This document shows, in pieces, positions 1-64,000 of a stretch of 64,000 nt of DNA (positions are counted from its first letter, which is position 1; each line of letters starts with the position of its first letter). The notes beneath the pieces were generated by a model. That model saw nothing but the letters and a program-made list of their open reading frames with translations. It ran no database searches and was not told the DNA's origin. The translations under genes and the position numbers were made by a program. The DNA comes from an uncultured Prevotellaceae bacterium (GTDB lineage Bacteria; Bacteroidota; Bacteroidia; Bacteroidales; Bacteroidaceae), in contig CACYPF010000002.1 of the NCBI GenBank assembly GCA_902776195.1, positions 109,586 through 173,585 on the forward strand. The letters are read 5' to 3'.

Positions 1-247
1 TGTCCGGACAACACAGAGACAGCATGCTGTCCGAAGGTGTCCACACAGACGACGGCAGGGTCCTCATGCTTATCCTTTATATAGGGAGCGATGGTGCGCA
101 CACAGATGCCCATGGCACCGATGAAGATGAACCCGTTGAAGTTCTTCCATTGCTTGCCGACCTCAGAGCGTTCTATTACCTTTGCTTTCAGTTCTCTGCA
201 CAGGTCGCTGGCGATATCCTTGCCAGCGTCACTGATTGGTATGATTG

Positions 248-260
<13 letters not shown>
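1..260 (-). CDS. cbiG: Cobalt-precorrin-5A hydrolase CbiG, N-terminal part (runs off the left edge)
   Basis: This is the first 86 codons of a gene that leaves the window. The translation begins MQKIAIIPISDAGKDI and contains FIGAMGICVRTIAPYI and FGQHAVSVLSG, which match the N-terminal domain of CbiG. CbiG opens the delta-lactone of cobalt-precorrin-5A in the anaerobic (early cobalt) route to cobalamin. I chose the ATG at 258-260; it overlaps the end of the preceding cbiE-cbiT gene by 13 bases, so the two are probably cotranslated. In relatives CbiG is often fused to the CbiF methyltransferase; the 3' end is not visible, so that cannot be judged. Its presence argues for the anaerobic pathway although the neighbour is usually named CobJ. 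Confidence 0.88.
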
Positions 261-1489
<1,229 letters not shown>

Positions 1490-1508
1490 TTTTCAACTCT
1501 TCCATTCT

Positions 1509-2921
1509 TCACAAGTCTCTCCCAGGTTTTAGTTGTGCGGCATCATCGTAACAAAGTATCGCATTACAGAGCGTGGCGGCAAGATTACTGCCACCCTTGC
1601 GCCCTTCGACAATGATTTTGGGAATGTCACGGAAAGGCTTCACCATGTGTTTCGACTCACAGACATGGACGAAACCCACAGGAGCGGCGATGATACCAGC
1701 AGGATGCGCCTTGCCTTTACGGATCAAGTCGCAGAGTTCCATCAGTGCCGTCGGTGCATTACCGAAAGCAAAGAGAGCGTCAGGATGCTCCTCGACGGCA
1801 AGACGAATACCCGCTTGCGTCCGGGTGATACCCTCTGCGGAAGCCATCTCAGCCACCCGTGGGTCTTGCAGGTAACACTTCGCCTCCATGCCCAGTCGTT
1901 GTAAGGCACCTTTACGTATGCCACTGGTCACCATCGTCACATCCGTCACAATGGTTCTCAGACTGCCATCCTTCACCATCTTATACAGATGCTCCACAGC
2001 CCCCTCGTCGGTATAGAGAATATGCTCCATCTCAAAGTCGGCAGTGGTATGGATGGCATGCAGCAGCGCCCATTTGCGGTCAAGAGGAATGTCCTTGTCC
2101 TGCAACTCAGACTCAATACGTCTGAAACTCTGTATCATAATCTGCTGACCGGGTTTTTCATTAGAAGTGAGAGGTGAGGGGTGGGAGGTGAGGTTATACC
2201 CACGGGGGGTAATTATCTTCCCGTCCTCGATATACGACTGGGAATTACCAATGAGGATGACGGTAAACATATCAACCTCCTCGGGATTAAAGTCATGAAG
2301 AGTCGTCACCTTTATGTTCTGCTCTGGTCTGCCAGCCTGGCGGACAAAACCCACAGGAGTGCTTCCTGAGCGTTCCTGCAGGAAGAGTTCTTGTAAGCGG
2401 TACAGTTGCCAGTAACGCTCATGACTCTTGGGATTATAGACAGCAGTGACGAAATCACCAGTGGCGGCGGCACGGATACGACGCTCTATCGTCTCCCAAG
2501 GTGTCATCAAGTCCGAGAGAGAGATGACACACAGGTCATGTCCGATAGGAGCCCCTAACAGTGATGCCGCTTTCTGGAAAGCGGAGATGCCAGGCAGGGA
2601 GCAGACCTCAACATCGGAACCCCGTTCTTTCCGCATCTCATAGATCAGTGGTGTCATGCCATAGATACCAGCATCACCAGACGATATCACGACAACCGTC
2701 TTCCCCTGTTCTGCCTGTATAAAAGCCAGCTCAGCCCTCTCACGCTCTCTTTTCATCCCTGTGTCGATACACTCACACTGCGGAGGGATGAAGGATTTGA
2801 TGAATTGGAAATAGAACTTATAACCGACAATCACCTCTGCCTCCTTGATGGCTTCCGTTACTGCCGGTGTCATGTCCTCAGGTCCTCCAGGACCTATTCC
2901 TGCAACAATAATTTTCTTCAT
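1509..2921 (-). CDS. cobJ: Fused precorrin-3B C17-methyltransferase / precorrin-8X methylmutase (CobJ-CbiC)
   Basis: A 470-residue two-domain protein. Residues 1-240 are a tetrapyrrole methylase beginning MKKIIVAGIGPGGPEDM, which methylates C17 with ring contraction. Residues about 262-470 are CbiC/CobH, which moves the C11 methyl to C12 to give cobyrinate (motifs VTDVTMVTSGIRKG and GIIAAPVGFVHVCESK). The linker at 243-252 is encoded by four degenerate heptamers. An upstream in-frame extension to 3104 exists, but it runs through a promoter and reads as non-coding, so I start at the ATG at 2919-2921. That ATG lies only 8 bases after a TAACTTTG box, so the transcript may be nearly leaderless. 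First gene of the left-pointing cobJ-cobL-cbiG operon. Confidence 0.93.
   Translation of the reverse strand: MKKIIVAGIGPGGPEDMTPAVTEAIKEAEVIVGYKFYFQFIKSFIPPQCECIDTGMKRERERAELAFIQAEQGKTVVVISSGDAGIYGMTPLIYEMRKERGSDVEVCSLPGISAFQKAASLLGAPIGHDLCVISLSDLMTPWETIERRIRAAATGDFVTAVYNPKSHERYWQLYRLQELFLQERSGSTPVGFVRQAGRPEQNIKVTTLHDFNPEEVDMFTVILIGNSQSYIEDGKIITPRGYNLTSHPSPLTSNEKPGQQIMIQSFRRIESELQDKDIPLDRKWALLHAIHTTADFEMEHILYTDEGAVEHLYKMVKDGSLRTIVTDVTMVTSGIRKGALQRLGMEAKCYLQDPRVAEMASAEGITRTQAGIRLAVEEHPDALFAFGNAPTALMELCDLIRKGKAHPAGIIAAPVGFVHVCESKHMVKPFRDIPKIIVEGRKGGSNLAATLCNAILCYDDAAQLKPGRDL
2167..2194. repeat. Four-unit heptamer repeat in the CobJ-CbiC linker
   Basis: On the plus strand GTGAGAG, GTGAGGG, GTGGGAG and GTGAGGT follow each other. 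They encode residues 243-252 exactly between the two enzyme domains, where extra length is easily tolerated. Confidence 0.75.
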
Positions 2922-2929
2922 ACTTGCTG

Positions 2930-2937
2930 CAAAGTTA
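2930..2937 (-). promoter_or_regulatory. -7 box of the cobJ operon
   Basis: On the minus strand TAACTTTG ends 8 bases before the cobJ ATG. No convincing TTTG box is seen at the usual distance, so this is a weak call; transcription would start within about four bases of the start codon. Confidence 0.45.
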
Positions 2938-3009
2938 ATAATTTTCTGTAACTTTGCCATCATAGATGGCGAAAATACTCCGTCTCGGCAAAAAAAAGAA
3001 ACGAATTTC

Positions 3010-3040
3010 TTTGTTTTGCTCTCGACTTTCCGTAACTTTG
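3010..3040 (+). promoter_or_regulatory. Promoter of cobUTS
   Basis: TTTG at 3010-3013, a 19-base spacer and TAACTTTG at 3033-3040 fit the Bacteroidetes primary sigma consensus. The cobU ATG is 20 bases further on. A second TAACTTTG on the same strand at 2949-2956 could be an additional start. Confidence 0.8.
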
Positions 3041-3060
3041 CAGCAAAATATAAAAAAAAG

Positions 3061-3567
3061 ATGAGACGTATCATTCTGATTATTGGTGGACAACGTTCGG
3101 GCAAGAGTCAGCATGCTGAGCAATTAGCTTTGCAGTTGGCTGAGAATCCTGTTTATCTTGCCACAGCCCATGTGTGGGACGAGGAGTTCCGGCAGCGGGT
3201 GCTCAGACACCAGGAGCGTCGCGGACCTCAGTGGACGAATATCGAGGAAGAGAAATTCCTGAGCAGACACGAGCTGACGGGACGTGTCATCGTGATAGAC
3301 TGTGTGACCTTATGGTTGACGAATTTCTTTTTTGAGAATAATGAGGTAGAACAGACTTTGGAACAGGCAAAGGCTGAGTTTGACCGCTTCACCTCACAGG
3401 AGGCTACCTTCATCTTCGTCACCAACGAGATAGGAAGTGGTGGTGTCAGTGAGAATGCCATCCAACGGAAGTTTACCGACTTGGAAGGGTGGATGAACCA
3501 GTATATCGCAGCGAAAGCTGATGAAGTGATCCTGATGGTGAGTGGAATACCTTTGAAAGTGAAATGA
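3061..3567 (+). CDS. cobU: Adenosylcobinamide kinase / adenosylcobinamide-phosphate guanylyltransferase
   Basis: A 168-residue protein of normal CobU length. It phosphorylates adenosylcobinamide and then adds GMP to make adenosylcobinamide-GDP, the substrate of CobS. The P-loop GGQRSGKS is at residues 9-16, and the segment RHQERRGPQW carries the histidine that is guanylylated in this family. The frame stays open upstream to 2845, but the ATG at 3061 directly precedes the P-loop strand and follows a clear promoter, so I use it. The stop overlaps the start of cobT by four bases (ATGA), so the two are coupled. First of the rightward cobU-cobT-cobS operon. Confidence 0.95.
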   Translation: MRRIILIIGGQRSGKSQHAEQLALQLAENPVYLATAHVWDEEFRQRVLRHQERRGPQWTNIEEEKFLSRHELTGRVIVIDCVTLWLTNFFFENNEVEQTLEQAKAEFDRFTSQEATFIFVTNEIGSGGVSENAIQRKFTDLEGWMNQYIAAKADEVILMVSGIPLKVK

Positions 3568-4604
3568 GAACATTTAATATATCATCTCCTGATGAGACAT
3601 TACGTCCCTCCATTCAGGAGAGAATTGATAACCTGAACAAGCCGAAGGGTTCGTTGGGCAGACTGGAAGAGTTAGCGATGCAAGTCTGTCTGATTCAACA
3701 GACGCTGTCCCCTTCGTTAGTGCATCCCTGCCATCTGTTGTTAGGTGGTGACCATGGCATAGAGCGGGAGGGTGTCAGTGTGTCTCCCCGTGATGTCACA
3801 TGGCAGCAGATGATTAACTTCACGCATGGCGGTGGCGGTGTGAATATGTTCTGCCGTCAGCATGGTTTCACTTTGCGAATCGTTGATGTGGGGGTGGATT
3901 ATGACTTATCCAAGGTTCCTGGCATCATCCACAAAAAGATAGCCTGCGGCACTAGGGATTTCCTTTATGAGCCTGCCATGTCGGAAGAGGAGTACGACAA
4001 GGCGATAGAGACAGGAGCCTCATTGGTTGACGAGTGTGTCGCTGAGGGGTGTAACATCCTCTGTATCGGAGAGATGGGTATTGGCAATACGTCCCCGTCC
4101 AGTATCTGGATGCATCTGTTCTGTCATCTTCCTCTGGAAGAATGTGTCGGGGCAGGAGCCGGTCTGGATCATCCAGGTATTCGTCATAAGTATGAGGTGT
4201 TGGCAGAGTCTGTCAGTCATGCTGCCTCCTCACTGCAGACCACTCAGGATATCCTTCGCTATTTTGGAGGTTATGAGATGGTCGCCGCTATTGGTGCCAT
4301 GTTAAGAGCGGCAGAGCGCCATGTCATCATTCTGGTCGATGGCTTTATCATGACCGCCTGTGCCTTAGCCGCTATCCGTTTGTGTCCCGAAAGCCAGTCA
4401 TATATGATATTCACCCATTGTGGTGACGAGGGTGGTCATCGGAAGATGCTGGATGCCATGGGAGCCTCACCACTGCTTCGTCTGGGTTTCCGATTAGGAG
4501 AGGGAACGGGAGCCTTGTGTGCTTATCCTATTATTGACTCTGCTGTAAGGATGGTTAACGAGATGAATACTTTTCAGAAAGCTAATATTACCAAATACTT
4601 CTGA
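3564..4604 (+). CDS. cobT: Nicotinate-nucleotide:dimethylbenzimidazole phosphoribosyltransferase
   Basis: A 346-residue CobT that activates the lower ligand base to its alpha-ribotide for attachment to the corrin ring. The N-terminal segment LNKPKGSLGRLEELA, the central IGEMGIGNTSPSS and the C-terminal RLGEGTGA are family motifs; Glu313 in the last one fits the catalytic base. Its length equals that of characterised members. It begins inside the last codons of cobU and ends three bases before cobS, so it is in the middle of a three-gene operon that completes the nucleotide loop. I see no bluB or other lower-ligand synthesis gene in the window, so the base may be scavenged or made elsewhere. 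Confidence 0.95.
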   Translation: MRTFNISSPDETLRPSIQERIDNLNKPKGSLGRLEELAMQVCLIQQTLSPSLVHPCHLLLGGDHGIEREGVSVSPRDVTWQQMINFTHGGGGVNMFCRQHGFTLRIVDVGVDYDLSKVPGIIHKKIACGTRDFLYEPAMSEEEYDKAIETGASLVDECVAEGCNILCIGEMGIGNTSPSSIWMHLFCHLPLEECVGAGAGLDHPGIRHKYEVLAESVSHAASSLQTTQDILRYFGGYEMVAAIGAMLRAAERHVIILVDGFIMTACALAAIRLCPESQSYMIFTHCGDEGGHRKMLDAMGASPLLRLGFRLGEGTGALCAYPIIDSAVRMVNEMNTFQKANITKYF

Positions 4605-4607
4605 CCT

Positions 4608-5405
4608 ATGGAGATATCTATTGACCAGACTCACTGGTACGACCGTATATGGGCGGCATTGATCTTCTTCACCAGACTTCCTTTCTGGCGATTGCATGAA
4701 CCACCCAAGGAATGTTATAAGACCGTTGTGGAGCATTGGCCCTTAGTAGGTTGGCTGACGGGTGGAGCGATGGCTGCCATCCTCTATTTCGGCAGTATGG
4801 TATTGCCATACCTGGTGGTTGTCATCACTGCGATGGCGGTGCGTCTGTTGATGACTGGTGCTCTCCATGAGGACGGATTGGCAGATTTCATGGATGGTTT
4901 TGGTGGTGGCGGGAGAGACCGTCAGCGTATTCTTGACATCATGAAAGACTCCCGTATCGGCACCTATGGTGTGCTGGGACTGGTGTTCTATGAGTTGCTG
5001 TTAGGGACGACGCTCTATTCCCTGACTCCCGAACTGGCTGCCTTGGTGGTATTTGCCGCCGACCCCTATAGTAAGATGGTGACCAGTCAGTTGATACTGA
5101 TGTTGCCCTATGCCCGTAAGGAGGAGGAAGCTAAGTCGAAGACCGTCTACCGGAAAATGGAATGGAAGGCAGGGGTGAGTCTTGCCGTACAAGGGCTCCT
5201 CCCCATGGCAGTGTTCCTTTATCTGACCCGTCTGCCATGGACGATGATTATCTTTATGCCTTGTCTGGTGATGTATTTCCTTTACCTGCTTATCCGTCAG
5301 CGGCTACAAGGGTATACCGGCGACTGTTGCGGTGCTGTTTGCCTGTTGGTGGAACTGACTGTCTATCTGGTTGTGTGCAGTTTAGTAACACATCCACTGA
5401 TATAA
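4608..5405 (+). CDS. cobS: Adenosylcobinamide-GDP ribazoletransferase (cobalamin synthase)
   Basis: A 265-residue multi-pass inner-membrane protein that joins adenosylcobinamide-GDP to alpha-ribazole, the last assembly step. The cytoplasmic motif HEDGLADFMDGFGGG followed by RDRQRILDIMKDSRIG is characteristic, and several hydrophobic segments follow. It starts three bases after cobT. Its last 24 bases overlap the 3' end of the opposing cbiB gene, so the two operons run into each other with no space for a terminator between them. Confidence 0.94.
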   Translation: MEISIDQTHWYDRIWAALIFFTRLPFWRLHEPPKECYKTVVEHWPLVGWLTGGAMAAILYFGSMVLPYLVVVITAMAVRLLMTGALHEDGLADFMDGFGGGGRDRQRILDIMKDSRIGTYGVLGLVFYELLLGTTLYSLTPELAALVVFAADPYSKMVTSQLILMLPYARKEEEAKSKTVYRKMEWKAGVSLAVQGLLPMAVFLYLTRLPWTMIIFMPCLVMYFLYLLIRQRLQGYTGDCCGAVCLLVELTVYLVVCSLVTHPLI

Positions 5406-6293
5406 GATGATGAGTATGATCATCAGCACTTCAGCCATCCTGTTGATACGGATGGCTTTTTTCATGTCACTCGTGTCCAGCTGTTTTTCATTTTCCCCAA
5501 TGAAGGGTTTGTCAAAACGCTCCCCGAAATAATAATGAGGACCCCCGAAACGACAATGCAGGATGCCTGCGAGGGCAGCCTCAGGATAGCCACTGTTGGG
5601 ACTGGCATGGTGACTACCGTATTTCCATACGAAACCAAAGAGGTTCCATTTCCCTGAGACGATAACCATCAACAGGGCGGTAAGACGTGCAGGGATGAAA
5701 TTGGCAATATCGTCGATCCTTGCGGCACAACAGCCAAAGTCCTTGTAGCGCTCTGTGTGATAGCCAATCATGGAGTCAAGGGTGTTGACCATCTTATAGG
5801 CAAGCATGCCAGGTGTTCCTAACAAGGCAAACCAGAACAGAGGGGCTATCACACCGTCGCTCAGGTTCTCTGCCAAGGTCTCCAATGCCGCTGTCCTTAC
5901 CTCCTGTGCCGAAAGCTCTGAAGTGTCCCTTCCTACGATGCGTGCCACCTGTTTCCGTCCTTCGTCCAGAGACCTGTCCACGGCGAGGAATACTTGTCGT
6001 ACTTCCCGGATAAGGGTTGTTCCTGCCAGACAGAAGAAGATGATGACGACATTGAGGATGGGCAGATAACGGTTGAGCAGCCATCCGGCTGTAAAAACAA
6101 AGATGATGAGAACAAGAGCCAGCAGTGCTCCTTTCAGCATGCGGTGTCTTCCTTTGTTCAGACGATGCTCTCCCCATGCTATCATCTTCCCAAACCATAC
6201 CACGGGATGGGGGAGACAAGAAGGGTCGCCCAGCAGCAGGTCCAGTGTCCAACCTCCCAGTAGGGGTAATATGGCAATCAGGATATCAGGCAT
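5382..6293 (-). CDS. cbiB: Adenosylcobinamide-phosphate synthase CbiB (CobD)
   Basis: A 303-residue integral membrane protein that attaches (R)-1-amino-2-propanol phosphate to cobyric acid. It starts with several hydrophobic segments (GGWTLDLLLGDPSCLPHPVV is typical) and has the motifs RTAALETLAENLSDGVIAPL and KMVNTLDSMIGY found across the family. Length is normal. It overlaps the 3' end of cobQ by 8 bases, so it is the last gene of the left-pointing cbiA-cobQ-cbiB operon. It is called cobD in some genomes; that name is also used for the threonine-phosphate decarboxylase, which I do not see here. Confidence 0.94.
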   Translation of the reverse strand: MPDILIAILPLLGGWTLDLLLGDPSCLPHPVVWFGKMIAWGEHRLNKGRHRMLKGALLALVLIIFVFTAGWLLNRYLPILNVVIIFFCLAGTTLIREVRQVFLAVDRSLDEGRKQVARIVGRDTSELSAQEVRTAALETLAENLSDGVIAPLFWFALLGTPGMLAYKMVNTLDSMIGYHTERYKDFGCCAARIDDIANFIPARLTALLMVIVSGKWNLFGFVWKYGSHHASPNSGYPEAALAGILHCRFGGPHYYFGERFDKPFIGENEKQLDTSDMKKAIRINRMAEVLMIILIILYQWMCY

Positions 6294-7755
6294 GGTGACT
6301 GATTATTTGATATACTTTCTCCACATCCACATATTGACGGATATGGTCAGCAAGACGGTTGTATTGCTCCTCTTTGAAAGCATGGTAGTCAAAGGGGGTG
6401 CTGTCCTTAGCCAACTGATTGGCAAAGGGCTTCAAAAGATAGTCGATGAAGGAGGTGTTGTCGAGAATGCCATGGACATAGGTACCCATACAGTGGTCGT
6501 CCACCAGGTAACCGTCTTCTGTGCCATCCTGCAAGTGCAATAGGGGAGACGGAGTTTCCAAAGGTGTCGTGATACCTTGGTGAATCTCGTAACCTTGTCC
6601 ATATTCACAGGTCACCTGCCGGGTTGTCTTCTCACCATCGATGGTGGTGGTGACAGGTAACAGTCCCAGTCCTGGTATACGCTCAATATCTCCTTCCGTA
6701 TGGTGAGGGTCACAGACCTCACGTCCCATCATCTGATATCCTCCGCAGATACCCAGTACAGTGGCACCACGCCGACGAGCCTTGATGATTGCCTCTGCCA
6801 TGCCGTTGCGCCGTAAATGATACAGGTCATCAATCGTTGACTTGGAACCTGGCAGGATAATGATATCAGCATCCTCGATATCTGATGGGTTACTGGCATA
6901 GTATAGATGTATGCGAGGGTCCTGCTCCAACACGTCAAAGTCGGTAAAGTTACTCATGTGACGCAGAAGGACGACGGCACAGTTTAATGAGGTGCCTTGT
7001 GCATGGTGCGCTTTGTGTTCCAGTGACACGCTGTCCTCATCCTCGATATGGATGTCGGTGAAGTAGGGAAGGACACCCAGTACAGGGATATGACACAGAT
7101 TCTCAATGATTTCAATACCTTCTTGGAAGAGTTGAATGTCACCACGGAACTTATTGATAATAATCCCCTTAACATATTTCCTCTCTTCTTTGGTCAAGAG
7201 CATGATACTGCCATACACACTGGCAAAGACACCCCCTCGGTCAATATCGGCTACAAGGATGACATCAGCACCTGCATATATTGCCATGGGCATATTCACC
7301 AAGTCGACTTTCCGAAGGTTGATCTCGGAAATACTGCCTGCTCCTTCCATCACAATAGGGTTATATTGGGAGGCAAGACGGTCGAAAGCCTCATGAACAG
7401 CTTGACGGAGACATTCCCTTCCTTCATGGCGGAAATAACTGCCTGCCGATTGATTGCCTACTGGTTTGCCGTTCAACACCACTTGGGACGTGTGGTCAGA
7501 CTGTGGCTTTAATAAGATAGGGTTCATATCCGTATGACAGGGTATGCCTGCAGCCTCAGCCTGTACAGCCTGTGCACGTCCTATCTCCAGTCCTTCTGGT
7601 GTGGCATAGGAGTTAAGCGACATGTTCTGCGCCTTGAAAGGAGCGGGGGAGTAGCCGTCTTGTCTGAAGATACGGCAGAATCCTGCGGCAATCACACTCT
7701 TGCCGACATCACTGCCAGTACCTACGAACATCAGTGGGTGTAAATATGTTTCCAT
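6286..7755 (-). CDS. cobQ: Cobyric acid synthase (glutamine-hydrolysing)
   Basis: A 489-residue CobQ/CbiP that amidates four side chains of adenosylcobyrinate a,c-diamide. The N-terminal ATPase domain has VGTGSDVGKS near residues 11-20 and the C-terminal class I glutamine amidotransferase domain has the nucleophile motif LGICGGYQMM and a late histidine in TYVHGILDN. Length is normal for the family. It lies between the cbiA pieces and cbiB in one operon. The 26-base gap upstream falls within a heptamer repeat that also supplies the stop codon of the cbiA C-terminal frame. Confidence 0.95.
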   Translation of the reverse strand: METYLHPLMFVGTGSDVGKSVIAAGFCRIFRQDGYSPAPFKAQNMSLNSYATPEGLEIGRAQAVQAEAAGIPCHTDMNPILLKPQSDHTSQVVLNGKPVGNQSAGSYFRHEGRECLRQAVHEAFDRLASQYNPIVMEGAGSISEINLRKVDLVNMPMAIYAGADVILVADIDRGGVFASVYGSIMLLTKEERKYVKGIIINKFRGDIQLFQEGIEIIENLCHIPVLGVLPYFTDIHIEDEDSVSLEHKAHHAQGTSLNCAVVLLRHMSNFTDFDVLEQDPRIHLYYASNPSDIEDADIIILPGSKSTIDDLYHLRRNGMAEAIIKARRRGATVLGICGGYQMMGREVCDPHHTEGDIERIPGLGLLPVTTTIDGEKTTRQVTCEYGQGYEIHQGITTPLETPSPLLHLQDGTEDGYLVDDHCMGTYVHGILDNTSFIDYLLKPFANQLAKDSTPFDYHAFKEEQYNRLADHIRQYVDVEKVYQIISHHA

Positions 7756-7762
7756 CTCTCTA

Positions 7763-7790
7763 AACTCTCAATTCTCAACTCTCAATTCTC
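7763..7790. repeat. Heptamer repeat at the cbiA/cobQ junction
   Basis: AACTCTC and AATTCTC alternate for four full units on the plus strand. The repeat covers the last codons and the stop of the cbiA C-terminal frame and most of the gap before cobQ. Confidence 0.85.
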
Positions 7791-8345
7791 AACTAAATAA
7801 AGGTGTGTGTAACTTGCCAACACATTATTATATATAAGGACGGGTGTGTCCACGGGATTCCCTTTGGCATCATAGACTTGCGTGACACTCTTGGGAGTCT
7901 CCCCCATGAACTGGGTGTAGTGGAACTCATGTCCCCTGTATTCCTTGCCATTCAAGACGAAGCGGCGATAGCCTAATGTCAATTTGCGGTCTGCTTTCCG
8001 TGCCGTAATCTGGTAGGGAAGTACTCCACACATCGGGAACTCCCCCTCATCAGTTACTATTGACTTACAGAGATACATCATCCCTCCACATTCGGCGATG
8101 ATGTGTCCGCCTCGTTCCGCATATTCTCTGATGGCATGGCGAGTCCTCTCTGCCTTGACCAATGCCTCCAAATGCTTTTCAGGATAACCTCCTGGCAGAT
8201 AGAGCAAGTCAATTCCCTCCAGATGAGGAATCTCTGTTTCCGGATCAAAGAAACAGACATGCTGGAATGAGTCAATCACCTCTTGATAAAGAAAAGAGAA
8301 CGACTCACTATTCCGTGCTATCAGAACGTTAAGAGTCTTTCCCAT
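7782..8345 (-). CDS. cbiA: Cobyrinate a,c-diamide synthase, C-terminal glutaminase part (split cbiA)
   Basis: This 187-residue frame is the glutamine amidotransferase half of CbiA/CobB. It begins MGKTLNVLIARNSESFSF, has LLYLPGGYPEKH, the nucleophile Cys86 in IIAECGGMMYL and RGHEFHYTQF near 138-146. In most bacteria it is joined to the ATPase half in one protein of about 430-460 residues; here the two lie in different frames that overlap by 25 bases. The ATG at 8345 sits within the end of the upstream frame, so separate translation by coupling is possible. The break falls at the domain boundary and no conserved motif is lost, so it may be a true split, a recent frameshift, or a sequence error. 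Confidence 0.85.
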   Translation of the reverse strand: MGKTLNVLIARNSESFSFLYQEVIDSFQHVCFFDPETEIPHLEGIDLLYLPGGYPEKHLEALVKAERTRHAIREYAERGGHIIAECGGMMYLCKSIVTDEGEFPMCGVLPYQITARKADRKLTLGYRRFVLNGKEYRGHEFHYTQFMGETPKSVTQVYDAKGNPVDTPVLIYNNVLASYTHLYLVEN

Positions 8346-8971
8346 CTCACTGTCTCCTCTAATAAATGAATAATGTCCTGGTTCTCTGGCATCGAACTAT
8401 AGTCCAGTCCTAAGTAGCGGGAACCTTGTTCGAGGGAGGTCCTCTTGGGCAGATAGCCCAGACACTCCACCCCTTGTTCCTCACATACTTCTTGTAACAT
8501 ACGGAAATGTTTTCCTGATCCCACCTTATTGAATATGATGCCACAGAACTGGATGTCTTTGCGGAAGTTCAGGAAACCAGACAACAAAGCAGCCGTGGAA
8601 TAGGCAGCCGCTTGGGCATCGATGACTAAAACGACAGGGATGTCCAGCACCCTTGCGATCTCTGCCGACGACCCTTTGTCCTTGTCATAGCCGTCAAAGA
8701 GTCCCATCATTCCTTCTACGACGCATACATCAGCGTCTTTGCCATAGTGTTCAAAGAGTTCACGGACATGTTCTGGTGTCGCCATGAACGTATCGAGGTT
8801 GATGGAAGGTCTGCCACAAACTTTCTCATGAAACTTGGTGTCGATATAGTCAGGACCGCACTTGAAAGGCTGAACCCGATATCCCTTTTGAGTCAGCAGT
8901 GCCATCAATCCTCGCGCAATAGTTGTCTTGCCCGAGCCACTATGTGGTGCTGCTATCAGAAACTTCGTCAT
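8321..8971 (-). CDS. cbiA: Cobyrinate a,c-diamide synthase, N-terminal ATPase part (split cbiA)
   Basis: A 216-residue dethiobiotin-synthetase-like domain that binds ATP and cobyrinate and amidates the a and c side chains. It has APHSGSGKTT near the start, KCGPDYIDTKFH, and VCVVEGMMGLFDGYD, all typical of CbiA. It ends with RWERLLTF and a stop 25 bases into the frame of the C-terminal half. The frame could begin at a TTG at 8974, but the ATG at 8971 is better. It heads the cbiA-cobQ-cbiB operon and has a strong promoter only a few bases upstream. The total of the two pieces is near the length of an intact family member. Confidence 0.87.
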   Translation of the reverse strand: MTKFLIAAPHSGSGKTTIARGLMALLTQKGYRVQPFKCGPDYIDTKFHEKVCGRPSINLDTFMATPEHVRELFEHYGKDADVCVVEGMMGLFDGYDKDKGSSAEIARVLDIPVVLVIDAQAAAYSTAALLSGFLNFRKDIQFCGIIFNKVGSGKHFRMLQEVCEEQGVECLGYLPKRTSLEQGSRYLGLDYSSMPENQDIIHLLEETVRWERLLTF

Positions 8972-8978
8972 CAAAGTG

Positions 8979-9010
8979 CAAAGTTAGTCTAAATTGAGAG
9001 AAAAAACAAA
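8979..9010 (-). promoter_or_regulatory. Promoter of the cbiA-cobQ-cbiB operon
   Basis: On the minus strand TTTG (9007-9010) is followed by 20 bases and TAACTTTG (8979-8986). Only 7 bases separate the box from the cbiA ATG, so the 5' leader should be a few bases or absent. It is back to back with the promoter of the phosphatase gene. Confidence 0.8.
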
Positions 9011-9014
9011 TTAT

Positions 9015-9047
9015 TTTGCAAGAATCGTGTAACATTTTGTAACTTTG
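9015..9047 (+). promoter_or_regulatory. Promoter of the phosphoglycolate phosphatase-like gene
   Basis: TTTG at 9015-9018, 21 bases, then TAACTTTG at 9040-9047. The ATG follows after four bases (cagt), so the transcript is expected to be leaderless. Confidence 0.75.
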
Positions 9048-9051
9048 CAGT

Positions 9052-9711
9052 ATGAAAGAATACGACATATATATTTTCGATCTTGACGGAACCCTGTTGG
9101 ATACGTTACAGGATCTGACCGCATCAGTTAACTATGCGCTTCGTCAATATGGATTGCCAGAACATTCGGTTGATGACATTCGTGGCTTCGTGGGTAATGG
9201 TGTCCGTCTGTTGATGGAACGGGCAGTGCCCCAAGGTGCTGAGCATCCAGAGTTTGAACATATTTTTGCTACCTTTCGTCAATATTACATGGCACACTCC
9301 CTTGATACGACAAAGCCCTATGAGGGTATACCAGAGATGCTGAAAATACTGAAAGACAGAGGATGTAAACTTGCTGTGGTAAGCAATAAGATGATGTCAG
9401 CTACGCAAGACCTGATAGCCCATTTCTTTCCACAGATTGACGTCGCCATAGGAGAACACGAAGACATGGGTATTCATAAGAAGCCTGCTCCAGACACGGT
9501 TTATGAGGCAATGCGACAATTAGATATTCCCGTTCCATTCCCTTCGGATTTGTCTGCGGTCTATGTAGGAGACAGTGACGTGGATATCCAAACGGCTCAA
9601 AACGCAGGGATTCCATGCATCAGCGTCTTATGGGGATTCAGGGACCGTTCTTTTCTTATAACACATGGTGCAACCACCTTCATTGAGTGTCCAAGGGAAT
9701 TAACCTGTTAA
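9052..9711 (+). CDS. gph: HAD-family phosphatase, phosphoglycolate phosphatase-like
   Basis: A 219-residue haloacid-dehalogenase phosphatase. Motif I is FDLDGTLLDT near residue 10, motif II is VVSNK in the middle, and motif III/IV is YVGDSDVDIQTAQNAG near the C-terminus. The helical cap between motifs I and II fits the Gph/PGP subgroup that dephosphorylates 2-phosphoglycolate and related small phosphates. Substrate cannot be decided from sequence. It sits alone between the divergent cbiA operon and the riboswitch-controlled uptake operon, and its ATG is four bases from the promoter box. A link to cobalamin metabolism is not implied by the sequence. Confidence 0.85.
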   Translation: MKEYDIYIFDLDGTLLDTLQDLTASVNYALRQYGLPEHSVDDIRGFVGNGVRLLMERAVPQGAEHPEFEHIFATFRQYYMAHSLDTTKPYEGIPEMLKILKDRGCKLAVVSNKMMSATQDLIAHFFPQIDVAIGEHEDMGIHKKPAPDTVYEAMRQLDIPVPFPSDLSAVYVGDSDVDIQTAQNAGIPCISVLWGFRDRSFLITHGATTFIECPRELTC

Positions 9712-9744
9712 ATGTTCTGAACAGAAAATAATACCTGTTATATT

Positions 9745-9774
9745 TGGCAGTTCGCAAAATTTACACTAATTTTG
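9745..9774 (+). promoter_or_regulatory. Promoter upstream of the cobalamin riboswitch
   Basis: TTTG at 9745-9748 and TAATTTTG at 9767-9774 with 18 bases between. The start of transcription would be close to 9779, just before the riboswitch. Confidence 0.7.
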
Positions 9775-9779
9775 CATCC

Positions 9780-9942
9780 GAAAAGGCAATCTGGTGGTTG
9801 ATACCGCCTGATGTAAGGGAATCTGGTGAGAGTCCAGAACTGTACCTGCAGCTGTAATCCTCATTGGATGGTTTGCTTGTATAACGCCACTGACATAAGT
9901 CGGGAAGGTAAAGCAGACTGAGGAAAGTCAGAAGACCTGCCT
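9780..9942 (+). ncRNA. Cobalamin riboswitch
   Basis: The segment has the conserved core of the B12 aptamer in order: AAGGGAAtcTGGTGAGAGTCC near 9815-9834, CAGCTGTAATCC near 9849-9860, GCCACTG near 9886-9892, and the closing AGTCAGAAGACCTGCC near 9927-9942. It precedes a TonB-dependent receptor by about 60 bases. In this family binding of adenosylcobalamin normally shuts expression down. The short stretch between the aptamer and the ATG contains a T-run and a possible weak hairpin, so control of translation or termination are both possible. Confidence 0.93.
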
Positions 9943-10001
9943 GTTTTTTATTAATGTTCGCACGCACAGGAATATGCGTTGGCGGGAATCATACGAAGTG
10001 A

Positions 10002-12116
10002 ATGAAAAAGATTCTGACGGTAGGAATACTTGCCATGTATTCATGTGTGTCTGTCAGTGCGCAAGGAAATATCTGGCGTAACGACAGCATACAGGAGGTG
10101 GTGGTTACAGGTACTGGTACGCAGCATCTGCTCAAGGATGCTCCTGTTCAGACAGAAGTCATCAGTGGGAGACAGTTGCAGCAATATGCCGGCAAGAGCA
10201 TTGAGGATATTCTCTCGGGACTGACGGCAAGTTTTGCGTTCAACGAGAATGACATGGGTTCTCATCTTCAGATGAACGGACTGGGCAATAGTTATGTACT
10301 GATCCTTATTGACGGTCGCCGACTGCATGGTGACAACGGGGGTGAGAATGAGCTCTCACTCATCGACCCTCATAACATTGAGAAGATAGAGATTGTGAAG
10401 GGTGCCTCGTCAGCACTCTATGGAAGTGACGCCATTGCCGGTGTTATCAATGTCATTACCAAGAAACACCGTGAGCAAGGTGTGATGGTAGAGAATACCA
10501 GTCGTTTCGGTTCTTACGGAGATATCCGTCAGCATAACGGTATTGCCTTGAATTTCGGGAAGTTCTCTTCCTATACCAATTTCCAGTTACAACACTCTGA
10601 CGGTTGGCAGAATACCAGCGAGGAAGCATTGTCACAGACAGAATATCATATCACCGACTCTCGGAACAAGACGGTCAACCGTCATACTAACTGGCAGATA
10701 GCAGAGCATCTCACGTACCAGCTGACTCCCAAGATTGAGCTCTATGCCGATGGCAGTATCTATTGGAAGCGTATCTATCGCCCCTGTGGCAAGCATCCCG
10801 GTGTGGATGTCAAGACCTATGATATGCAATACAATAACGCATCGGTATCGGTAGGTGGAAAATGGAAACTCAATGAGACAGATGTGATTACCCTGGATGC
10901 TGACTGGAAACGGCATGCCTATAAGTATGCCTATACGGACACCACACTGACTGACGGATACGTGAACGGACGCTTCACCAACTATTATCCGTTTTTCCCC
11001 GGTGACGTGGATTTGCAAAGTGACCAACGACTGACACATATCACCCTGAAAGGTGTGTTCAAATTACCCTATCAGCAACAACTGAGTGCGGGATTCGATT
11101 ACCGTCATGACTGGTTAGAGGCGCCGATGAGAGTTAATGGTGGAAAAGCAACGGATAATACCCAGGCATTGTATGTGCAGGACGAGTGGGCACTCCTTAA
11201 CCCGCTGTACCTGACGGCAGGACTTCGACTGACACGTAATGAGGGATTCGGTACCCGGCTGACTCCTAAACTCTCTGCGATGCTGAAGGTCAAAGACCTG
11301 CGGCTAAGGGCTACATGGAGTCAGGGCTATAAGACTCCCACCCCCAAGGAACTGCATTATCAGTATGTGCGTAATATGAACGGGGTGCTCCTCTATCTCG
11401 GAAACAGTGATCTGAAGGCACAGACCTCCAACTATTTCGGACTCAGTGCGGAATATAGTATTGGCAATCTGACCATGACGCTTTCTGGTTATTATAATAA
11501 GGTGGATAATATGATTGCGCTGGTGACGATACCAGCGAGTGAGGCACCGGGCGATCTGATTGTTCAGTACGACCCAAGGAGAGTGCGCCAATACCAGAAC
11601 ATGGAGGATGCCATGACCTATGGTGTTGACTTCACGGCACGTTATCAGACCAAGCATTTCACGGTAGGAGGGTCATATAGTTATTTGGACACCAGGGCGC
11701 ATCAGTATGACACGGAAGATGAAGTCATGAAAGAAGTCACCATTGACGGTATGGCGCATCACAAGGCAAACTGGTATGCGACATGGAATCATGACTTCAC
11801 GAAATGCTATCATCTTGGCATCGGTATCTATGGTCGTATGTCGAGTAAACGGTATTATCAGGTGGATGGTGACGGCAAGGGCTATCAGATATGGAGACTT
11901 TCGACAACCCATCAGTTTGGAAAGAACTACCGGTTAGAGGCAGGTGTCGACAATATCTTTAATTATATAGACAAGACACCGCATGGACTCCATCTGGGAA
12001 CAACAACGCCAGGGACTACTGTCTATGCGTCATTGACTATCCGTTTCAACAAAGGAAAGAAACTTACAAACAAATATAAGTATAACTTAAATCAAAGAAA
12101 CAATGAAGAAAATTAA
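10002..12116 (+). CDS. TonB-dependent outer-membrane receptor, corrinoid/tetrapyrrole uptake (BtuB-like)
   Basis: A 704-residue receptor with a signal peptide ending near SVSAQG, a TonB box EVVVTGTG, a plug domain (SIEDILSGL, QMNGLGNSYVLILIDGRRL, SALYGSDAIAGVINVIT) and a beta-barrel ending in a typical aromatic-rich strand (TVYASLTIRF) followed by a short tail. The cobalamin riboswitch just upstream argues for transport of cobalamin or another corrinoid rather than haem. The gene overlaps the start of the CbiK-like lipoprotein gene by 14 bases, so the two products are made together. Whether the cargo is B12, a precursor, or cobalt bound to a tetrapyrrole is not decided. Confidence 0.9.
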   Translation: MKKILTVGILAMYSCVSVSAQGNIWRNDSIQEVVVTGTGTQHLLKDAPVQTEVISGRQLQQYAGKSIEDILSGLTASFAFNENDMGSHLQMNGLGNSYVLILIDGRRLHGDNGGENELSLIDPHNIEKIEIVKGASSALYGSDAIAGVINVITKKHREQGVMVENTSRFGSYGDIRQHNGIALNFGKFSSYTNFQLQHSDGWQNTSEEALSQTEYHITDSRNKTVNRHTNWQIAEHLTYQLTPKIELYADGSIYWKRIYRPCGKHPGVDVKTYDMQYNNASVSVGGKWKLNETDVITLDADWKRHAYKYAYTDTTLTDGYVNGRFTNYYPFFPGDVDLQSDQRLTHITLKGVFKLPYQQQLSAGFDYRHDWLEAPMRVNGGKATDNTQALYVQDEWALLNPLYLTAGLRLTRNEGFGTRLTPKLSAMLKVKDLRLRATWSQGYKTPTPKELHYQYVRNMNGVLLYLGNSDLKAQTSNYFGLSAEYSIGNLTMTLSGYYNKVDNMIALVTIPASEAPGDLIVQYDPRRVRQYQNMEDAMTYGVDFTARYQTKHFTVGGSYSYLDTRAHQYDTEDEVMKEVTIDGMAHHKANWYATWNHDFTKCYHLGIGIYGRMSSKRYYQVDGDGKGYQIWRLSTTHQFGKNYRLEAGVDNIFNYIDKTPHGLHLGTTTPGTTVYASLTIRFNKGKKLTNKYKYNLNQRNNEEN

Positions 12117-13272
12117 ATTCTTGATGATTGCCATGATGGCATTCATCACCAGTGCCACATTTACTGCGTGTGGTGATGATGACAACAGCAGCAGTAACAA
12201 CAACAAACGTTCAAATTACGACCGCTATCAGGAGACAGTGAATGGCATTGTCAACAGTCAGAAGAGCAGTGACAAAGTCATTCTGGTAGTTGCCTTCGGT
12301 TCTACCTGGGAACAGGCTTATGACACCTTCGACAAGGTGGTGGCTGACTATAAGAGCCAGTTCAGTGGCTGGGATGTGTATCTTTCCTTCTCTTCCGCCA
12401 TCTGTATCAACAATGCACGTGCTGGTGAGAATGTAGCACCACGTGATTACTTCGATCCGGAGCACTGGTTGACCGCCATTGGTCTCGCTGGCTATAAGCA
12501 GATTGTCGTACAGTCATTGCAGGTGATTCCTGGTGAGGAGTATCGCCGTGTTCGTGACACGTATGTCAAGGACTTTATGAACAACCGTAACGGTGACTTC
12601 ACCGATGCATATATGAAGAGTCTCGATCAGAATGTGGTGGTAGGTACTCCGTTGATGGCTGAGGAAAGTGACGCAGAGGCACTGGCAACAGTCTTGAATA
12701 ACGAGCCTGACATCAAGGCTGCTGTCAATAAGGGTATTGTCGCTTTCATGGGACATGGTAATCCTGAGGGTTATGACTACTATGGTGGTAACATCCGCTA
12801 TCTGCAGTTGGAGGACGCACTCCGTAACCTCAACAAGAACTATTATGTAGGTACTGTTGATATGAATGAGACATACGCAGAGGATGTGCTGGCTCACATC
12901 GGAGGCGGTAAGTTCGATTATCAGGTTGGTGACATGGGAAAAACCTCTTACTATGACAAGAATACAGCCACCAAGGCACAGCTCTACCCGTTGATGTCTA
13001 TTGCCGGTGACCATGCTCATAATGACATGGCTGATCCGGAAGACCCGGAGAGCTGGTACTCTTTGTTTAACGAGGCTGGTATTGAGACTGAGGCTTACGA
13101 GACCAATTTCACAGAAGCTTGTTGGAAGAAGTATAAGAGTGGTGATGAGTATATCCCAGCCCTTGCAGAGCGTGCCAAGGTTCGTGCCTTGTGGATGAAC
13201 CACACCCGTGAGGCAATTAAGAAGCTGGGGACTCCCGATGCGTTGTCTACTCCGACTACCGCCACTGAATAG
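12103..13272 (+). CDS. cbiK: Exported lipoprotein of the CbiK cobaltochelatase family
   Basis: A 389-residue protein with a lipoprotein signal (ATFTAC, Cys23) followed by acidic GDDD, which resembles the surface-export signal of Bacteroidetes lipoproteins. The rest is a CbiK/CobN-independent type II chelatase fold: VVAFGSTWEQAYD at the start, FMGHGNPEGYD with His217, and AGDHAHNDMADPEDPESW with His303, matching the two active-site histidines of CbiK. CbiK inserts cobalt into sirohydrochlorin in the cytoplasm; this copy should be outside the inner membrane. A similar lipoprotein, IhtB of Porphyromonas gingivalis, binds haem at the surface. Here the riboswitch operon with two TonB receptors points to corrinoid or cobalt handling. 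The start overlaps the receptor gene by 14 bases. Confidence 0.88.
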   Translation: MKKIKFLMIAMMAFITSATFTACGDDDNSSSNNNKRSNYDRYQETVNGIVNSQKSSDKVILVVAFGSTWEQAYDTFDKVVADYKSQFSGWDVYLSFSSAICINNARAGENVAPRDYFDPEHWLTAIGLAGYKQIVVQSLQVIPGEEYRRVRDTYVKDFMNNRNGDFTDAYMKSLDQNVVVGTPLMAEESDAEALATVLNNEPDIKAAVNKGIVAFMGHGNPEGYDYYGGNIRYLQLEDALRNLNKNYYVGTVDMNETYAEDVLAHIGGGKFDYQVGDMGKTSYYDKNTATKAQLYPLMSIAGDHAHNDMADPEDPESWYSLFNEAGIETEAYETNFTEACWKKYKSGDEYIPALAERAKVRALWMNHTREAIKKLGTPDALSTPTTATE

Positions 13273-13302
13273 AATTTTTTGTAGTATTATTATATAAGTT
13301 TG

Positions 13303-13342
13303 CAAAAGGAGGTGCGGTCGTGAGACGGCATCTCCTCTTTTA
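13303..13342 (+). terminator. Hairpin between the CbiK lipoprotein gene and the second receptor gene
   Basis: The arms aaaaggaggtgc and gcatctcctctttt pair imperfectly around a short loop and end in a T-run. It could weaken transcription into the next receptor gene. It might also be a processing site. Confidence 0.55.
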
Positions 13343-13354
13343 AAAGAAAATATC

Positions 13355-15430
13355 ATGAAGAGATTACCTGTACTTTTTGCCTGTTTGCTGGCATGTTACA
13401 CTACCTGTGAGGCTCAGATTCACAGAAAGGGAGACATAGACACTACCCAGACGAGTCGTTCGTATAACCTGAACCCAGTCGTGGTGACAGGCTCCGGTCA
13501 TCATCAGCGACTGAAATCCACGGCGACACCAGTCCATGTGATGAGTAAAAGGGAGATACAGGAGCAGGGCATTACGACGTTCGACCAGGCGTTGACACGA
13601 ATGATGCCACAGACCTCCATGGCACCCAACTCCATGGGTACATTCCTCCGTCTGAACGGACTGGGGAATAAATATATCCTGATCCTGATCAACGGACAGA
13701 AGGTGACGGGTGACATATCTAATAATGTGGACCTGAACCGCATCGACATGTCACGCATAGAACGTATTGAGGTGCTTGATGGCGCAGCCTCCTCCCTTTA
13801 CGGAAGTGATGCTATCGCTGGTGTGATTAACATCATCACCAGTCAACCGACTGATGCTTTGGTCAATGTGCATAACGACTTGAAAGTAAGCGGGAAAGGT
13901 GTTCTGACCGAAACGGTTGGTTTAGATATCTACAAGAACGGTTTCGGTTCTTATACCACCTTCACTCATGACCGTGCCGACAGTTATCAGAACAACAACT
14001 TGGAATACGTGAAGGGCTCTGATACGGAGACACAGGAGACCATCGCTCCTCTCTTCACTGGCTACCGCTCGAATGTGGTCAGTCAGAAGTTCACCTATAA
14101 GCCAAACAGGAAGTTGGCATTCAACGCAGGACTCAGTTATTCCTATAAGATTACCGACCGTCCCGAAACCCGTGAGGATGTGTCTGGGGGAACCGACTAT
14201 GAGATGAGGTATAAGGGCTTCCGTTGGAACTTGGGCGGTATCTATAAGTTCAGCAGGCGCAACTCGTTGCAGGCAGATTTCACGGTAGACCGCTTCCGTT
14301 ATGGTAAGGAATATGATGTCGCCACCAAGTCTTATGAGGTAGGCGACTATGTGCAGTCGAAAAAACAACGCTCGATGGAGGGACAACTGAAAGCGATTCT
14401 CGGTCTCACGACGAACTCCACCACCATCTTCGGTGCTGATTGGCAGAAGAACAATCTGACAGCATCGTCTGGCAATATCGACCAGCACGTATCGACTTTC
14501 GCTGCCTATGCACAGCATGAGATGAAGTTCCTTCGTGACTTTACTGCTACCGTGGGGCTTCGCTGGACATATCATGAGACGTTCAAGAACCACCTGACAC
14601 CCAAGGCGACCCTGATGTATGCACCGGGCAATTTCAGGTTCCGTGCCACCTATTCCGCCGGTTTCCGTGCACCGGGACTGGACGAGCTCTATTATCACTA
14701 TTTCTCCGTCAATCGCGGAAAGGCACAGATTATCTTTGGTAATCAGGACCTCTCACCGGAGAAGAGTCATTATTTCTCACTCAATGCGGAATATCATAAC
14801 GACTATATCGTGGTGGGTGTAACGGGATTCCTGAACCGTATCAATGATATGGTGGTGAGAGAAAATATCGACGTGGATGCCAACTCCCTACAGATGCTCC
14901 AGACAGAGTTTCCTGAGATGACTGCCGACCAGGCGGCGAAACTCGAACGCTACTCCCTCTACAGGAACAGTGACAAGGGTGATGTGAAGGGGGTACAACT
15001 GAATGTGTCTGCCAATCTGTTTGAGGGTTTCAACCTCTCGGCAAACTATGCTTATACCTATGCCCGCAGCAAGAGTGGGGAAGACTGGATGACCCTTGAG
15101 CGCAGTATCCGTCATGCTGCGACCATTGCGGCTAACTACCATCACCAGTGGGGGAAATACAAGATGAATATCAACTTGAATGGCAGACTACAGTCAAAGA
15201 CTTACTATCCCGATTACGAGGATGCTCCTGGCTTCGGGGTGTGGAACCTCCATACCACCCATACTTTTAATGTGGCAAGATGGACTGTCATTGAACCCAG
15301 TATCGGTGTCGATAATATCTTTGACAGGGTAGACTGCCGTATCGACTCGTCATCGAGGAAATATGCGCTCTACACACCAGGCAGGATGTTAGTGGTAGGA
15401 CTAAAGGTGAGATTCCTCTCAAAACATTAA
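13355..15430 (+). CDS. Second TonB-dependent outer-membrane receptor
   Basis: A 691-residue receptor with a signal peptide (cut near CEAQ), a TonB box PVVVTGSG, a plug with LRLNGLGNKYILILINGQ and SSLYGSDAIAGVINIIT, and a C-terminal beta-barrel ending in LVVGLKVRFLSKH. Plug motifs closely parallel those of the first receptor, so the pair probably arose by duplication, although the barrels differ. It lies 82 bases after the lipoprotein gene and has no riboswitch of its own, so it is probably under the same B12 control unless the intergenic hairpin stops transcription. Cargo is inferred to be a corrinoid or related tetrapyrrole. Confidence 0.88.
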   Translation: MKRLPVLFACLLACYTTCEAQIHRKGDIDTTQTSRSYNLNPVVVTGSGHHQRLKSTATPVHVMSKREIQEQGITTFDQALTRMMPQTSMAPNSMGTFLRLNGLGNKYILILINGQKVTGDISNNVDLNRIDMSRIERIEVLDGAASSLYGSDAIAGVINIITSQPTDALVNVHNDLKVSGKGVLTETVGLDIYKNGFGSYTTFTHDRADSYQNNNLEYVKGSDTETQETIAPLFTGYRSNVVSQKFTYKPNRKLAFNAGLSYSYKITDRPETREDVSGGTDYEMRYKGFRWNLGGIYKFSRRNSLQADFTVDRFRYGKEYDVATKSYEVGDYVQSKKQRSMEGQLKAILGLTTNSTTIFGADWQKNNLTASSGNIDQHVSTFAAYAQHEMKFLRDFTATVGLRWTYHETFKNHLTPKATLMYAPGNFRFRATYSAGFRAPGLDELYYHYFSVNRGKAQIIFGNQDLSPEKSHYFSLNAEYHNDYIVVGVTGFLNRINDMVVRENIDVDANSLQMLQTEFPEMTADQAAKLERYSLYRNSDKGDVKGVQLNVSANLFEGFNLSANYAYTYARSKSGEDWMTLERSIRHAATIAANYHHQWGKYKMNINLNGRLQSKTYYPDYEDAPGFGVWNLHTTHTFNVARWTVIEPSIGVDNIFDRVDCRIDSSSRKYALYTPGRMLVVGLKVRFLSKH

Positions 15431-15528
15431 TGAACAAAAATGAAAACCATAACTTGCATAATTGTAATCTAAGTTGTTTTTATAGAATCCTAAGTTGTTG
15501 AACGAATCTTTTAAATAATGTCAAGGTG

Positions 15529-15560
15529 TTTGTAGGTTTCGTCTTTTTTATGTATTTTTG
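15529..15560 (+). promoter_or_regulatory. Promoter of the six-gene operon starting at 15582
   Basis: TTTG at 15529-15532, 20 bases, TATTTTTG at 15553-15560. The first ATG is about 20 bases downstream. Confidence 0.75.
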
Positions 15561-15581
15561 TAGCCAAAATAGTAAAGAAGA

Positions 15582-16538
15582 ATGGAATACGCATTGTTTA
15601 AGAGCCGAAGCTACCGGGGAGTCATCTCCAGGGGGCTTGGTTTATATTTCTCTCATTTCCGCCTGTTTCTGAAGGCTTCATGGTTGATGGCAGTCATCTT
15701 CGCAGTGGTTTTCGCTGCCTTGGAGATGCTGTTGTCCATACAGTTACCGGCACTCTCTGCAACCATCATGAAGCAAGAGTTGGTGCTGAAGACAGGACTG
15801 TCACCAGAGATAGCCCAACAATATTTAGTGTCTGTCGGTTTCGCCTTCCTGTTGATATTGCTTTTCATCATCGTAGAGGCATTGACGGTAGGAACTGTAG
15901 TGAATAAGCTGAAAGAGCATCACGACACCAATACGATGACGGTTCCCAAGCGCTGGCTCAGTATCAGTCGGCGGATGATGGGTCGTACACTGAAAGGTTA
16001 TGTGTTCACCATTCTGACGATACTGGTACCTGTCTTACTGCTTGCCGCCCTGGTGGCTGTCTTGCATCATTTCGCCCCCGATGCCATGATGACATGGATG
16101 ATTATCGTCGCCCTGTGCTGCATGGTATTAGGACTGATGACTCTCCCTATGCTGTTTGTCTTCATGAAATATGTGATGAACACAGGCAAGTCATATTTCT
16201 CCCAGCTTGGAGCATCGTATGCAAGAGGTTTGCGGCACATGGGACATATCTTCACCACCATGCTGATAGGTTGGTTGATAGTCTGTGTGCTGGCAGGAAT
16301 CTGTTGTCTGCCAACCATCATCCTTGCCCAGGCACATTGGATGTCACAGGAAGGTTTTCTTAATGGTGACCCCTTAGGGATGCCCGGCTATATCACCCCC
16401 CTGTCGTTCATCACCTATTTTCTGACAGGTTTTGTACTGGTCTATATCTGTATGCCGATACTGTTGATAGTCTATTACATGTATGGCTCGATAGAGACCT
16501 ATGAACAAGAGAAAGAGAAAAACAAACTAGATATATGA
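15582..16538 (+). CDS. Multi-pass membrane protein of unknown function
   Basis: A 318-residue protein with about six long hydrophobic segments spread through its length (for example around residues 30-50, 85-108, 140-165, 172-200, 225-250 and 275-305). No enzyme motif was recognised. The N-terminus [24 protein letters not shown] is amphipathic and could lie on the membrane. Its stop overlaps the start of hisB by four bases (ATGA), so it is cotranslated with hisB, but histidine synthesis and this protein have no obvious link. It is the first gene after a good promoter. Confidence 0.75.
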
Positions 16539-17593
16539 AAAGACTGTTATTCATCGACCGTGACGGTACTATCATCGAGGAACCTGCCGACGAGCAGATA
16601 GATTCTTTCGAGAAACTGAAATTCGTGGAGGGTGCCATCCGTAACCTCGTGTTCATCCGTCAGCGTCTCGACTTTGAGTTTGTCATGGTCAGCAACCAAG
16701 ACGGACTGGGTACCGACTCTTTTCCAGAAGACACCTTCTGGCCTGTCCATAACTTCATCCTGCAGACATTGAAAGGAGAGGGTGTGGAGTTTGACGAAAT
16801 CCTGATTGATCCCCATTTCCCAGAAGATCATGCACCAACACGGAAGCCCAACACAGGACTGGTGGAGAAATACATGAGCAATCCAGAGTACGATATCGCT
16901 AACAGTTATGTGATTGGTGACCGTGATACCGACCGCCAGTTTGCGGAGAACATCGGATGTAAGTTCCTGCAGATAGGCAGTTGGGACAAGGTGGCGGAGA
17001 CCCTCTTTGCCGGTGAGCGTTATGCAGAGGTGAAGCGTACCACGAAGGAGACGGATATTGAAATCAAGGTCTGTCTGGACGGCACGGGAAAGTGTGACAT
17101 CTCTACGGGACTGGGATTCTTCGACCACATGCTGGAGCAGATAGGAAAACATGGCATGATGGACCTGACGATACATACGAAAGGCGATTTGGAAGTGGAC
17201 GAGCACCACACCATCGAGGACACCGCAATAGCACTGGGCGAGTGTTTCCTGAAAGCATTAGGAGACAAGCGGGGTATCGAGCGTTACGGCTACTGTCTGC
17301 CGATGGACGATTGCCTGTGCAGTGTCGCCCTCGACTTCGGAGGTCGTCCCTGGCTTGTATGGGATGCTGAGTTCCGTCGTGAGAAGATAGGAGAGATGCC
17401 TACAGAGATGTTCCTGCATTTCTTTAAGAGTCTGAGTGATGCCGCCAAGATGAACCTGAATATCAAGGCGGAGGGTACTAATGAGCACCACAAGATAGAG
17501 GGTATCTTCAAGGCACTGGCAAGAGCATTGAAGATGGCAGTGCGACGGGATATATACCATTATGAGTTACCTAGTACAAAAGGAATGTTATGA
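16535..17593 (+). CDS. hisB: Bifunctional histidinol-phosphatase / imidazoleglycerol-phosphate dehydratase
   Basis: A 352-residue fusion. The N-terminal HAD phosphatase (FIDRDGT, Asp8 and Asp10; [24 protein letters not shown]) removes phosphate from histidinol phosphate. The C-terminal dehydratase has the paired metal-binding motifs [15 protein letters not shown] and NEHHKIEG. The two together catalyse steps seven and nine of histidine synthesis. No other his gene is nearby, so hisB is outside a standard his operon in this genome. It overlaps both neighbours by four bases, which shows tight coupling with an unknown membrane protein and an oxidoreductase. Confidence 0.94.
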
Positions 17594-18567
17594 AGTTGTT
17601 GAAATGGGGATTCATCGGATGCGGTGAGGTGACAGAGATCAAAAGCGGTCCTGCTTTCTCGGAAGTGGAGGGCTCCAGTGTCGTTGCAGTGATGAGCCGT
17701 ACAGAGGAGCGTGCCCGCACCTATGCTATCAAACATGGCATTCCTAAATGGTATACCGATGCACAGAAATTAATCAATGACCCGGATGTCAATGCCATTT
17801 ACGTCGCCACTCCTCCCAGTAGTCATGCGACGTATGCCATCATGTCGATGAAAGCTGGCAAACCAGTCTATGTCGAGAAGCCATTAGCATCGACTTATGA
17901 GGACTGTGCCCGTGTCAACCGTGTCAGTGAGGAAACGGGGATGCCGTGTTTCGTTGCCTATTACCGTCGCTACCTTCCTTATTTCCAGAAAGTAAAGGAT
18001 ATTGTGAACAGCGGACAGATAGGTAAAGTCGTTAATGTGCATGTCCGTTTTGCTGTTCCACCCCGTGAGGAAGATAAGGCAAAGACGTTGCCATGGCGTC
18101 TGCAGCCAGATATTGCAGGGGGTGGCTATTTCTATGACCTCGCCCCTCATCAGTTAGACCTGCTGCAGGATATCTTTGGTGTCATTATCGAGGCTCGTGG
18201 TATCTGCGCCAACCGTGGTGGACTGTATCAGGCGGAGGATAGTGTGAGTGCGTGCTTCCAGTTTGAGAATGGACTGCCTGGCAGTGGCTCATGGTGCTTC
18301 GTTGCCCATGAGTCGGCACGTGAAGACCGTATCGAACTGATTGGCGACCAAGGGTCTGTGAGTTTCTCGGTATTCGACTACCAGCCCATTAAGCTACATA
18401 CCAGTGATGGTACGGAGAGTATTACAGTGCCGAATCCACCTTACGTGCAATACCCTCTGATAAAGAAAGTGATAGAACACTTACAAGGCATCGGCATCTG
18501 TGAGTGCACAAGTGTGTCTGCGACTCCAGTTAACTGGGCATTGGACCGTATTCTTGGCAAATTCTGA
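17590..18567 (+). CDS. Gfo/Idh/MocA-family NAD(P)-dependent oxidoreductase
   Basis: A 325-residue dehydrogenase. A Rossmann fold begins at [15 protein letters not shown], followed by [14 protein letters not shown] and the hallmark EKPLA near residue 97; a C-terminal substrate domain follows. Members oxidise or reduce sugars and inositols or act on biliverdin; the substrate cannot be named here. Overlaps hisB by four bases and touches the next DUF4421 gene, so it belongs to the same operon. Confidence 0.88.
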
Positions 18568-19664
18568 TGCTTATGCGAAAGGTTCTGCTCATCATATTGT
18601 TGCTGGTAGGATTGGGTGTGAAAGCCCAAGACTCGTTGAGCATGGAGACACCCAAGAAAGGATGGCTTTCACGACTCATCGACAGCTTCAGTGAGATTGA
18701 TACCAATTATGTGGAACCACAGCATTACAACTGGGCATTGATGCTCCAGTCCATCAACACCTATGACTATTATCGTATCAGTACTCCTGGTGACGACGGA
18801 CAGTCGATTTCCTTTGCCCCCACGATAGGTGTCCGTATGGGACCATATTTCGGATGGCGCTGGATATTCTTAGGTTACACCATCGACCTTCGTAACATTC
18901 ACTTCTTCAGCGGTGCCCGAAAGTTGGAGATTGACGGTAGTATCTATAGTTCCCGCTTCGGTGCGGACATCTTCTACCGGCGCTCAGTGGATGACTATAA
19001 GATCAGAAGGTTGTATCTGGGAAAGGATATTGATACAGAGGCGTTGGAGGGACAGGAATTTAACGGTCTGAATGTCAGTATAACAGGTGTAAACTTCTAC
19101 TATATCTTCAACCACAAGCGGTTCTCTTATCCTGCGGCTTTCGCACAAAGCACATGCCAGAAGATCAGTTGTGGCTCGTGGATGGTTGGATTAGGTTATC
19201 TGAAAAATGACATCGAGTTTGACCATAAGCGGTTGGAGGCTCTTGCACAGGAGAAATTGGGACATGAGGTGGAACTGGACAGCGGTCTGATGTTCAACCG
19301 CATCAAATATACAGACATCAATGCGTCCGTAGGGTATGCCTATAACTGGGTCTTTGCCCGCAACTGGCTGTTATGCGGAAGTCTGTCGATGGCACTTGCC
19401 TATAAGACCTCGATGGGTGAGACGGAGAAAAAGTATGATACTCAGAAAGAATCGGGCTTCGACTTCGGTAACTTCAATATCGATGGCATCGGACGATTCG
19501 GTATTGTATGGAATAACACAAAATGGTATGCTGGCGCCAGTGCTATTGTCCGTGCCTATAACTACCATAAGTCGCAGTTTGCTGCCAATAACATCTTTGG
19601 TGACTTGAGTATCTATGTGGGGTTGAATTTCGGACCGCGCGGACCGTATAGAAAAAGAAATTAA
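18567..19664 (+). CDS. DUF4421 family secreted protein
   Basis: A 365-residue protein with a signal peptide ending in VKAQ, then DTNYVEPQHYNWALMLQ, GPYFGWRWIFLGYTIDL and GYAYNWVFARNW, hallmarks of DUF4421, a Bacteroidetes family probably forming an outer-membrane beta-barrel (many alternating hydrophobic strands, FGPRG near the end). Function is unknown. Two relatives occur at 34835-36055 and 32424-33222, the latter broken. The ATG at 18567 overlaps the previous stop by one base; an ATG two codons later is an alternative. Confidence 0.8.
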   Translation: MLMRKVLLIILLLVGLGVKAQDSLSMETPKKGWLSRLIDSFSEIDTNYVEPQHYNWALMLQSINTYDYYRISTPGDDGQSISFAPTIGVRMGPYFGWRWIFLGYTIDLRNIHFFSGARKLEIDGSIYSSRFGADIFYRRSVDDYKIRRLYLGKDIDTEALEGQEFNGLNVSITGVNFYYIFNHKRFSYPAAFAQSTCQKISCGSWMVGLGYLKNDIEFDHKRLEALAQEKLGHEVELDSGLMFNRIKYTDINASVGYAYNWVFARNWLLCGSLSMALAYKTSMGETEKKYDTQKESGFDFGNFNIDGIGRFGIVWNNTKWYAGASAIVRAYNYHKSQFAANNIFGDLSIYVGLNFGPRGPYRKRN

Positions 19665-19683
19665 ACATTAAATAATAGATAAT

Positions 19684-20073
19684 ATGGAATTACCTGATTT
19701 TATGAGTTATGCCAATAAGTTTTCTCAATCAGACTTTGTTGAGAAGATTTCCCGTATTGCCAGACGGGCTGGCTCAAAACTGGTGTACGCAGCCTTGATT
19801 CTGTACTATACACTGCAGAGTGACAAGATTAGTAAAGCTGACAAGGCGATGATTATCGGAGCCCTGGGTTACATGATAAGTCCTCTTGACGTGCTGCCGG
19901 ATGCGATCCCCATCGTCGGACTCACTGACGACTTAGCCGTACTTGTTTATGTATTGAAGAAAGTATGGACGGAGGTAGATCCTGAGATTCAGGAGAAGGC
20001 GAAGTCAAAACTCTCGAAGTGGTTTGACGAGGACGAGATAGCCGAGATTAACGATCTCTTCAAAGAAGGATAA
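19684..20073 (+). CDS. DUF1232 (YkvA-like) small membrane-associated protein
   Basis: A 129-residue protein with the DUF1232 core DKADKAMIIGALGYMISPLD, VLPDAIPIVGLTDDLAVLVY, containing one or two hydrophobic helices. Relatives are widespread, and their function is not established. It is 19 bases after the DUF4421 gene, and its TAA overlaps the ATG of the FAD gene by one base. An operon role is not evident. Confidence 0.85.
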   Translation: MELPDFMSYANKFSQSDFVEKISRIARRAGSKLVYAALILYYTLQSDKISKADKAMIIGALGYMISPLDVLPDAIPIVGLTDDLAVLVYVLKKVWTEVDPEIQEKAKSKLSKWFDEDEIAEINDLFKEG

Positions 20074-21653
20074 TGACCAGCGAGTACGATTTTCGTGTAC
20101 TACCTCAGGTGGCTGCCAACGAACAGTCTCTCAGGCAGTATATCGCCGAGGAGAAAGGACTGGATGTCCGTACCATTACGCATCTGCGTATTCTCAGGAA
20201 AAGTATCGATGCCCGTCAGCGTACCATCTTTGTCAACCTGAAGGTGCGTGTCTATATCAATGAGATGCCGGAAGATGATGCCTATCAGCATACATTTTAT
20301 CCTGATGTCTCCGACAGTCCTCAGGTAATCGTGGTAGGAGCGGGACCGGGTGGTCTCTTCGCTGCCCTTAAACTGATTGAGTTAGGGCTCCGTCCAATTG
20401 TCCTGGAACGTGGTAAGGATGTACATGAGCGGAAGAAAGACCTGTCGATGATCACCAAAACGCAGCAGGTGGACGGAGAGAGCAATTATTGTTTCGGTGA
20501 GGGTGGCGCTGGTGCATATTCGGACGGAAAGCTGTATACCCGCAGTAAGAAGCGGGGCAATAGTGAGAAAATCTTACATGTGTTTTGTCAGCATGGTGCA
20601 TCAACGAATATCCTTGCCGATGCCCATCCCCATATCGGTACGGATAAGTTACCACGGGTTATTGAGAACATGCGTAACACCATCCTGCGCTGTGGTGGTG
20701 AGGTGCATTTCCAAACAAAGATGACACGCCTGATTATTGAGCATGATACCGTAGTAGGGGTAGAGGCAGAGAACTATCAACTCTCAACTCTCAACCCTCA
20801 CCTTTCTTTCAAAGGTCCTGTCATCCTTGCTACTGGTCATTCTGCCCGTGATGTCTATCGCTATCTTGCAGAGGCGAAGATAGAGATAGAGGCGAAGGGC
20901 ATTGCTGTTGGTGTACGCTTGGAACATCCTTCATTACTCATAGATCAGATACAATACCATAACAAACAGGGTAGGGGAAAGTACCTGCCTGCAGCGGAGT
21001 ATTCCTTTGTTACTCAGGTGGATGGTCGTGGTGTCTACTCTTTCTGTATGTGCCCAGGTGGTTTTGTGATTCCCGCAGCTACAGATAAACAGCAGATTGT
21101 CGTCAATGGTATGTCTCCTTCCAACCGTGGAGGACAATGGAGCAACAGCGGTATGGTGGTAGAGGTCCGGGCTGAGGATATTGCAGGTAATGATGCCTTG
21201 CGGGTCATGACATTCCAAGAGCAGTTGGAGAAAGACTGTTGGCAACAGGGAAACAGGAAACAGACAGCCCCAGCCCAGCGTATGGCAGACTTCGTCAATA
21301 AGCGTTTGAGTTACGACCTGCCTAAGAGCTCTTATGCACCAGGACTTATCTCCTCACCGTTGCATTTCTGGATGCCAGAGATGATTACCAAGCGGTTGCA
21401 AGAGGGTTTTAAGTATTTCGGGAAACATGCTCATGGCTTCCTGACTAATGATGCCGTGATGATTGGTGTGGAGACACGTACCTCCTCACCAGTGCGTATC
21501 ATCAGAGATAATGAGACATTGATGCATGTCCGTATTCAGGGACTGTTCCCGTGTGGCGAGGGTGCTGGCTATGCCGGTGGTATCGTCTCTGCGGGTGTCG
21601 ATGGAGAACGGTGTGCGGAGATGTGTGCGGAGTATATAAAAAAAGGAGCGTGA
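20073..21653 (+). CDS. Uncharacterised FAD-dependent oxidoreductase
   Basis: A 526-residue flavoprotein of the COG2509 group. An N-terminal domain of about 85 residues precedes the FAD-binding VVGAGPGGLFAALKL near residue 90; YCFGEGGAGAYSDGKLYTR and FPCGEGAGYAGGIVSAGVDG near the end are family motifs. The reaction is unknown. A 7-base-periodic repeat at 20773-20800 encodes NYQLSTLNPHLS (residues 232-243), resembling the insertion in cobL. The gene closes the six-gene operon; its stop codon lies inside the shared terminator hairpin. Confidence 0.85.
   Translation: MTSEYDFRVLPQVAANEQSLRQYIAEEKGLDVRTITHLRILRKSIDARQRTIFVNLKVRVYINEMPEDDAYQHTFYPDVSDSPQVIVVGAGPGGLFAALKLIELGLRPIVLERGKDVHERKKDLSMITKTQQVDGESNYCFGEGGAGAYSDGKLYTRSKKRGNSEKILHVFCQHGASTNILADAHPHIGTDKLPRVIENMRNTILRCGGEVHFQTKMTRLIIEHDTVVGVEAENYQLSTLNPHLSFKGPVILATGHSARDVYRYLAEAKIEIEAKGIAVGVRLEHPSLLIDQIQYHNKQGRGKYLPAAEYSFVTQVDGRGVYSFCMCPGGFVIPAATDKQQIVVNGMSPSNRGGQWSNSGMVVEVRAEDIAGNDALRVMTFQEQLEKDCWQQGNRKQTAPAQRMADFVNKRLSYDLPKSSYAPGLISSPLHFWMPEMITKRLQEGFKYFGKHAHGFLTNDAVMIGVETRTSSPVRIIRDNETLMHVRIQGLFPCGEGAGYAGGIVSAGVDGERCAEMCAEYIKKGA
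20773..20800. repeat. Heptamer repeat inside the FAD oxidoreductase gene
   Basis: Four units on the plus strand: ACTATCA, ACTCTCA, ACTCTCA and ACCCTCA. The sequence is the complement family of the AGTTGAG array in cobL and gives nearly the same peptide. Confidence 0.85.
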
Positions 21654-21670
21654 CTAACGCTCCTTTTTTG
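21638..21670. terminator. Bidirectional terminator between the FAD gene and rpiB
   Basis: Perfect 7-base stem GGAGCGT/ACGCTCC (21645-21651 with 21657-21663) with a five-base loop, flanked by an A-run on the left and T-run on the right. It can end both converging transcripts. Confidence 0.85.
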
Positions 21671-21677
21671 TTTGTTA

Positions 21678-22124
21678 TTACTTAGGCTGTACCGGTATCT
21701 TATCGATACGCTTCTGATGACGACCTCCTTCGAAAGTCGTCTTGAAGAACTCATCCATGATTTTCTCCGCCATCTTATTATCAATGAAACGTCCTGGCAT
21801 CACCAGTACATTGGCATCGTTATGCTGACGAATCATGTGGGCAATCTCAGGAATCCATGCCAATCCGGCACGGATGCCCTGGTGCTTATTCAGCGTCATG
21901 GCGATACCCTCACCAGAGCCGCAAATACCAATACCGGGATATACCTCGCCGCTCTCCACACCTTCAGCCAAGGCATGACCAAAGTCGGGATAGTCGACGG
22001 AGGCATCACTCCATGTTCCATAATCCTTATAAGGATAACCATGCTCCTCCAGATACTGGAGCACATATTTTTTAAGGGGGTAACCTGCGTGGTCACAGGC
22101 TACTCCAACAGTCTTAATCTCCAT
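21678..22124 (-). CDS. rpiB: Ribose-5-phosphate isomerase B
   Basis: A 148-residue RpiB/LacAB protein that interconverts ribose 5-phosphate and ribulose 5-phosphate. It has VACDHAGYPLKKYV at the N-terminus and ICGSGEGIAMTLNKHQGIRA with the active-site cysteine. Length is typical. It directly follows tkt (TAATG overlap), so both non-oxidative pentose phosphate enzymes are made from one transcript. That suits a pentose-using organism. The terminator follows immediately. Confidence 0.93.
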   Translation of the reverse strand: MEIKTVGVACDHAGYPLKKYVLQYLEEHGYPYKDYGTWSDASVDYPDFGHALAEGVESGEVYPGIGICGSGEGIAMTLNKHQGIRAGLAWIPEIAHMIRQHNDANVLVMPGRFIDNKMAEKIMDEFFKTTFEGGRHQKRIDKIPVQPK

Positions 22125-24139
22125 TAGGCAAGTAACTTTTTAACTTGTTCGTAAACATTCTGTCCTGTATATCCGAGTTTCTCGTCAAGCACCTTATAAG
22201 GAGCAGAGAAACCGAAACTATTCAGACCCCATACACAACCGTCAGCACCAACGAGACCTTCCAGTGTCACGGGCAGACCGGCAGTCAAACCGAACTTCTT
22301 CTTACCAGCTGGTAACACACTCTCCTGATATTCCTTGGACTGACTGCGGAACAGACCCTCGGAAGGAACGCTGACTACGCGAACCTTGATACCATCCTTG
22401 CGGAGCAGGTCGGCACCAGCCTCCAAAGTAGATACCTCAGAACCAGAAGCGAGCAAGATGACGTCATAGTCGGCATCAGAGCCAGCTACCACATATGCAC
22501 CTTTCGTTGCCTGACTGTAGTCATTGCCGGCAGGGAGCATATCGATGTTCTGGCGAGAGAAGATAAGTGCGGTAGGAGTCTCGGTGTTCTCCATTGCCAT
22601 ACGCCAGCATACGGTGGTCTCCTCAGCATCGGCAGGACGTACAACGAGGACGGAGTTCTTGCCGTGGTGGTTCTTCAACTTCTCCATCAGGCGGATCTGT
22701 GCCTCCTGCTCAACAGGCTCATGGGTAGGACCATCCTCACCAACACGGAATGCGTCGTGAGTCCAGATGAACTTCACGGGAAGCTCCATCAGGGCAGCCA
22801 TACGTACGGCGGGTTTCATATAGTCAGAGAATACGAAGAAGGTACCACATGCAGGGATGACACCACCATGCAGAGCCATACCGATACAGCAGCATGCCAT
22901 TGTCAACTCGGCAACACCAGCCTGGAAGAATGCACCGCTGAAGTCACCACGTACGATGTCGTGGGTCTTCTTCAGGAAGCCATCAGTCTTATCAGAGTTA
23001 GAGAGGTCAGCGGATGCGCAGATCATATTAGGAACCTGCTCAGCCAATACACTCAGGACTGTTGCACTGGCACCACGGGTAGCGGCACCTGCCTTCTGCT
23101 CAACCTTGCTCCAGTCAATCTTTGGAGCCTTGCCACTGAACCAGTCTTTCAGCTGCTGAGCCTTCTCTGGATTAGCCTTTGCCCATGCCTCTTTCTTAGC
23201 GTAACGCTCAGCACAAATCTTCTTCAATTCCTCAGCACGCTTAGCATACATCTCTTTTACTTCGGGGAAGATCTGGAAAGGATTTTCAGGATCAGCACCG
23301 AGGTTCTTCATGGTGTTGATGTATGCATCGCCACCAAGAGGAGCACCATGGGTAGCGCAGTTGCTCTCATAGCTGCTGTTGTCAGCCTTGCGGGCACCCT
23401 TACCCATGACACAGTGACCGATAATCAGTGAAGGACGGTTCTGCTCCTTCTGAGCGTTCTTGATAGCCTCACGGATCTGGTCAACGTCATTACCGTTGAT
23501 CTTCTGAACATACCAGCCCCATGACTCATACTTCTTGGCAGTGTCTTCTGTCGTAACGACCTCTGTCTTGGTACTGAGCTGGATATCATTAGCGTCATAG
23601 AACATGATGAGGTTGTCGAGTCCGAGGTTACCGGCGATACGGCCTGCACCTTGGGAGATCTCCTCCTGGACACCACCGTCGGAAATATAGGCATAGATGG
23701 TCTGACCCATTACTTCCTCACCGAGCTTTGCTTTCAGGAACTTAGCGGCAATAGCGGCACCAACAGCGAAAGTATGTCCTTGTCCCAGAGGACCAGAGGT
23801 ATTCTCAATACCACGGGCAATCTCACGCTCAGGATGACCAGGGGTCACTGAACCCCATTGACGAAGGTTCTTCAGATCTTCCAAAGTAAACTTACCAATG
23901 AGGGCAAGCTGACTATAGAGCATGGGAGCCATGTGACCAGGATCAAGGAAGAAACGGTCACGACCTTCCCACTCGGGATGCTCTGGATCATAAACAAGGA
24001 ATTCACTGTAGAGGGTGTTGATGAAATCTGCACCGCCCATGGCACCACCTGGGTGACCGGACTTTGCTTTCTCAACCATTGAGGCAGCCAGAATACGGAT
24101 GTTGTCCGCTGCCTTGTTCATAACTTTGTTGTCGTTCAT
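22124..24139 (-). CDS. tkt: Transketolase
   Basis: A 671-residue TPP-dependent transketolase, normal length. The N-terminus has KSGHPGGAMGGADFINTLY, then HMAPMLYSQLAL, the thiamine-binding YISDGGVQEEIS, and in the central domain FIWTHDAFRVGEDGPTHEPV, which are conserved transketolase motifs. It shifts two-carbon units between sugar phosphates in the cytoplasm. It heads an operon with rpiB. A TAAATTTG box on the minus strand at 24188-24195 is a possible promoter. Confidence 0.95.
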   Translation of the reverse strand: MNDNKVMNKAADNIRILAASMVEKAKSGHPGGAMGGADFINTLYSEFLVYDPEHPEWEGRDRFFLDPGHMAPMLYSQLALIGKFTLEDLKNLRQWGSVTPGHPEREIARGIENTSGPLGQGHTFAVGAAIAAKFLKAKLGEEVMGQTIYAYISDGGVQEEISQGAGRIAGNLGLDNLIMFYDANDIQLSTKTEVVTTEDTAKKYESWGWYVQKINGNDVDQIREAIKNAQKEQNRPSLIIGHCVMGKGARKADNSSYESNCATHGAPLGGDAYINTMKNLGADPENPFQIFPEVKEMYAKRAEELKKICAERYAKKEAWAKANPEKAQQLKDWFSGKAPKIDWSKVEQKAGAATRGASATVLSVLAEQVPNMICASADLSNSDKTDGFLKKTHDIVRGDFSGAFFQAGVAELTMACCCIGMALHGGVIPACGTFFVFSDYMKPAVRMAALMELPVKFIWTHDAFRVGEDGPTHEPVEQEAQIRLMEKLKNHHGKNSVLVVRPADAEETTVCWRMAMENTETPTALIFSRQNIDMLPAGNDYSQATKGAYVVAGSDADYDVILLASGSEVSTLEAGADLLRKDGIKVRVVSVPSEGLFRSQSKEYQESVLPAGKKKFGLTAGLPVTLEGLVGADGCVWGLNSFGFSAPYKVLDEKLGYTGQNVYEQVKKLLA

Positions 24140-24187
24140 AATAGTTTATATTAAAATAGTAATAACTGCGTTAGCATTACGTTCCTG

Positions 24188-24195
24188 CAAATTTA
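24188..24195 (-). promoter_or_regulatory. Possible -7 box of tkt-rpiB
   Basis: TAAATTTG on the minus strand, about 50 bases before the tkt ATG. The upstream TTTG box is not obvious. Confidence 0.4.
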
Positions 24196-24291
24196 CTGAA
24201 TTATTTTCTAATTCCCACTATTTCTTTGGAATATTTAGCAAAAAGATGAAACTTTTTTATATCTTTGCCCCATAAACCTAATAAAGTAAGT

Positions 24292-24959
24292 ATGAAAAGA
24301 CTCGTTTTATGGTGTTTCTTTTGGTGTACTGCCATCATGGCGACCTTAGCAGAAGAAGTACCCCAAGTGGTGAATGTCATGGCACGCCAGACAACTTCTC
24401 TCAATGGTGCGTGGAACTAGAAGGCAAAACCCCAGTTATGGTCACCCGCATCTCCTAAATTATATAAGGTGGAGATTCAGCGGGGTACGGAGGTGATACG
24501 TGATGAGATCGGTTTCCGCACGATCATTACAAGAACCGTTTGCAGGACAACATGAATGAATACGTTGATGTCGTGTCATTTAATCAGTATATCGGATGGT
24601 ATCGTGATGTGAATGACGCTCCCAAGATGGAGTGGGAGATACCTTACGATAAACCAGTCATTATCAGTGAGTTCGGCGGAGGTGCTAAATATGGACTTCA
24701 TGGCGATAAGAACCAACGATGGACGGAGGAGTTCCAAGAGAACCTCTATCGGGAGAACTGTGCCATGCTTGACAAGATTGACGGTTTGGCAGGTACCACC
24801 CCATGGATTCTCAAAGACTTCCGTTCTCCTCGACGTGTCCTTAACGGCATACAGGACTATTATAACCGCAAGGGACTTTTCTCTGACGAGGGTCAGAAGA
24901 AAAAGGCTTTCTATGTTCTCAAAGAGTGGTATGAGAAGGCTTCCTCCAATCACGAATAG
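24292..24959 (+). pseudogene. Glycoside hydrolase family 2 (beta-glucuronidase-like) pseudogene
   Basis: Pieces of one enzyme remain in order but in different frames. The start MKRLVLWCFFWC with a signal peptide is followed by TTSLNGAWN and then a stop; next comes a fragment PASPKLYKVEIQRG with DEIGFRTI; the last part from about 24552 (MNEYVDVVSFNQYIGWY) keeps the active-site segment KPVIISEFGGGAKYG with the catalytic glutamate and ends with a normal stop. About 220 residues remain of a protein that should be about 600, so large internal deletions as well as stops and frameshifts have occurred. A TATCTTTG box at 24260-24267 may be the old promoter. Confidence 0.85.
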
Positions 24960-25030
24960 AAGCCTTCGCTCAAAAACACCTCCCCTTCTCCCGTTTTCTT
25001 CTGAAACACCGATGTACAGGGCTTTTCAAG
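24960..25030. other. Intergenic, no gene seen
   Basis: Left end of an 877-base non-coding stretch (24960-25836) that otherwise consists of the repeats and hairpins listed next and the promoter of the toxin-antitoxin pair. Confidence 0.6.
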
Positions 25031-25222
25031 ACGGGAGTAGTTGCTCCAACAACTCCCGTACTACTCCCTGTTTCCTTTTGAACTACTCCTTTATTTGTTT
25101 GAGACGAAAGGTGAGTAAAGAAAAGGGAGGAGTACGGGAGGTGTTCCGTCAACTACTCCCGTGCCCTCCGCCCTTTATTTATCGGGGCTTGAGCCACATG
25201 ACGGGAGAAGGGGAGTAGTTTT
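25031..25222. repeat. Cluster of ACGGGAGTAGTT hairpins
   Basis: The motif ACGGGAGTAGTT or its complement AACTACTCCCGT occurs about five times in 190 bases, in both orientations, so that at least two stem-loops can form (25031-25060 and about 25131-25162). The last copy runs into a T-run. No coding capacity is convincing. Confidence 0.7.
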
Positions 25223-25245
25223 TTCGATTTTCTTAAAAATACTAT

Positions 25246-25386
25246 GAGATCAGTTGCCGACTGAAGGGAAATCAGTTACCGACTAACCCTTGCTTTGTTA
25301 CCGACTAAAGCCCACTTTCATACCGATTAAAGCCCATAATTGACCCAATTAAAGCCTTCATTCAAGTCAATTAAAGCCCTCATTTG
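25246..25386. repeat. Degenerate 22-24 base tandem repeat
   Basis: About six units built around a core like TTACCGACTAAAGCCC; later units drift to CAATTAAAGCC. It is non-coding. Confidence 0.65.
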
Positions 25387-25437
25387 CTTAAGATATACTT
25401 CATCACTCGTTCCAATATCTCCAATAGGGGTATTCCG

Positions 25438-25552
25438 ATGCCTCCGATCACAGTGAGTAATGCCTCCGATTAAAGATGGGAATGTCTTCCCTCTCTGATC
25501 GGAGCCGCTCCTCTCTGTGAGGGAAGGCTTCCGTCACCGTGATCGGAGGCAT
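25438..25552. repeat. 115-base inverted repeat with nested stems
   Basis: The outer arms ATGCCTCCGATCAC (25438-25451) and GTGATCGGAGGCAT (25539-25552) are perfect complements of 14 bases. Inside, CTTCCCTC and GAGGGAAG can form a second stem, and a further ATGCCTCCGAT copy is present. Confidence 0.8.
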
Positions 25553-25570
25553 TACTATCAACAAAATCGC

Positions 25571-25680
25571 CATTCCTTGTCACCGTTGCCGCTACGTTGT
25601 TACCAGCAACCAACTGATTATCAAATAGTTTTGCAAGGTGGCAACGGTGACAAGGGTTTTAAAAAATACGTGTAGGGAAA
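25571..25680. repeat. Palindromic dispersed repeat, copy 1
   Basis: Contains a perfect 16-base inverted repeat CCTTGTCACCGTTGCC (25575-25590) with its complement at 25640-25655 and a 49-base loop. A second copy with the same spacing lies at 26550-26656, on the other side of the toxin-antitoxin genes. Confidence 0.8.
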
Positions 25681-25731
25681 ACGACTAGCAAAATCATATC
25701 TTTACCAGCCGTGAGGTTATTATCATTTTGA

Positions 25732-25745
25732 ATCATTCAGTCCCC
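25732..25745. repeat. Direct repeat ATCATTCAGTCCCC, left copy
   Basis: Identical over 14 bases to 26321-26334. The two flank the toxin-antitoxin promoter and genes. Related copies with two extra bases occur at 28641, 31393 and 31537. Confidence 0.75.
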
Positions 25746-25777
25746 ACGATTCAAAAGTGTGAAATTCTTGAAAAAAG

Positions 25778-25808
25778 TTTGGTATATCTCATTTTATTTG
25801 TAACTTTG
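25778..25808 (+). promoter_or_regulatory. Promoter of the toxin-antitoxin pair
   Basis: TTTG at 25778-25781, 19 bases, TAACTTTG at 25801-25808; the antitoxin ATG is at 25837. Autoregulation by antitoxin is usual for such pairs, but I cannot identify an operator. Confidence 0.8.
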
Positions 25809-25836
25809 CCCCCAAAGTCTATATCTGTTAATAATT

Positions 25837-26037
25837 ATGGCAACAACGTTAGAACATATTACGTTAGAAGTACCCTCTTTTGAGGTTTCGTTTATTCGTA
25901 CTCTGTCCAAGAAAATGGGATGGACTATGAAACGGCAACGCAAAAGTGGAATTCAGCAAGCGTTAGAAGACGTGGACGCTGGTCGTATATACAAGGCAAA
26001 GAGTGTAGAAGATTTGATGGCACAATTGGATGCATGA
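25837..26037 (+). CDS. Putative type II antitoxin
   Basis: A 66-residue protein immediately upstream of and overlapping (ATGA) a YafQ-type toxin gene. It has EVPSFEVSFIRTLSKKMGW in the first half and ends GRIYKAKSVEDLMAQLDA, a C-terminal tail of the kind that wraps its toxin. The N-terminus does not clearly match DinJ or RelB, so its DNA-binding fold is not certain. The call rests on size and position. Confidence 0.8.
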   Translation: MATTLEHITLEVPSFEVSFIRTLSKKMGWTMKRQRKSGIQQALEDVDAGRIYKAKSVEDLMAQLDA

Positions 26038-26309
26038 AATACACCATTCTTTATTCTGGTCGGTTTAAGAAATCCTATAAACTTTGCAAACGCCGCGGAC
26101 TCAATATCTCCAACTTTGAGGAGGTGGTGCGGCTCCTTGCGGAAACAGGAACGTTACCCGCCAAGTACAATCCACATATCCTTTCTGGCAAATATGCAGG
26201 CATCTGGGAATGCCATATAGAGCCGGATTGGTTACTTTTATGGAAGCAAAACGACACAGAGTTAACATTACTCTTGCTTGATACTGGTACACATTCTGAC
26301 ATTTTCTAA
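26034..26309 (+). CDS. YafQ-family mRNA interferase toxin
   Basis: A 91-residue RelE/ParE-superfamily toxin. His48, His61, Asp65, Trp66, His87 and Phe91 lie in NPHILSGKY, ECHIEPDWLLLW and TGTHSDIF, matching the catalytic set of Escherichia coli YafQ, a ribosome-dependent nuclease. All these are intact, so it is likely active. It starts at 26034 in an ATGA overlap with the antitoxin, ensuring antitoxin is made first. The pair sits in a decayed, repeat-rich island and is bracketed by 14-base direct repeats. Confidence 0.88.
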   Translation: MKYTILYSGRFKKSYKLCKRRGLNISNFEEVVRLLAETGTLPAKYNPHILSGKYAGIWECHIEPDWLLLWKQNDTELTLLLLDTGTHSDIF

Positions 26310-26320
26310 CATATTTTTGG

Positions 26321-26334
26321 ATCATTCAGTCCCC
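26321..26334. repeat. Direct repeat ATCATTCAGTCCCC, right copy
   Basis: Perfect 14-base match to 25732-25745, 13 bases after the toxin stop. Further degenerate pieces (CTCATTCAGTCATCG, GGATCACTGAGAACC) follow by 26420. Confidence 0.75.
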
Positions 26335-26442
26335 GTTTTTCGATAATAAATCACGTAGTATTATTATAAAGTAGCTCATTCAGTCATCGAAGTCGCTCCA
26401 AAAAGTGGATCACTGAGAACCGTCCCTCCCGATTGATTTCGC

Positions 26443-26486
26443 CCCTTGGAGGCGGCACCTTCGACCCTTGGAAGCGGCACCTTCAC
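26443..26486. repeat. Two 22-base tandem units in non-coding DNA
   Basis: CCCTTGGAGGCGGCACCTTC and a near copy follow each other; the start of a third is seen. It lies in the 26310-26733 gap, which has no gene that I can support. Confidence 0.7.
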
Positions 26487-26549
26487 CCTTCGGAGCCTAA
26501 GGCTTCGCAAGGAGAAGCGTTTTTTCACTCATTTTAAGGTCAAAACCGC

Positions 26550-26656
26550 CAATCGTTGTCACCCTTGTCACCTCGTTGCCACACGTAACACGCTGATTCT
26601 CAAGCAGTGTTGCAAGGTGGCAACGGTTGCAAGGGTAAAAAACTTTATGTAGGGGA
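26550..26656. repeat. Palindromic dispersed repeat, copy 2
   Basis: Aligns with 25571-25680 over its whole length, with the block TTGCAAGGTGGCAACGGT identical. The stem is less perfect than in copy 1. Confidence 0.75.
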
Positions 26657-26696
26657 AATGGTCGAAGGTACTCATGCTTGGAAAAACTTAAATAAA

Positions 26697-26728
26697 TTTG
26701 GTTTTTCGCTCACTTAATCGTACCTTTG
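26697..26728 (+). promoter_or_regulatory. Promoter of the TPR regulator gene
   Basis: TTTG at 26697-26700, 20 bases, TACCTTTG at 26721-26728, and the ATG after only five bases. A leaderless transcript is expected. Confidence 0.75.
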
Positions 26729-26733
26729 CAGGC

Positions 26734-28362
26734 ATGAAACGCTACTCATACCTTTTTATATTTATACTCTTTTTGTCAAGTTGCTTTGATGGGAAGTATG
26801 ATAGTATGCGTACTGGACTTGATAGCCTTAACATGCTCAATAAGGCGGACAGAGCTTTTTTTGTGGAAGACGTAGAGCCTTTTGTCACCTATTTTAACGA
26901 CCATGGCACCCCAAACGATCAGATGCTCACCTACTATCTTTTAGGTCGTGCCTATCATGAACAGCATGAGGCTCCGATGGCATTAAAATAATATCAAAAA
27001 GCTGTAGAGCAGTGTGACACCTCAGTGACAGACTGCGACTATGGGCAGTTAAGTAGGGTATATGCACAAATGGGTTCTGTGTTTTACCAGCAGTCTCTTT
27101 ATCGCGAACATCTTCGATGTTTTGAAAAAGCCACGTACTATGCATGGGAATCACGTGACACTCTGACTGCCCTCGCTTGCTATGAACAAGAAGCCCTCGC
27201 TTACAAAAGATTAGATAAAAACGACTCTGCTCTGGCTATATATTATGATATCGCAGACCATTATTCCCAGATGGGCAAGTCTCAAGATGAAGCCATGACA
27301 TTGGGAGGTACAATAAACATTCTTATTGAGTCCGGTCAAAACAAGGAGGCGCGAAAGATGATGGCATTGTATGAGACATCCTCAGGACTTTTTGACGAAC
27401 ACGGCAATATTGAACATGGGAGAGAAATATACTATTTCCTGAAAGGTAGTCTATACTTGAATGAAAATATGCTCGACTCTGCAGCATATTGGTTCCGCAA
27501 AGAATTGCAAAACGCGAATGACTACAACAACCAACATGGGGCAGCACGGGGACTTGCCCTTGTATACGACAGAAAGAATCTTGCCGACTCTGCCGCCAGA
27601 TACTACAGTTATGCCTATGCCATGAACGACTCCATTCATGCCAACCAAGTTTTCAAAGAGATAAAGCAGGCTCAGGCAATGTACGATTATACCCGCCATC
27701 AAGCCATTGCCCAGCAAGAGTCACTAAAATCCCAAAGACTGACAGGATATATAAGGATAGGTGGTTTTGTTATACTGACACTTTTACTTATTATTTATAT
27801 AATCAACTACCATTTGAAGCAGAGAATAAAGCAGAAACACCAACAATACTTACTGTGTTTACAACAGATAGAAGAGGCACAAACCGACCTGTTAAATTTG
27901 CGCAGCGAGGAGAAAGGCAAAGACCTTGTGATAGCCCAAAAAGAGAAGACAATCTCCGTGTTACAAGAAGAACTTAACCTTTACCAACGGAAAAAGACAA
28001 AAGGATATCAGGAAATGCTGGAAGCCCAGTTAATAGCATCTCCAATTTACCAGAGGTTCACCTTTCTTTCTACCAAGGGACAATTACCAACGGATGAGGA
28101 ATGGAAAGAGTTACGTATTATCGCATTCGACTTGTTTCCACAATTCCATCAGCTATTATTATCGAAGAGTCATTCACTTAATATAAATGAATACAACGCA
28201 TGCGTTCTGATCCGCCTCCATTTCAAACCTTCTGATTTATGCAATATGCTAAGCATATCATCTGCATATGCCAATAAATTACGCAGGAACTTATTACAAA
28301 AACTATTCAGCAGAGACGGCAAAGCGGAAGATTTTGATCACCTTATTACTGCTGTTTTTTAA
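26734..28362 (+). pseudogene. TPR lipoprotein/membrane regulator with one in-frame stop
   Basis: The full frame is 543 codons, interrupted only by a TAA at 26989-26991 (codon 86); the sequence before (MALK) and after (YQKAVEQCDTS) reads as one protein. It begins with a lipoprotein signal (FLSSC, Cys17), then tetratricopeptide-like helices, one transmembrane segment (GYIRIGGFVILTLLLIIYII), a coiled coil (EEKGKDLVIAQKEKTISVLQ) and a C-terminal segment SLNINEYNACVLIRLHFKPS that resembles a helix-turn-helix. Such proteins in Bacteroidetes are thought to sense envelope state and control neighbouring genes; function here is inferred. The rest is undamaged, so the stop is recent, a sequencing error, or is bypassed by a restart near 27025. 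Confidence 0.8.
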
Positions 28363-28483
28363 TTTCTGTAACATTTAAGGTTACACTTCCTTCTTATTTT
28401 CTTGATTTATAAGCGGTTAGTACAAGTGAGAAATGAGTGAGAAAATAATGCTCATCTTCTAAATTTCTTTTATGATCTTTCCA

Positions 28484-28491
28484 TACCTTTG
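28484..28491 (+). promoter_or_regulatory. -7 box upstream of the small ORF at 28522
   Basis: TACCTTTG with the ATG of the small frame 30 bases downstream. The upstream box is not clear. Confidence 0.45.
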
Positions 28492-28521
28492 CAGCATTAA
28501 CCTTTTAACATAAAAGAAGAT

Positions 28522-28683
28522 ATGAGAAGAATACTTGTTTTGCTGTTCAGTTCTATTTTTGTGCTGAGTATTTTGGCAACCCCGACGGGTGTGTATCTAA
28601 GACCGAAGATTGGTGATATTGACGACGGGGGACGAAAGCTGGGGACTCTGAATGATCCACTTTCCTGTCCAAATATTTTGTAG
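28522..28683 (+). pseudogene. Short secreted-protein start, truncated by a dispersed repeat
   Basis: A 53-residue frame with a clear signal peptide (MRRILVLLFSSIFVLSILAT) followed by PTGVYLRPKIGDIDDGG and then by sequence belonging to the repeat at 28635. It looks like the beginning of a secreted protein whose remainder is gone. It may be expressed as a peptide but I see no function. Confidence 0.5.
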
Positions 28684-28707
28684 AACGAAATAAAAGACAT
28701 ACATTTG
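28635..28707. repeat. Promoter-carrying dispersed repeat, copy 1
   Basis: About 73 bases from AAAGCTGGGGACTCTGAATG to TACATTTG. A copy of 72 bases lies at 31387-31458 and a 27-base piece at 32301-32327. It ends in a promoter: TTTG at 28677-28680, 19 bases, TACATTTG at 28700-28707. Confidence 0.8.
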
Positions 28708-28718
28708 CAGGAAAATAA

Positions 28719-29195
28719 ATGAGACGACTCATATACATACTACTGACAATACTCACTGCAATGCTGAATTGTAGTGCGATGGATGTCACCTTCAGCGGTG
28801 CCACCCCCCAGTTCCACTACTACAACCAAGACCACCTGGGCAACAACCGCGAGGTGATCAGCGAGAGCGGCGTGTTGGAGCAGGTGACGCACTACTATCC
28901 ATTCGGTGGTCCCTTCTGTGAGCGTACCACGGCAGGGGCAAACACCAATGCCACGCTGCAGCGGTACAAGTACAACGGCAAGGAACTGGACTTGATGCAC
29001 GGACTGAAATGGTACGACTACGGTGCCCGTATGTACGACCCCATCCTGCTGACATGGAATGCTATTGACCCCTTGTGCGAAGAATACTATGGTATCAGTC
29101 CGTATGTGTATTGTAAGGATAATCCAATAAAGTATTTGGATCCTAACGGGTTGGATGGTTTAATAAGTATTTTCGGAAACAATATTAAAATATGA
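28719..29195 (+). CDS. Secreted RHS-repeat core remnant
   Basis: A 158-residue protein with a signal peptide (MRRLIYILLTILTAMLNCSA) joined directly to the C-terminal RHS core: YYNQDHLGNNREVISESG, YKYNGKELDLMHGLKWYDYG, ARMYDPILLTWNAIDPLCEE, YYGISPYVYCKDNPIKYLDP and NG. Intact RHS proteins are over 1000 residues and carry a toxin after this core; here the cage is missing and only about 13 residues follow. It looks like an internal deletion product. Its stop overlaps the ATG of the next membrane protein (ATGA), as toxin and immunity genes often do. Confidence 0.8.
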   Translation: MRRLIYILLTILTAMLNCSAMDVTFSGATPQFHYYNQDHLGNNREVISESGVLEQVTHYYPFGGPFCERTTAGANTNATLQRYKYNGKELDLMHGLKWYDYGARMYDPILLTWNAIDPLCEEYYGISPYVYCKDNPIKYLDPNGLDGLISIFGNNIKI

Positions 29196-29713
29196 AATCA
29201 ATCCTTAAAAATCTGTTGAAAAATAGAACCACAATTCTAATAATAATTAATCTTGCAGTTATCTTTTGGATTACATGGTTTGAAAGAAATTTGCAATATG
29301 AACCTTTATTAGATTTTAATTCAAATATTGAGGATAGGAGATTGCCTTTAGTCTCACAAGTATATGACGTAATAATTATAGCAATTATCGTCAATATAAT
29401 GATATTGTTTTATGAATTAATAAAAATAAGAAATTGTAAATTTATTAAATGCAATTTAATCTCTAGTATCATATACTTCATTTTTATTATTTTCTGTGTT
29501 GCCTTGGGATATTATCATATTCATATTAAATCACACAATTTAGTTATTTACGAAGGAAACACCTTATTTAGATTTCCTATTTGGCTATTTGGAAAGAAGC
29601 AATTTACAAGTATTGTTACAGTAACCAATCTATATGTGTCACTTAGTGTAATACTTATATGTGTATGTATTATAAATATATGTATAAAAAAAAGGAAAAT
29701 CTGTTCTGAATAA
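29192..29713 (+). CDS. Membrane protein, candidate immunity protein (orphan 1)
   Basis: A 173-residue protein with four hydrophobic segments (about 12-30, 58-76, 90-112 and 145-165) and a basic tail. AT-rich and unlike neighbouring codon use. No family recognised. It is coupled to the end of the RHS remnant. Immunity proteins to RHS toxins are often small membrane proteins in this position, so immunity is inferred from position only. Confidence 0.65.
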   Translation: MKSILKNLLKNRTTILIIINLAVIFWITWFERNLQYEPLLDFNSNIEDRRLPLVSQVYDVIIIAIIVNIMILFYELIKIRNCKFIKCNLISSIIYFIFIIFCVALGYYHIHIKSHNLVIYEGNTLFRFPIWLFGKKQFTSIVTVTNLYVSLSVILICVCIINICIKKRKICSE

Positions 29714-29779
29714 TCGACTTCTAGGCCCATCAATTTGTATAACAAAAGACGTTAATAAACATTATTTAAACCAAGAAAG

Positions 29780-29995
29780 ATGAAACAGATATTATTATCC
29801 ATTATACTGACTCTGACTTGTTTGCAGAGTCATGCCCAGAACATAACAGGCATCCATACTCTGCGTATCGGGGACAAGGTGGACAAGCAGTTGGTGGAGT
29901 ATGAACTAAACGACGAGTCTGCCAAGAATGTGGTGTGGGACTTGCGTGACTTGTCTGACCTAATGATCACTAGAACCGACCCCATGATTCTTTAA
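29780..29995 (+). pseudogene. N-terminal fragment of a secreted protein
   Basis: A 71-residue frame with a signal peptide (MKQILLSIILTLTCLQSHAQ) and ITGIHTLRIGDKVDKQLVEY, then DLRDLSDLMI. It stops where another coding fragment begins in a different frame (29989). It is therefore likely the broken start of a larger gene. Confidence 0.55.
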
Positions 29996-30090
29996 GCCTT
30001 GGACTGAAGAACAAAGAAAAGCTGCAGAGACTCGCCAAAAAGAGCGAAGGAAAATGGATGAGAGTTTGAGCAATCAAATAGGATTTTAAT
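29989..30090 (+). pseudogene. 3' fragment of a coding region, possibly an RHS toxin tip
   Basis: Read in the frame FFKPWTEEQRKAAETRQKER this stretch is open to a TAA at 30088-30090 but has no start. It is highly charged and helical, and lies four bases before a small membrane protein gene. This is the arrangement expected for the end of a toxin gene before its immunity gene. No toxin family recognised. Confidence 0.45.
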
Positions 30091-30094
30091 AACC

Positions 30095-30571
30095 ATGATG
30101 AAGAAATTTTTTTTATACATACTAAGAAGCTATTTATGGTCAGCATTTGCTATTATAATGGTAACATTGTTTGAAACTACAATTGCAAATTATTGTAGCA
30201 ATTCAGTTGACAATGAAACTCCATTTGCATCACCGGTTATTGCAGCACTAATTTGTGGTATACTTTACTCTATATATAATTTGGCAGTAATTATAACATT
30301 ATATAAATACAGTTTTTCCCCAATAGAGGTTATTGTAGAAAGTATATGTTTAGTAAATGTCATTACATATATTGATGATATTATTAGATTTCTCGTTCCT
30401 AAGAACCAATTGTGGAATTATAAAATTATTCATGGAATAGATGTTTATGAGAGAGTTTGGTGGTATAATTCTGACACGAATATCATATATGGTATTTGTA
30501 TAATTATTTTATTGTGTTTGCTATACATAAAAGTAATAAAGCCTGCAGTAGAAAAATACTCAAAATATTAA
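30095..30571 (+). CDS. Membrane protein, candidate immunity protein (orphan 2)
   Basis: A 158-residue protein with about four transmembrane segments (near 8-28, 48-70, 78-100 and 130-150). AT-rich. No family recognised. It follows the toxin-like 3' fragment at 29989-30090. Its function as immunity protein is inferred from that position and its size. Confidence 0.6.
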   Translation: MMKKFFLYILRSYLWSAFAIIMVTLFETTIANYCSNSVDNETPFASPVIAALICGILYSIYNLAVIITLYKYSFSPIEVIVESICLVNVITYIDDIIRFLVPKNQLWNYKIIHGIDVYERVWWYNSDTNIIYGICIIILLCLLYIKVIKPAVEKYSKY

Positions 30572-30580
30572 TTGGCAAAA

Positions 30581-31342
30581 ATGAAAACAAACATCTTAGC
30601 AGTTCTGTTGCTTATATCTTTTTTACAATCTAAATGTACAAATAATGTGCAACAACACATACCCCAGGACCGTGACGAGCCTGTAAACCTCATAATTGAT
30701 AAAGATGCTAGTGGTGATTCTGTGTATAATCTGTGTTTAGAGAAATTTGCAAGTCTAATAAAGAACCCTAGTGAGAAGCTGTTTTTTGAATTAGAAAATG
30801 AATTCGATTATGCAGATGAATATTCAGAAACACTATTGTATAATTTGGTCGCAGCAAACAAATTAGGGATTGATGTAGCAAAAATAAGAGTTGCCAATAG
30901 CCTCACACATTCATTGAATATTCCCAATATTGGTAAAAGATCAAAACAGATAGCATTATTCTACTTAAAGAAATGGGAGTCCTCAACTAAACATAAAAGA
31001 GGTAAAGAATTTATCAAGCGTTTCGAGTCTTTATCAAATGATGATATTGAAATAGCGGTTCCTGCAATAACTTACAAAAGTACGGAAATTCAGCGCTTAA
31101 AAGCTGGTAGTCTCAAAGGCTCTATTGAGGATTACGAGAAGTTGAAAGAAAAATTATATAAAGGCAGAAAGTATGTCTTCTTGTTTTATTACTCCTATAT
31201 AATGGCTGACAGATATGATTATTTACCGGCGAAGAAGGATGTTATTGCAATTATAAATCGCTTATATAAAGAATATCATTTAGAACCGATAGATAAAGAT
31301 ACTCAATATTTTTGTAGTTTCTTTAAAGAACAACAGAAATAA
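30581..31342 (+). CDS. Lipoprotein of unknown function
   Basis: A 253-residue protein with a lipoprotein signal (FLQSKC) and an all-helical look (LCLEKFASLIKNPSEKLFFE, LFYLKKWESSTKHKRGKEF). A TTG at 30572 extends the frame by three codons, but ATG at 30581 is better placed. AT-rich like the preceding genes. No family recognised. It may be another orphan immunity or a surface lipoprotein. Confidence 0.6.
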   Translation: MKTNILAVLLLISFLQSKCTNNVQQHIPQDRDEPVNLIIDKDASGDSVYNLCLEKFASLIKNPSEKLFFELENEFDYADEYSETLLYNLVAANKLGIDVAKIRVANSLTHSLNIPNIGKRSKQIALFYLKKWESSTKHKRGKEFIKRFESLSNDDIEIAVPAITYKSTEIQRLKAGSLKGSIEDYEKLKEKLYKGRKYVFLFYYSYIMADRYDYLPAKKDVIAIINRLYKEYHLEPIDKDTQYFCSFFKEQQK

Positions 31343-31386
31343 CTCTCATTCATTCATGGAATTTATTGCGTTGTCCAATAATAAAG

Positions 31387-31458
31387 AAAGCTGGGGACTC
31401 TGAATGAACCAATTTCTAGTGAAATATTTTGTCCTATGAAATAAAAGAAATACCTTTG
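31387..31458. repeat. Promoter-carrying dispersed repeat, copy 2
   Basis: Matches 28635-28707, starting AAAGCTGGGGACTCTGAATG and ending in TACCTTTG at 31451-31458, with TTTG at 31428-31431 and a 19-base spacer. It should drive the short frame at 31480 and the membrane protein at 31647. Confidence 0.8.
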
Positions 31459-31479
31459 CACAGTATTAATTAATATAAC

Positions 31480-31650
31480 ATGACAATAACTTGTTTCCAA
31501 ATATACAAAAGGAGCTCACCTATCCTTAGGAGAAGTGGATCATTGAGAGTCCCCAAATTTATACGGATTAATAATACAATATTTGGAATTAATCCTCAAA
31601 TACACGGCTTCAAGACTTTTTATTATGGTATAGGCACTTTACGGAAATGA
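31480..31650 (+). pseudogene. 56-residue frame, possible toxin 3' remnant
   Basis: The frame starts after promoter repeat copy 2, reads through an inverted copy of the GGATCATTGAGAGTCCCC motif and ends in IHGFKTFYYGIGTLRK, overlapping the next gene by ATGA. The end could be that of a lost toxin. Coding status is uncertain. Confidence 0.35.
31537..31554. repeat. Inverted copy of the GGATCATTcAGAGTCCCC motif
   Basis: Sixteen of 18 bases match the complement of 31393-31410, so the two could be terminal inverted repeats of a 160-base element. The other 31343-31646 sequence holds only the items listed. Confidence 0.6.
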
Positions 31651-32162
31651 ATGTTTTTGGGTTACTTGACAAATTATTACGCCTTTTGGGGAAATCTGCT
31701 TTTTTCTTTTTGATTGGCATATTAGTGATATACTTTTGCTTTGCAGCTTTTCTGTATACAGCAACTTGGTTGTGGCCTGATTTCTATGGTTCCTATAACC
31801 TTGGCAACAATATTTATATGTTAGAATGGGATGGAGGTGGGAAAATTATAGTTAATGGCACTAGGATAAAAGGAAACACCTGTTATGGTGGTGAACCACT
31901 TATTCCCACTAATGAAAACCAATATGATAGCTTGGGACATTTTGCTGAATATGTGATAGAAGCAAAAGCCAATAATAATTGGATTATTGTTAGGACTAAC
32001 AATCATATGAATAATCAGCGAAAATATTATATCTTAGACAAAAGGTACAATCCTAATAATACGCCAGTAGAAGACATTATCAATACAAAGATTGAGCAAT
32101 ACTCGGACAGTAGTGAATTCGCAAAAAAATGTTCAATTCATCAAATTGATATAAAATGGTAG
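31647..32162 (+). CDS. Membrane-anchored protein, candidate immunity protein (orphan 3)
   Basis: A 171-residue protein with one strong transmembrane segment (FFFLIGILVIYFCFAAFLYT) and a periplasmic or extracellular part rich in beta-strands (GNNIYMLEWDGGGKIIVNG). It reminds me of small DUF3997-like lipoproteins or membrane proteins, but I cannot confirm it. It overlaps the preceding short frame by ATGA. A role as immunity protein is inferred. Confidence 0.6.
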   Translation: MNVFGLLDKLLRLLGKSAFFFLIGILVIYFCFAAFLYTATWLWPDFYGSYNLGNNIYMLEWDGGGKIIVNGTRIKGNTCYGGEPLIPTNENQYDSLGHFAEYVIEAKANNNWIIVRTNNHMNNQRKYYILDKRYNPNNTPVEDIINTKIEQYSDSSEFAKKCSIHQIDIKW

Positions 32163-32300
32163 TGGGATGAGAAAATTAAAGACATAAAAGATCGCATTCC
32201 AGACAATACATTCAAAACAAGGTATAGGTCCTATGCACCCATAAAATTATTATTATAATGAAAACTATTGGTAAAATCTTACACTTTTATGTAGTATGCT

Positions 32301-32327
32301 CCACTTTCCTGTCTAAATATTTTGTAG
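32301..32327. repeat. Fragment of the promoter-carrying repeat, copy 3
   Basis: Twenty-six of 27 bases equal 28657-28683, but the sequence diverges before the -7 box. It marks the right end of the island. Confidence 0.7.
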
Positions 32328-32423
32328 TAGGAAACCCGATACCTGATTCAGGTATCTGGTCTGTAGGTGAAGCAATCATTGTATTATTGAATCATATTTG
32401 TTATTCCATCCTTTGGCGGTGTC

Positions 32424-33222
32424 TTATAGTCGTATGCCGATAGATGTATTGATGAACCAGTCGTTTAAATGACCATAACTGCTCTGATGGCTATAGCGCA
32501 TATTGTTGAACTGTCCGTATGCATTGACGAAGTATCGTCCGAAGTTATAGGTCACAGACAGGCGGGCATCGAAATTAACCTTCATACCACTATTGAATGT
32601 CTTGTCGCCCATAGGAGTTATGCGGAGGTTACCATAAAACCACTCGTCCCACTTGTTATTGTCTATGTTATCGCTCCAGAAGGTGGGGTCTTCCATCAGT
32701 TCCTCGACGTTGGTCGCATAGCCGTAAGCCTTGATCTTGTTGACAAAAGTCAGCATGGGCATGAACATCGCATTGACAAGCAGTCCACGAAAAGGAACCC
32801 AGTTGTAAGCGTAACCCACACCGACACTGCCTTGCCATAGTTTGACACGACCCAGACCATGCATCAGATATATCAGGTCGCCATTAGAGGGTGACGAATA
32901 GTCGATACGACCATAGAAATACATCGCACCATAGTCCGACATACTGTGATGGTGTTGTTTTAAGGTAGGGCTTGGCTCTATAACTGAGTCCTTCGATGCT
33001 ACCTTCCGTATTCATGCTTACCGAACTCTGGTTCATATTTCCCCTTAAGATAATCTGCCAGGGTTTTGTCGGGGCTTCAATATAATTACGGTCGAGCCCC
33101 CTGACTGACATGGAGTCAATCAGGGAGCCCACCTTTTTTACTAAGCCCAGTACTGCTTTTTGTGCCGAGACGTTTACGCAGATAAGTAGTATGGGAAATA
33201 TGAACAGTGCTTTCTTATTCAT
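32424..33222 (-). pseudogene. DUF4421 pseudogene
   Basis: The N-terminal frame from 33222 (signal peptide ending VNVSAQ, then DRNYIEAPTKPWQIILRGNM) reads to SQYVGLWC and then shifts. The C-terminal part (32424 to about 32935) reads in another frame as YFYGRIDYSSPSNG, GVGYAYNWVPFRG to the stop. Compared with the intact paralog at 34835-36055, about 130 residues between YVGLW and YFYGRIDYS are deleted and the frame is lost. It is the last gene of the arabinose operon. Confidence 0.85.
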
Positions 33223-34814
33223 TATTTCACACTCAGAACCACCAGACTCTTCGCGGGAACTTTGACAGTCAGCACGTTCTTCTTCAACTTGGCATCCTTG
33301 AACTCGGCGGGAGCGACTTTGTTGGGATTGTTGAAGTCATTGTAGTCGTCTACCTTCTTAGAGGTGAGAATACGACCACTGACCGTCTTGGCATTGCAAC
33401 CGCTAAGTTTCACCTCAACGGTCTTGTCCTGGTCAAGACTGACATTAGTCAGTGCCACGACGATGCTTCCGTCTTTCGTCTTTGCCGCAGAGGCGGAGAG
33501 GAGTGGGAGAGGACGGTAGCCTGCATCCTTGGCATTCTCTTTCTCCTTGAAATATGCCTTGCTCACCTGGATAATCTCGCTGTCGATATCAATAGGCAAG
33601 TAGGTGGCATCCTGGAAAGGAGTGTACATCTCAAAGACATGATAGGTGGGTGTAAGAACCATGTGGCCGGTACCTTCCTGGTCGGTGAGAATCATCGACT
33701 GTAACACATTGACAACCTGTGCGATATTCGCCATCTTCACACGGTCAGTATGGCGATGGAAAACATTCAGTGAGAGGGCTGCTACGAAAGCGTCACGGAG
33801 GGCATTCTGCTGATACAGATGACCTGGAATGGTTCCTGGTTCCTCATCCCACCATGTGCCCCATTCATCAACGAGAAGTCCTATGGTATTCTTAGGGTCT
33901 TTCTCATCCATGATAGCCTTATGTTTCTTGATAACATCCTCTATCTCCAGACACTTGCCCAAAGCCCAGTAGTACTGGTCGTTGTTGAATTTGATGGCAG
34001 AACCTTTGGAACCGTTCCAGCCAGAACAGGTATAGTAATGCAGACTGACCCCCTGCATACGGTTACCTATCTTTTCCATTAAGACTTTGGTCCAGTTGTA
34101 GTCATAGTCAGAGGCTCCACTGGCAATGCGATAAAGTTTGTTGTCTCCTTGGTCACGGAGATAGGTATTGAACTTCCGATACTCATCAGAATAGTATTCT
34201 GGTGTCATGTTACCACCACAGCCCCAAGCCTCGTTGCCAATACCGAAATATTTCACATGCCAGGCTTTCTCACGACCATTCTGACGGCGCAGGCGAGCCA
34301 TCGGCGTGTCACCATCACTTGTCATATATTCAACCCACTGTGCCATCTCTTTCACGGTACCGCTACCTACGTTACCACTGATATAGGGTTCACAACCAAG
34401 CATCTCGCATAGGTTCAGGAACTCATGCGTACCAAAGGAGTTATCCTCTATGGTTCCACCCCAGTTGTTGTTACGCAGAGAAGGACGCTGACTCTGAGGA
34501 CCGATACCGTCCATCCAGTGATAGTCGTCGGCGAAACAGCCACCTGGCCAGCGGAGCACAGGAACCTGTAATTTCTTCAGAGCCTCGAACACATCCTTCC
34601 GATAGCCGTTGATGTTGGGGATGGGAGAGTTCTTGCCGACCCAGAGACCGCCATAGATACAAGATCCCAGATGCTCGGAGAACTGACCGTAAATCTCGCG
34701 ATTGATTTTCGCACCAGGCTGGTCGGCATGAAGGGTAGCTTTCACCACGTCAGCTGCTGATGCTGAAGCAGTCATTGAACAAGCAATGACAAGGGCTGAT
34801 AGTAACTTTTTCAT
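33222..34814 (-). CDS. Alpha-L-arabinofuranosidase, GH51
   Basis: A 530-residue secreted enzyme with signal peptide (ASAADV cut). GH51 hallmarks are present: [31 protein letters not shown], the acid/base Glu in [14 protein letters not shown] and the nucleophile Glu in [15 protein letters not shown]. It releases arabinose from arabinan or arabinoxylan pieces in the periplasm or at the surface. Placed between two DUF4421 genes and downstream of araD, araA and a kinase, it supplies the sugar which those enzymes use. Confidence 0.93.
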
Positions 34815-34834
34815 TGTTTTTAGTTGTTATTTGA

Positions 34835-36055
34835 TTAAAATCGGATACCGAATTGTGTGTTGACATACCAGTCCCACATCTTGACACTGGTATAGTCGTG
34901 GTTATAGGAAAAGCGGTGCAACTGTCCATAGACATTGGCAAACCAGTTCTTACCGTTATAGGTGATTCCCGCCCGTCCGTTGATATTCACCTTCCAGCGG
35001 GTCTTGTTGATACGCTCGCCTGTTTCCCACATCTCTACGTCATTCTGCCAAGAAAGGTCTTGCTCGTCAAAGGGGAGTGGTCTTTTCTTCTCACCGTTTG
35101 ACCATTCGTGCGTCTCAGCGTTCCAGTTACCATAGTTCTCTGTATTCTCTTGGACTATATCGAAAGAATAGTTGGAGTCATAGGTAGTCACCTTCACCCT
35201 GTTATAGACACTGACAGTGGGCATCACCATGATATTGAAAAGCCACCCTTTCGCAGGAACCCAGTTGTAGCCATACCCAATACCGATGTTTGCCTGTTGT
35301 ACCTTGATTTTACCGACGCCACTGGCGGCAGAGATGAACTCCCCGTTCAACTTGTCGGAGTAGTCGATGGATGACTGATACCAGGAGGCACCCAAGAGGA
35401 GGGAACCGGCAGAACGTCGCTGGATGACAGACTGGTTATAGGCAGCGTCCTGGGAATAATGCTTACCGTTGAAGACATAATAGCCATCAAGGAAAACGGA
35501 ACGCACCCAGATAGGGGCATGGCTCTTGTAAGGTACGGCTTTCTCAGACATCTCATTATCTCCGATACGGACATTTGCGTCTAATTTCATGTCCTGTGTT
35601 TTGAAACGGCGAAGACTGAAGATCAAACCGTAATGAGTTCCTGTGGAGCTGACTGTCCAATAGCGTCCCGCATTTTTGATGAGAGGGATGGAATAGCCGA
35701 TACCAAGACCTCGGTAGCCAACCCATACACCTAAGTAGGTGGCAAGTGGTGGATTGATGCGCATCGTCCAATCAACATCCGTAAAATCGTCCAATTCTCG
35801 GTAGGCTGTCGTTGACAAGTCTATTTGGTGGTTCATCTTCACATCGATCATGTTAACCTTTGGATAGATGACAACACGCCAGGGCTTCTTGGGAACTTCA
35901 ATATAGTTTGTGTCTACCTTTGCCTCCCATAGGGAGTCAAGGTAATTCATGCCTTTCTTCAAATTACGTGATAGCCATGATTCATTTTGAGCATGAATAC
36001 CCAGTGCCACAAAGGCACTGAGCACCATGAAAATAAATGATCTTTTCCCCTTCAT
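34835..36055 (-). CDS. DUF4421 family secreted protein
   Basis: A 406-residue protein with a signal peptide (ALGIHAQ), DTNYIEVPKKPWRVVIYPK, TYLGVWVGYRGLGIGYS, LLLGASWYQSSIDYS, and GIGYGYNWVPAKG, all DUF4421 hallmarks, and an alternating beta pattern that suggests an outer-membrane barrel. It begins exactly at the end of the kinase gene (one-base overlap). Its place in the arabinose operon hints at a role in sugar entry, but the paralog at 18567 is in a different context, so this is weak. Confidence 0.8.
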   Translation of the reverse strand: MKGKRSFIFMVLSAFVALGIHAQNESWLSRNLKKGMNYLDSLWEAKVDTNYIEVPKKPWRVVIYPKVNMIDVKMNHQIDLSTTAYRELDDFTDVDWTMRINPPLATYLGVWVGYRGLGIGYSIPLIKNAGRYWTVSSTGTHYGLIFSLRRFKTQDMKLDANVRIGDNEMSEKAVPYKSHAPIWVRSVFLDGYYVFNGKHYSQDAAYNQSVIQRRSAGSLLLGASWYQSSIDYSDKLNGEFISAASGVGKIKVQQANIGIGYGYNWVPAKGWLFNIMVMPTVSVYNRVKVTTYDSNYSFDIVQENTENYGNWNAETHEWSNGEKKRPLPFDEQDLSWQNDVEMWETGERINKTRWKVNINGRAGITYNGKNWFANVYGQLHRFSYNHDYTSVKMWDWYVNTQFGIRF

Positions 36056-37656
36056 TAGAGTTTATGATCTACCGCACTCTGCTCAACGGGCAGACAACGC
36101 TTGTAGTTCTCTGTGTATTTCTCGAAACCAGCCACATCCTCGGCAATAGGATCTACTGACGTACCTTGGTTGCCGGCAAAGACAACCTGATCCAGATAGT
36201 CTTCCAGATTGAGCTTCTTCGGATTGCGGATTTGGAAAGCTGAGAGTAATGCGATACCCCATGCGCCGCCTTCACCAGCAGTCTCCATAACAGAGATTGG
36301 AGTGTTGAGGGCTGCTGCAAGGAAACGTTGTCCTACACCTTTGGTCTTGAACAGTCCACCATGTCCAGTGATGCGGTCAACCTTGATCTTCTCCTCTTTA
36401 AGCAGAATGTCGTTACCTATCTTCAGAACAACGATAGAAGAATAAAGTTCAGCACGCATCACATTGGCAAGAGTGAAGTTGTCATCAGGACTGCGAAGAA
36501 TCATCGGGCGACCTTCTGAAAGACCTGTGACGGGTTCACCGGAGATGTAGTTGTAGGCTACAAGACCACCACAGTCAGGATCACCAAGAAGTGCATGAGT
36601 ATAAAGAACCTGATAAACCAGATGCTTCTCTTGTACCTTGTCAATCAGTTGCTCATAATCACAGAACATCTTCACCCAGTTGTTGAGCTCACTGGTGCAG
36701 TTGTTACAGTGTACCATTGCCACGAGACTGCCGTCAGGAGTAGTTACCATGTCAATCATCTCATAAGGTTTAGACAACGGTTTCTCCAAAACAATCATCG
36801 AGAAAGAAGAAGTTCCTGCAGAGACATTACCTGTACGCTGCTTGACGGCATTGGTGGCAACCATACCCGTTCCTGCATCACCCTCAGGAGGACAAACAGG
36901 AATACCAGCTTTCAAATGTCCACTGATGTCAATCATCTTAGCACCTTTAGGAGTCAGGAAACCTGCATCCTCTCCTGCGCTTAATGACTTAGGAAGAATA
37001 TCTTTCAGTTTCCATGGATATTGTTTCATGCTCACCAGTTTATCAAACTTCTCGACCATCGTGGCATCATAGGTCTTGGTAGCTGGGTCAACAGGTATCA
37101 TACCGGAAGCGTCACCAACACCCAAAACAAACTGACCTGTTACTTGCCAATGGATATATCCTGCGAGGGTTGTGAGGAACTTGATGTCCTTCACATGCTC
37201 CTCGTTGTCGAGGATGCACTGATACAGATGGCTGATACTCCAACGGAGAGGGATATTGTAGTTGAAGAGCTCACTAAGTTCTGCGGCAGCCTTTGCCGTA
37301 TTGGTGTTACGCCATGTACGGAAAGGAACCAAAATCTGCTGAGACTCATCAAATGCCATATATCCATGCATCATAGCAGAGAATCCAATACCCGCCAAGG
37401 TCTCTATCTCACAGCCATACTCGTTAAGGACAGCTTTGCGGAGGTCGGCATAACAGTCCTGAAGACCATACCATATTGCCTCAGTAGAGTAAGTCCATAA
37501 ACCGTCAACGAGTTGGTTCTCCCACTCGTGTGACCCCTGAGCGATAGGCTTGCTTTGCTCATCGATGAGCACTGCCTTGATGCGGGTAGAGCCAAACTCG
37601 ATGCCGAGGATGGCCTTACCTGCTTCAATAACTTGTTTTGCTTGTTGTTTATCCAT
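36055..37656 (-). CDS. FGGY-family carbohydrate kinase, probable L-ribulokinase
   Basis: A 533-residue sugar kinase. GIEFGSTRIKAVLID at the N-terminus binds phosphate; GNVSAGTSSFSMI and the late GAWGIALLSAF fit the FGGY fold. It lies between araA and the GH51 enzyme, so L-ribulose is the likely substrate, although its sequence is closer in look to the xylulokinase-like kinases used for this step in Bacteroides than to Escherichia coli AraB. It is separated from araA by three bases. Confidence 0.85.
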   Translation of the reverse strand: MDKQQAKQVIEAGKAILGIEFGSTRIKAVLIDEQSKPIAQGSHEWENQLVDGLWTYSTEAIWYGLQDCYADLRKAVLNEYGCEIETLAGIGFSAMMHGYMAFDESQQILVPFRTWRNTNTAKAAAELSELFNYNIPLRWSISHLYQCILDNEEHVKDIKFLTTLAGYIHWQVTGQFVLGVGDASGMIPVDPATKTYDATMVEKFDKLVSMKQYPWKLKDILPKSLSAGEDAGFLTPKGAKMIDISGHLKAGIPVCPPEGDAGTGMVATNAVKQRTGNVSAGTSSFSMIVLEKPLSKPYEMIDMVTTPDGSLVAMVHCNNCTSELNNWVKMFCDYEQLIDKVQEKHLVYQVLYTHALLGDPDCGGLVAYNYISGEPVTGLSEGRPMILRSPDDNFTLANVMRAELYSSIVVLKIGNDILLKEEKIKVDRITGHGGLFKTKGVGQRFLAAALNTPISVMETAGEGGAWGIALLSAFQIRNPKKLNLEDYLDQVVFAGNQGTSVDPIAEDVAGFEKYTENYKRCLPVEQSAVDHKL

Positions 37657-37659
37657 AGC

Positions 37660-39198
37660 TTAGCGAAGGGCTTTGTTCAACATGTAGTAAATCTCATTAT
37701 TCTGAAGTTGCTGCTTGAACTCGTATGTCTTAGTATCCTTGTTGATCTTGACATACTCGAGACCAAGTATTTCAGCAAAGTCTTCCCAGTACTCTTCTGT
37801 TATGTCGTAGGAGAAAGCACTGTGGTGTGTGCCACCAGCAAGAATCCATGCACCAGCACCAATCTCGAAGGTTGGCTGTGGAACCCACAATGCGGAAGCT
37901 ACCGGAAGATTAGGCATGGGCTTCGGCTCGATACACTCAACCTCCTGAGAGATCAGACGGAAGCGATTGCCGAGGTCAACGACGGTAGCCTTGATGCCAC
38001 GTCCTACCTTAGAAGTAAAGACGAGACGAGCTGTCTGCTGCTTACGGATACCAATACCGAGGAAATGAACCTCCAGTTTGGGTTTGTCGACAGCAATCAG
38101 CGGACAAACCTCCAGCATGTGGCTCTGCAGACAAGAACTGCGGTCGCCAGCAAAGTTGAGAGTGTAGTCCTCCAGGAAAGAACAGCCGGTAGGCATGCCT
38201 TGCTGGATAACCCAGAGTGTGCGGTACAGACAAGCTGTCTTCCAGTCTCCCTCCGCACCAAAGCCGATACCCTCGGCCATCAGACGCTGAGAGGCAAGAC
38301 CTGGAATCTGGTCGAAACCAACGAAGTTAGGATCGTTGATATCTGCATCACCAAGGTCGTCGAAGTTCGTGGTAAAGGCGGTAGCACCCTCGTCTTTCAA
38401 TACACGGCGGAGAGCAATCTCTGCTTTGGCGGCATTCTTCACCTTCTCCCAATAAACATCCTCGCCACTCTCGTCAATTTTTATGGTGTATTCCTTCTTG
38501 TATTCCTCTACAAGGGCATTAACCTCAGCATCAGTTACCTTTTTGAAATAATCCATCAGAGAACTGACAGGGTAATAGTCTACATGGTAACCCAGACGCT
38601 GCTCAAATTCGACACGGTCACCATCTGTTACTGCCACGTTATTCATGTTCATACCGAACATCAGACAGCGTACATTCTTAGCATCGGCGACACCTGCAGC
38701 GACTCGAGCCCATACGGCAATCTTCTTTTGGGCTTCCTCGTTCTTCCAATATCCGCAAACCACCTTTCGTGGAACACGCATACGAGTGCAGATGTGACCG
38801 AACTCAATATCACCATGAGCACTCTGGTTGAGGTTCATGAAGTCCATGTCCATCGTTTCCCAGGGAATCTCTGCATTATACTGGGTATGGAAATGGAGTA
38901 ATGGTTTCTGCAAGTCCTGCAATCCTTTGATCCACATCTTAGCTGGAGAGAAAGTGTGCATCCAGGTGATGATACCAATACACTTATCATCATTATTGGC
39001 TGCTTTCATCACTGCCTCAACTTCTTGAGAGCTATTGGCTGTACCTTTATAGACAACCTTTACTGGAATATTGCCACTATTGTTAAGACCATCAACCATT
39101 TCCTTGGAGTGTCCGTCAACAGCTACAACTGCATCACCTCCATAAAGCAACTGCGCACCAGTTACCCACCAAATCTCATAATTATCAAATGCTTTCAT
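37660..39198 (-). CDS. araA: L-arabinose isomerase
   Basis: A 512-residue isomerase that converts L-arabinose to L-ribulose. Family motifs: WWVTGAQLLYGGDAV, WMHTFSPAKMWI, GFGAEGDWKTACLYR, FLEDYTLNF, SHMLEVCP and GGTHHSAFSYD; these carry the Glu and His manganese ligands. Length is normal. It lies 32 bases after araD in the same operon. Confidence 0.95.
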   Translation of the reverse strand: MKAFDNYEIWWVTGAQLLYGGDAVVAVDGHSKEMVDGLNNSGNIPVKVVYKGTANSSQEVEAVMKAANNDDKCIGIITWMHTFSPAKMWIKGLQDLQKPLLHFHTQYNAEIPWETMDMDFMNLNQSAHGDIEFGHICTRMRVPRKVVCGYWKNEEAQKKIAVWARVAAGVADAKNVRCLMFGMNMNNVAVTDGDRVEFEQRLGYHVDYYPVSSLMDYFKKVTDAEVNALVEEYKKEYTIKIDESGEDVYWEKVKNAAKAEIALRRVLKDEGATAFTTNFDDLGDADINDPNFVGFDQIPGLASQRLMAEGIGFGAEGDWKTACLYRTLWVIQQGMPTGCSFLEDYTLNFAGDRSSCLQSHMLEVCPLIAVDKPKLEVHFLGIGIRKQQTARLVFTSKVGRGIKATVVDLGNRFRLISQEVECIEPKPMPNLPVASALWVPQPTFEIGAGAWILAGGTHHSAFSYDITEEYWEDFAEILGLEYVKINKDTKTYEFKQQLQNNEIYYMLNKALR

Positions 39199-39230
39199 TT
39201 TTTCTTTTTTAATGTTAATAGTAATATTGT

Positions 39231-39929
39231 TTATTTCTTCTTCTGTCCATAGTAGGCATTAGGTCCATGTTTCCTACTGAAATGCTTTTCTATCAACAGT
39301 GGATTCATCGTCGTATTAGGATTGACGGAGAAGGAAACAAAAGCCATCTTTGCCACCTGTTCCATCACGACAGCATTATATACGGCATTGTCAGGATCCT
39401 TACCCCATGAGAAAGGACCATGGTTCTTGACCAACACACCTGGAGTGTGTACTGGGTTGATATTACCAGCCTCGATGCGGTTGACAATCACAACACCCGT
39501 ATTATACTCATACTCAGCCATCTGATCTTCGGTCATGTCGTAAGTGCATGGAATCTCATCATGGAAATAGTCAGCATGCGTTGTTCCGATGTTGGGGATA
39601 TCCTTACCAGCCTGAGCCCATGCCGTGGCATAGGTAGAGTGGGTGTGTACCACACCACCAATCTCAGGAAAGGCTCTATATAATACGAGATGGGTAGGAG
39701 TGTCGGATGAAGGGTTTAAGTCACCCTCAACTACTTTTCCTGTCTGAAGGTCTACAACAACCATGTCCGACGCTTTCATCTGGTCATAGTCAACACCAGA
39801 AGGCTTGATAACTACTAAGCCTTTCTCACGGTCAATACCAGACACGTTACCCCATGTGAAAATCACCAGATTGTGCTTCACTAGGTCAAGATTGGCACGG
39901 AATACTTTTTCTTTTAATTCTTCTAACAT
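39231..39929 (-). CDS. araD: L-ribulose-5-phosphate 4-epimerase
   Basis: A 232-residue class II aldolase-type epimerase that makes D-xylulose 5-phosphate. It has [38 protein letters not shown] with zinc-binding histidines, [14 protein letters not shown] and [10 protein letters not shown]. The frame continues upstream, into the regulator gene, but the ATG at 39927-39929 matches the family start ([16 protein letters not shown]). It lies four bases after the Nudix regulator gene. The product feeds the pentose phosphate pathway, whose tkt and rpiB are also in this window. Confidence 0.95.
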
Positions 39930-39933
39930 AATA

Positions 39934-40611
39934 TTATAATTTAAAGTTGGGATCTTCGTCATATACACGACGGTTGAATCGATAAAGGTAAGCACCTCGT
40001 TTGGAAGAGGTCTTGTCAATAAGCTCTGTCTTCTCAATGAAATCCATCTCCTTGATACGCTTACGGAAATTACGCTTGTCAAGTTCCTCACCATTGACGG
40101 CCTCGTAGAGACGCTGTAGCTGGGTGAGTGTGAAGAGGGTGGGGAGCAAGCGGAAGCCTACGGGCTCTGTCTTGATCTTGTTCCTCATCAGGTTACGGGC
40201 TTTCTTGACCATCTCCATGTGGTCGGAGTAGAGAGGCGGCATTTTGTCGAAGTCAACCCATTCCACACCGTGCTCCTCCAGGAGACGATGGTCATAGTCC
40301 TTCACGTTGATAAGTGCGTAATAAGCAACCGAGATGACACGCTCACCCGGGTCGCGGTCGACACTGCCGAACGCACCTACCTGTCGCATGTAGATGTTAC
40401 GCATACCAGTAAGTTCATAGAGCGTACGGTATGCGGCGTCGTCCACACTCTCGTCGAGGCGAACGAAGCCTCCGTAGAGACTCCATTCTCCTCGTCCTGG
40501 ATCCATCTTGCGCTTGCCGATCAATACCTTCAACTTATTCTCGTCAAAGCCGAAGATGATGCAGTCGACAGACACTAAGACTTTCGAGTGTTCATTATAG
40601 AATATCGTCAT
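39934..40611 (-). CDS. araR: Nudix-family transcriptional regulator, AraR-like
   Basis: A 225-residue protein. Residues 1-150 form a Nudix-like domain ([20 protein letters not shown]) whose catalytic REXXEE signature is replaced, here YRTLYEL, so it probably binds but does not hydrolyse. The C-terminal part ([29 protein letters not shown]) is a winged helix. This is the architecture of AraR from Bacteroides thetaiotaomicron, which responds to L-arabinose. It sits inside the operon it should control, four bases before araD and 24 bases after the symporter. Confidence 0.9.
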
Positions 40612-40635
40612 ATCCTATTCGTGTCGATTTGTATT

Positions 40636-42315
40636 TTACCAGAAGTAAATATAGAAAGCAACAGTAATAGTCAGGATGATAACGGTATGTATCACATCCC
40701 AGTGGTTCCAACTAGCACGGGTAGCGGCACGCTGCTCAGGAGTAGACGTTCCGAATACCAAGCCCTGGATCTTCTTCTCGTCAGGAGCCTCTGTGCAGAG
40801 TGATACGATGATGACAACCAGACAGCAGACAATCAGCATCACACCACAGAAATAGAGCCAGTTGAAATCATAGAAGATAGCCTTGAACCAGTTGTTTGCG
40901 GCATCGGTGGCGTTGCTGTAGTAAACCTTGGCACCCAGACGGGTGAGACCAATGATGATACCACTCAGCAAACCCCACATACCACCCTTGGCAGAGGCGC
41001 GCTTCCAGCAGATACCCAACAGGAAGGCAGAGGCGATACCAGGTGCAAGAACTGACTGGACATCCTGCAGGTAGTTGTAGAGCACGTCACCAACAGAACG
41101 CATGATGGGAATCCACAGAATACCAAGGATCACGATGACAACGGTAGCGACCTGACCGATACGCACGAGTTGCTTCTCAGGAGTCTCTGGCTTCAAGCGC
41201 TTCCAGAAGTCGATGGTGAACAGCATAGCGGAACTGTTGAACAGAGATGCCAGCGATGACATCAAGGCAGCGAGGATACCGCAGACTACCAGACCTTTCA
41301 CACCAGCAGGCAGGATCTTAGCCACGAGGGTGGGGAAGGCAGCGTCAGGTGTCGACAGGACGAAGACCTCACCACTGGGCAGGGTAATACCCTTGGTGCT
41401 CAGCGCATAGGCAATCATACCTGGAATCAAGAACAGGAAGACGGGCAGCAGTTTCAGGTAAGCACCGAAGATGGTACCACGGCGGCTTTCCTTCTCGTCT
41501 TTACCAGAGAGCACACGCTGTACGATATACTGGTCAGTACACCAGTACCAGAATCCGATAACGGCAGAGCCAACCAGTGCGCCGAGCCAAGGATACTGCG
41601 GGTCACGGAGGTCACGCATCAGGTCGGTCATGTGGTCACCATACTCATTGACAGTCTGTACGGAGCAGGCAGCCATCATCTCATCCCATCCGCCGAGTGC
41701 CTTCAGTCCGAGAACGAGGATGATGAGAGAGCCTAATAATAAGATAGGTGTCTGCAACACGGAGGTATAGAGCACACTCTTCATACCACCGAAGACGGTG
41801 TAGATGGCGGTGATCAACACCAGACCAATAGCGGCAATCCAGAAGAAGTCAATGCCCCAGAGTTCCTTGATGCCAAATACCTGTTGGAACACCAGACCAC
41901 CGGCATAAACCGTCACGGCAACCTTTGTCAGCACATAACTGATCAGAGAGATGACAGAGAGGATGGTGCGGCTCTCCTTGTTGAAGCGGCGCTCCAAGAA
42001 CTCAGGCATCGTGTATACCATGCTTCGTGTATAGAAAGGTACGAAGACCCAACCGAGAATCAGGATCATCCATCCCTGAATCTCCCAGTGTGCCATCGCC
42101 ATACCTGAGGAGGCACCTGCACCGGCAAGTCCGATCAAGTGCTCTGAACCGATGTTGGAGGCGAAGATACTTGCACCAATGGCAATCCATGTCGCATCCT
42201 TACCACCAAGAAAATAGTCTGCTGAGTTGTCGTTCTTCTGTGAAACGACCCATACTACAATGCCGATCAGCGCCAGACAGAACACGCCAATGACAATCCA
42301 ATCTAATAATGCCAT
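40636..42315 (-). CDS. Sodium:solute symporter, probable sugar (SGLT-like)
   Basis: A 559-residue SSS-family transporter with about 14 transmembrane segments. ADYFLGGKDATWIAIGASIF, ASNIGSEHLIGLAGAGASSG and YTMPEFLERRF are SGLT-like motifs. It should import sugar with sodium through the inner membrane. Its place upstream of araR-araD-araA suggests arabinose, but the galM gene directly upstream makes galactose or glucose possible. Confidence 0.88.
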   Translation of the reverse strand: MALLDWIVIGVFCLALIGIVVWVVSQKNDNSADYFLGGKDATWIAIGASIFASNIGSEHLIGLAGAGASSGMAMAHWEIQGWMILILGWVFVPFYTRSMVYTMPEFLERRFNKESRTILSVISLISYVLTKVAVTVYAGGLVFQQVFGIKELWGIDFFWIAAIGLVLITAIYTVFGGMKSVLYTSVLQTPILLLGSLIILVLGLKALGGWDEMMAACSVQTVNEYGDHMTDLMRDLRDPQYPWLGALVGSAVIGFWYWCTDQYIVQRVLSGKDEKESRRGTIFGAYLKLLPVFLFLIPGMIAYALSTKGITLPSGEVFVLSTPDAAFPTLVAKILPAGVKGLVVCGILAALMSSLASLFNSSAMLFTIDFWKRLKPETPEKQLVRIGQVATVVIVILGILWIPIMRSVGDVLYNYLQDVQSVLAPGIASAFLLGICWKRASAKGGMWGLLSGIIIGLTRLGAKVYYSNATDAANNWFKAIFYDFNWLYFCGVMLIVCCLVVIIVSLCTEAPDEKKIQGLVFGTSTPEQRAATRASWNHWDVIHTVIILTITVAFYIYFW

Positions 42316-42354
42316 AATGTGATATACTATTTATTAATGTTTTTTGATATGTGC

Positions 42355-43521
42355 TTATTTAATAGAGAACTTATAGGCAGCGTGGCTGTAATATTTCTCT
42401 CCAGGATTCAATACAGGCTGTACCCAATCAGAATGGTTGGGACTGTCGGGGTATTTCTGGCTCTCCAGACATACGCTGACGTGCTTCGGATATTTCAGAC
42501 CGTGCTTGCGGATGATGTCGGCATCACGACCAACGCCCTGGAAGTTGCCAGAATAGACCTGTACACCAGGCTCGTTGGTATACATCTCCATGAAGATACC
42601 TGTCTTGGGAGAATACAGGCTTGCACATACCTTAGTGTCATCACCTTTGGTGTTCAGACAGAAATTATGGTCATATCCTGTGGCATTCTGAATCTGGTCG
42701 AACGAAGACTGAATGCTGTCGCCAATAGCATGGGGGGTACGGAAATCCATAGGTGTTCCTTCTACAGACTTTATCTCTCCTGTGGGAATGTAAAGCTTGT
42801 CGCTTGGTGTGAACTGATCGGCATTGACATATAATACCTGATCATAACCAGCCTTTGTAAAATCACCACTCAAATTATAATAGTTGTGATTAGTCTGATT
42901 GATGATGGTTGGCTTGTCGGTCTCTGCTTCCCATGTCATATCCAGTGTGTTATCTGCAGTGACCTTATAAGTGGTAATAGCTGTTACCTTGCCAGGGAAT
43001 CCATTCTCGCCATCCTCTGCTACAATCGTTAATTTAAGGATAGAGTCACCAATCTGTTCTGCATCATATACCTGATGCATCCAACCTGTATTGCCTCCAC
43101 CATGCAGACAGTTGGGACCATCGTTTTTCTTTAATTGATAAGTAGAATCGTTCAGGACGAACTTGCCTTCTTTAATACGGTTGGCATATCGACCAACGGA
43201 AGAACCATAATCAGAGGGGGAATTTAAGGTATCGGCATATTGAGCGATATTATCAAATCCTAATACTACATCAGTTGGCTTTCCATCTTTATCTGGCACA
43301 ACCAGACTAACCACTCTTCCTCCGTAATTGGTAATACATACCTCCATCCCGTTTTGATTCTTCAGCGTGTAAAGTTTCACGGGTTTTTCATTAATGACTG
43401 TGTCAAACTTTGCAGGATCAAGTCCTGATACTGTCAGGGCAGACTGCTCACCTGAGTTACATGCTGAGAATATAGCTAAAGCCATACCACATCCCAGAAA
43501 AGATTTCTTTAGGTTTTTCAT
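42355..43521 (-). CDS. galM: Aldose 1-epimerase, lipoprotein
   Basis: A 388-residue mutarotase with a lipoprotein signal (LAIFSAC). GalM motifs are present: ITNYGGRVVSLVVPDKDGKP, GSSVGRYANRIKEG, LHGGGNTGW, NQTNHNYYNLSG, and YDHNFCLN; the catalytic His and Glu positions are conserved (GVQVYSGNF near the end). It should act in the periplasm or at the outer membrane on released sugars. A second copy without signal peptide is at 46185-47276. It starts a new unit after the galK terminator. Confidence 0.92.
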   Translation of the reverse strand: MKNLKKSFLGCGMALAIFSACNSGEQSALTVSGLDPAKFDTVINEKPVKLYTLKNQNGMEVCITNYGGRVVSLVVPDKDGKPTDVVLGFDNIAQYADTLNSPSDYGSSVGRYANRIKEGKFVLNDSTYQLKKNDGPNCLHGGGNTGWMHQVYDAEQIGDSILKLTIVAEDGENGFPGKVTAITTYKVTADNTLDMTWEAETDKPTIINQTNHNYYNLSGDFTKAGYDQVLYVNADQFTPSDKLYIPTGEIKSVEGTPMDFRTPHAIGDSIQSSFDQIQNATGYDHNFCLNTKGDDTKVCASLYSPKTGIFMEMYTNEPGVQVYSGNFQGVGRDADIIRKHGLKYPKHVSVCLESQKYPDSPNHSDWVQPVLNPGEKYYSHAAYKFSIK

Positions 43522-43593
43522 ATTAAAATGTTTAAGTTATTTGTTATTGTTTTGTTTTTGGTGTAAATTTACATCTTATTTTTGATATAACAA

Positions 43594-43640
43594 AACAAAA
43601 CAATAGCCTAAAGTGTTATTTTTACACTTTAGGCTATATA
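43594..43640 (-). terminator. Terminator of the galK operon
   Basis: A perfect 13-base stem TAGCCTAAAGTGT (43604-43616) and its complement (43624-43636) with a 7-base loop, followed on the minus strand by a T-rich run. It separates the galK unit from the lipoprotein galM unit. Confidence 0.88.
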
Positions 43641-43664
43641 TTTAACTTTTTTAAACAGATAATA

Positions 43665-44831
43665 TCAGCAAAGCTTGCGTGAGCCATCACCAATTACGAC
43701 ATCATAAACTTTTGGTTCATGACCGTACTTGGCATTGAATTTCTGCTTGGCATCTGCTATGAACTGCTTATACAAATCGTTACGGACCAAGTTGATGGTA
43801 CAACCACCGAAGCCACCACCCATGATACGTGAACCGGTAACACCATTTTCCTTTGCAATGTCATTCAAGAAATCAAGCTCCTCACAAGAGACTTCATAAT
43901 CCTTGGAGAGTCCTTCATGCGTTTTATACATCATCTCTCCAACTTTTTCGTAATCTCCTTCGGTGAGGGCATCACAGACGGCGAGTACACGATCTTTCTC
44001 CCCAAGTACAAACTTTGCACGTTTGTAGTCTTCCTCACCAACTTCTGCTTTAACCTCTTCCAATTGCTCCCATGTGCAGTCACGCAATGTCTCAAATTTA
44101 CCTTCGGGGTGTTTGGCTGCGATATGTTTAACGACATTCTCACAGGATTTACGACGATCATTATAGGGAGAGCCTGCCAACTGATGTTTGACAACAGAGT
44201 CCAACAAAACCAGACGATAACCATCGGGTTTAAAGGGGAAATACTCAAATTCACGAGAACGGCAGTCAAGACGCATCAGACATCCAGCCTTTCCAAAGAC
44301 AGAAGCGAACTGGTCCATAATACCACAGTTCACACCACAATAGTTATGTTCTGTTGCCTGACCTGCCAAGACCATATCCCATTGACTGACCTTGTTATCG
44401 CCAAACAAATCATTTAAGCCACAGGCAAAGCAACTCTCCATAGCAGCGGAAGACGACATACCAGCACCGAGAGGTACATCACCGGCAAATGCAATATTAT
44501 AACCTTTAACGGGGACGCCCAATTTCTTCATCTCCAATGAAATACCATATATATAGCGAGCCCATGACGCTTTAGGTCCATTGGGATCAGAGAGCTTGAA
44601 ATCCACACGATCCTTGAGATCTATTGCATATGCCATAACAGTGTCCTCTGTACCATTGGGACGCATCTCTGCCATCACTCCTTTGTCAACGGCTCCAGGG
44701 AATACGAATCCACCATTATAGTCCGTGTGCTCACCAATCAGGTTGATACGACCTGGTGAGGCATATACATTTCCAGTCTTTCCATCAAAATGCTTGATAA
44801 AACGACTTCTTACAAATTCAATATCCATCAT
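43665..44831 (-). CDS. galK: Galactokinase
   Basis: A 388-residue GHMP kinase. The galactokinase signature GRINLIGEHTDYNGGFVFPG is near the N-terminus, the ATP-binding PLGAGMSSSAAMESC is central, and RIMGGGFGGCTINLV is C-terminal. It phosphorylates alpha-galactose in the cytoplasm, the first Leloir step after mutarotation. It is 18 bases after the MFS gene and ends in a strong terminator. galT and galE are not seen in the window. Confidence 0.95.
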   Translation of the reverse strand: MMDIEFVRSRFIKHFDGKTGNVYASPGRINLIGEHTDYNGGFVFPGAVDKGVMAEMRPNGTEDTVMAYAIDLKDRVDFKLSDPNGPKASWARYIYGISLEMKKLGVPVKGYNIAFAGDVPLGAGMSSSAAMESCFACGLNDLFGDNKVSQWDMVLAGQATEHNYCGVNCGIMDQFASVFGKAGCLMRLDCRSREFEYFPFKPDGYRLVLLDSVVKHQLAGSPYNDRRKSCENVVKHIAAKHPEGKFETLRDCTWEQLEEVKAEVGEEDYKRAKFVLGEKDRVLAVCDALTEGDYEKVGEMMYKTHEGLSKDYEVSCEELDFLNDIAKENGVTGSRIMGGGFGGCTINLVRNDLYKQFIADAKQKFNAKYGHEPKVYDVVIGDGSRKLC

Positions 44832-44849
44832 AGTTTTTAGTTTTAAAGA

Positions 44850-46160
44850 TTAATCAACAGGTATATCTTTATTCACGTTCTTGCAACCAATCAGTGCATA
44901 ATAGAACATATAAGCCATAGCAAGCAAGTACACAAAATAGCTTGGCATGTATCCCATCATGTCAGCGAAGAAATTCTGAATAACGGGTACGACACCACCA
45001 CCAACTACCATCATCATGAAGATTCCTGATGCCTGAGCTGTATATTTGCCTAATCCTTCCGTGGCAAGATTGAAGATAGAAGCCCACATGATAGAGGTAC
45101 AGAGGCCACACAGGACAAGCAGCAAGACGCTGATAGGTACTACTGCTGACGTGAAAGAGAATGTCATGATATTGAACAATGGCATGGTAACGGTGATGGT
45201 CTTAGGCAGCAGCATACCAGACAAAATAAGTATCATCCCCACGAAGGTTGTCCCTAACATCAACTGACGGGAAGAAACCTTTCCTGCGATAAAACCAGAG
45301 ACCATACGTCCAATCAGCATGAGTAACCAATACATAGCTGCCACGGCACCTCCGATAGTAGCAGCATTCTCCACCAAACCAGCACCTTTTTCCGAAGAAT
45401 CAGAAAGGAAGAAATTCAATCCACTAGGGATACCCACTTCCACACCGACATAGACGAAGATAGCTATCACACCGAGTGTGCAATGGCGGAATGACCAAGG
45501 AGAATGCTCAAATTTCGTGTCAGCAGTAACCTTACCCAATTCAGGATCTTCGATGGGGATAAAGTTCAGGATGACAAATGCCGCTGCGAATACAGCCATG
45601 GCGATGTACATCACCAGGTTGACATCCGCCATTTTTGTAGAAGCAGTAACCGTTCCTATCAAGGCACCCACCAACATGGGTGTCAGTGTTCCTGTCAAAG
45701 AGTTCAGCGTACCACCAATAAGGTTCAGCTGATTACCACGGTTTCCACCGCCACCCAAAAGATTCAGCATGGGGTTCACCACTGTATTCAGGATACATAC
45801 TGAAAAACCTGAGATAAAGGCACCTAACAGATAAACACAAAAACCAGTAATGCCAGCTGTCATACCTGACAGAAATTGGATAAGAACTCCGACAAATCCC
45901 ACGGCAATACCGATAAGGGCGGTTTTCTTATAACCTACTTTGGTCAGCATCTTTCCTGCGGGTATACCCATGAACAGATAAGCAAAGAAGTTCATGAAGT
46001 TACCCATGATACCTAATACATTAGAACCACCAATCTCCGGTTGGTTTTTCCAAATTACGCCGATAGGTGCGCCAAGATTGGTGACAAACGCAATCATGGC
46101 ATATAGGAAGAACATTGTTATAATGGCAATGAGACTTCCATTTTGTTTTTGATTACTCAT
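44850..46160 (-). CDS. Sugar MFS transporter, glucose/galactose type (FHS family)
   Basis: A 436-residue transporter with 12 predicted helices. NMFSAYLFMGIPAG-like sequence (NFFAYLFMGIPAGKMLTKVG) and the internal GYKKTALIGIAVGFVGVLIQ fit the fucose-galactose-glucose proton symporter group. It lies between the two gal genes (galM upstream by 24 bases, galK downstream by 18), so galactose is the likely substrate. Confidence 0.87.
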   Translation of the reverse strand: MSNQKQNGSLIAIITMFFLYAMIAFVTNLGAPIGVIWKNQPEIGGSNVLGIMGNFMNFFAYLFMGIPAGKMLTKVGYKKTALIGIAVGFVGVLIQFLSGMTAGITGFCVYLLGAFISGFSVCILNTVVNPMLNLLGGGGNRGNQLNLIGGTLNSLTGTLTPMLVGALIGTVTASTKMADVNLVMYIAMAVFAAAFVILNFIPIEDPELGKVTADTKFEHSPWSFRHCTLGVIAIFVYVGVEVGIPSGLNFFLSDSSEKGAGLVENAATIGGAVAAMYWLLMLIGRMVSGFIAGKVSSRQLMLGTTFVGMILILSGMLLPKTITVTMPLFNIMTFSFTSAVVPISVLLLVLCGLCTSIMWASIFNLATEGLGKYTAQASGIFMMMVVGGGVVPVIQNFFADMMGYMPSYFVYLLAMAYMFYYALIGCKNVNKDIPVD

Positions 46161-46184
46161 AATATGCTGTATGATTTTAGTGAA

Positions 46185-47276
46185 TTACTCTTCTACGCCG
46201 AACTTATATACCGTTTTCTGTTTGTACCGTTCACCAGGATTTAAGATAACGCTGGGGAAATAAGGACGATTGGGCGTATCAGGGAAGTGCTGTGCTTCCA
46301 GACATACAGCAGAACGACGTGGGTAGGTAGCACCATTAGCACCTTTAAAGCCACTGGCATAGTTGGCAGTATAAAGCTGCATACCTGGCTCCGTAGTGTA
46401 GCACTCTAAAGTACGTCCGCTCTTTGGATCCTTGATCTTTGCAGCGAAACTGAGTTCTCCCTCTTCCACCTTATTTAATACATAATTATGGTCGAAGCCT
46501 TTACCAAACTTAATCTGCTCATGATCGGAATCAATGTCCTTTCCGAATGTTTTCGGTGTACGGAAATCGAATGGCGTTCCCTCCACTTTGAGAATCTCAC
46601 CCGTAGGAATAGCGGTTTCATCTGTTGGAAGATAGAAATCAGCATTAATCTCACAAATCTGATCCTCAATAGTTGGGGTAGGGTCAGCCGTTCCGGCGAG
46701 GCTAAAGAAAGCATGATGTGTCAAGTTGACAATAGTTTTCTTGTTGGTTGTGGCAAGATATTCGAGAACCAACTCGTTATTGTCAGTGAAGGTGAACTCA
46801 ACAGTCACGTCTAATTCTCCAGTAAATCCTTCCTCGCCATAGGATGATACACGGTGTAAGGCAAGAGAACGGGGTCCCATCTGGCGGGCATCCCATACTC
46901 TGCAGTTGAAGCCATGAGTACCTCCATGTAAGTGGTTAGGACCATCATTAAGGGCAAGCTGGTATTCCTTCCCATTCAAAGTGAACTGTCCCTTGCAGAT
47001 ACGGTTGCCCCAACGTCCAATTAAAGTAGACAAATAAGGTTCCGCACCACTAGCGAGCTGCTGAATACTTCCATGTCCCTGAATGACATTAGCCACTTTA
47101 CCATCTTTGTCGGGAACCATAATGGCACAAATGGCACCACCATAATTAGAGATGGCCACTTCAAAACCCTTACGATTGCGCAGGATGTATAAATCTGTTT
47201 TCTTACCATTGATCGTGGTCTGAAAGTCTTTGCGGTTCAGACCACACAAGTTTTCATTTTCGGTTGTGTTCGCCAT
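46185..47276 (-). CDS. galM: Aldose 1-epimerase, cytoplasmic
   Basis: A 363-residue mutarotase without signal peptide (MANTTENENLCGLNRKDF). Motifs ISNYGGAICAIMVPDKDGKV, LIGRWGNRICKGQ, GPNHLHGGTHG, NLTHHAFFSLAG, and FDHNYVLN are conserved, with the catalytic His and a late Glu region (EPGMQLYTANY). It delivers alpha-galactose to galK. First gene of the galM-MFS-galK operon. Confidence 0.94.
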   Translation of the reverse strand: MANTTENENLCGLNRKDFQTTINGKKTDLYILRNRKGFEVAISNYGGAICAIMVPDKDGKVANVIQGHGSIQQLASGAEPYLSTLIGRWGNRICKGQFTLNGKEYQLALNDGPNHLHGGTHGFNCRVWDARQMGPRSLALHRVSSYGEEGFTGELDVTVEFTFTDNNELVLEYLATTNKKTIVNLTHHAFFSLAGTADPTPTIEDQICEINADFYLPTDETAIPTGEILKVEGTPFDFRTPKTFGKDIDSDHEQIKFGKGFDHNYVLNKVEEGELSFAAKIKDPKSGRTLECYTTEPGMQLYTANYASGFKGANGATYPRRSAVCLEAQHFPDTPNRPYFPSVILNPGERYKQKTVYKFGVEE

Positions 47277-47384
47277 AATTGATTGTTTTTAGTTACATAT
47301 GTATTTATCTGCAAAGTAACCGAAAAAAATCGAATTTAACGAAAGAAAGTGAAAAAAAAACGTTGACAGGAGTGTTAAAAACAA

Positions 47385-48701
47385 CTAAATGCAATTTTTC
47401 AGGAAATCACCAACTAAATAACTGCTGCCGCCAATGAATATGAAATCTTTCGCTGTCGCAGCTTTCTGTGCAGCCCTATATGCCTCAAGCACAGTGGGAT
47501 AACATTCTCCATAGAGTCCGTGTTGGGCTGCAATAGTCTTCACGACATTTCCTTTGATAGCACGTTTTGAAGCGGCTTGCGTGAAATAGTAAGAAGCGTC
47601 CTTTGGTAATAAATCCATTACCTTATTGATATCTTTGTCATCTACCATCCCGAAAACGATATGCCGCCTATCACACTCCACTTGTCCTATCTGCTGACTT
47701 AAATAGATCCATCCACCAACATTGTGACCAGTATCACAGATTGTCAAAGGAGAAGTGTTGACCACTTGCCACCGTCCTGTCAACCCGGTCAATTTACAGA
47801 TATTAGCTAACGCTTCAACCAGTTCTTTTTTGAAAAGCTCCTGACTTTTGGGAGTGGTGCATGTCGAGAGATATCCTTTGTCTGCCAACACCTTCAATAC
47901 CGCAAACACCGTATTCAGGTTCTTTTCCTGATAAATACCTCCCAATTCACCATCTAATTCTCCCCAGTGTTGACATGTATAGTGCATCTTACCAGAGGGC
48001 AGGGGAGTAGCCTGTAGTATTTCCGGCTCGTCATCAGCAAATATGATCTTGCTCCCCGTTTCTTTAGCTTTTGCCTCGAATACACCACGAGTCTCCGCAT
48101 GACTCTCGCCAATCACCACAGGTACCTGATTCTTGATGATGCCAGCTTTCTCGGAGGCAATCTTAGCTAAGGTGTCACCCAGGAACTGTGTGTGATCGAA
48201 GCTGATATTAGTGATGACAGAGACAAGAGGGGTAATGATATTCGTGCAATCGAGTCTTCCGCCTAACCCCACCTCTATGACAGCTATATCAACCTTCTTG
48301 TCTGCAAAATATTTGAAGGCAAGGGCTGTGGTAACTTCAAAGAAAGAGGGGTGTAAAGGTTCAAAGAATCCACGCTCTCTCTCAACGAAGTCGACGACAT
48401 AATCCTCTGGAATTATTTCCCCATTAACACGGATACGCTCCCTGAAATCCACCAGATGCGGGGATGTGTAGAGTCCTACCCGATAGCCGCAAACCTGTAA
48501 AAAGGCAGCAAGGGTATGTGACACAGACCCTTTGCCATTGGTGCCTCCAACATGGATAGTCGCAAATTGCTGATGTGGATGACCGAAATGTTCATCTAAT
48601 GCCAAGGTATTATCTAAGCCTTCCTTATAACCTGATGCCCCTTGTTTCTCAAACATGGGCATTTGGCTGAACAGGTACTGACAGGTCTCCTGATAATTCA
48701 T
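47385..48701 (-). CDS. folC: Bifunctional folylpolyglutamate / dihydrofolate synthase
   Basis: A 438-residue Mur-ligase-like enzyme that adds glutamate to dihydropteroate and to folates. VGGTNGKGSVSHTLAAFL is the P-loop, LYTSPHLVDFRERIRVNG and VIEVGLGGRLDCTNII are conserved, and ISFDHTQFLGDTLAKIASEK contains the carbamylated-lysine region. Length is normal. Follows dnaJ by 12 bases. Confidence 0.94.
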   Translation of the reverse strand: MNYQETCQYLFSQMPMFEKQGASGYKEGLDNTLALDEHFGHPHQQFATIHVGGTNGKGSVSHTLAAFLQVCGYRVGLYTSPHLVDFRERIRVNGEIIPEDYVVDFVERERGFFEPLHPSFFEVTTALAFKYFADKKVDIAVIEVGLGGRLDCTNIITPLVSVITNISFDHTQFLGDTLAKIASEKAGIIKNQVPVVIGESHAETRGVFEAKAKETGSKIIFADDEPEILQATPLPSGKMHYTCQHWGELDGELGGIYQEKNLNTVFAVLKVLADKGYLSTCTTPKSQELFKKELVEALANICKLTGLTGRWQVVNTSPLTICDTGHNVGGWIYLSQQIGQVECDRRHIVFGMVDDKDINKVMDLLPKDASYYFTQAASKRAIKGNVVKTIAAQHGLYGECYPTVLEAYRAAQKAATAKDFIFIGGSSYLVGDFLKNCI

Positions 48702-48713
48702 GGCGGGAATGTA

Positions 48714-49865
48714 TTAATTGAAATAGTTCTTAAAGCGCTGGAAGATAGAACGCTTGGTGGCGGCATCACCTTGGAAATTGTCACTATGCTTGAATTTCTC
48801 AATCGCTTCCTTCTCCTCACGACTTAATGTCTTGGGGATATAGACACTGACATTAACCACCAAGTCACCGTTTCCACGACCATATCCCTGTACAGCGGGA
48901 AGACCTTTGCCTCTCAAGCGAAGTGTTTTGCCTGGTTGTGTTCCAGGTTCCATTTTCACTCTTAATCTGGTGCCCTGAATAGTGGGTATCTCCACATCGC
49001 CACCTAATGCCGCCGTGGGGAAATCGAGCAACAGGTTATAAATCAGGTCATTGTCATCACGGATGAAACGCTCATCCTCGATTTCTTCCACAAAGACTTG
49101 AATATCACCATTGATGCCCTTGTTGTGTCCTGCATTACCTTTGCCGGGTACATTGATAATCATACCCTCAGCGACTCCTGCAGGGATTTTGATCTCAACA
49201 ACTTCCTCGCCTTTCTCGACACCTGTACCGCCACAATGACGGCACTTGTTCTTGATGACATGTCCGGAACCGTTACACGTAGGACAGGTCCCTTGGGTCT
49301 GCATCATACCAAAGATACTCTGGGTGGTATGAGTGATAACACCACTTCCATGACATGTCGGACAGGTCTCTGTGCCACTGCCATCCTCAGCTCCAGTACC
49401 ATGACAATGAGAACAAGGAATATCCTTACGGACCTTGAATTTCTTAGTGACACCTGTAGCTATCTCTTCCAAAGAGAGTCTTACCTTCAAGCGGAGATCA
49501 CTACCACGATGCTGCTGGGGACCACGATGGGCACTGCCCCCGAAGCCTCCGAATCCAGCTCGCCCGCCAAAGATGTCACCGAACATCGAGAATATGTCAT
49601 CCATATTCATACTGGTAGCATTGAATCCTCCAAAGCCACCTTGCGGTCCGTTGAATCCGAACTGGTCATACTGCTGACGCTTCTGCGGGTCATGCAGTAC
49701 ATCATAAGCCTCGGCAGCCTCTTTGAATTTCTCCTCAGCTTCCTTGTTGCCGGGGTTACGGTCAGGGTGGTATTTGATGGCGATCGTGCGGTACGCCTTC
49801 TTAATCTGGTCTTCTGTGGCGTTTTTGTCAACGCCAAGCACCTCGTAATAGTCTCTCTTTGCCAT
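48714..49865 (-). CDS. dnaJ: Chaperone protein DnaJ
   Basis: A 383-residue type I Hsp40. The J domain has YHPDRNPGN (HPD triad), then a G/F-rich linker ([12 protein letters not shown]), four zinc-finger repeats [24 protein letters not shown] and CRHCGGTG, and the C-terminal substrate domains. It stimulates DnaK, which is not in the window. It follows grpE by one base. Confidence 0.97.
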
Positions 49866-49866
49866 A

Positions 49867-50466
49867 TTATTGTCCTACTGCCACTTTGGCGTGGCGAATT
49901 ACTTTGTCATTTAATTGATAACCAGTCTGCAGACAGTCAATCACCTTTCCTTTCTTGTCGTCGCCCATACCGGGTACCATGGCTACTGCCTCATGCAGGT
50001 CGGTGTTGAAATCAGCATCCTTGGTCTCTATCTTTTTGACTCCCAGTCCCTCAAGGGCTTTTATGAACTTATGGTAGATCAGTTCCATACCCTCACGAAG
50101 TACGGCTGGGTCATCTGTCTTTTCTCCATTCTCCATGGCACGTTCCATATCGTCGATGACTGGTAGGATAGCGCTGACAGCTTTCTCGCCACCATTCAGG
50201 ATCAGCTCTGCCTTCTCCTTCAGGGTGCGTTTGCGATAGTTGTCAAACTCTGCGGTCTTATATAGAATCTGTGTTTTCAGTTGCTCGATTTCCTCTTGGG
50301 CAGCCTCCAGTGGGTCTTTCTCTTCTGGAGTCTCAGGGGTTTCCGAGTTATCTGCGTTTTCCGAACCTTCCGAGTTCTCAGCACTTTCCGAGTTCTCAGG
50401 TTCAACGATTTCTTCTTCCTTCTGAGTGTCTTCCTCTTCCAGATGATTCTTTTCTTCTTCCTTCAT
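49867..50466 (-). CDS. grpE: Nucleotide exchange factor GrpE
   Basis: A 199-residue GrpE. The first 50 residues are a very acidic repeat-like tail ([20 protein letters not shown]), followed by a coiled coil ([28 protein letters not shown]) and the beta-domain ([20 protein letters not shown]). It releases ADP from DnaK. Forms an operon with dnaJ and folC. The acid tail is coded by short near-repeats and could vary in length. Confidence 0.95.
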
Positions 50467-50513
50467 AGCGTTTGTTCATTTGTAAAGATTATACAGCAAA
50501 TTCCGTGCCACTC

Positions 50514-52145
<1,632 letters not shown>

Positions 52146-52171
52146 TTAATATATACACTCAAAAACGGGTG

Positions 52172-52202
52172 CAAAGGTACACCTTTTATTTCATTCTGCA
52201 AA
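52172..52202 (-). promoter_or_regulatory. Promoter of the ABC-F gene
   Basis: On the minus strand TTTG (52199-52202), 19 bases, TACCTTTG (52172-52179); the ATG is about 45 bases downstream. grpE, dnaJ and folC may be read from here too. Confidence 0.8.
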
Positions 52203-52215
52203 ATAAATGGACAGA

Positions 52216-53229
52216 TTACTGCTCAAGGTTGTACTTTAATAATAACTCTCTGAAGGCTTTTTCTTCAGCAGACTCTTTAACATCTTTATCAGCTCCAAGC
52301 ATCCGTGACGTTGCATGGTTTCTGAGTTCTAAGAACCTGTGTGCCTGAGGCGTCCATTCCAAATACTCATAAGCGTGAGGAACTCCAGGTTCCACATAGA
52401 GCTCTGTGAAAACACCAGCCTCCATAAGCTTCTGAGCATAGGATATGTCTTCATCGCAGAAAAGATCAAGGCTGCCGACGATCATGAAGGTCTCTGGCAA
52501 TCCTTTCAACTGCTCAACGGTTGCCACTGCAGGTGAAAAATAAATCATTTCCTCATCGGAAAGCTCCTTGTCCTGACCTTCAATCAGTTTTCCCCATCCA
52601 AAGACATTGTTCTCCTTTGTCCAGACACACCCTCCAGCATATTCATTATTGTAAATATCCTTTTCACCACCGGTACGGTAGTCAAGCATGGGATAAATCA
52701 GCACTTGACCTTTCAGAGGAACCTTTCCTTTGTCCTTATTATAAAGAGCCAGACGTGCTGCCAGTCCACCACCGGCGCTTTCTCCCTCAATGACAATATG
52801 ATCCGGATCTACATTTAATTCATCCACATGCTCATAAGCATAAAGAAGTCCTGCATATACTTGTTCAAGCTCCATGGGATATTTGTAAGAAGGATCCAGA
52901 GAAAGTGTATAGTCTGGGGCAATAACCGTAGCACCGCTTCCATCTGCCACGCCCTGTATTTTTGCCTCATCCATGCTCACATTGCCAAAATGATAGCCAC
53001 CTCCGTGAATGAAAAAGACAAGCGGTGTATTCTCACCCTCTTTGTAATTTGACGGACGGAAAACATACATATTTATCTTCTCATTCCCCACGGTAATGGT
53101 CAGTTTTTCTGCGTTTTGGGGCTCTTTCCCCTCTACGCCCAAATCTATATTTGATGTCCCTACAGGTACCGTGATACCATCAATCAGTTCATATCCTCTT
53201 GCAAGGAGATTTGCACCTTTCGTTTTCAT
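52216..53229 (-). CDS. Alpha/beta hydrolase, hormone-sensitive-lipase type esterase
   Basis: A 337-residue esterase. The oxyanion motif FFIHGGGYHFG and the nucleophile elbow GESAGGGLAARLAL (usual GDSAGG) define the HSL group; the acid and base are near the C-terminus (PHAYEYLEW). No signal peptide is seen. Substrate unknown. It follows the amidohydrolase gene by 11 bases and probably works on a related compound. Confidence 0.87.
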   Translation of the reverse strand: MKTKGANLLARGYELIDGITVPVGTSNIDLGVEGKEPQNAEKLTITVGNEKINMYVFRPSNYKEGENTPLVFFIHGGGYHFGNVSMDEAKIQGVADGSGATVIAPDYTLSLDPSYKYPMELEQVYAGLLYAYEHVDELNVDPDHIVIEGESAGGGLAARLALYNKDKGKVPLKGQVLIYPMLDYRTGGEKDIYNNEYAGGCVWTKENNVFGWGKLIEGQDKELSDEEMIYFSPAVATVEQLKGLPETFMIVGSLDLFCDEDISYAQKLMEAGVFTELYVEPGVPHAYEYLEWTPQAHRFLELRNHATSRMLGADKDVKESAEEKAFRELLLKYNLEQ

Positions 53230-53240
53230 GTTTTCATTTT

Positions 53241-54905
53241 TTAATTAATTTTCTTCCCGTCAATATACACTTCACTCGGCATATTGTGGCTAAAGCCTTC
53301 ATGCTCTGCCGTCAGCAGGTCGTTGTCGAATATCAGGAAATCCGCATCCTTGCCTACCTCGATAGATCCCTTAGAGGCTTCGATACCAAGTTGCTTGGCA
53401 CCGTTGATGGTATATCCCAGCATCATTTCCTCAATGTTCATTCTCTCTTTGGGAGAAGGGTATGCTGCAACGACTCTGGCCCTTTCAGGGGCTTTCGTCT
53501 TTTCGTTGATATTCCGCGTCATGCCGACTTCCATACCAAGATAGGGACTCCAGGTAGAGAAGTCACCATAGATGATGTTATCGCTTGACCAAGTCACATT
53601 GGCACCTGTGTTCCACATCGTCTTGCTGCGATACATCTTATTGGCACGCTCCTCACCAAGCAGACTTCTCCATATCTCAAAGGGATTGCCACCCGTACAT
53701 CCTGCGTGCCACCATGGTGTGTAATTAGCGGTAACGCCCAACTTGGCAAACCGGTCCATATCAGCATCATCCTGAATTTCCAGATGAGCACAGGTCACTC
53801 TTACACGGAATTTGTCGCCAAGTTCCTTTCTTGCCAGTTCCACACCGTCGAGAACAGTGCGGGAAGATTGTTCACCTACGTTATGTGCATGGAAGTCCAA
53901 TCCTGCGTCGTTGAGCAACTTCATCACCTCTGCAACCTCCTCCTTGGTGAAAGTGGTAGCCCCTCTTTTATGGGTATCTATATAGGGGGTGACCTGGGCA
54001 GCCGTCTCAATTCTCAAAGTACCGTCCATGAATACCTTAAAGGTATGAACATTCAGGTGTTTGCTGTCGAACTTCTGGCGGAAACGCTTTACCTCTTCCA
54101 CCACTTCCTTCATTCTCCTGGGGTTCGTAAGCGCAATGCTTCCGTCAATATAAACAGGCAGTTTGCCCTGCTTGTCCAGTTCGTACAAACGTTCATAGAT
54201 ACGTTCGTGGAGAGCCTCGCCCTCAGGAAAACCTGCGTCGAAGACAACGGTTACACCAGCCTTTACTGAGTAATCTATCCAACGCATCAGCTCTGCATCA
54301 ATCTGCTCATCTGTCACATTCAAGTCATCGAAGAGCATGTGCCAACCCGAGGACTCGAATGCATTTCCTGTCACATGACCGTCTTTACGTACGTAATAAC
54401 TGAGTTCTGGCACGCGGTCAGGCGTTTCGTCGGTGATGCCATGCCTGTCGAGGATCTTGGAGTTCACCCAGACGCTGTGACCTTCGCCTTCCAGAATCAG
54501 GAGTTCGGCATCCGGACAGATGGCATCCAAATCTTCCTTGACGATGTCATCCCCATTAAGGTATTTACGCTCCAGAATGAATCTGTAACGTTTCAAACCA
54601 GAATTGCTCTTGATGCGTTCCCCCATAAAGTCCAGGGCTTCCTGTTTGTTAGAGCACACGACATACTCGCCAGGATCCATATATGCGAATCCTATGCTTG
54701 TCGTCACATGCACATGACCGTCGATGATGCCGGGCATGATGAACTTCCCACCGAGGTCGGTCACTTCGCCCTCATAATCCGATAGACCTGATTCGTCACC
54801 GACATAGATAAATTTACCGTCTTTCACAACCAGTGCTGATGCCAGCAAGCTGTCCTTGTTTGCCGTGAAGATTTTGGCGTTTCTGATGATTTGATCTGCT
54901 TTCAT
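53241..54905 (-). CDS. Amidohydrolase family 3 protein (YtcJ-like)
   Basis: A 554-residue metal-dependent hydrolase. MPGIIDGHVHVTTS carries the HxH metal motif, a carbamyl-lysine or acid ligand region follows, and the late segment FSTWSPYLGMEVGMTRNI contains the closing part. GSIEVGKDADFLIFDNDLL is the usual C-terminal beta-domain signature. Substrate unknown. First gene of a two-gene operon with the esterase. Confidence 0.87.
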   Translation of the reverse strand: MKADQIIRNAKIFTANKDSLLASALVVKDGKFIYVGDESGLSDYEGEVTDLGGKFIMPGIIDGHVHVTTSIGFAYMDPGEYVVCSNKQEALDFMGERIKSNSGLKRYRFILERKYLNGDDIVKEDLDAICPDAELLILEGEGHSVWVNSKILDRHGITDETPDRVPELSYYVRKDGHVTGNAFESSGWHMLFDDLNVTDEQIDAELMRWIDYSVKAGVTVVFDAGFPEGEALHERIYERLYELDKQGKLPVYIDGSIALTNPRRMKEVVEEVKRFRQKFDSKHLNVHTFKVFMDGTLRIETAAQVTPYIDTHKRGATTFTKEEVAEVMKLLNDAGLDFHAHNVGEQSSRTVLDGVELARKELGDKFRVRVTCAHLEIQDDADMDRFAKLGVTANYTPWWHAGCTGGNPFEIWRSLLGEERANKMYRSKTMWNTGANVTWSSDNIIYGDFSTWSPYLGMEVGMTRNINEKTKAPERARVVAAYPSPKERMNIEEMMLGYTINGAKQLGIEASKGSIEVGKDADFLIFDNDLLTAEHEGFSHNMPSEVYIDGKKIN

Positions 54906-54956
54906 TTTCTTCCTTAAATTTTTAGTTATCTTTATTGTTATTCCACATTAACGCGA

Positions 54957-54964
54957 CAAAGATA
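54957..54964 (-). promoter_or_regulatory. -7 box of the amidohydrolase-esterase operon
   Basis: TATCTTTG on the minus strand, about 52 bases before the ATG; TTTG lies 22 bases upstream, one base beyond the usual range. Confidence 0.55.
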
Positions 54965-55030
54965 CAAAATTATTTCAATAATACAGCAAAGTCAGTTCCG
55001 ATTGTAGTCCCTAAATTTTCATTTTAACAT

Positions 55031-55065
55031 TGAAGCCTGAAACTTGAATCCTGAAACCTGAAACC
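55031..55065. repeat. Five-unit heptamer repeat downstream of tolC
   Basis: TGAAGCC, TGAAACT, TGAATCC, TGAAACC, TGAAACC follow each other on the plus strand. The sequence differs from the other arrays, but the 7-base period is the same. It is non-coding here. Confidence 0.8.
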
Positions 55066-55100
55066 AAAAGCCCCTGCTAAGCATGATGCTTTTGCAGGCA
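55066..55100 (-). terminator. Terminator of the export operon
   Basis: On the minus strand CCTGC...AAGCAT-c-ATGCTT...GCAGG forms an interrupted hairpin (55074-55099), followed by GGCTTTTGG. It lies about 30 bases after the tolC stop. Confidence 0.6.
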
Positions 55101-55127
55101 GCCGAAATCACTCTCATGACTGTCGCG

Positions 55128-56579
55128 TCAGTGGCGTATTGGCTCCCGCTTGAGATAGTCGTAGAGCGTGAGCAGGCGCAGATGGAAATAGCTGTTCCAG
55201 AAATTCTGCAATGCCGTGACCTGATTGATTCGTGCCGTCTGCCAGTACTGCTGTGCCAGCGACAGGTCGTTGACGTTTGCCTGTCCTCGGATGAAACGTT
55301 GCAGCATGGCGGTATAGGCATCCTCTGCTGTCCGCAGCGCGTGGTGGGCATCATCGACCATAGACTGGCGCTGGTTAACCTCTGCCACGGTCTGTGTGAC
55401 ATCCAACTCAGTGTCACGTTGTTGTTCCTCGCGCTGGCGGGATGCTGTCTCAGCCTTGCTCTGTGCCGCGAGCCAGGCATTACGTTTCTTGCCGTGGTCG
55501 CTGATGGGCACGGTGAGACTTACCAGCACCTGGTTCTGCACCAGTGGCTTGCGCCAGGCATGGTCGAAGCGGTCTGCCACCTGGTTGAGTCCTATCGATG
55601 CGTCGATGCTGGCATTGAGTCCCTTCTTGCGCTTCAACTGTTCGGCATCGCGCCGGGCTTCCAGCTCCTTGAGTTGCATGGACAGATAGTTGGGATTATT
55701 GTGTGAGGCATGGTCAATGGCATCGCTGGCAGCCACATTCAGGCGGGGCAATACGGTGGGTATGACCAGCTGCAGACGAGTGTGCTCGTCCATTCCCAGC
55801 CATACGGCAAGACTCCTGACTGCCTGTTGATGGCTCAGCTGGGCGCTCTTCAGGGCGGTGGCGGCGAGTGAGCGTTGCAGCGTCAGGATGTCAAGTTCGG
55901 CTTTCGAGATGGACGCTATGCGGAAGCGTCGGTTGCCGATGGCGAGGATAGTGTCACACGACTGCATCTGTTCCTGAGCCATCTTCAGTTGTTCCTGCGT
56001 CACAGCCAAGAGGAAGAACCGCTTGACTGCCTCGGCAGCAGCCTGTTCCACTGAATAGTTCATCTGTTGTTGGGCAACCGTGAGTCGCATAGGTTCGGTC
56101 TGACGGTCCCAGCGGTATGGATTGAATCCCAGCAGTTCCTGGCGATAGCCCACGCGGACAGGGGTGACGGCATACTGATGCTGGTTATAGTCACCGTAGT
56201 TGCCGAGGAAGGCAAGTCCTGTCGAGGCATAGAAGGAACCGCCCCATGGTTCCATCACCTGTTGTGCCTGCAGATTAGCGCTGGATAGCAGTCGCTTCTG
56301 CTGGCGATATTCATCGTTGTCGGTATCACTGATGTAGCGCTGGATCATGACTTGCTCGAATTGCAGCGGTGTGGCGCTCAGCTCCAGTTGCAGCTTGCGA
56401 CTTGCCATCCACGAAAGCCATGCATAGCGTGCCTCCTGGAAGACGCTGCGGTAGCGGTCGGCAGTGAGGCTGCTGTCGGTGGCAAGCTCGACGGTACGCT
56501 CCAGGTCGAGGCGGACGACATGCTGGGCTGCTGCAGTGATGGCGGCGCAGAACATCAGAACGGTGGCAAGGTGTCTCAT
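55128..56579 (-). CDS. TolC-family outer-membrane efflux protein
   Basis: A 483-residue protein with signal peptide (AAITAAAQ), and two long coiled-coil repeats (AVTQEQLKMAQEQMQSCDTI, LAATALKSAQLSHQQAVRSL, and KAETASRQREEQQRDTELDV), as in the trimeric TolC channels. It gives the export operon its outer-membrane exit. Overlaps the adaptor gene by four bases. Last gene of the operon. Confidence 0.9.
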   Translation of the reverse strand: MRHLATVLMFCAAITAAAQHVVRLDLERTVELATDSSLTADRYRSVFQEARYAWLSWMASRKLQLELSATPLQFEQVMIQRYISDTDNDEYRQQKRLLSSANLQAQQVMEPWGGSFYASTGLAFLGNYGDYNQHQYAVTPVRVGYRQELLGFNPYRWDRQTEPMRLTVAQQQMNYSVEQAAAEAVKRFFLLAVTQEQLKMAQEQMQSCDTILAIGNRRFRIASISKAELDILTLQRSLAATALKSAQLSHQQAVRSLAVWLGMDEHTRLQLVIPTVLPRLNVAASDAIDHASHNNPNYLSMQLKELEARRDAEQLKRKKGLNASIDASIGLNQVADRFDHAWRKPLVQNQVLVSLTVPISDHGKKRNAWLAAQSKAETASRQREEQQRDTELDVTQTVAEVNQRQSMVDDAHHALRTAEDAYTAMLQRFIRGQANVNDLSLAQQYWQTARINQVTALQNFWNSYFHLRLLTLYDYLKREPIRH

Positions 56580-57427
56580 GGCTGGGATGTTTTGGGGTTT
56601 ACTGACACGTGCATGCCATCGAAGAGGGAGCTGGGTGCAGCCACGCGGGCACGGAGCATGATGGTACCTTGCTCGTCGACCACGGGATTTACCTCTGTCA
56701 CCTTGGCATCGTAGACAGCATGCTCGTCGGCAACAGGTACCACGCTGATGGCTGTGCCTATAGGGAACCGTCCAAGGTCAGACTCCATCACCCTGAACTC
56801 CACATCCATTTGCTGCTGCGAGATGATGCGGCACACGACATCACCCGTCTGAGCCAACTGACCGGCATGGGCTGTGACATTTGCCACGATACCGTCGAAG
56901 GGTGCCGTCACGCGGGTAGTCTTCAACTCGTTGCGAGCTGCTGCCAGCTTGTTCTGGGCAATCAGCAGCCCACTCTTAACCTCGGCAATGTGACGCACAC
57001 GCTGTGGCACGCGGTCCATCTGCTCGGGATCGTATCCCTGTGAGATGATGACTTCCTGCATCTGGAGGCGTGCCTGCTCTATCTCGCGTTGATGCTGCTC
57101 TACGGCATTGGCATGCTTGTAGGCTTCCTGCTCGGCAAGGAGCTGTCCCCGGCGTACACGGTCGCCATTGCGTACCATGACGCGTACCACTGGCAGGGTA
57201 GTCTCGAACTTCACGTCGGCATAGCGTGCTGCCACCACCTTGCCCATGGTCTGGAAGGTGGATGGTTGGACCGTGCTGTCTGCCGGTCTGCCGGTAGCCG
57301 TCGTGTCGGAATCCTGGCTTGCGGCGATGACGGTAGTGTCCCTGGCTTCGGGTGAATCACCAGGCTTTCCCTGTTGCTGACAGGCTGTCAGCAGCAGCAC
57401 GGTTGATAATATCCATATCTTGTTCAT
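56576..57427 (-). CDS. Periplasmic adaptor, HlyD/RND type, lipoprotein
   Basis: A 283-residue adaptor with a lipoprotein signal (LLLTAC, near Cys16), a biotinyl-lipoyl-like domain (VVRVMVRNGDRVRRGQLLAE), a short alpha-hairpin, the returning half (VTAPFDGIVANVTAHAGQLA) and beta-domains. It bridges the inner-membrane transporter and TolC. It is the second adaptor in the operon besides the HlyD-like gene at 61769. Confidence 0.9.
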   Translation of the reverse strand: MNKIWILSTVLLLTACQQQGKPGDSPEARDTTVIAASQDSDTTATGRPADSTVQPSTFQTMGKVVAARYADVKFETTLPVVRVMVRNGDRVRRGQLLAEQEAYKHANAVEQHQREIEQARLQMQEVIISQGYDPEQMDRVPQRVRHIAEVKSGLLIAQNKLAAARNELKTTRVTAPFDGIVANVTAHAGQLAQTGDVVCRIISQQQMDVEFRVMESDLGRFPIGTAISVVPVADEHAVYDAKVTEVNPVVDEQGTIMLRARVAAPSSLFDGMHVSVNPKTSQP

Positions 57428-57455
57428 AGTTTGTATGTACTATTACGGTTTCACT

Positions 57456-59621
57456 CTAAAGTTGTCGCAGACTCATTTCGTAGAATAAGCCTTTGCGTGC
57501 CATCAACTGCTCGAAGGTGCCCTCCTCGGCAATCTTTCCTTTGTTGAGTACGATGATGCGGTCGCAGTGACGGATGGTGCTCAGACGGTGGGCAATGACC
57601 AGGCGCGTACAATGCAGCCGGTCGAGGTTTTCGCTTACCTGCCTCTGGCTGATGTTGTCGAGCGCCGAGGTGGCTTCGTCGAAAAAGAGGATATTGGGAC
57701 GACCTATCAGGGCGCGGGCTATGAGCAGGCGCTGCTTCTGACCACCTGAGAATCCGCCGCCGCCCTCGGTGATGACGGTGTGCAGTCCCATGGGCAGGGC
57801 TTTCACCTCGTTGTACATGCACGCCAGCTGCAGTGCCTCCCAGACATCGTCCTGGGTGGACCAGGGGGCGGTGATGGTGATGTTATTTAAGATGTCGCCT
57901 GTGAAGAGACTGCCGTTCTGCAGGCATGTTCCTATCCGTTGGCGGAGCTGTTTCTTGTCTACTTTCTCCAAATCGTAGTGGTCGTAGTATATATTTCCGC
58001 GCTGGGGCTTCTCAAAACCCAGCAACAGGCGCAGCAGGGTGGACTTCCCACAGCCGGAGATGCCCACGATGCCCACGTATTCGCCAGCCTTGATGCTGAG
58101 CGAGAGGTCGTCGATGACCAGTGGCATGTCGTCCTGATAGCGGAAAGACAGATTCTTGACTTCGATGCTGCCCGACAGGGCTTTGATAGGGGTATGTGAG
58201 CCTGACACCTCTGGTACTGCCTCGGCAATTGCCATGACGCTCTCCAACTGTGGCTTTATCTTTGTCATTTCGGGAATCTGCTCCGTGAGCCCGGTGAGTG
58301 CGGCTGTCAGCATGCCAAAGGCTGTGGTGAACGCAATGAAGTCGCTGGTCTTGATGGAGGTTTGCAGCGTAAAGATATAGATGATGAGCAGTGATCCTAC
58401 GTTCATCAGCGCCAGCAGCGAGGGATACAGGCGCATGGCAAACCGTGGGTTGTAGATGATCCTGGCTGTATGGGTATACCGGTTGAGCCACTGGGTGAAG
58501 GCGCGTGTCTCTGAACCGGTGAGCTTGACCTTCTGTATACCTGCAAACAGGTTGCACTCCATACCGCTGAGGGCATCATTCTTGCCGATGTATAGCTGTT
58601 GTACATGGGTCGCCTTGCGGAAGTAGAGCACCAGTATCAGTACCTGCAGGGCAAACAGAGCCATTGCGGGTAGCAGGAGCGGTCCGCCGTAGATGCCCAC
58701 TTGGATGAAATAGACCACAGAGAGCACACCGTTCAGCAGTGCACCGACGGTCGTCTCATTGATCTGCTGGCACAGGTTACTGAGGTTGTTCAGCTTGGAG
58801 GTCAGTTCACCGCTGCTGTAAGTATGGAAGAATTTCGGAGGCAGCAGGAAGAGTCGTGCCATGACGGCGTTGTGCAGGTTCATCTCCACGATGTTCTCCA
58901 CGCGGACAATATAAAGATTGCGGATATAGGTCGTCAGCATGATGACCACTGCCGCTCCTACCAGCAGTCCGGCAATGGGAGCCAGGTCGGCGGCGATACC
59001 GGCAGGTATCACCGTTTCAAACACCATCTTGTTAGCCATAGGTACAAACATGCCCAGGAGCACTACGATCAGTGCGGCAAATCCCATGTAGAGCATACTG
59101 TTGGTGTCGGTTGACGACAATATGAAGCTGATGAGCTGGCGCTTGGTCATTCGCTGCAGGGGCAGTGCCTTGGTGAAACTGTATGCCTCTGGCTTCAGCA
59201 CGTCCTTCATCTGCTGCCGCGACACCTCCCGCAGGGTGCCGTCCTCGTCAGTGAAGCGATAGGTGCGACCAGTCCATTTGGGCAGCAGCGCTACCAGCCT
59301 GCCGTTACGTGTACGACCCAGCAGGGGTCCGGAAGCCTCTTTCCACCAACCGTCGGTGAGCCTTGTCTGGCGTGTCATAATGCCATGCGCCTGGAGGATG
59401 TTGTGTAATTGCTGCTCCAAGGACAATACATCGTCGGGCTCCAGTTCGTAGTCGACAATCTTCAACGCTTCCAGTATCTGGCGGATGGCAAGGTTGTCGG
59501 TCTGGGGGACAGTGCCGCCATAGCGTAGCCCCATACGTGCCGCACCTTCCTTGATCTCGCGCGAGAGGGTGGAGGCATCCAGCTTCCTGCGCTTTTCTAT
59601 CTGACTGGAAAATATGCTCAT
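57456..59621 (-). CDS. NHLM-type bacteriocin export ABC protein, permease/ATPase (no peptidase)
   Basis: A 721-residue ABC exporter. About 200 N-terminal residues without a peptidase core (NLAIRQILEALKIVDYELEP, a C39-like degenerate region) are followed by six transmembrane helices and an ATPase with GISGCGKST, FSGGQKQRLLIARAL and LFFDEATSALD. It pairs with the peptidase-bearing protein encoded just upstream. The frame stays open to 59783, but the ATG at 59619-59621 gives the family start; the extra part lies inside the upstream gene. Confidence 0.88.
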   Translation of the reverse strand: MSIFSSQIEKRRKLDASTLSREIKEGAARMGLRYGGTVPQTDNLAIRQILEALKIVDYELEPDDVLSLEQQLHNILQAHGIMTRQTRLTDGWWKEASGPLLGRTRNGRLVALLPKWTGRTYRFTDEDGTLREVSRQQMKDVLKPEAYSFTKALPLQRMTKRQLISFILSSTDTNSMLYMGFAALIVVLLGMFVPMANKMVFETVIPAGIAADLAPIAGLLVGAAVVIMLTTYIRNLYIVRVENIVEMNLHNAVMARLFLLPPKFFHTYSSGELTSKLNNLSNLCQQINETTVGALLNGVLSVVYFIQVGIYGGPLLLPAMALFALQVLILVLYFRKATHVQQLYIGKNDALSGMECNLFAGIQKVKLTGSETRAFTQWLNRYTHTARIIYNPRFAMRLYPSLLALMNVGSLLIIYIFTLQTSIKTSDFIAFTTAFGMLTAALTGLTEQIPEMTKIKPQLESVMAIAEAVPEVSGSHTPIKALSGSIEVKNLSFRYQDDMPLVIDDLSLSIKAGEYVGIVGISGCGKSTLLRLLLGFEKPQRGNIYYDHYDLEKVDKKQLRQRIGTCLQNGSLFTGDILNNITITAPWSTQDDVWEALQLACMYNEVKALPMGLHTVITEGGGGFSGGQKQRLLIARALIGRPNILFFDEATSALDNISQRQVSENLDRLHCTRLVIAHRLSTIRHCDRIIVLNKGKIAEEGTFEQLMARKGLFYEMSLRQL

Positions 59622-59640
59622 CTCTGTTTCATCTCCTTCC

Positions 59641-61764
59641 TTATCCGTTTTCCATGAGCTGTCGGTACAGACCGTCCTGTTGCATGAGCTGCTCATGGGT
59701 GCCTTGTTGGACGACGTGTCCGGCATCCATGACAATAATCTGGTCGCAGTCGCGGATGGTCGACAGGCGGTGTGCCACCACAATCTGCGTGATGCCCATC
59801 TCGCGGATGTGCTTCATCACCAGGTCCTCGGTGGTGGGGTCTAATGCCGAGGTTGCCTCGTCCATGATCAGGATCATAGGCTCGCGGGCAAGTGCCGTGG
59901 CTATCTCGAAGCGCTGGCACTGACCTCCGCTGAAGTTCTTTCCGCCCCGCACCACCTTGGTGGCAAGGCCCTTGGGACGGCTCATGATGTCGCTGTGTAC
60001 CTGTGCGTCGCTGCATGCCATGAGGATGGCGAAATCCTCGATGCTCTGGTCCCACATGCGGATATTCTGTGACAGTGTGTCGTCGAAGAGCACGATGTTC
60101 TGGTCGACGACGGCGATGGAGTTGGTCAACTCGTCGCTGGAGATGCTCTCGATGGGACGCCCGTCAAAGAGTATCTCACCGCTCCAGGGTTTGTAGAGTC
60201 CGGATATCAGTCTGGCGAGGGTCGACTTGCCACAGCCACTGCTGCCCACGAATGCTACCGACTCGCCAGCCCTGAGGTGCAGGTTGAAATGGTCGATCAG
60301 GGGAGGCATCGTCCGGTTGTAGCCGAAGGTGACGTCGCGCAGCTCCAGCTCGCCCAGCAGTTTGCCCGTCTCCGAATGCTCACCGTCGGCATGCCGGTCT
60401 TCGGGATACCTCATCACGTCGTCCACGCGCTCTATCTGGGAGCGCATCTCGAACAACTGCTGTCCTGCCTTCATGATTTTCTCCACGGGAGCCATGAAGG
60501 CGGTCATGAAGCCTTGGAATGCCATGAGCATACCGACGGAAAGGTCGCCTTGCAGGATATACCACGCTCCCACCAACAGGACCGCCATCGTCAGCAGATT
60601 CGATGTCAGCGTCGGCAGCAGACTCATCTCGCTCTGCTGGATGTGCATCTCACGCTGCTTATTGAACATTCTGCTCCACAGCCCGCTCCAGTATTGGAAG
60701 AATCCTTCCTCAGCGCCTGCTGCCTTGATACTCTCGATGTTCTCCAGACAACTGACCGTGGTGGAATAGTATTTACCCATGCTCTGCTGTGTACTCCTGA
60801 CCATGTTCAGGCGCTTGCCGGCATAGTAGTGTAAGACGGCGAGGTTGACGATAGCTGCCACGACACCAATCATCGTCAGCATGTAATTGTACGACAGCAT
60901 TAATATGAAATACAGCACTAATAGCATCACGTTGATAGCCTGTGGAGCCAGCACCTCGACGAGCGAGTGGGTGATGGTCTCATTGAGTCGCTGACGCTGC
61001 TGCAGGTCACCCACGTAACGCATGGCGAAGAAGTTCATGGGCAGTCTCAGCAGGTGACGCAGATAGTTGATGTTGCCCCGCAGTGCCAGCTGCCCGGCTA
61101 TGCGTTTGGAGTAGCGCTGCTGCCAGAGCGTCACGATGAAGTTGAAAAGTGCCAGCGCAGCCATCAGACAGAAGAATACGGTTGCCCACTGCGCATTGCG
61201 CCCGGAGAGTATCTCGTCGAAGAACACCCGGGTGAGCAGGGGCAGGGTCAGGGTGACGACTGCCAGCAAAAGGGTGAAGATAAAAGTCAGCCAGAAGGCT
61301 TCGTTGGCACCGCTCAGGTTATGCCTGATGTAGGAAAAAATGCTCGTGGGATGACCCGAGGGCTGGAAACGGCCGGTCAGTTCGAAGGTCATGGCGACAC
61401 CCGTGAAAGAGCGCCGGAACTCATCCATCGGTATCTCTACCGGTCCGATGCCGGGGTCGTTGAGGCATGCCTTGCCTTTCCGCATGCCCTTGAAGACGAC
61501 GAAATGCTCAAAGTTCCAGTGGATGATGGCGGGCTCCATGCCTGCCAGCTCTTCGGCACTCACCTTATAGGCACTGGGCTCCAGACCATATGTCTTGGCT
61601 GCCAACAGGATGTTCTTCATCGAACTGCCGTCGCGGCTCACGCTGCAGGCTTCGCGCACCTGCTCCAGGGGAAGCCACTTGCCATAGTACGCAAGAATCA
61701 TCGAGAGTGAGGCAGCGCCACACTCCACGGCTTCCATCTGCATCACCATGGGCACTTTCTTCAT
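59641..61764 (-). CDS. NHLM-type peptidase-containing ABC transporter (C39 peptidase, permease, ATPase)
   Basis: A 707-residue PCAT protein. The N-terminal C39 peptidase has Cys15 in EAVECGAASLSMIL, His87 in IHWNFEHFVVF and Asp103 in LNDPGIG, so the catalytic triad is complete. Six transmembrane helices follow, then an ATPase with GSSGCGKST, FSGGQCQRFEIATAL and LIMDEATSALD. The peptidase should cut leader peptides after a double glycine and the transporter move the core across the inner membrane. Its likely substrate is encoded at 62733-62831. The ATG is four bases after the HlyD-like gene. Confidence 0.93.
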   Translation of the reverse strand: MKKVPMVMQMEAVECGAASLSMILAYYGKWLPLEQVREACSVSRDGSSMKNILLAAKTYGLEPSAYKVSAEELAGMEPAIIHWNFEHFVVFKGMRKGKACLNDPGIGPVEIPMDEFRRSFTGVAMTFELTGRFQPSGHPTSIFSYIRHNLSGANEAFWLTFIFTLLLAVVTLTLPLLTRVFFDEILSGRNAQWATVFFCLMAALALFNFIVTLWQQRYSKRIAGQLALRGNINYLRHLLRLPMNFFAMRYVGDLQQRQRLNETITHSLVEVLAPQAINVMLLVLYFILMLSYNYMLTMIGVVAAIVNLAVLHYYAGKRLNMVRSTQQSMGKYYSTTVSCLENIESIKAAGAEEGFFQYWSGLWSRMFNKQREMHIQQSEMSLLPTLTSNLLTMAVLLVGAWYILQGDLSVGMLMAFQGFMTAFMAPVEKIMKAGQQLFEMRSQIERVDDVMRYPEDRHADGEHSETGKLLGELELRDVTFGYNRTMPPLIDHFNLHLRAGESVAFVGSSGCGKSTLARLISGLYKPWSGEILFDGRPIESISSDELTNSIAVVDQNIVLFDDTLSQNIRMWDQSIEDFAILMACSDAQVHSDIMSRPKGLATKVVRGGKNFSGGQCQRFEIATALAREPMILIMDEATSALDPTTEDLVMKHIREMGITQIVVAHRLSTIRDCDQIIVMDAGHVVQQGTHEQLMQQDGLYRQLMENG

Positions 61765-61768
61765 AAGC

Positions 61769-62605
61769 CTACTTGCCTTGCAATGTATTCAACGTGTTCT
61801 CTACTCGTCCTAACAGCACTTCCCATACGTACTTACGGTCCCAGATGATCTGCACATTGCAGGGCATGCCCGTGGTGACTGCCATGCCTTCGCTCTTCTG
61901 ACGACTCCATACCAGCCCGTCGGCATCACGGTCGAGCACGATGCGCACCTCATAGACTGGTTCTTCGGCAGGGATGATGGATGCCAGCTCCGCCAGCTTC
62001 AATCGCTGTGCCACCATCTTGCGGTTGGTGGGATATGACTCGATGCCCTTGACGGTGCCTACAGCATAGCCCCACTTCTCACGCTCCAGGTCGGCAGGTG
62101 TCAGCTGCACCTTGGCACCCAGCTTCACCTTCCTGAGTTCTTTGAATGTCACGTAGGCAAGCACCTCGCGCTCGTGGAACCTTGCCTCCTGGGGCAGTAT
62201 CCATGCCACAGGCTCGCGAGGCTCAAACTTGCTCTCTGCTGGCTTCGAGGTCAGCACCACTCCCGACTCAGGTGCCGTCAGGGTGGTGGTCGCCAACTGC
62301 GAACGGACACTGACAAGGGGAGTGCCTGCCGACACCTCCTGACCGTTGGTGGCTACCACATGGTGGACGGTCCCCCCGTACGGGACCGTAATCGCCTTTG
62401 CCTCTGCAAACGGGAATACAACGGCTTGGGCCCTGACGGTATAGTTGACCTTGCCAAACATACACCAGAAGAGTGCCACGCCGCACAGCAACAGCAGCGT
62501 GGAGAGCACCAGCCAGAGTCCGGGAGAAACCACCCGCGGCATCTCCTTGAGTTCGCTCTGGTCGTCAAGAGCCTCTAATGCTTCATCGTTAAATATCTCT
62601 GACAT
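61769..62605 (-). CDS. NHLM-type secretion protein, HlyD-like adaptor
   Basis: A 278-residue protein with a cytoplasmic start, one transmembrane segment (LWLVLSTLLLLCGVALFWCM) and a periplasmic HlyD-type domain (VPYGGTVHHVVATNGQEVSA, TLTAPESGVVLTSKP). It is the membrane-fusion partner of the two ABC proteins. It is the first large gene after the small precursor; a hairpin lies in the 127-base gap between them. Confidence 0.9.
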   Translation of the reverse strand: MSEIFNDEALEALDDQSELKEMPRVVSPGLWLVLSTLLLLCGVALFWCMFGKVNYTVRAQAVVFPFAEAKAITVPYGGTVHHVVATNGQEVSAGTPLVSVRSQLATTTLTAPESGVVLTSKPAESKFEPREPVAWILPQEARFHEREVLAYVTFKELRKVKLGAKVQLTPADLEREKWGYAVGTVKGIESYPTNRKMVAQRLKLAELASIIPAEEPVYEVRIVLDRDADGLVWSRQKSEGMAVTTGMPCNVQIIWDRKYVWEVLLGRVENTLNTLQGK

Positions 62606-62611
62606 ATTTGT

Positions 62612-62650
62612 AATTGTAAAACAGCCCGCAGCTGTTTGCCTGCGGGCTTA
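62612..62650 (-). terminator. Hairpin between precursor gene and export genes
   Basis: Stem AGCCCGCAG (62623-62631) pairs with CTGCGGGCT (62640-62648), 9 perfect G+C-rich pairs with an 8-base loop, followed on the minus strand by GTTTTAC. The T-run is short, so partial termination (attenuation) or RNA stabilisation is more likely than a full stop. Confidence 0.8.
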
Positions 62651-62732
62651 CTTTACTAAGTGTAATGCACTTTGTGAGCGGGAAGTCTCAGCGGTAGATG
62701 CTTTGCCTACATCAGTACCTCTAAACTATTAA

Positions 62733-62831
62733 TCAAGGTTCAATTCTTCTCTTACCACCACCACCACCGTTCACATTCTCCAGATCTTCATTGGACAATT
62801 TCTGCCCCTTCTTCTTCTCTTCTTCTTTCAT
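62733..62831 (-). CDS. Double-glycine leader peptide precursor (bacteriocin- or pheromone-like), 32 residues
   Basis: A 33-codon gene in the gap upstream of the export operon. It begins MKEEEKKKGQ, continues KLSNEDLENVNGG, a leader of the double-glycine class in which a conserved Leu/Glu/Leu pattern precedes GG, then GGG and ends KRRIEP. Cutting after the first GG (residues 22-23) would free GGGKRRIEP; cutting after the last GG would free KRRIEP. The start at 62829-62831 is 50 bases from a perfect promoter, and the next genes are a C39 peptidase transporter system. No Cys, Ser or Thr is in the core, so lanthipeptide or disulfide chemistry is excluded. Function could be a signal, a tiny antibacterial or a leader for something modified elsewhere; this is inference. 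Confidence 0.82.
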   Translation of the reverse strand: MKEEEKKKGQKLSNEDLENVNGGGGGKRRIEP

Positions 62832-62879
62832 TTCAGTAGAATTTAAATTGTTATTCTTAATATCAATGTATTATCGCTG

Positions 62880-62911
62880 CAAATATACTGAAAAATTTTC
62901 GAATCTCCAAA
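62880..62911 (-). promoter_or_regulatory. Promoter of the precursor/export operon
   Basis: On the minus strand TTTG (62908-62911), 20 bases, TATATTTG (62880-62887). The leader to the precursor ATG is about 45 bases. Confidence 0.85.
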
Positions 62912-63011
62912 CATATTGTTTTCTTTTTAAACAAAAACAGATGAAACGCCATTTTTGCAGGAGAATCCATAGGCTGTAGCTCATAGGGGCAGAAGAAAAT
63001 CAGCAAAAAAT

Positions 63012-63041
63012 TTGTTTTCCTCGGAATATTGTCGTATCTTT
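63012..63041 (+). promoter_or_regulatory. Promoter of the acetyltransferase remnant
   Basis: TTTG near 63011-63014, about 19 bases, TATCTTTG at 63034-63041, pointing right towards the ATG at 63130. Confidence 0.65.
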
Positions 63042-63129
63042 GCAATTGTAAACACCCGGTGGCCGCTGCCGATGCCACCAGCATCATTGCGACCAAAACA
63101 ATACTTTTCTTCATGCTTTTTTTAATAAT

Positions 63130-63638
63130 ATGTTTGACACCATAGATGCCACGGGAACAGGACGCAAGAGCGACCCTCGTATGCGCAACGTAGAGGCAGA
63201 GATGATACGTAGTCATGAACTGATTACAAGGGACTGCTGGAGGAATTGTTTCAGTGTGCATTAGACGATAGTGTCGTCGTTGTGTCACCCTTCTATTGCG
63301 ATTGCGGATGCCGGATGACCTTCGGGAAGAATGTGACCATCAACAAGGGAGCCACCATCCTCTCGCCGGGTAGGGTAGTGATAGAAGACAATGTGCTGAT
63401 AGGTCCCGAGGTGAAGATAGTCACTGTTGATCACGACCTCTACGACAGGCACGACCTGTTTCATTTCGGTCAGGTGACCATCAAGGAGAATGCGTGGATA
63501 TGCATCGGAGCCATCATCTGTCCCGGTGTCACCATAGGCCGCAATGCCGTCGTAGCCGCTGGTGCCGTAGTCACCAAGGATGTCCCCGACAACGCAGTAG
63601 TCGGTGGCAATCCCGCCAAAATCATCAAAACCCTCTGA
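63130..63638 (+). pseudogene. Sugar O-acetyltransferase (Maa/LacA-like), frameshifted
   Basis: The start MFDTIDATGTGRKSDPRMRN, EAEMIRSHELITR reads in one frame; from about 63222 the continuation LLEELFQCALDDSVVVVSPF reads in another and goes on to the stop with left-handed beta-helix repeats (GATILSPGRVVIEDNVLIGP, TIGRNAVVAAGAVVTKDVPD). The catalytic histidine region VDHDLYDRHD is intact. Compared with the family a few residues near the frameshift are also missing. A frame starting at 63246 could still give the helix part, but it lacks the first substrate-binding segment. Confidence 0.8.
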
Positions 63639-63688
63639 CCATTTTTCCTTCATTCCACCAAATGATTTCTAAAACTATTCATTATTTT

Positions 63689-63913
63689 CTAATATAGCGA
63701 GTTCCACGCTATCGCCATAGGATGGCGCATGGCAAGCCCTTGCTCTGTGAAGGCGTATGGGAGTTTTCGTAACCCCTTTTTTACAAAATTGGATGTCGCA
63801 AATTGCGATTTCCAATCGTCAAGGTCTTTCTTGTCAGTATGATTGGATGACATCACCCGCTGTCCCCTGATCTTATAGATCTTGCTCCGTATCGGTTCTA
63901 GGTTCTGTTCCAT
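63689..63913 (-). pseudogene. ORF6N (KilA-type) antirepressor-like fragment
   Basis: From the ATG at 63911-63913 the frame reads MEQNLEPIRSKIYKIRGQRV, then DDWKSQFATSN and LPYAFTEQGLAM, all characteristic of ORF6N-domain proteins, but about 35 residues between the first and second block are missing, and the end after GLAM is unrelated. At 74 codons it is a broken remnant of a mobile-element or phage gene. A good promoter precedes it. Confidence 0.75.
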
Positions 63914-63952
63914 ATCGTTGTTCGTCAGGATAGTTGGTAACCTGTTCTGGTG

Positions 63953-63984
63953 CAAATATACTATGATAGTTGTTTATTGCCAAA
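63953..63984 (-). promoter_or_regulatory. Promoter of the ORF6N fragment
   Basis: On the minus strand TTTG (63981-63984), 20 bases, TATATTTG (63953-63960). Confidence 0.7.
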
Positions 63985-64000
63985 AATATTTGTTCCAAAA

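Follow-up and report, generated by a model that had tools for sequence, protein, structure and literature searches.

A 32-codon double-glycine precursor with a predicted nine-residue core beside a C39 export operon in an uncultured Prevotellaceae bacterium

An uncultured Prevotellaceae bacterium carries a gene of 32 codons that encodes a double-glycine precursor with a predicted core of nine residues, and this gene precedes an operon for a C39 peptidase transporter and its partner proteins. There is good inferential support for the export of a very short core through the neighbouring C39 system. As to its role, we lean, with somewhat less than even confidence, towards a reading in which GGGKRRIEP, a member of a fast-changing family, would be exported unmodified and act as a signalling or recognition peptide via an unlinked receptor. 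The gene lies in a stretch of 64,000 nucleotides, here called the window. An earlier note on this DNA had proposed a core of 6-9 residues as substrate of the neighbouring export operon; both the register of the leader and the cores of 5-16 residues in relatives lend inferential support to this proposal.

The precursor, its leader and the export operon

The precursor gene (62733..62831, minus strand) was recognised as an ATG frame in the sequence and with a profile of its relatives. Its translation, MKEEEKKKGQKLSNEDLENVNGGGGGKRRIEP, is predicted to split into the leader MKEEEKKKGQKLSNEDLENVNGG (62763..62831, minus strand), of which the final 27 bases are unchanged in the four relatives compared, and the core GGGKRRIEP (62736..62762, minus strand), which varies among close relatives. 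The frame reads as first noted, with 32 codons, a leader, five consecutive glycines and a C-terminal KRRIEP. A profile of 15 relatives, made by leave-one-out without the window sequence, matched this frame and no other in the window (E 1.1e-12 when scaled to the search space of a genome), and the frame is therefore beyond chance. Generic leader models remained below their cut-offs, i.e. TIGR01847 with 15.2 versus 15.7 bits, TIGR03949 (class IIb bacteriocin) with 17.5 versus 21.5 bits over the leader part only, and PF03047 (ComC/BlpC) with 12.8 versus 20.4 bits. NF033215 did not match the window precursor, and it matches one of 16 aligned members (E 0.0031).

With the first Gly-Gly as reference point, L stands at -12, S at -11, L at -7, V at -4 and G at -2 and -1, and the leader so has the GG/GA/GS-type end and the hydrophobic residues at -12, -7 and -4 of a double-glycine leader. 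PMC6363468 places the contacts between leader and LahT150 C39 domain at these positions, and L-12, S-11, L-7 and V-4 agree with them. Cleavage is predicted after the first Gly-Gly, because only there do L-12, L-7 and V-4 fall into the C39 register and because the non-glycine cores of relatives begin straight behind it. The cut site, which had been called ambiguous on account of the glycine run, is thus largely settled, and the predicted nine-residue core GGGKRRIEP is hardly ambiguous. A cut after the last Gly-Gly, with KRRIEP as core, is less likely, as it would shift L, L and V to -15, -10 and -7; the position of the relatives' cores disfavours it as well.

Upstream of the gene, 48 bases before the ATG, lies an exact match to the pattern TTTG-N20-TATATTTG (62880..62911, minus strand). 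We take TTTG-N20-TANNTTTG to be the Bacteroidota promoter consensus, and the precursor appears to have a promoter of its own, as had been suggested. Seven exact matches occur in the window against 0.11 expected, and the TANNTTTG element was also found in the aligned loci L031, L075 and L032.

Downstream and on the same minus strand follow five genes. The first encodes a HlyD-like adaptor of 278 aa (61769..62605; PF13437 3.2e-06), which matches TIGR03794 (2e-27) with 96.2 bits, below the cut-off of 156.2. The second product is a C39 peptidase ABC transporter of 707 aa (ABC1; 59641..61764; PF03412 1.3e-31), and its 874.7 bits exceed the TIGR03796 cut-off of 853.3. Next comes a second ABC protein without a C39 match (ABC2; 57456..59621), which would have 721 aa with the start site that relatives use, the homologues in L074 and L076 being of this length; it reaches 669.3 bits with TIGR03797, short of 709.4. 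An adaptor of the RND_mfp type with 283 aa (56576..57427; TIGR01730 95.9 bits, cut-off 94.9) and a TolC/OEP outer-membrane channel with 483 aa (55128..56579; PF02321 6.9e-21) complete the series. Domain matches thus identify each component that the earlier note had listed, namely the C39 transporter, the second ABC protein, two adaptors and TolC. Its term "NHLM-type" holds for ABC1, but ABC2 and HlyD fall below the curated NHLM cut-offs, and the term therefore denotes kinship rather than strict membership. The closest exporters come from metagenome-derived genomes whose titles read Prevotella, Prevotellaceae, Bacteroidales or uncultured bacterium, and some names among them presumably belong to rumen series.

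In the own genome of the window (93.55% complete, 42 contigs), ABC1 gave the only match to Peptidase_C39 (PF03412), and this domain, encoded next to the precursor, marks ABC1 as the cognate C39 transporter. The window frame is the one visible Gly-Gly precursor of this genome. TIGR01847 yielded two matches below its cut-off, the better one being the window frame and the other a frame of 486 residues, and a search run without a positive control detected no member of the long-leader Gly-Gly class (A2). The exporter and the precursor lie side by side with no visible competitor; other leader types could escape detection. We propose that the precursor is the substrate of the adjacent exporter, that the C39 domain would cut after the first Gly-Gly, as predicted from the leader register, and that GGGKRRIEP would pass, apparently unmodified, through the ABC/adaptor/TolC conduit.

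The 127 bases between precursor and HlyD (62606..62732, minus strand) are identical in L031 (127/127) and nearly so in the second copy of L035 (125/127). They contain a strong hairpin at 62616-62656 (fold z -3.2), a possible attenuator; the terminator scan found no intrinsic terminator after the precursor. An Rfam scan of 62550-63300 gave two sub-threshold matches only, an S15-Flavobacteria ribosomal leader over the 5' UTR (62829-62887, minus strand; E 0.62), which is probably due to chance, and psRNA6 (E 0.31), which we likewise took as chance. The stable hairpin before HlyD is what one might expect if the small frame were a leader or attenuator ORF that serves the exporter at the RNA or translation level, its peptide having no extracellular role. 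Yet the leader fits the C39 register residue by residue, and sister genes that have this kind of leader stand away from exporter genes in nine of ten listed loci (stretches of 1.7-5.7 kb; the tenth, L009, is beside TolC), so that we regard such a function as very improbable. Inspection of the ORF listings of these ten loci by eye revealed no common neighbour.

Variable cores at the same locus in close relatives

A search with ABC1 returned 68 loci. Six of them have an ABC1 at least 93% identical over the part present and a readable 5' region, and together with the window they make up a close set of seven. Intact precursor frames stand at the same place in five of the seven, with seven genes in total. 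Apart from GGGKRRIEP in the window, the cores are GHGRKIFEP in L031, ARKRPRKRFED in L075, KKVIV and KKKKRKIDA encoded by two precursor genes in L035, and SRLIFV and AGFLVW, again from two genes, in L082. The remaining two loci are broken, both in metagenome assemblies. L032 has a frameshifted leader plus an ABC1 without its first 51 residues, which presumably include the catalytic cysteine, and L092 has lost the precursor but kept the start of ABC1. Loss of the frame in relatives that retain the exporter, a possibility raised in the earlier note, is therefore seen in L092 and, with a damaged ABC1, as a frameshift in L032, but not in the other five close loci. Upstream of HlyD in L092, the precursor and its promoter are gone together with part of the hairpin, and different DNA that includes a new promoter-like site has taken their place. 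Two further close loci, L074 and L076, are cut inside ABC1 and have a sister precursor shortly after TolC, with the cores RGPKRKRFED (L074, from the same assembly as L082) and GDGGGRGKRKFEP (L076).

At 74-84% identity, seven loci have a readable 5' region. L033 has an intact precursor with the core NRPIIEP, L038 one with a core of 25 residues and L034 an inverted copy ending in NGR; no adjacent precursor was found in L036, L037, L039 and L078. When all loci with at least 200 bases before HlyD are considered (n=53 including the window), a Gly-Gly precursor is present within at most 1500 bases in 24, a count made after removal of an L046 match that is membrane-protein-like and not a precursor; the precursors of L047 and L071 escaped the underlying pattern. 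Near the exporter in more than half of the 53 loci, no precursor was found. The 24 loci hold 32 exporter-adjacent precursors, 25 of which have cores of up to 16 residues, and so the core is usually small where a precursor is present.

Very short cores are not confined to one leader class: upstream of HlyD in L063, L068 and L069, the five-residue cores SRRPR (as in L063 and L068) or LRGPR stand on a very different leader of 49 residues. Another short-core family, with 12-13 residues, occurs upstream of HlyD in L048, L052, L060, L066 and L071; four of these five share, with small differences, AQ.....PSW followed by C/Y/F/L and R.

The patchy presence of the gene, which is lost in L092, frameshifted in L032 and inverted with an NGR end in L034, could also mean that the exporter formerly served a longer substrate, of which the leader survives with a truncated core as a decaying remnant. 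We consider this improbable, given the open frames with differing cores in five of seven close loci, the intact promoter pattern, the general shortness of exporter-linked cores (25/32 with up to 16 residues) and a C-terminal motif that recurs on three leader types (see below).

Between the window and L031, 11 of 837 bases differ in HlyD, none of 127 in the 3' flank and none in the last 27 bases of the leader, against 6 of 27 in the core. This excess in the core is significant when compared with the two flanking stretches (p 7e-6) as well as with HlyD (p 5e-6). The core has also diverged more than HlyD in L075 (p 1e-5), L035 (p 2e-5) and L082 (p 2e-4), although the four core-versus-HlyD comparisons are not independent, as the window sequence takes part in each. 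It is important to note that variability is not limited to the core: the start of the leader differs too (6 mismatches and a 3-base gap in L031, all outside the last 27 bases), and the 3' flanks of L075 and L082, with 90.2% and 92.2% of aligned bases identical, are less conserved than HlyD (94.9%) and more conserved than the core. Within the small-core Gly-Gly family, cores would thus change fast while the end of the leader and the exporter stay largely fixed.

A family of small cores and its C-terminal motif

With profile A1 at E 0.001, precursors were detected in 33 of 399 genomes of the genus, in 2 of 399 drawn from the family and in 2 of 295 from the order, the own genome being included each time. 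The small-core Gly-Gly precursor family was thus found almost only in one genus. From the fetched loci we gathered 73 distinct precursors, with cores of 5-54 residues (median 14); 51 have 5-16 residues, one of them (L116) being cut by a contig end, and the 5'-truncated L003 precursor and the NGR-ending L034 precursor stand outside the 73. The same kind of leader with a short core, which the earlier note had suggested looking for in related genomes, is hence present in relatives with cores of 5-16 residues, some of them beside the exporter. Of the 33 precursor genomes, 21 have a C39 peptidase, and of all 399 genomes of the genus 132 do (odds ratio 4.0 with a one-sided p of 1.7e-4, relatedness ignored). 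The other 12 precursor genomes gave no C39 match; in at least one of these, G215 (the assembly of L076), a contig end lies inside the exporter.

Among the 51 short cores, 13 have a C-terminus made up of two basic residues, at most one further residue, one of F/I/Y/H/K/L, an acidic residue and a last residue. In 5000 trials with shuffled cores this motif occurred 0.22 times on average and 4 times at most, but it was defined after most sequences were known, and its count is inflated by relatedness. The test covered the 51 short cores, while the 22 of 73 with more than 16 residues were excluded. The motif is found on three leader types, which resemble MKEEEKKK, MKQNEENSQ and MVKKNEKES, respectively. 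A general conservation of the C-terminus was not found: across 72 cores, the last six residues are no more alike than the first six (0.0945 versus 0.1023), and therefore only the motif of the sub-family stands. L017 and L138 have cores of 5 and 22 residues with the same C-terminal RRWCM, as if the end alone mattered.

On mobile DNA, the precursor profile gave 7 pattern matches but 0 confirmed ones in viral contigs. No DNA match to 62500-62960 was found in the plasmid collection, where, among the best 5000 records, relatives of ABC1 are less than 60% identical.

Surroundings, partner genes and possible roles

The flanks were compared among the window, L031, L032, L035, L074, L075, L076, L082 and L092, using frames of at least 50 residues. 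No flank gene is common to three or more of these nine close loci. Four pairwise matches were noticed, i.e. an amidohydrolase (window and L082, 28% identity), a 53-residue acetyltransferase-like frame (window and L035) and an esterase-like gene that L082 and L092 both have upstream (46%), together with its antisense frame. According to Pfam, ten flank proteins of the relatives are unrelated household, carbohydrate, protease, integrase and DNA-binding proteins. In operon orientation, upstream DNA similarity to the window stops within 380 bases of HlyD, beyond the promoter of the precursor. The recurring unit in differing surroundings therefore consists of precursor and exporter.

Three features of the DNA upstream of the precursor deserve mention. 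At 62992-63054 (plus strand), facing away from the precursor, a block of 51-63 bases contains a perfect promoter pattern. Immediately after TolC in L032, L074 and L076 there is DNA that matches this block at 84-90% identity, inverted with respect to the operon; perhaps the block is the promoter of a lost sister precursor. Near the contig end, a hexapeptide O-acetyltransferase-like frame (63246-63638, plus strand) is preceded by an overlapping frame without Pfam match (63130-63264, plus strand), and 63130-63638 looks like a frameshifted or truncated remnant. An ORF6N-domain fragment (PF10543; 63689-63955, minus strand), also close to the contig end, is likely a phage or mobile-element remnant.

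No immunity, modification or regulatory gene was found in the precursor-exporter unit of the nine close loci. More specifically, neither a histidine kinase nor a response regulator is present in the operon, among five further window proteins or among the ten flank proteins (the contig ends 1.2 kb upstream), and the scan of the operon proteins showed no modification enzyme. These absences speak against a bacteriocin locus of the classical kind and against a RiPP that is modified locally; they also mean that a signal would be without a linked receptor.

NHLM-type exporters are classically tied to modified-peptide systems, as their model names indicate, and precursors of NHLM/NHLP systems (TIGR03796/03797/03794) have long Nif11 or nitrile-hydratase leaders. 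The product might accordingly be a modified natural product (RiPP) whose enzyme is encoded elsewhere in the genome. The C39-ABC protein of the window scores as a member, with ABC2 and HlyD as homologues below the cut-offs, but the precursor has 32 aa and a short ComC-like leader. Since the operon is devoid of a modification enzyme, no flank gene recurs in three or more close relatives, and Cys, Ser and Thr are lacking in the window core (Cys occurs in just 6 of the 51 short cores), a RiPP seems rather improbable to us.

A very small antibacterial peptide would be exported in the same way; its core would kill or inhibit competitors, and arms-race selection would account for the diversity. The leaders do resemble those of bacteriocins, as 16 of 16 aligned members match TIGR03949 (E up to 0.05), and 32 of the 51 short cores have a net charge of at least +2. 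On the other hand, cores of 5-9 residues are, by general knowledge, short for membrane action, the same locus also has neutral hydrophobic cores, AGFLVW for example, in the window no same-strand frame for an immunity protein exists between precursor and HlyD, and no flank gene of at least 50 residues is common to three or more of the nine close loci. Colicin V and class II microcins have a much longer product, a linked immunity gene and one ABC protein instead of two. They also use a C39-ABC protein, a membrane fusion protein and TolC to carry a Gly-Gly peptide across two membranes, a conduit that PMC10352776 describes. Bacteroidetocins are from the same order, Bacteroidales, with a Gly-Gly leader and a peptidase-containing ABC protein at their loci; PMC6671954 reports them as horizontally acquired and shown to kill. 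Their leaders of 15-16 residues precede mature peptides of 42-48 residues with at least two cysteines, and most loci include a thiol oxidoreductase (PMC6671954), in contrast to the nine-residue core without Cys and the operon proteins scanned here, among which no thiol oxidoreductase was seen. We judge an antibacterial role unlikely, and a signalling or recognition peptide is the favoured reading of these sequences.

According to the signalling reading, the short secreted peptide would be perceived by an unlinked receptor, and its C-terminal basic-hydrophobic-acidic end may be the part recognised. Classical pherotypes have a linked receptor, and the streptococcal CSP has about 17 residues. The streptococcal double-glycine peptides (CSP/ComC, BIP/BlpC, VP1, BriC and rtg) likewise combine a Gly-Gly leader, a C39 exporter and small products. 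They are, however, Gram-positive systems, with CSP and BIP encoded beside a two-component receptor, whereas the window has two adaptors and TolC and lacks the linked histidine kinase and response regulator of a ComC/BlpC pheromone locus. As stated in PMC7595303, several streptococcal Gly-Gly peptides have no adjacent receptor.

The proposed explanation draws on the promoter, the profile match, the C39 leader register and the sole visible pair of C39 exporter and precursor, on the intact frames in five of seven close loci, the core outpacing HlyD, the C39 association and the C-terminal motif, as well as on the coincidence of leader frameshift and ABC1 N-terminal loss in L032, the unshared flanks and the upstream similarity that ends beyond the precursor's promoter. 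Against it stand L092, which keeps exporter DNA without the precursor, the lack of an adjacent precursor in four of the six loci at 78-84% identity with a readable 5' region, the failure to find a receptor or regulator travelling with the unit, the variability beyond the core, the post hoc motif and the 12 of 33 precursor genomes without a C39 match.

In the titles and abstracts searched, with subscription journals thinly covered, tiny-core Gly-Gly precursors in Prevotella are not described, and no paper on NHLP with Prevotella was found. Secreted Gly-Gly peptide signalling is best known from Gram-positive bacteria. The parts are known individually; the combination of tiny cores of 5-16 residues, variable on a shared leader, as a genus-wide repertoire in a Gram-negative is one that we did not find in this literature. 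Catalogues of small proteins and antimicrobial peptides (PMC11364881, PMC10491242) may list the ORF without a name.

The present locus may thus belong to a family of tiny bacterial peptides, messengers or weapons, that has not been described before. More broadly, and only as a tentative and rather doubtful possibility, rumen Prevotella may have a genus-level set of unmodified linear peptides, mostly of 5-16 residues, with interchangeable, fast-evolving cores on a common Gly-Gly leader and a relocating C39/TolC operon as exporter, for pherotype-like signalling in a Gram-negative through receptors yet to be found. If such a large and varied set of substrates does stand behind a two-membrane exporter in this major rumen genus, peptide signalling in Bacteroidota, or ultra-small antibacterials, would become directly testable with cheap synthetic peptides, and genome mining that relies on longer cores and on enzymes in the flanks would seem liable to overlook systems of this kind.
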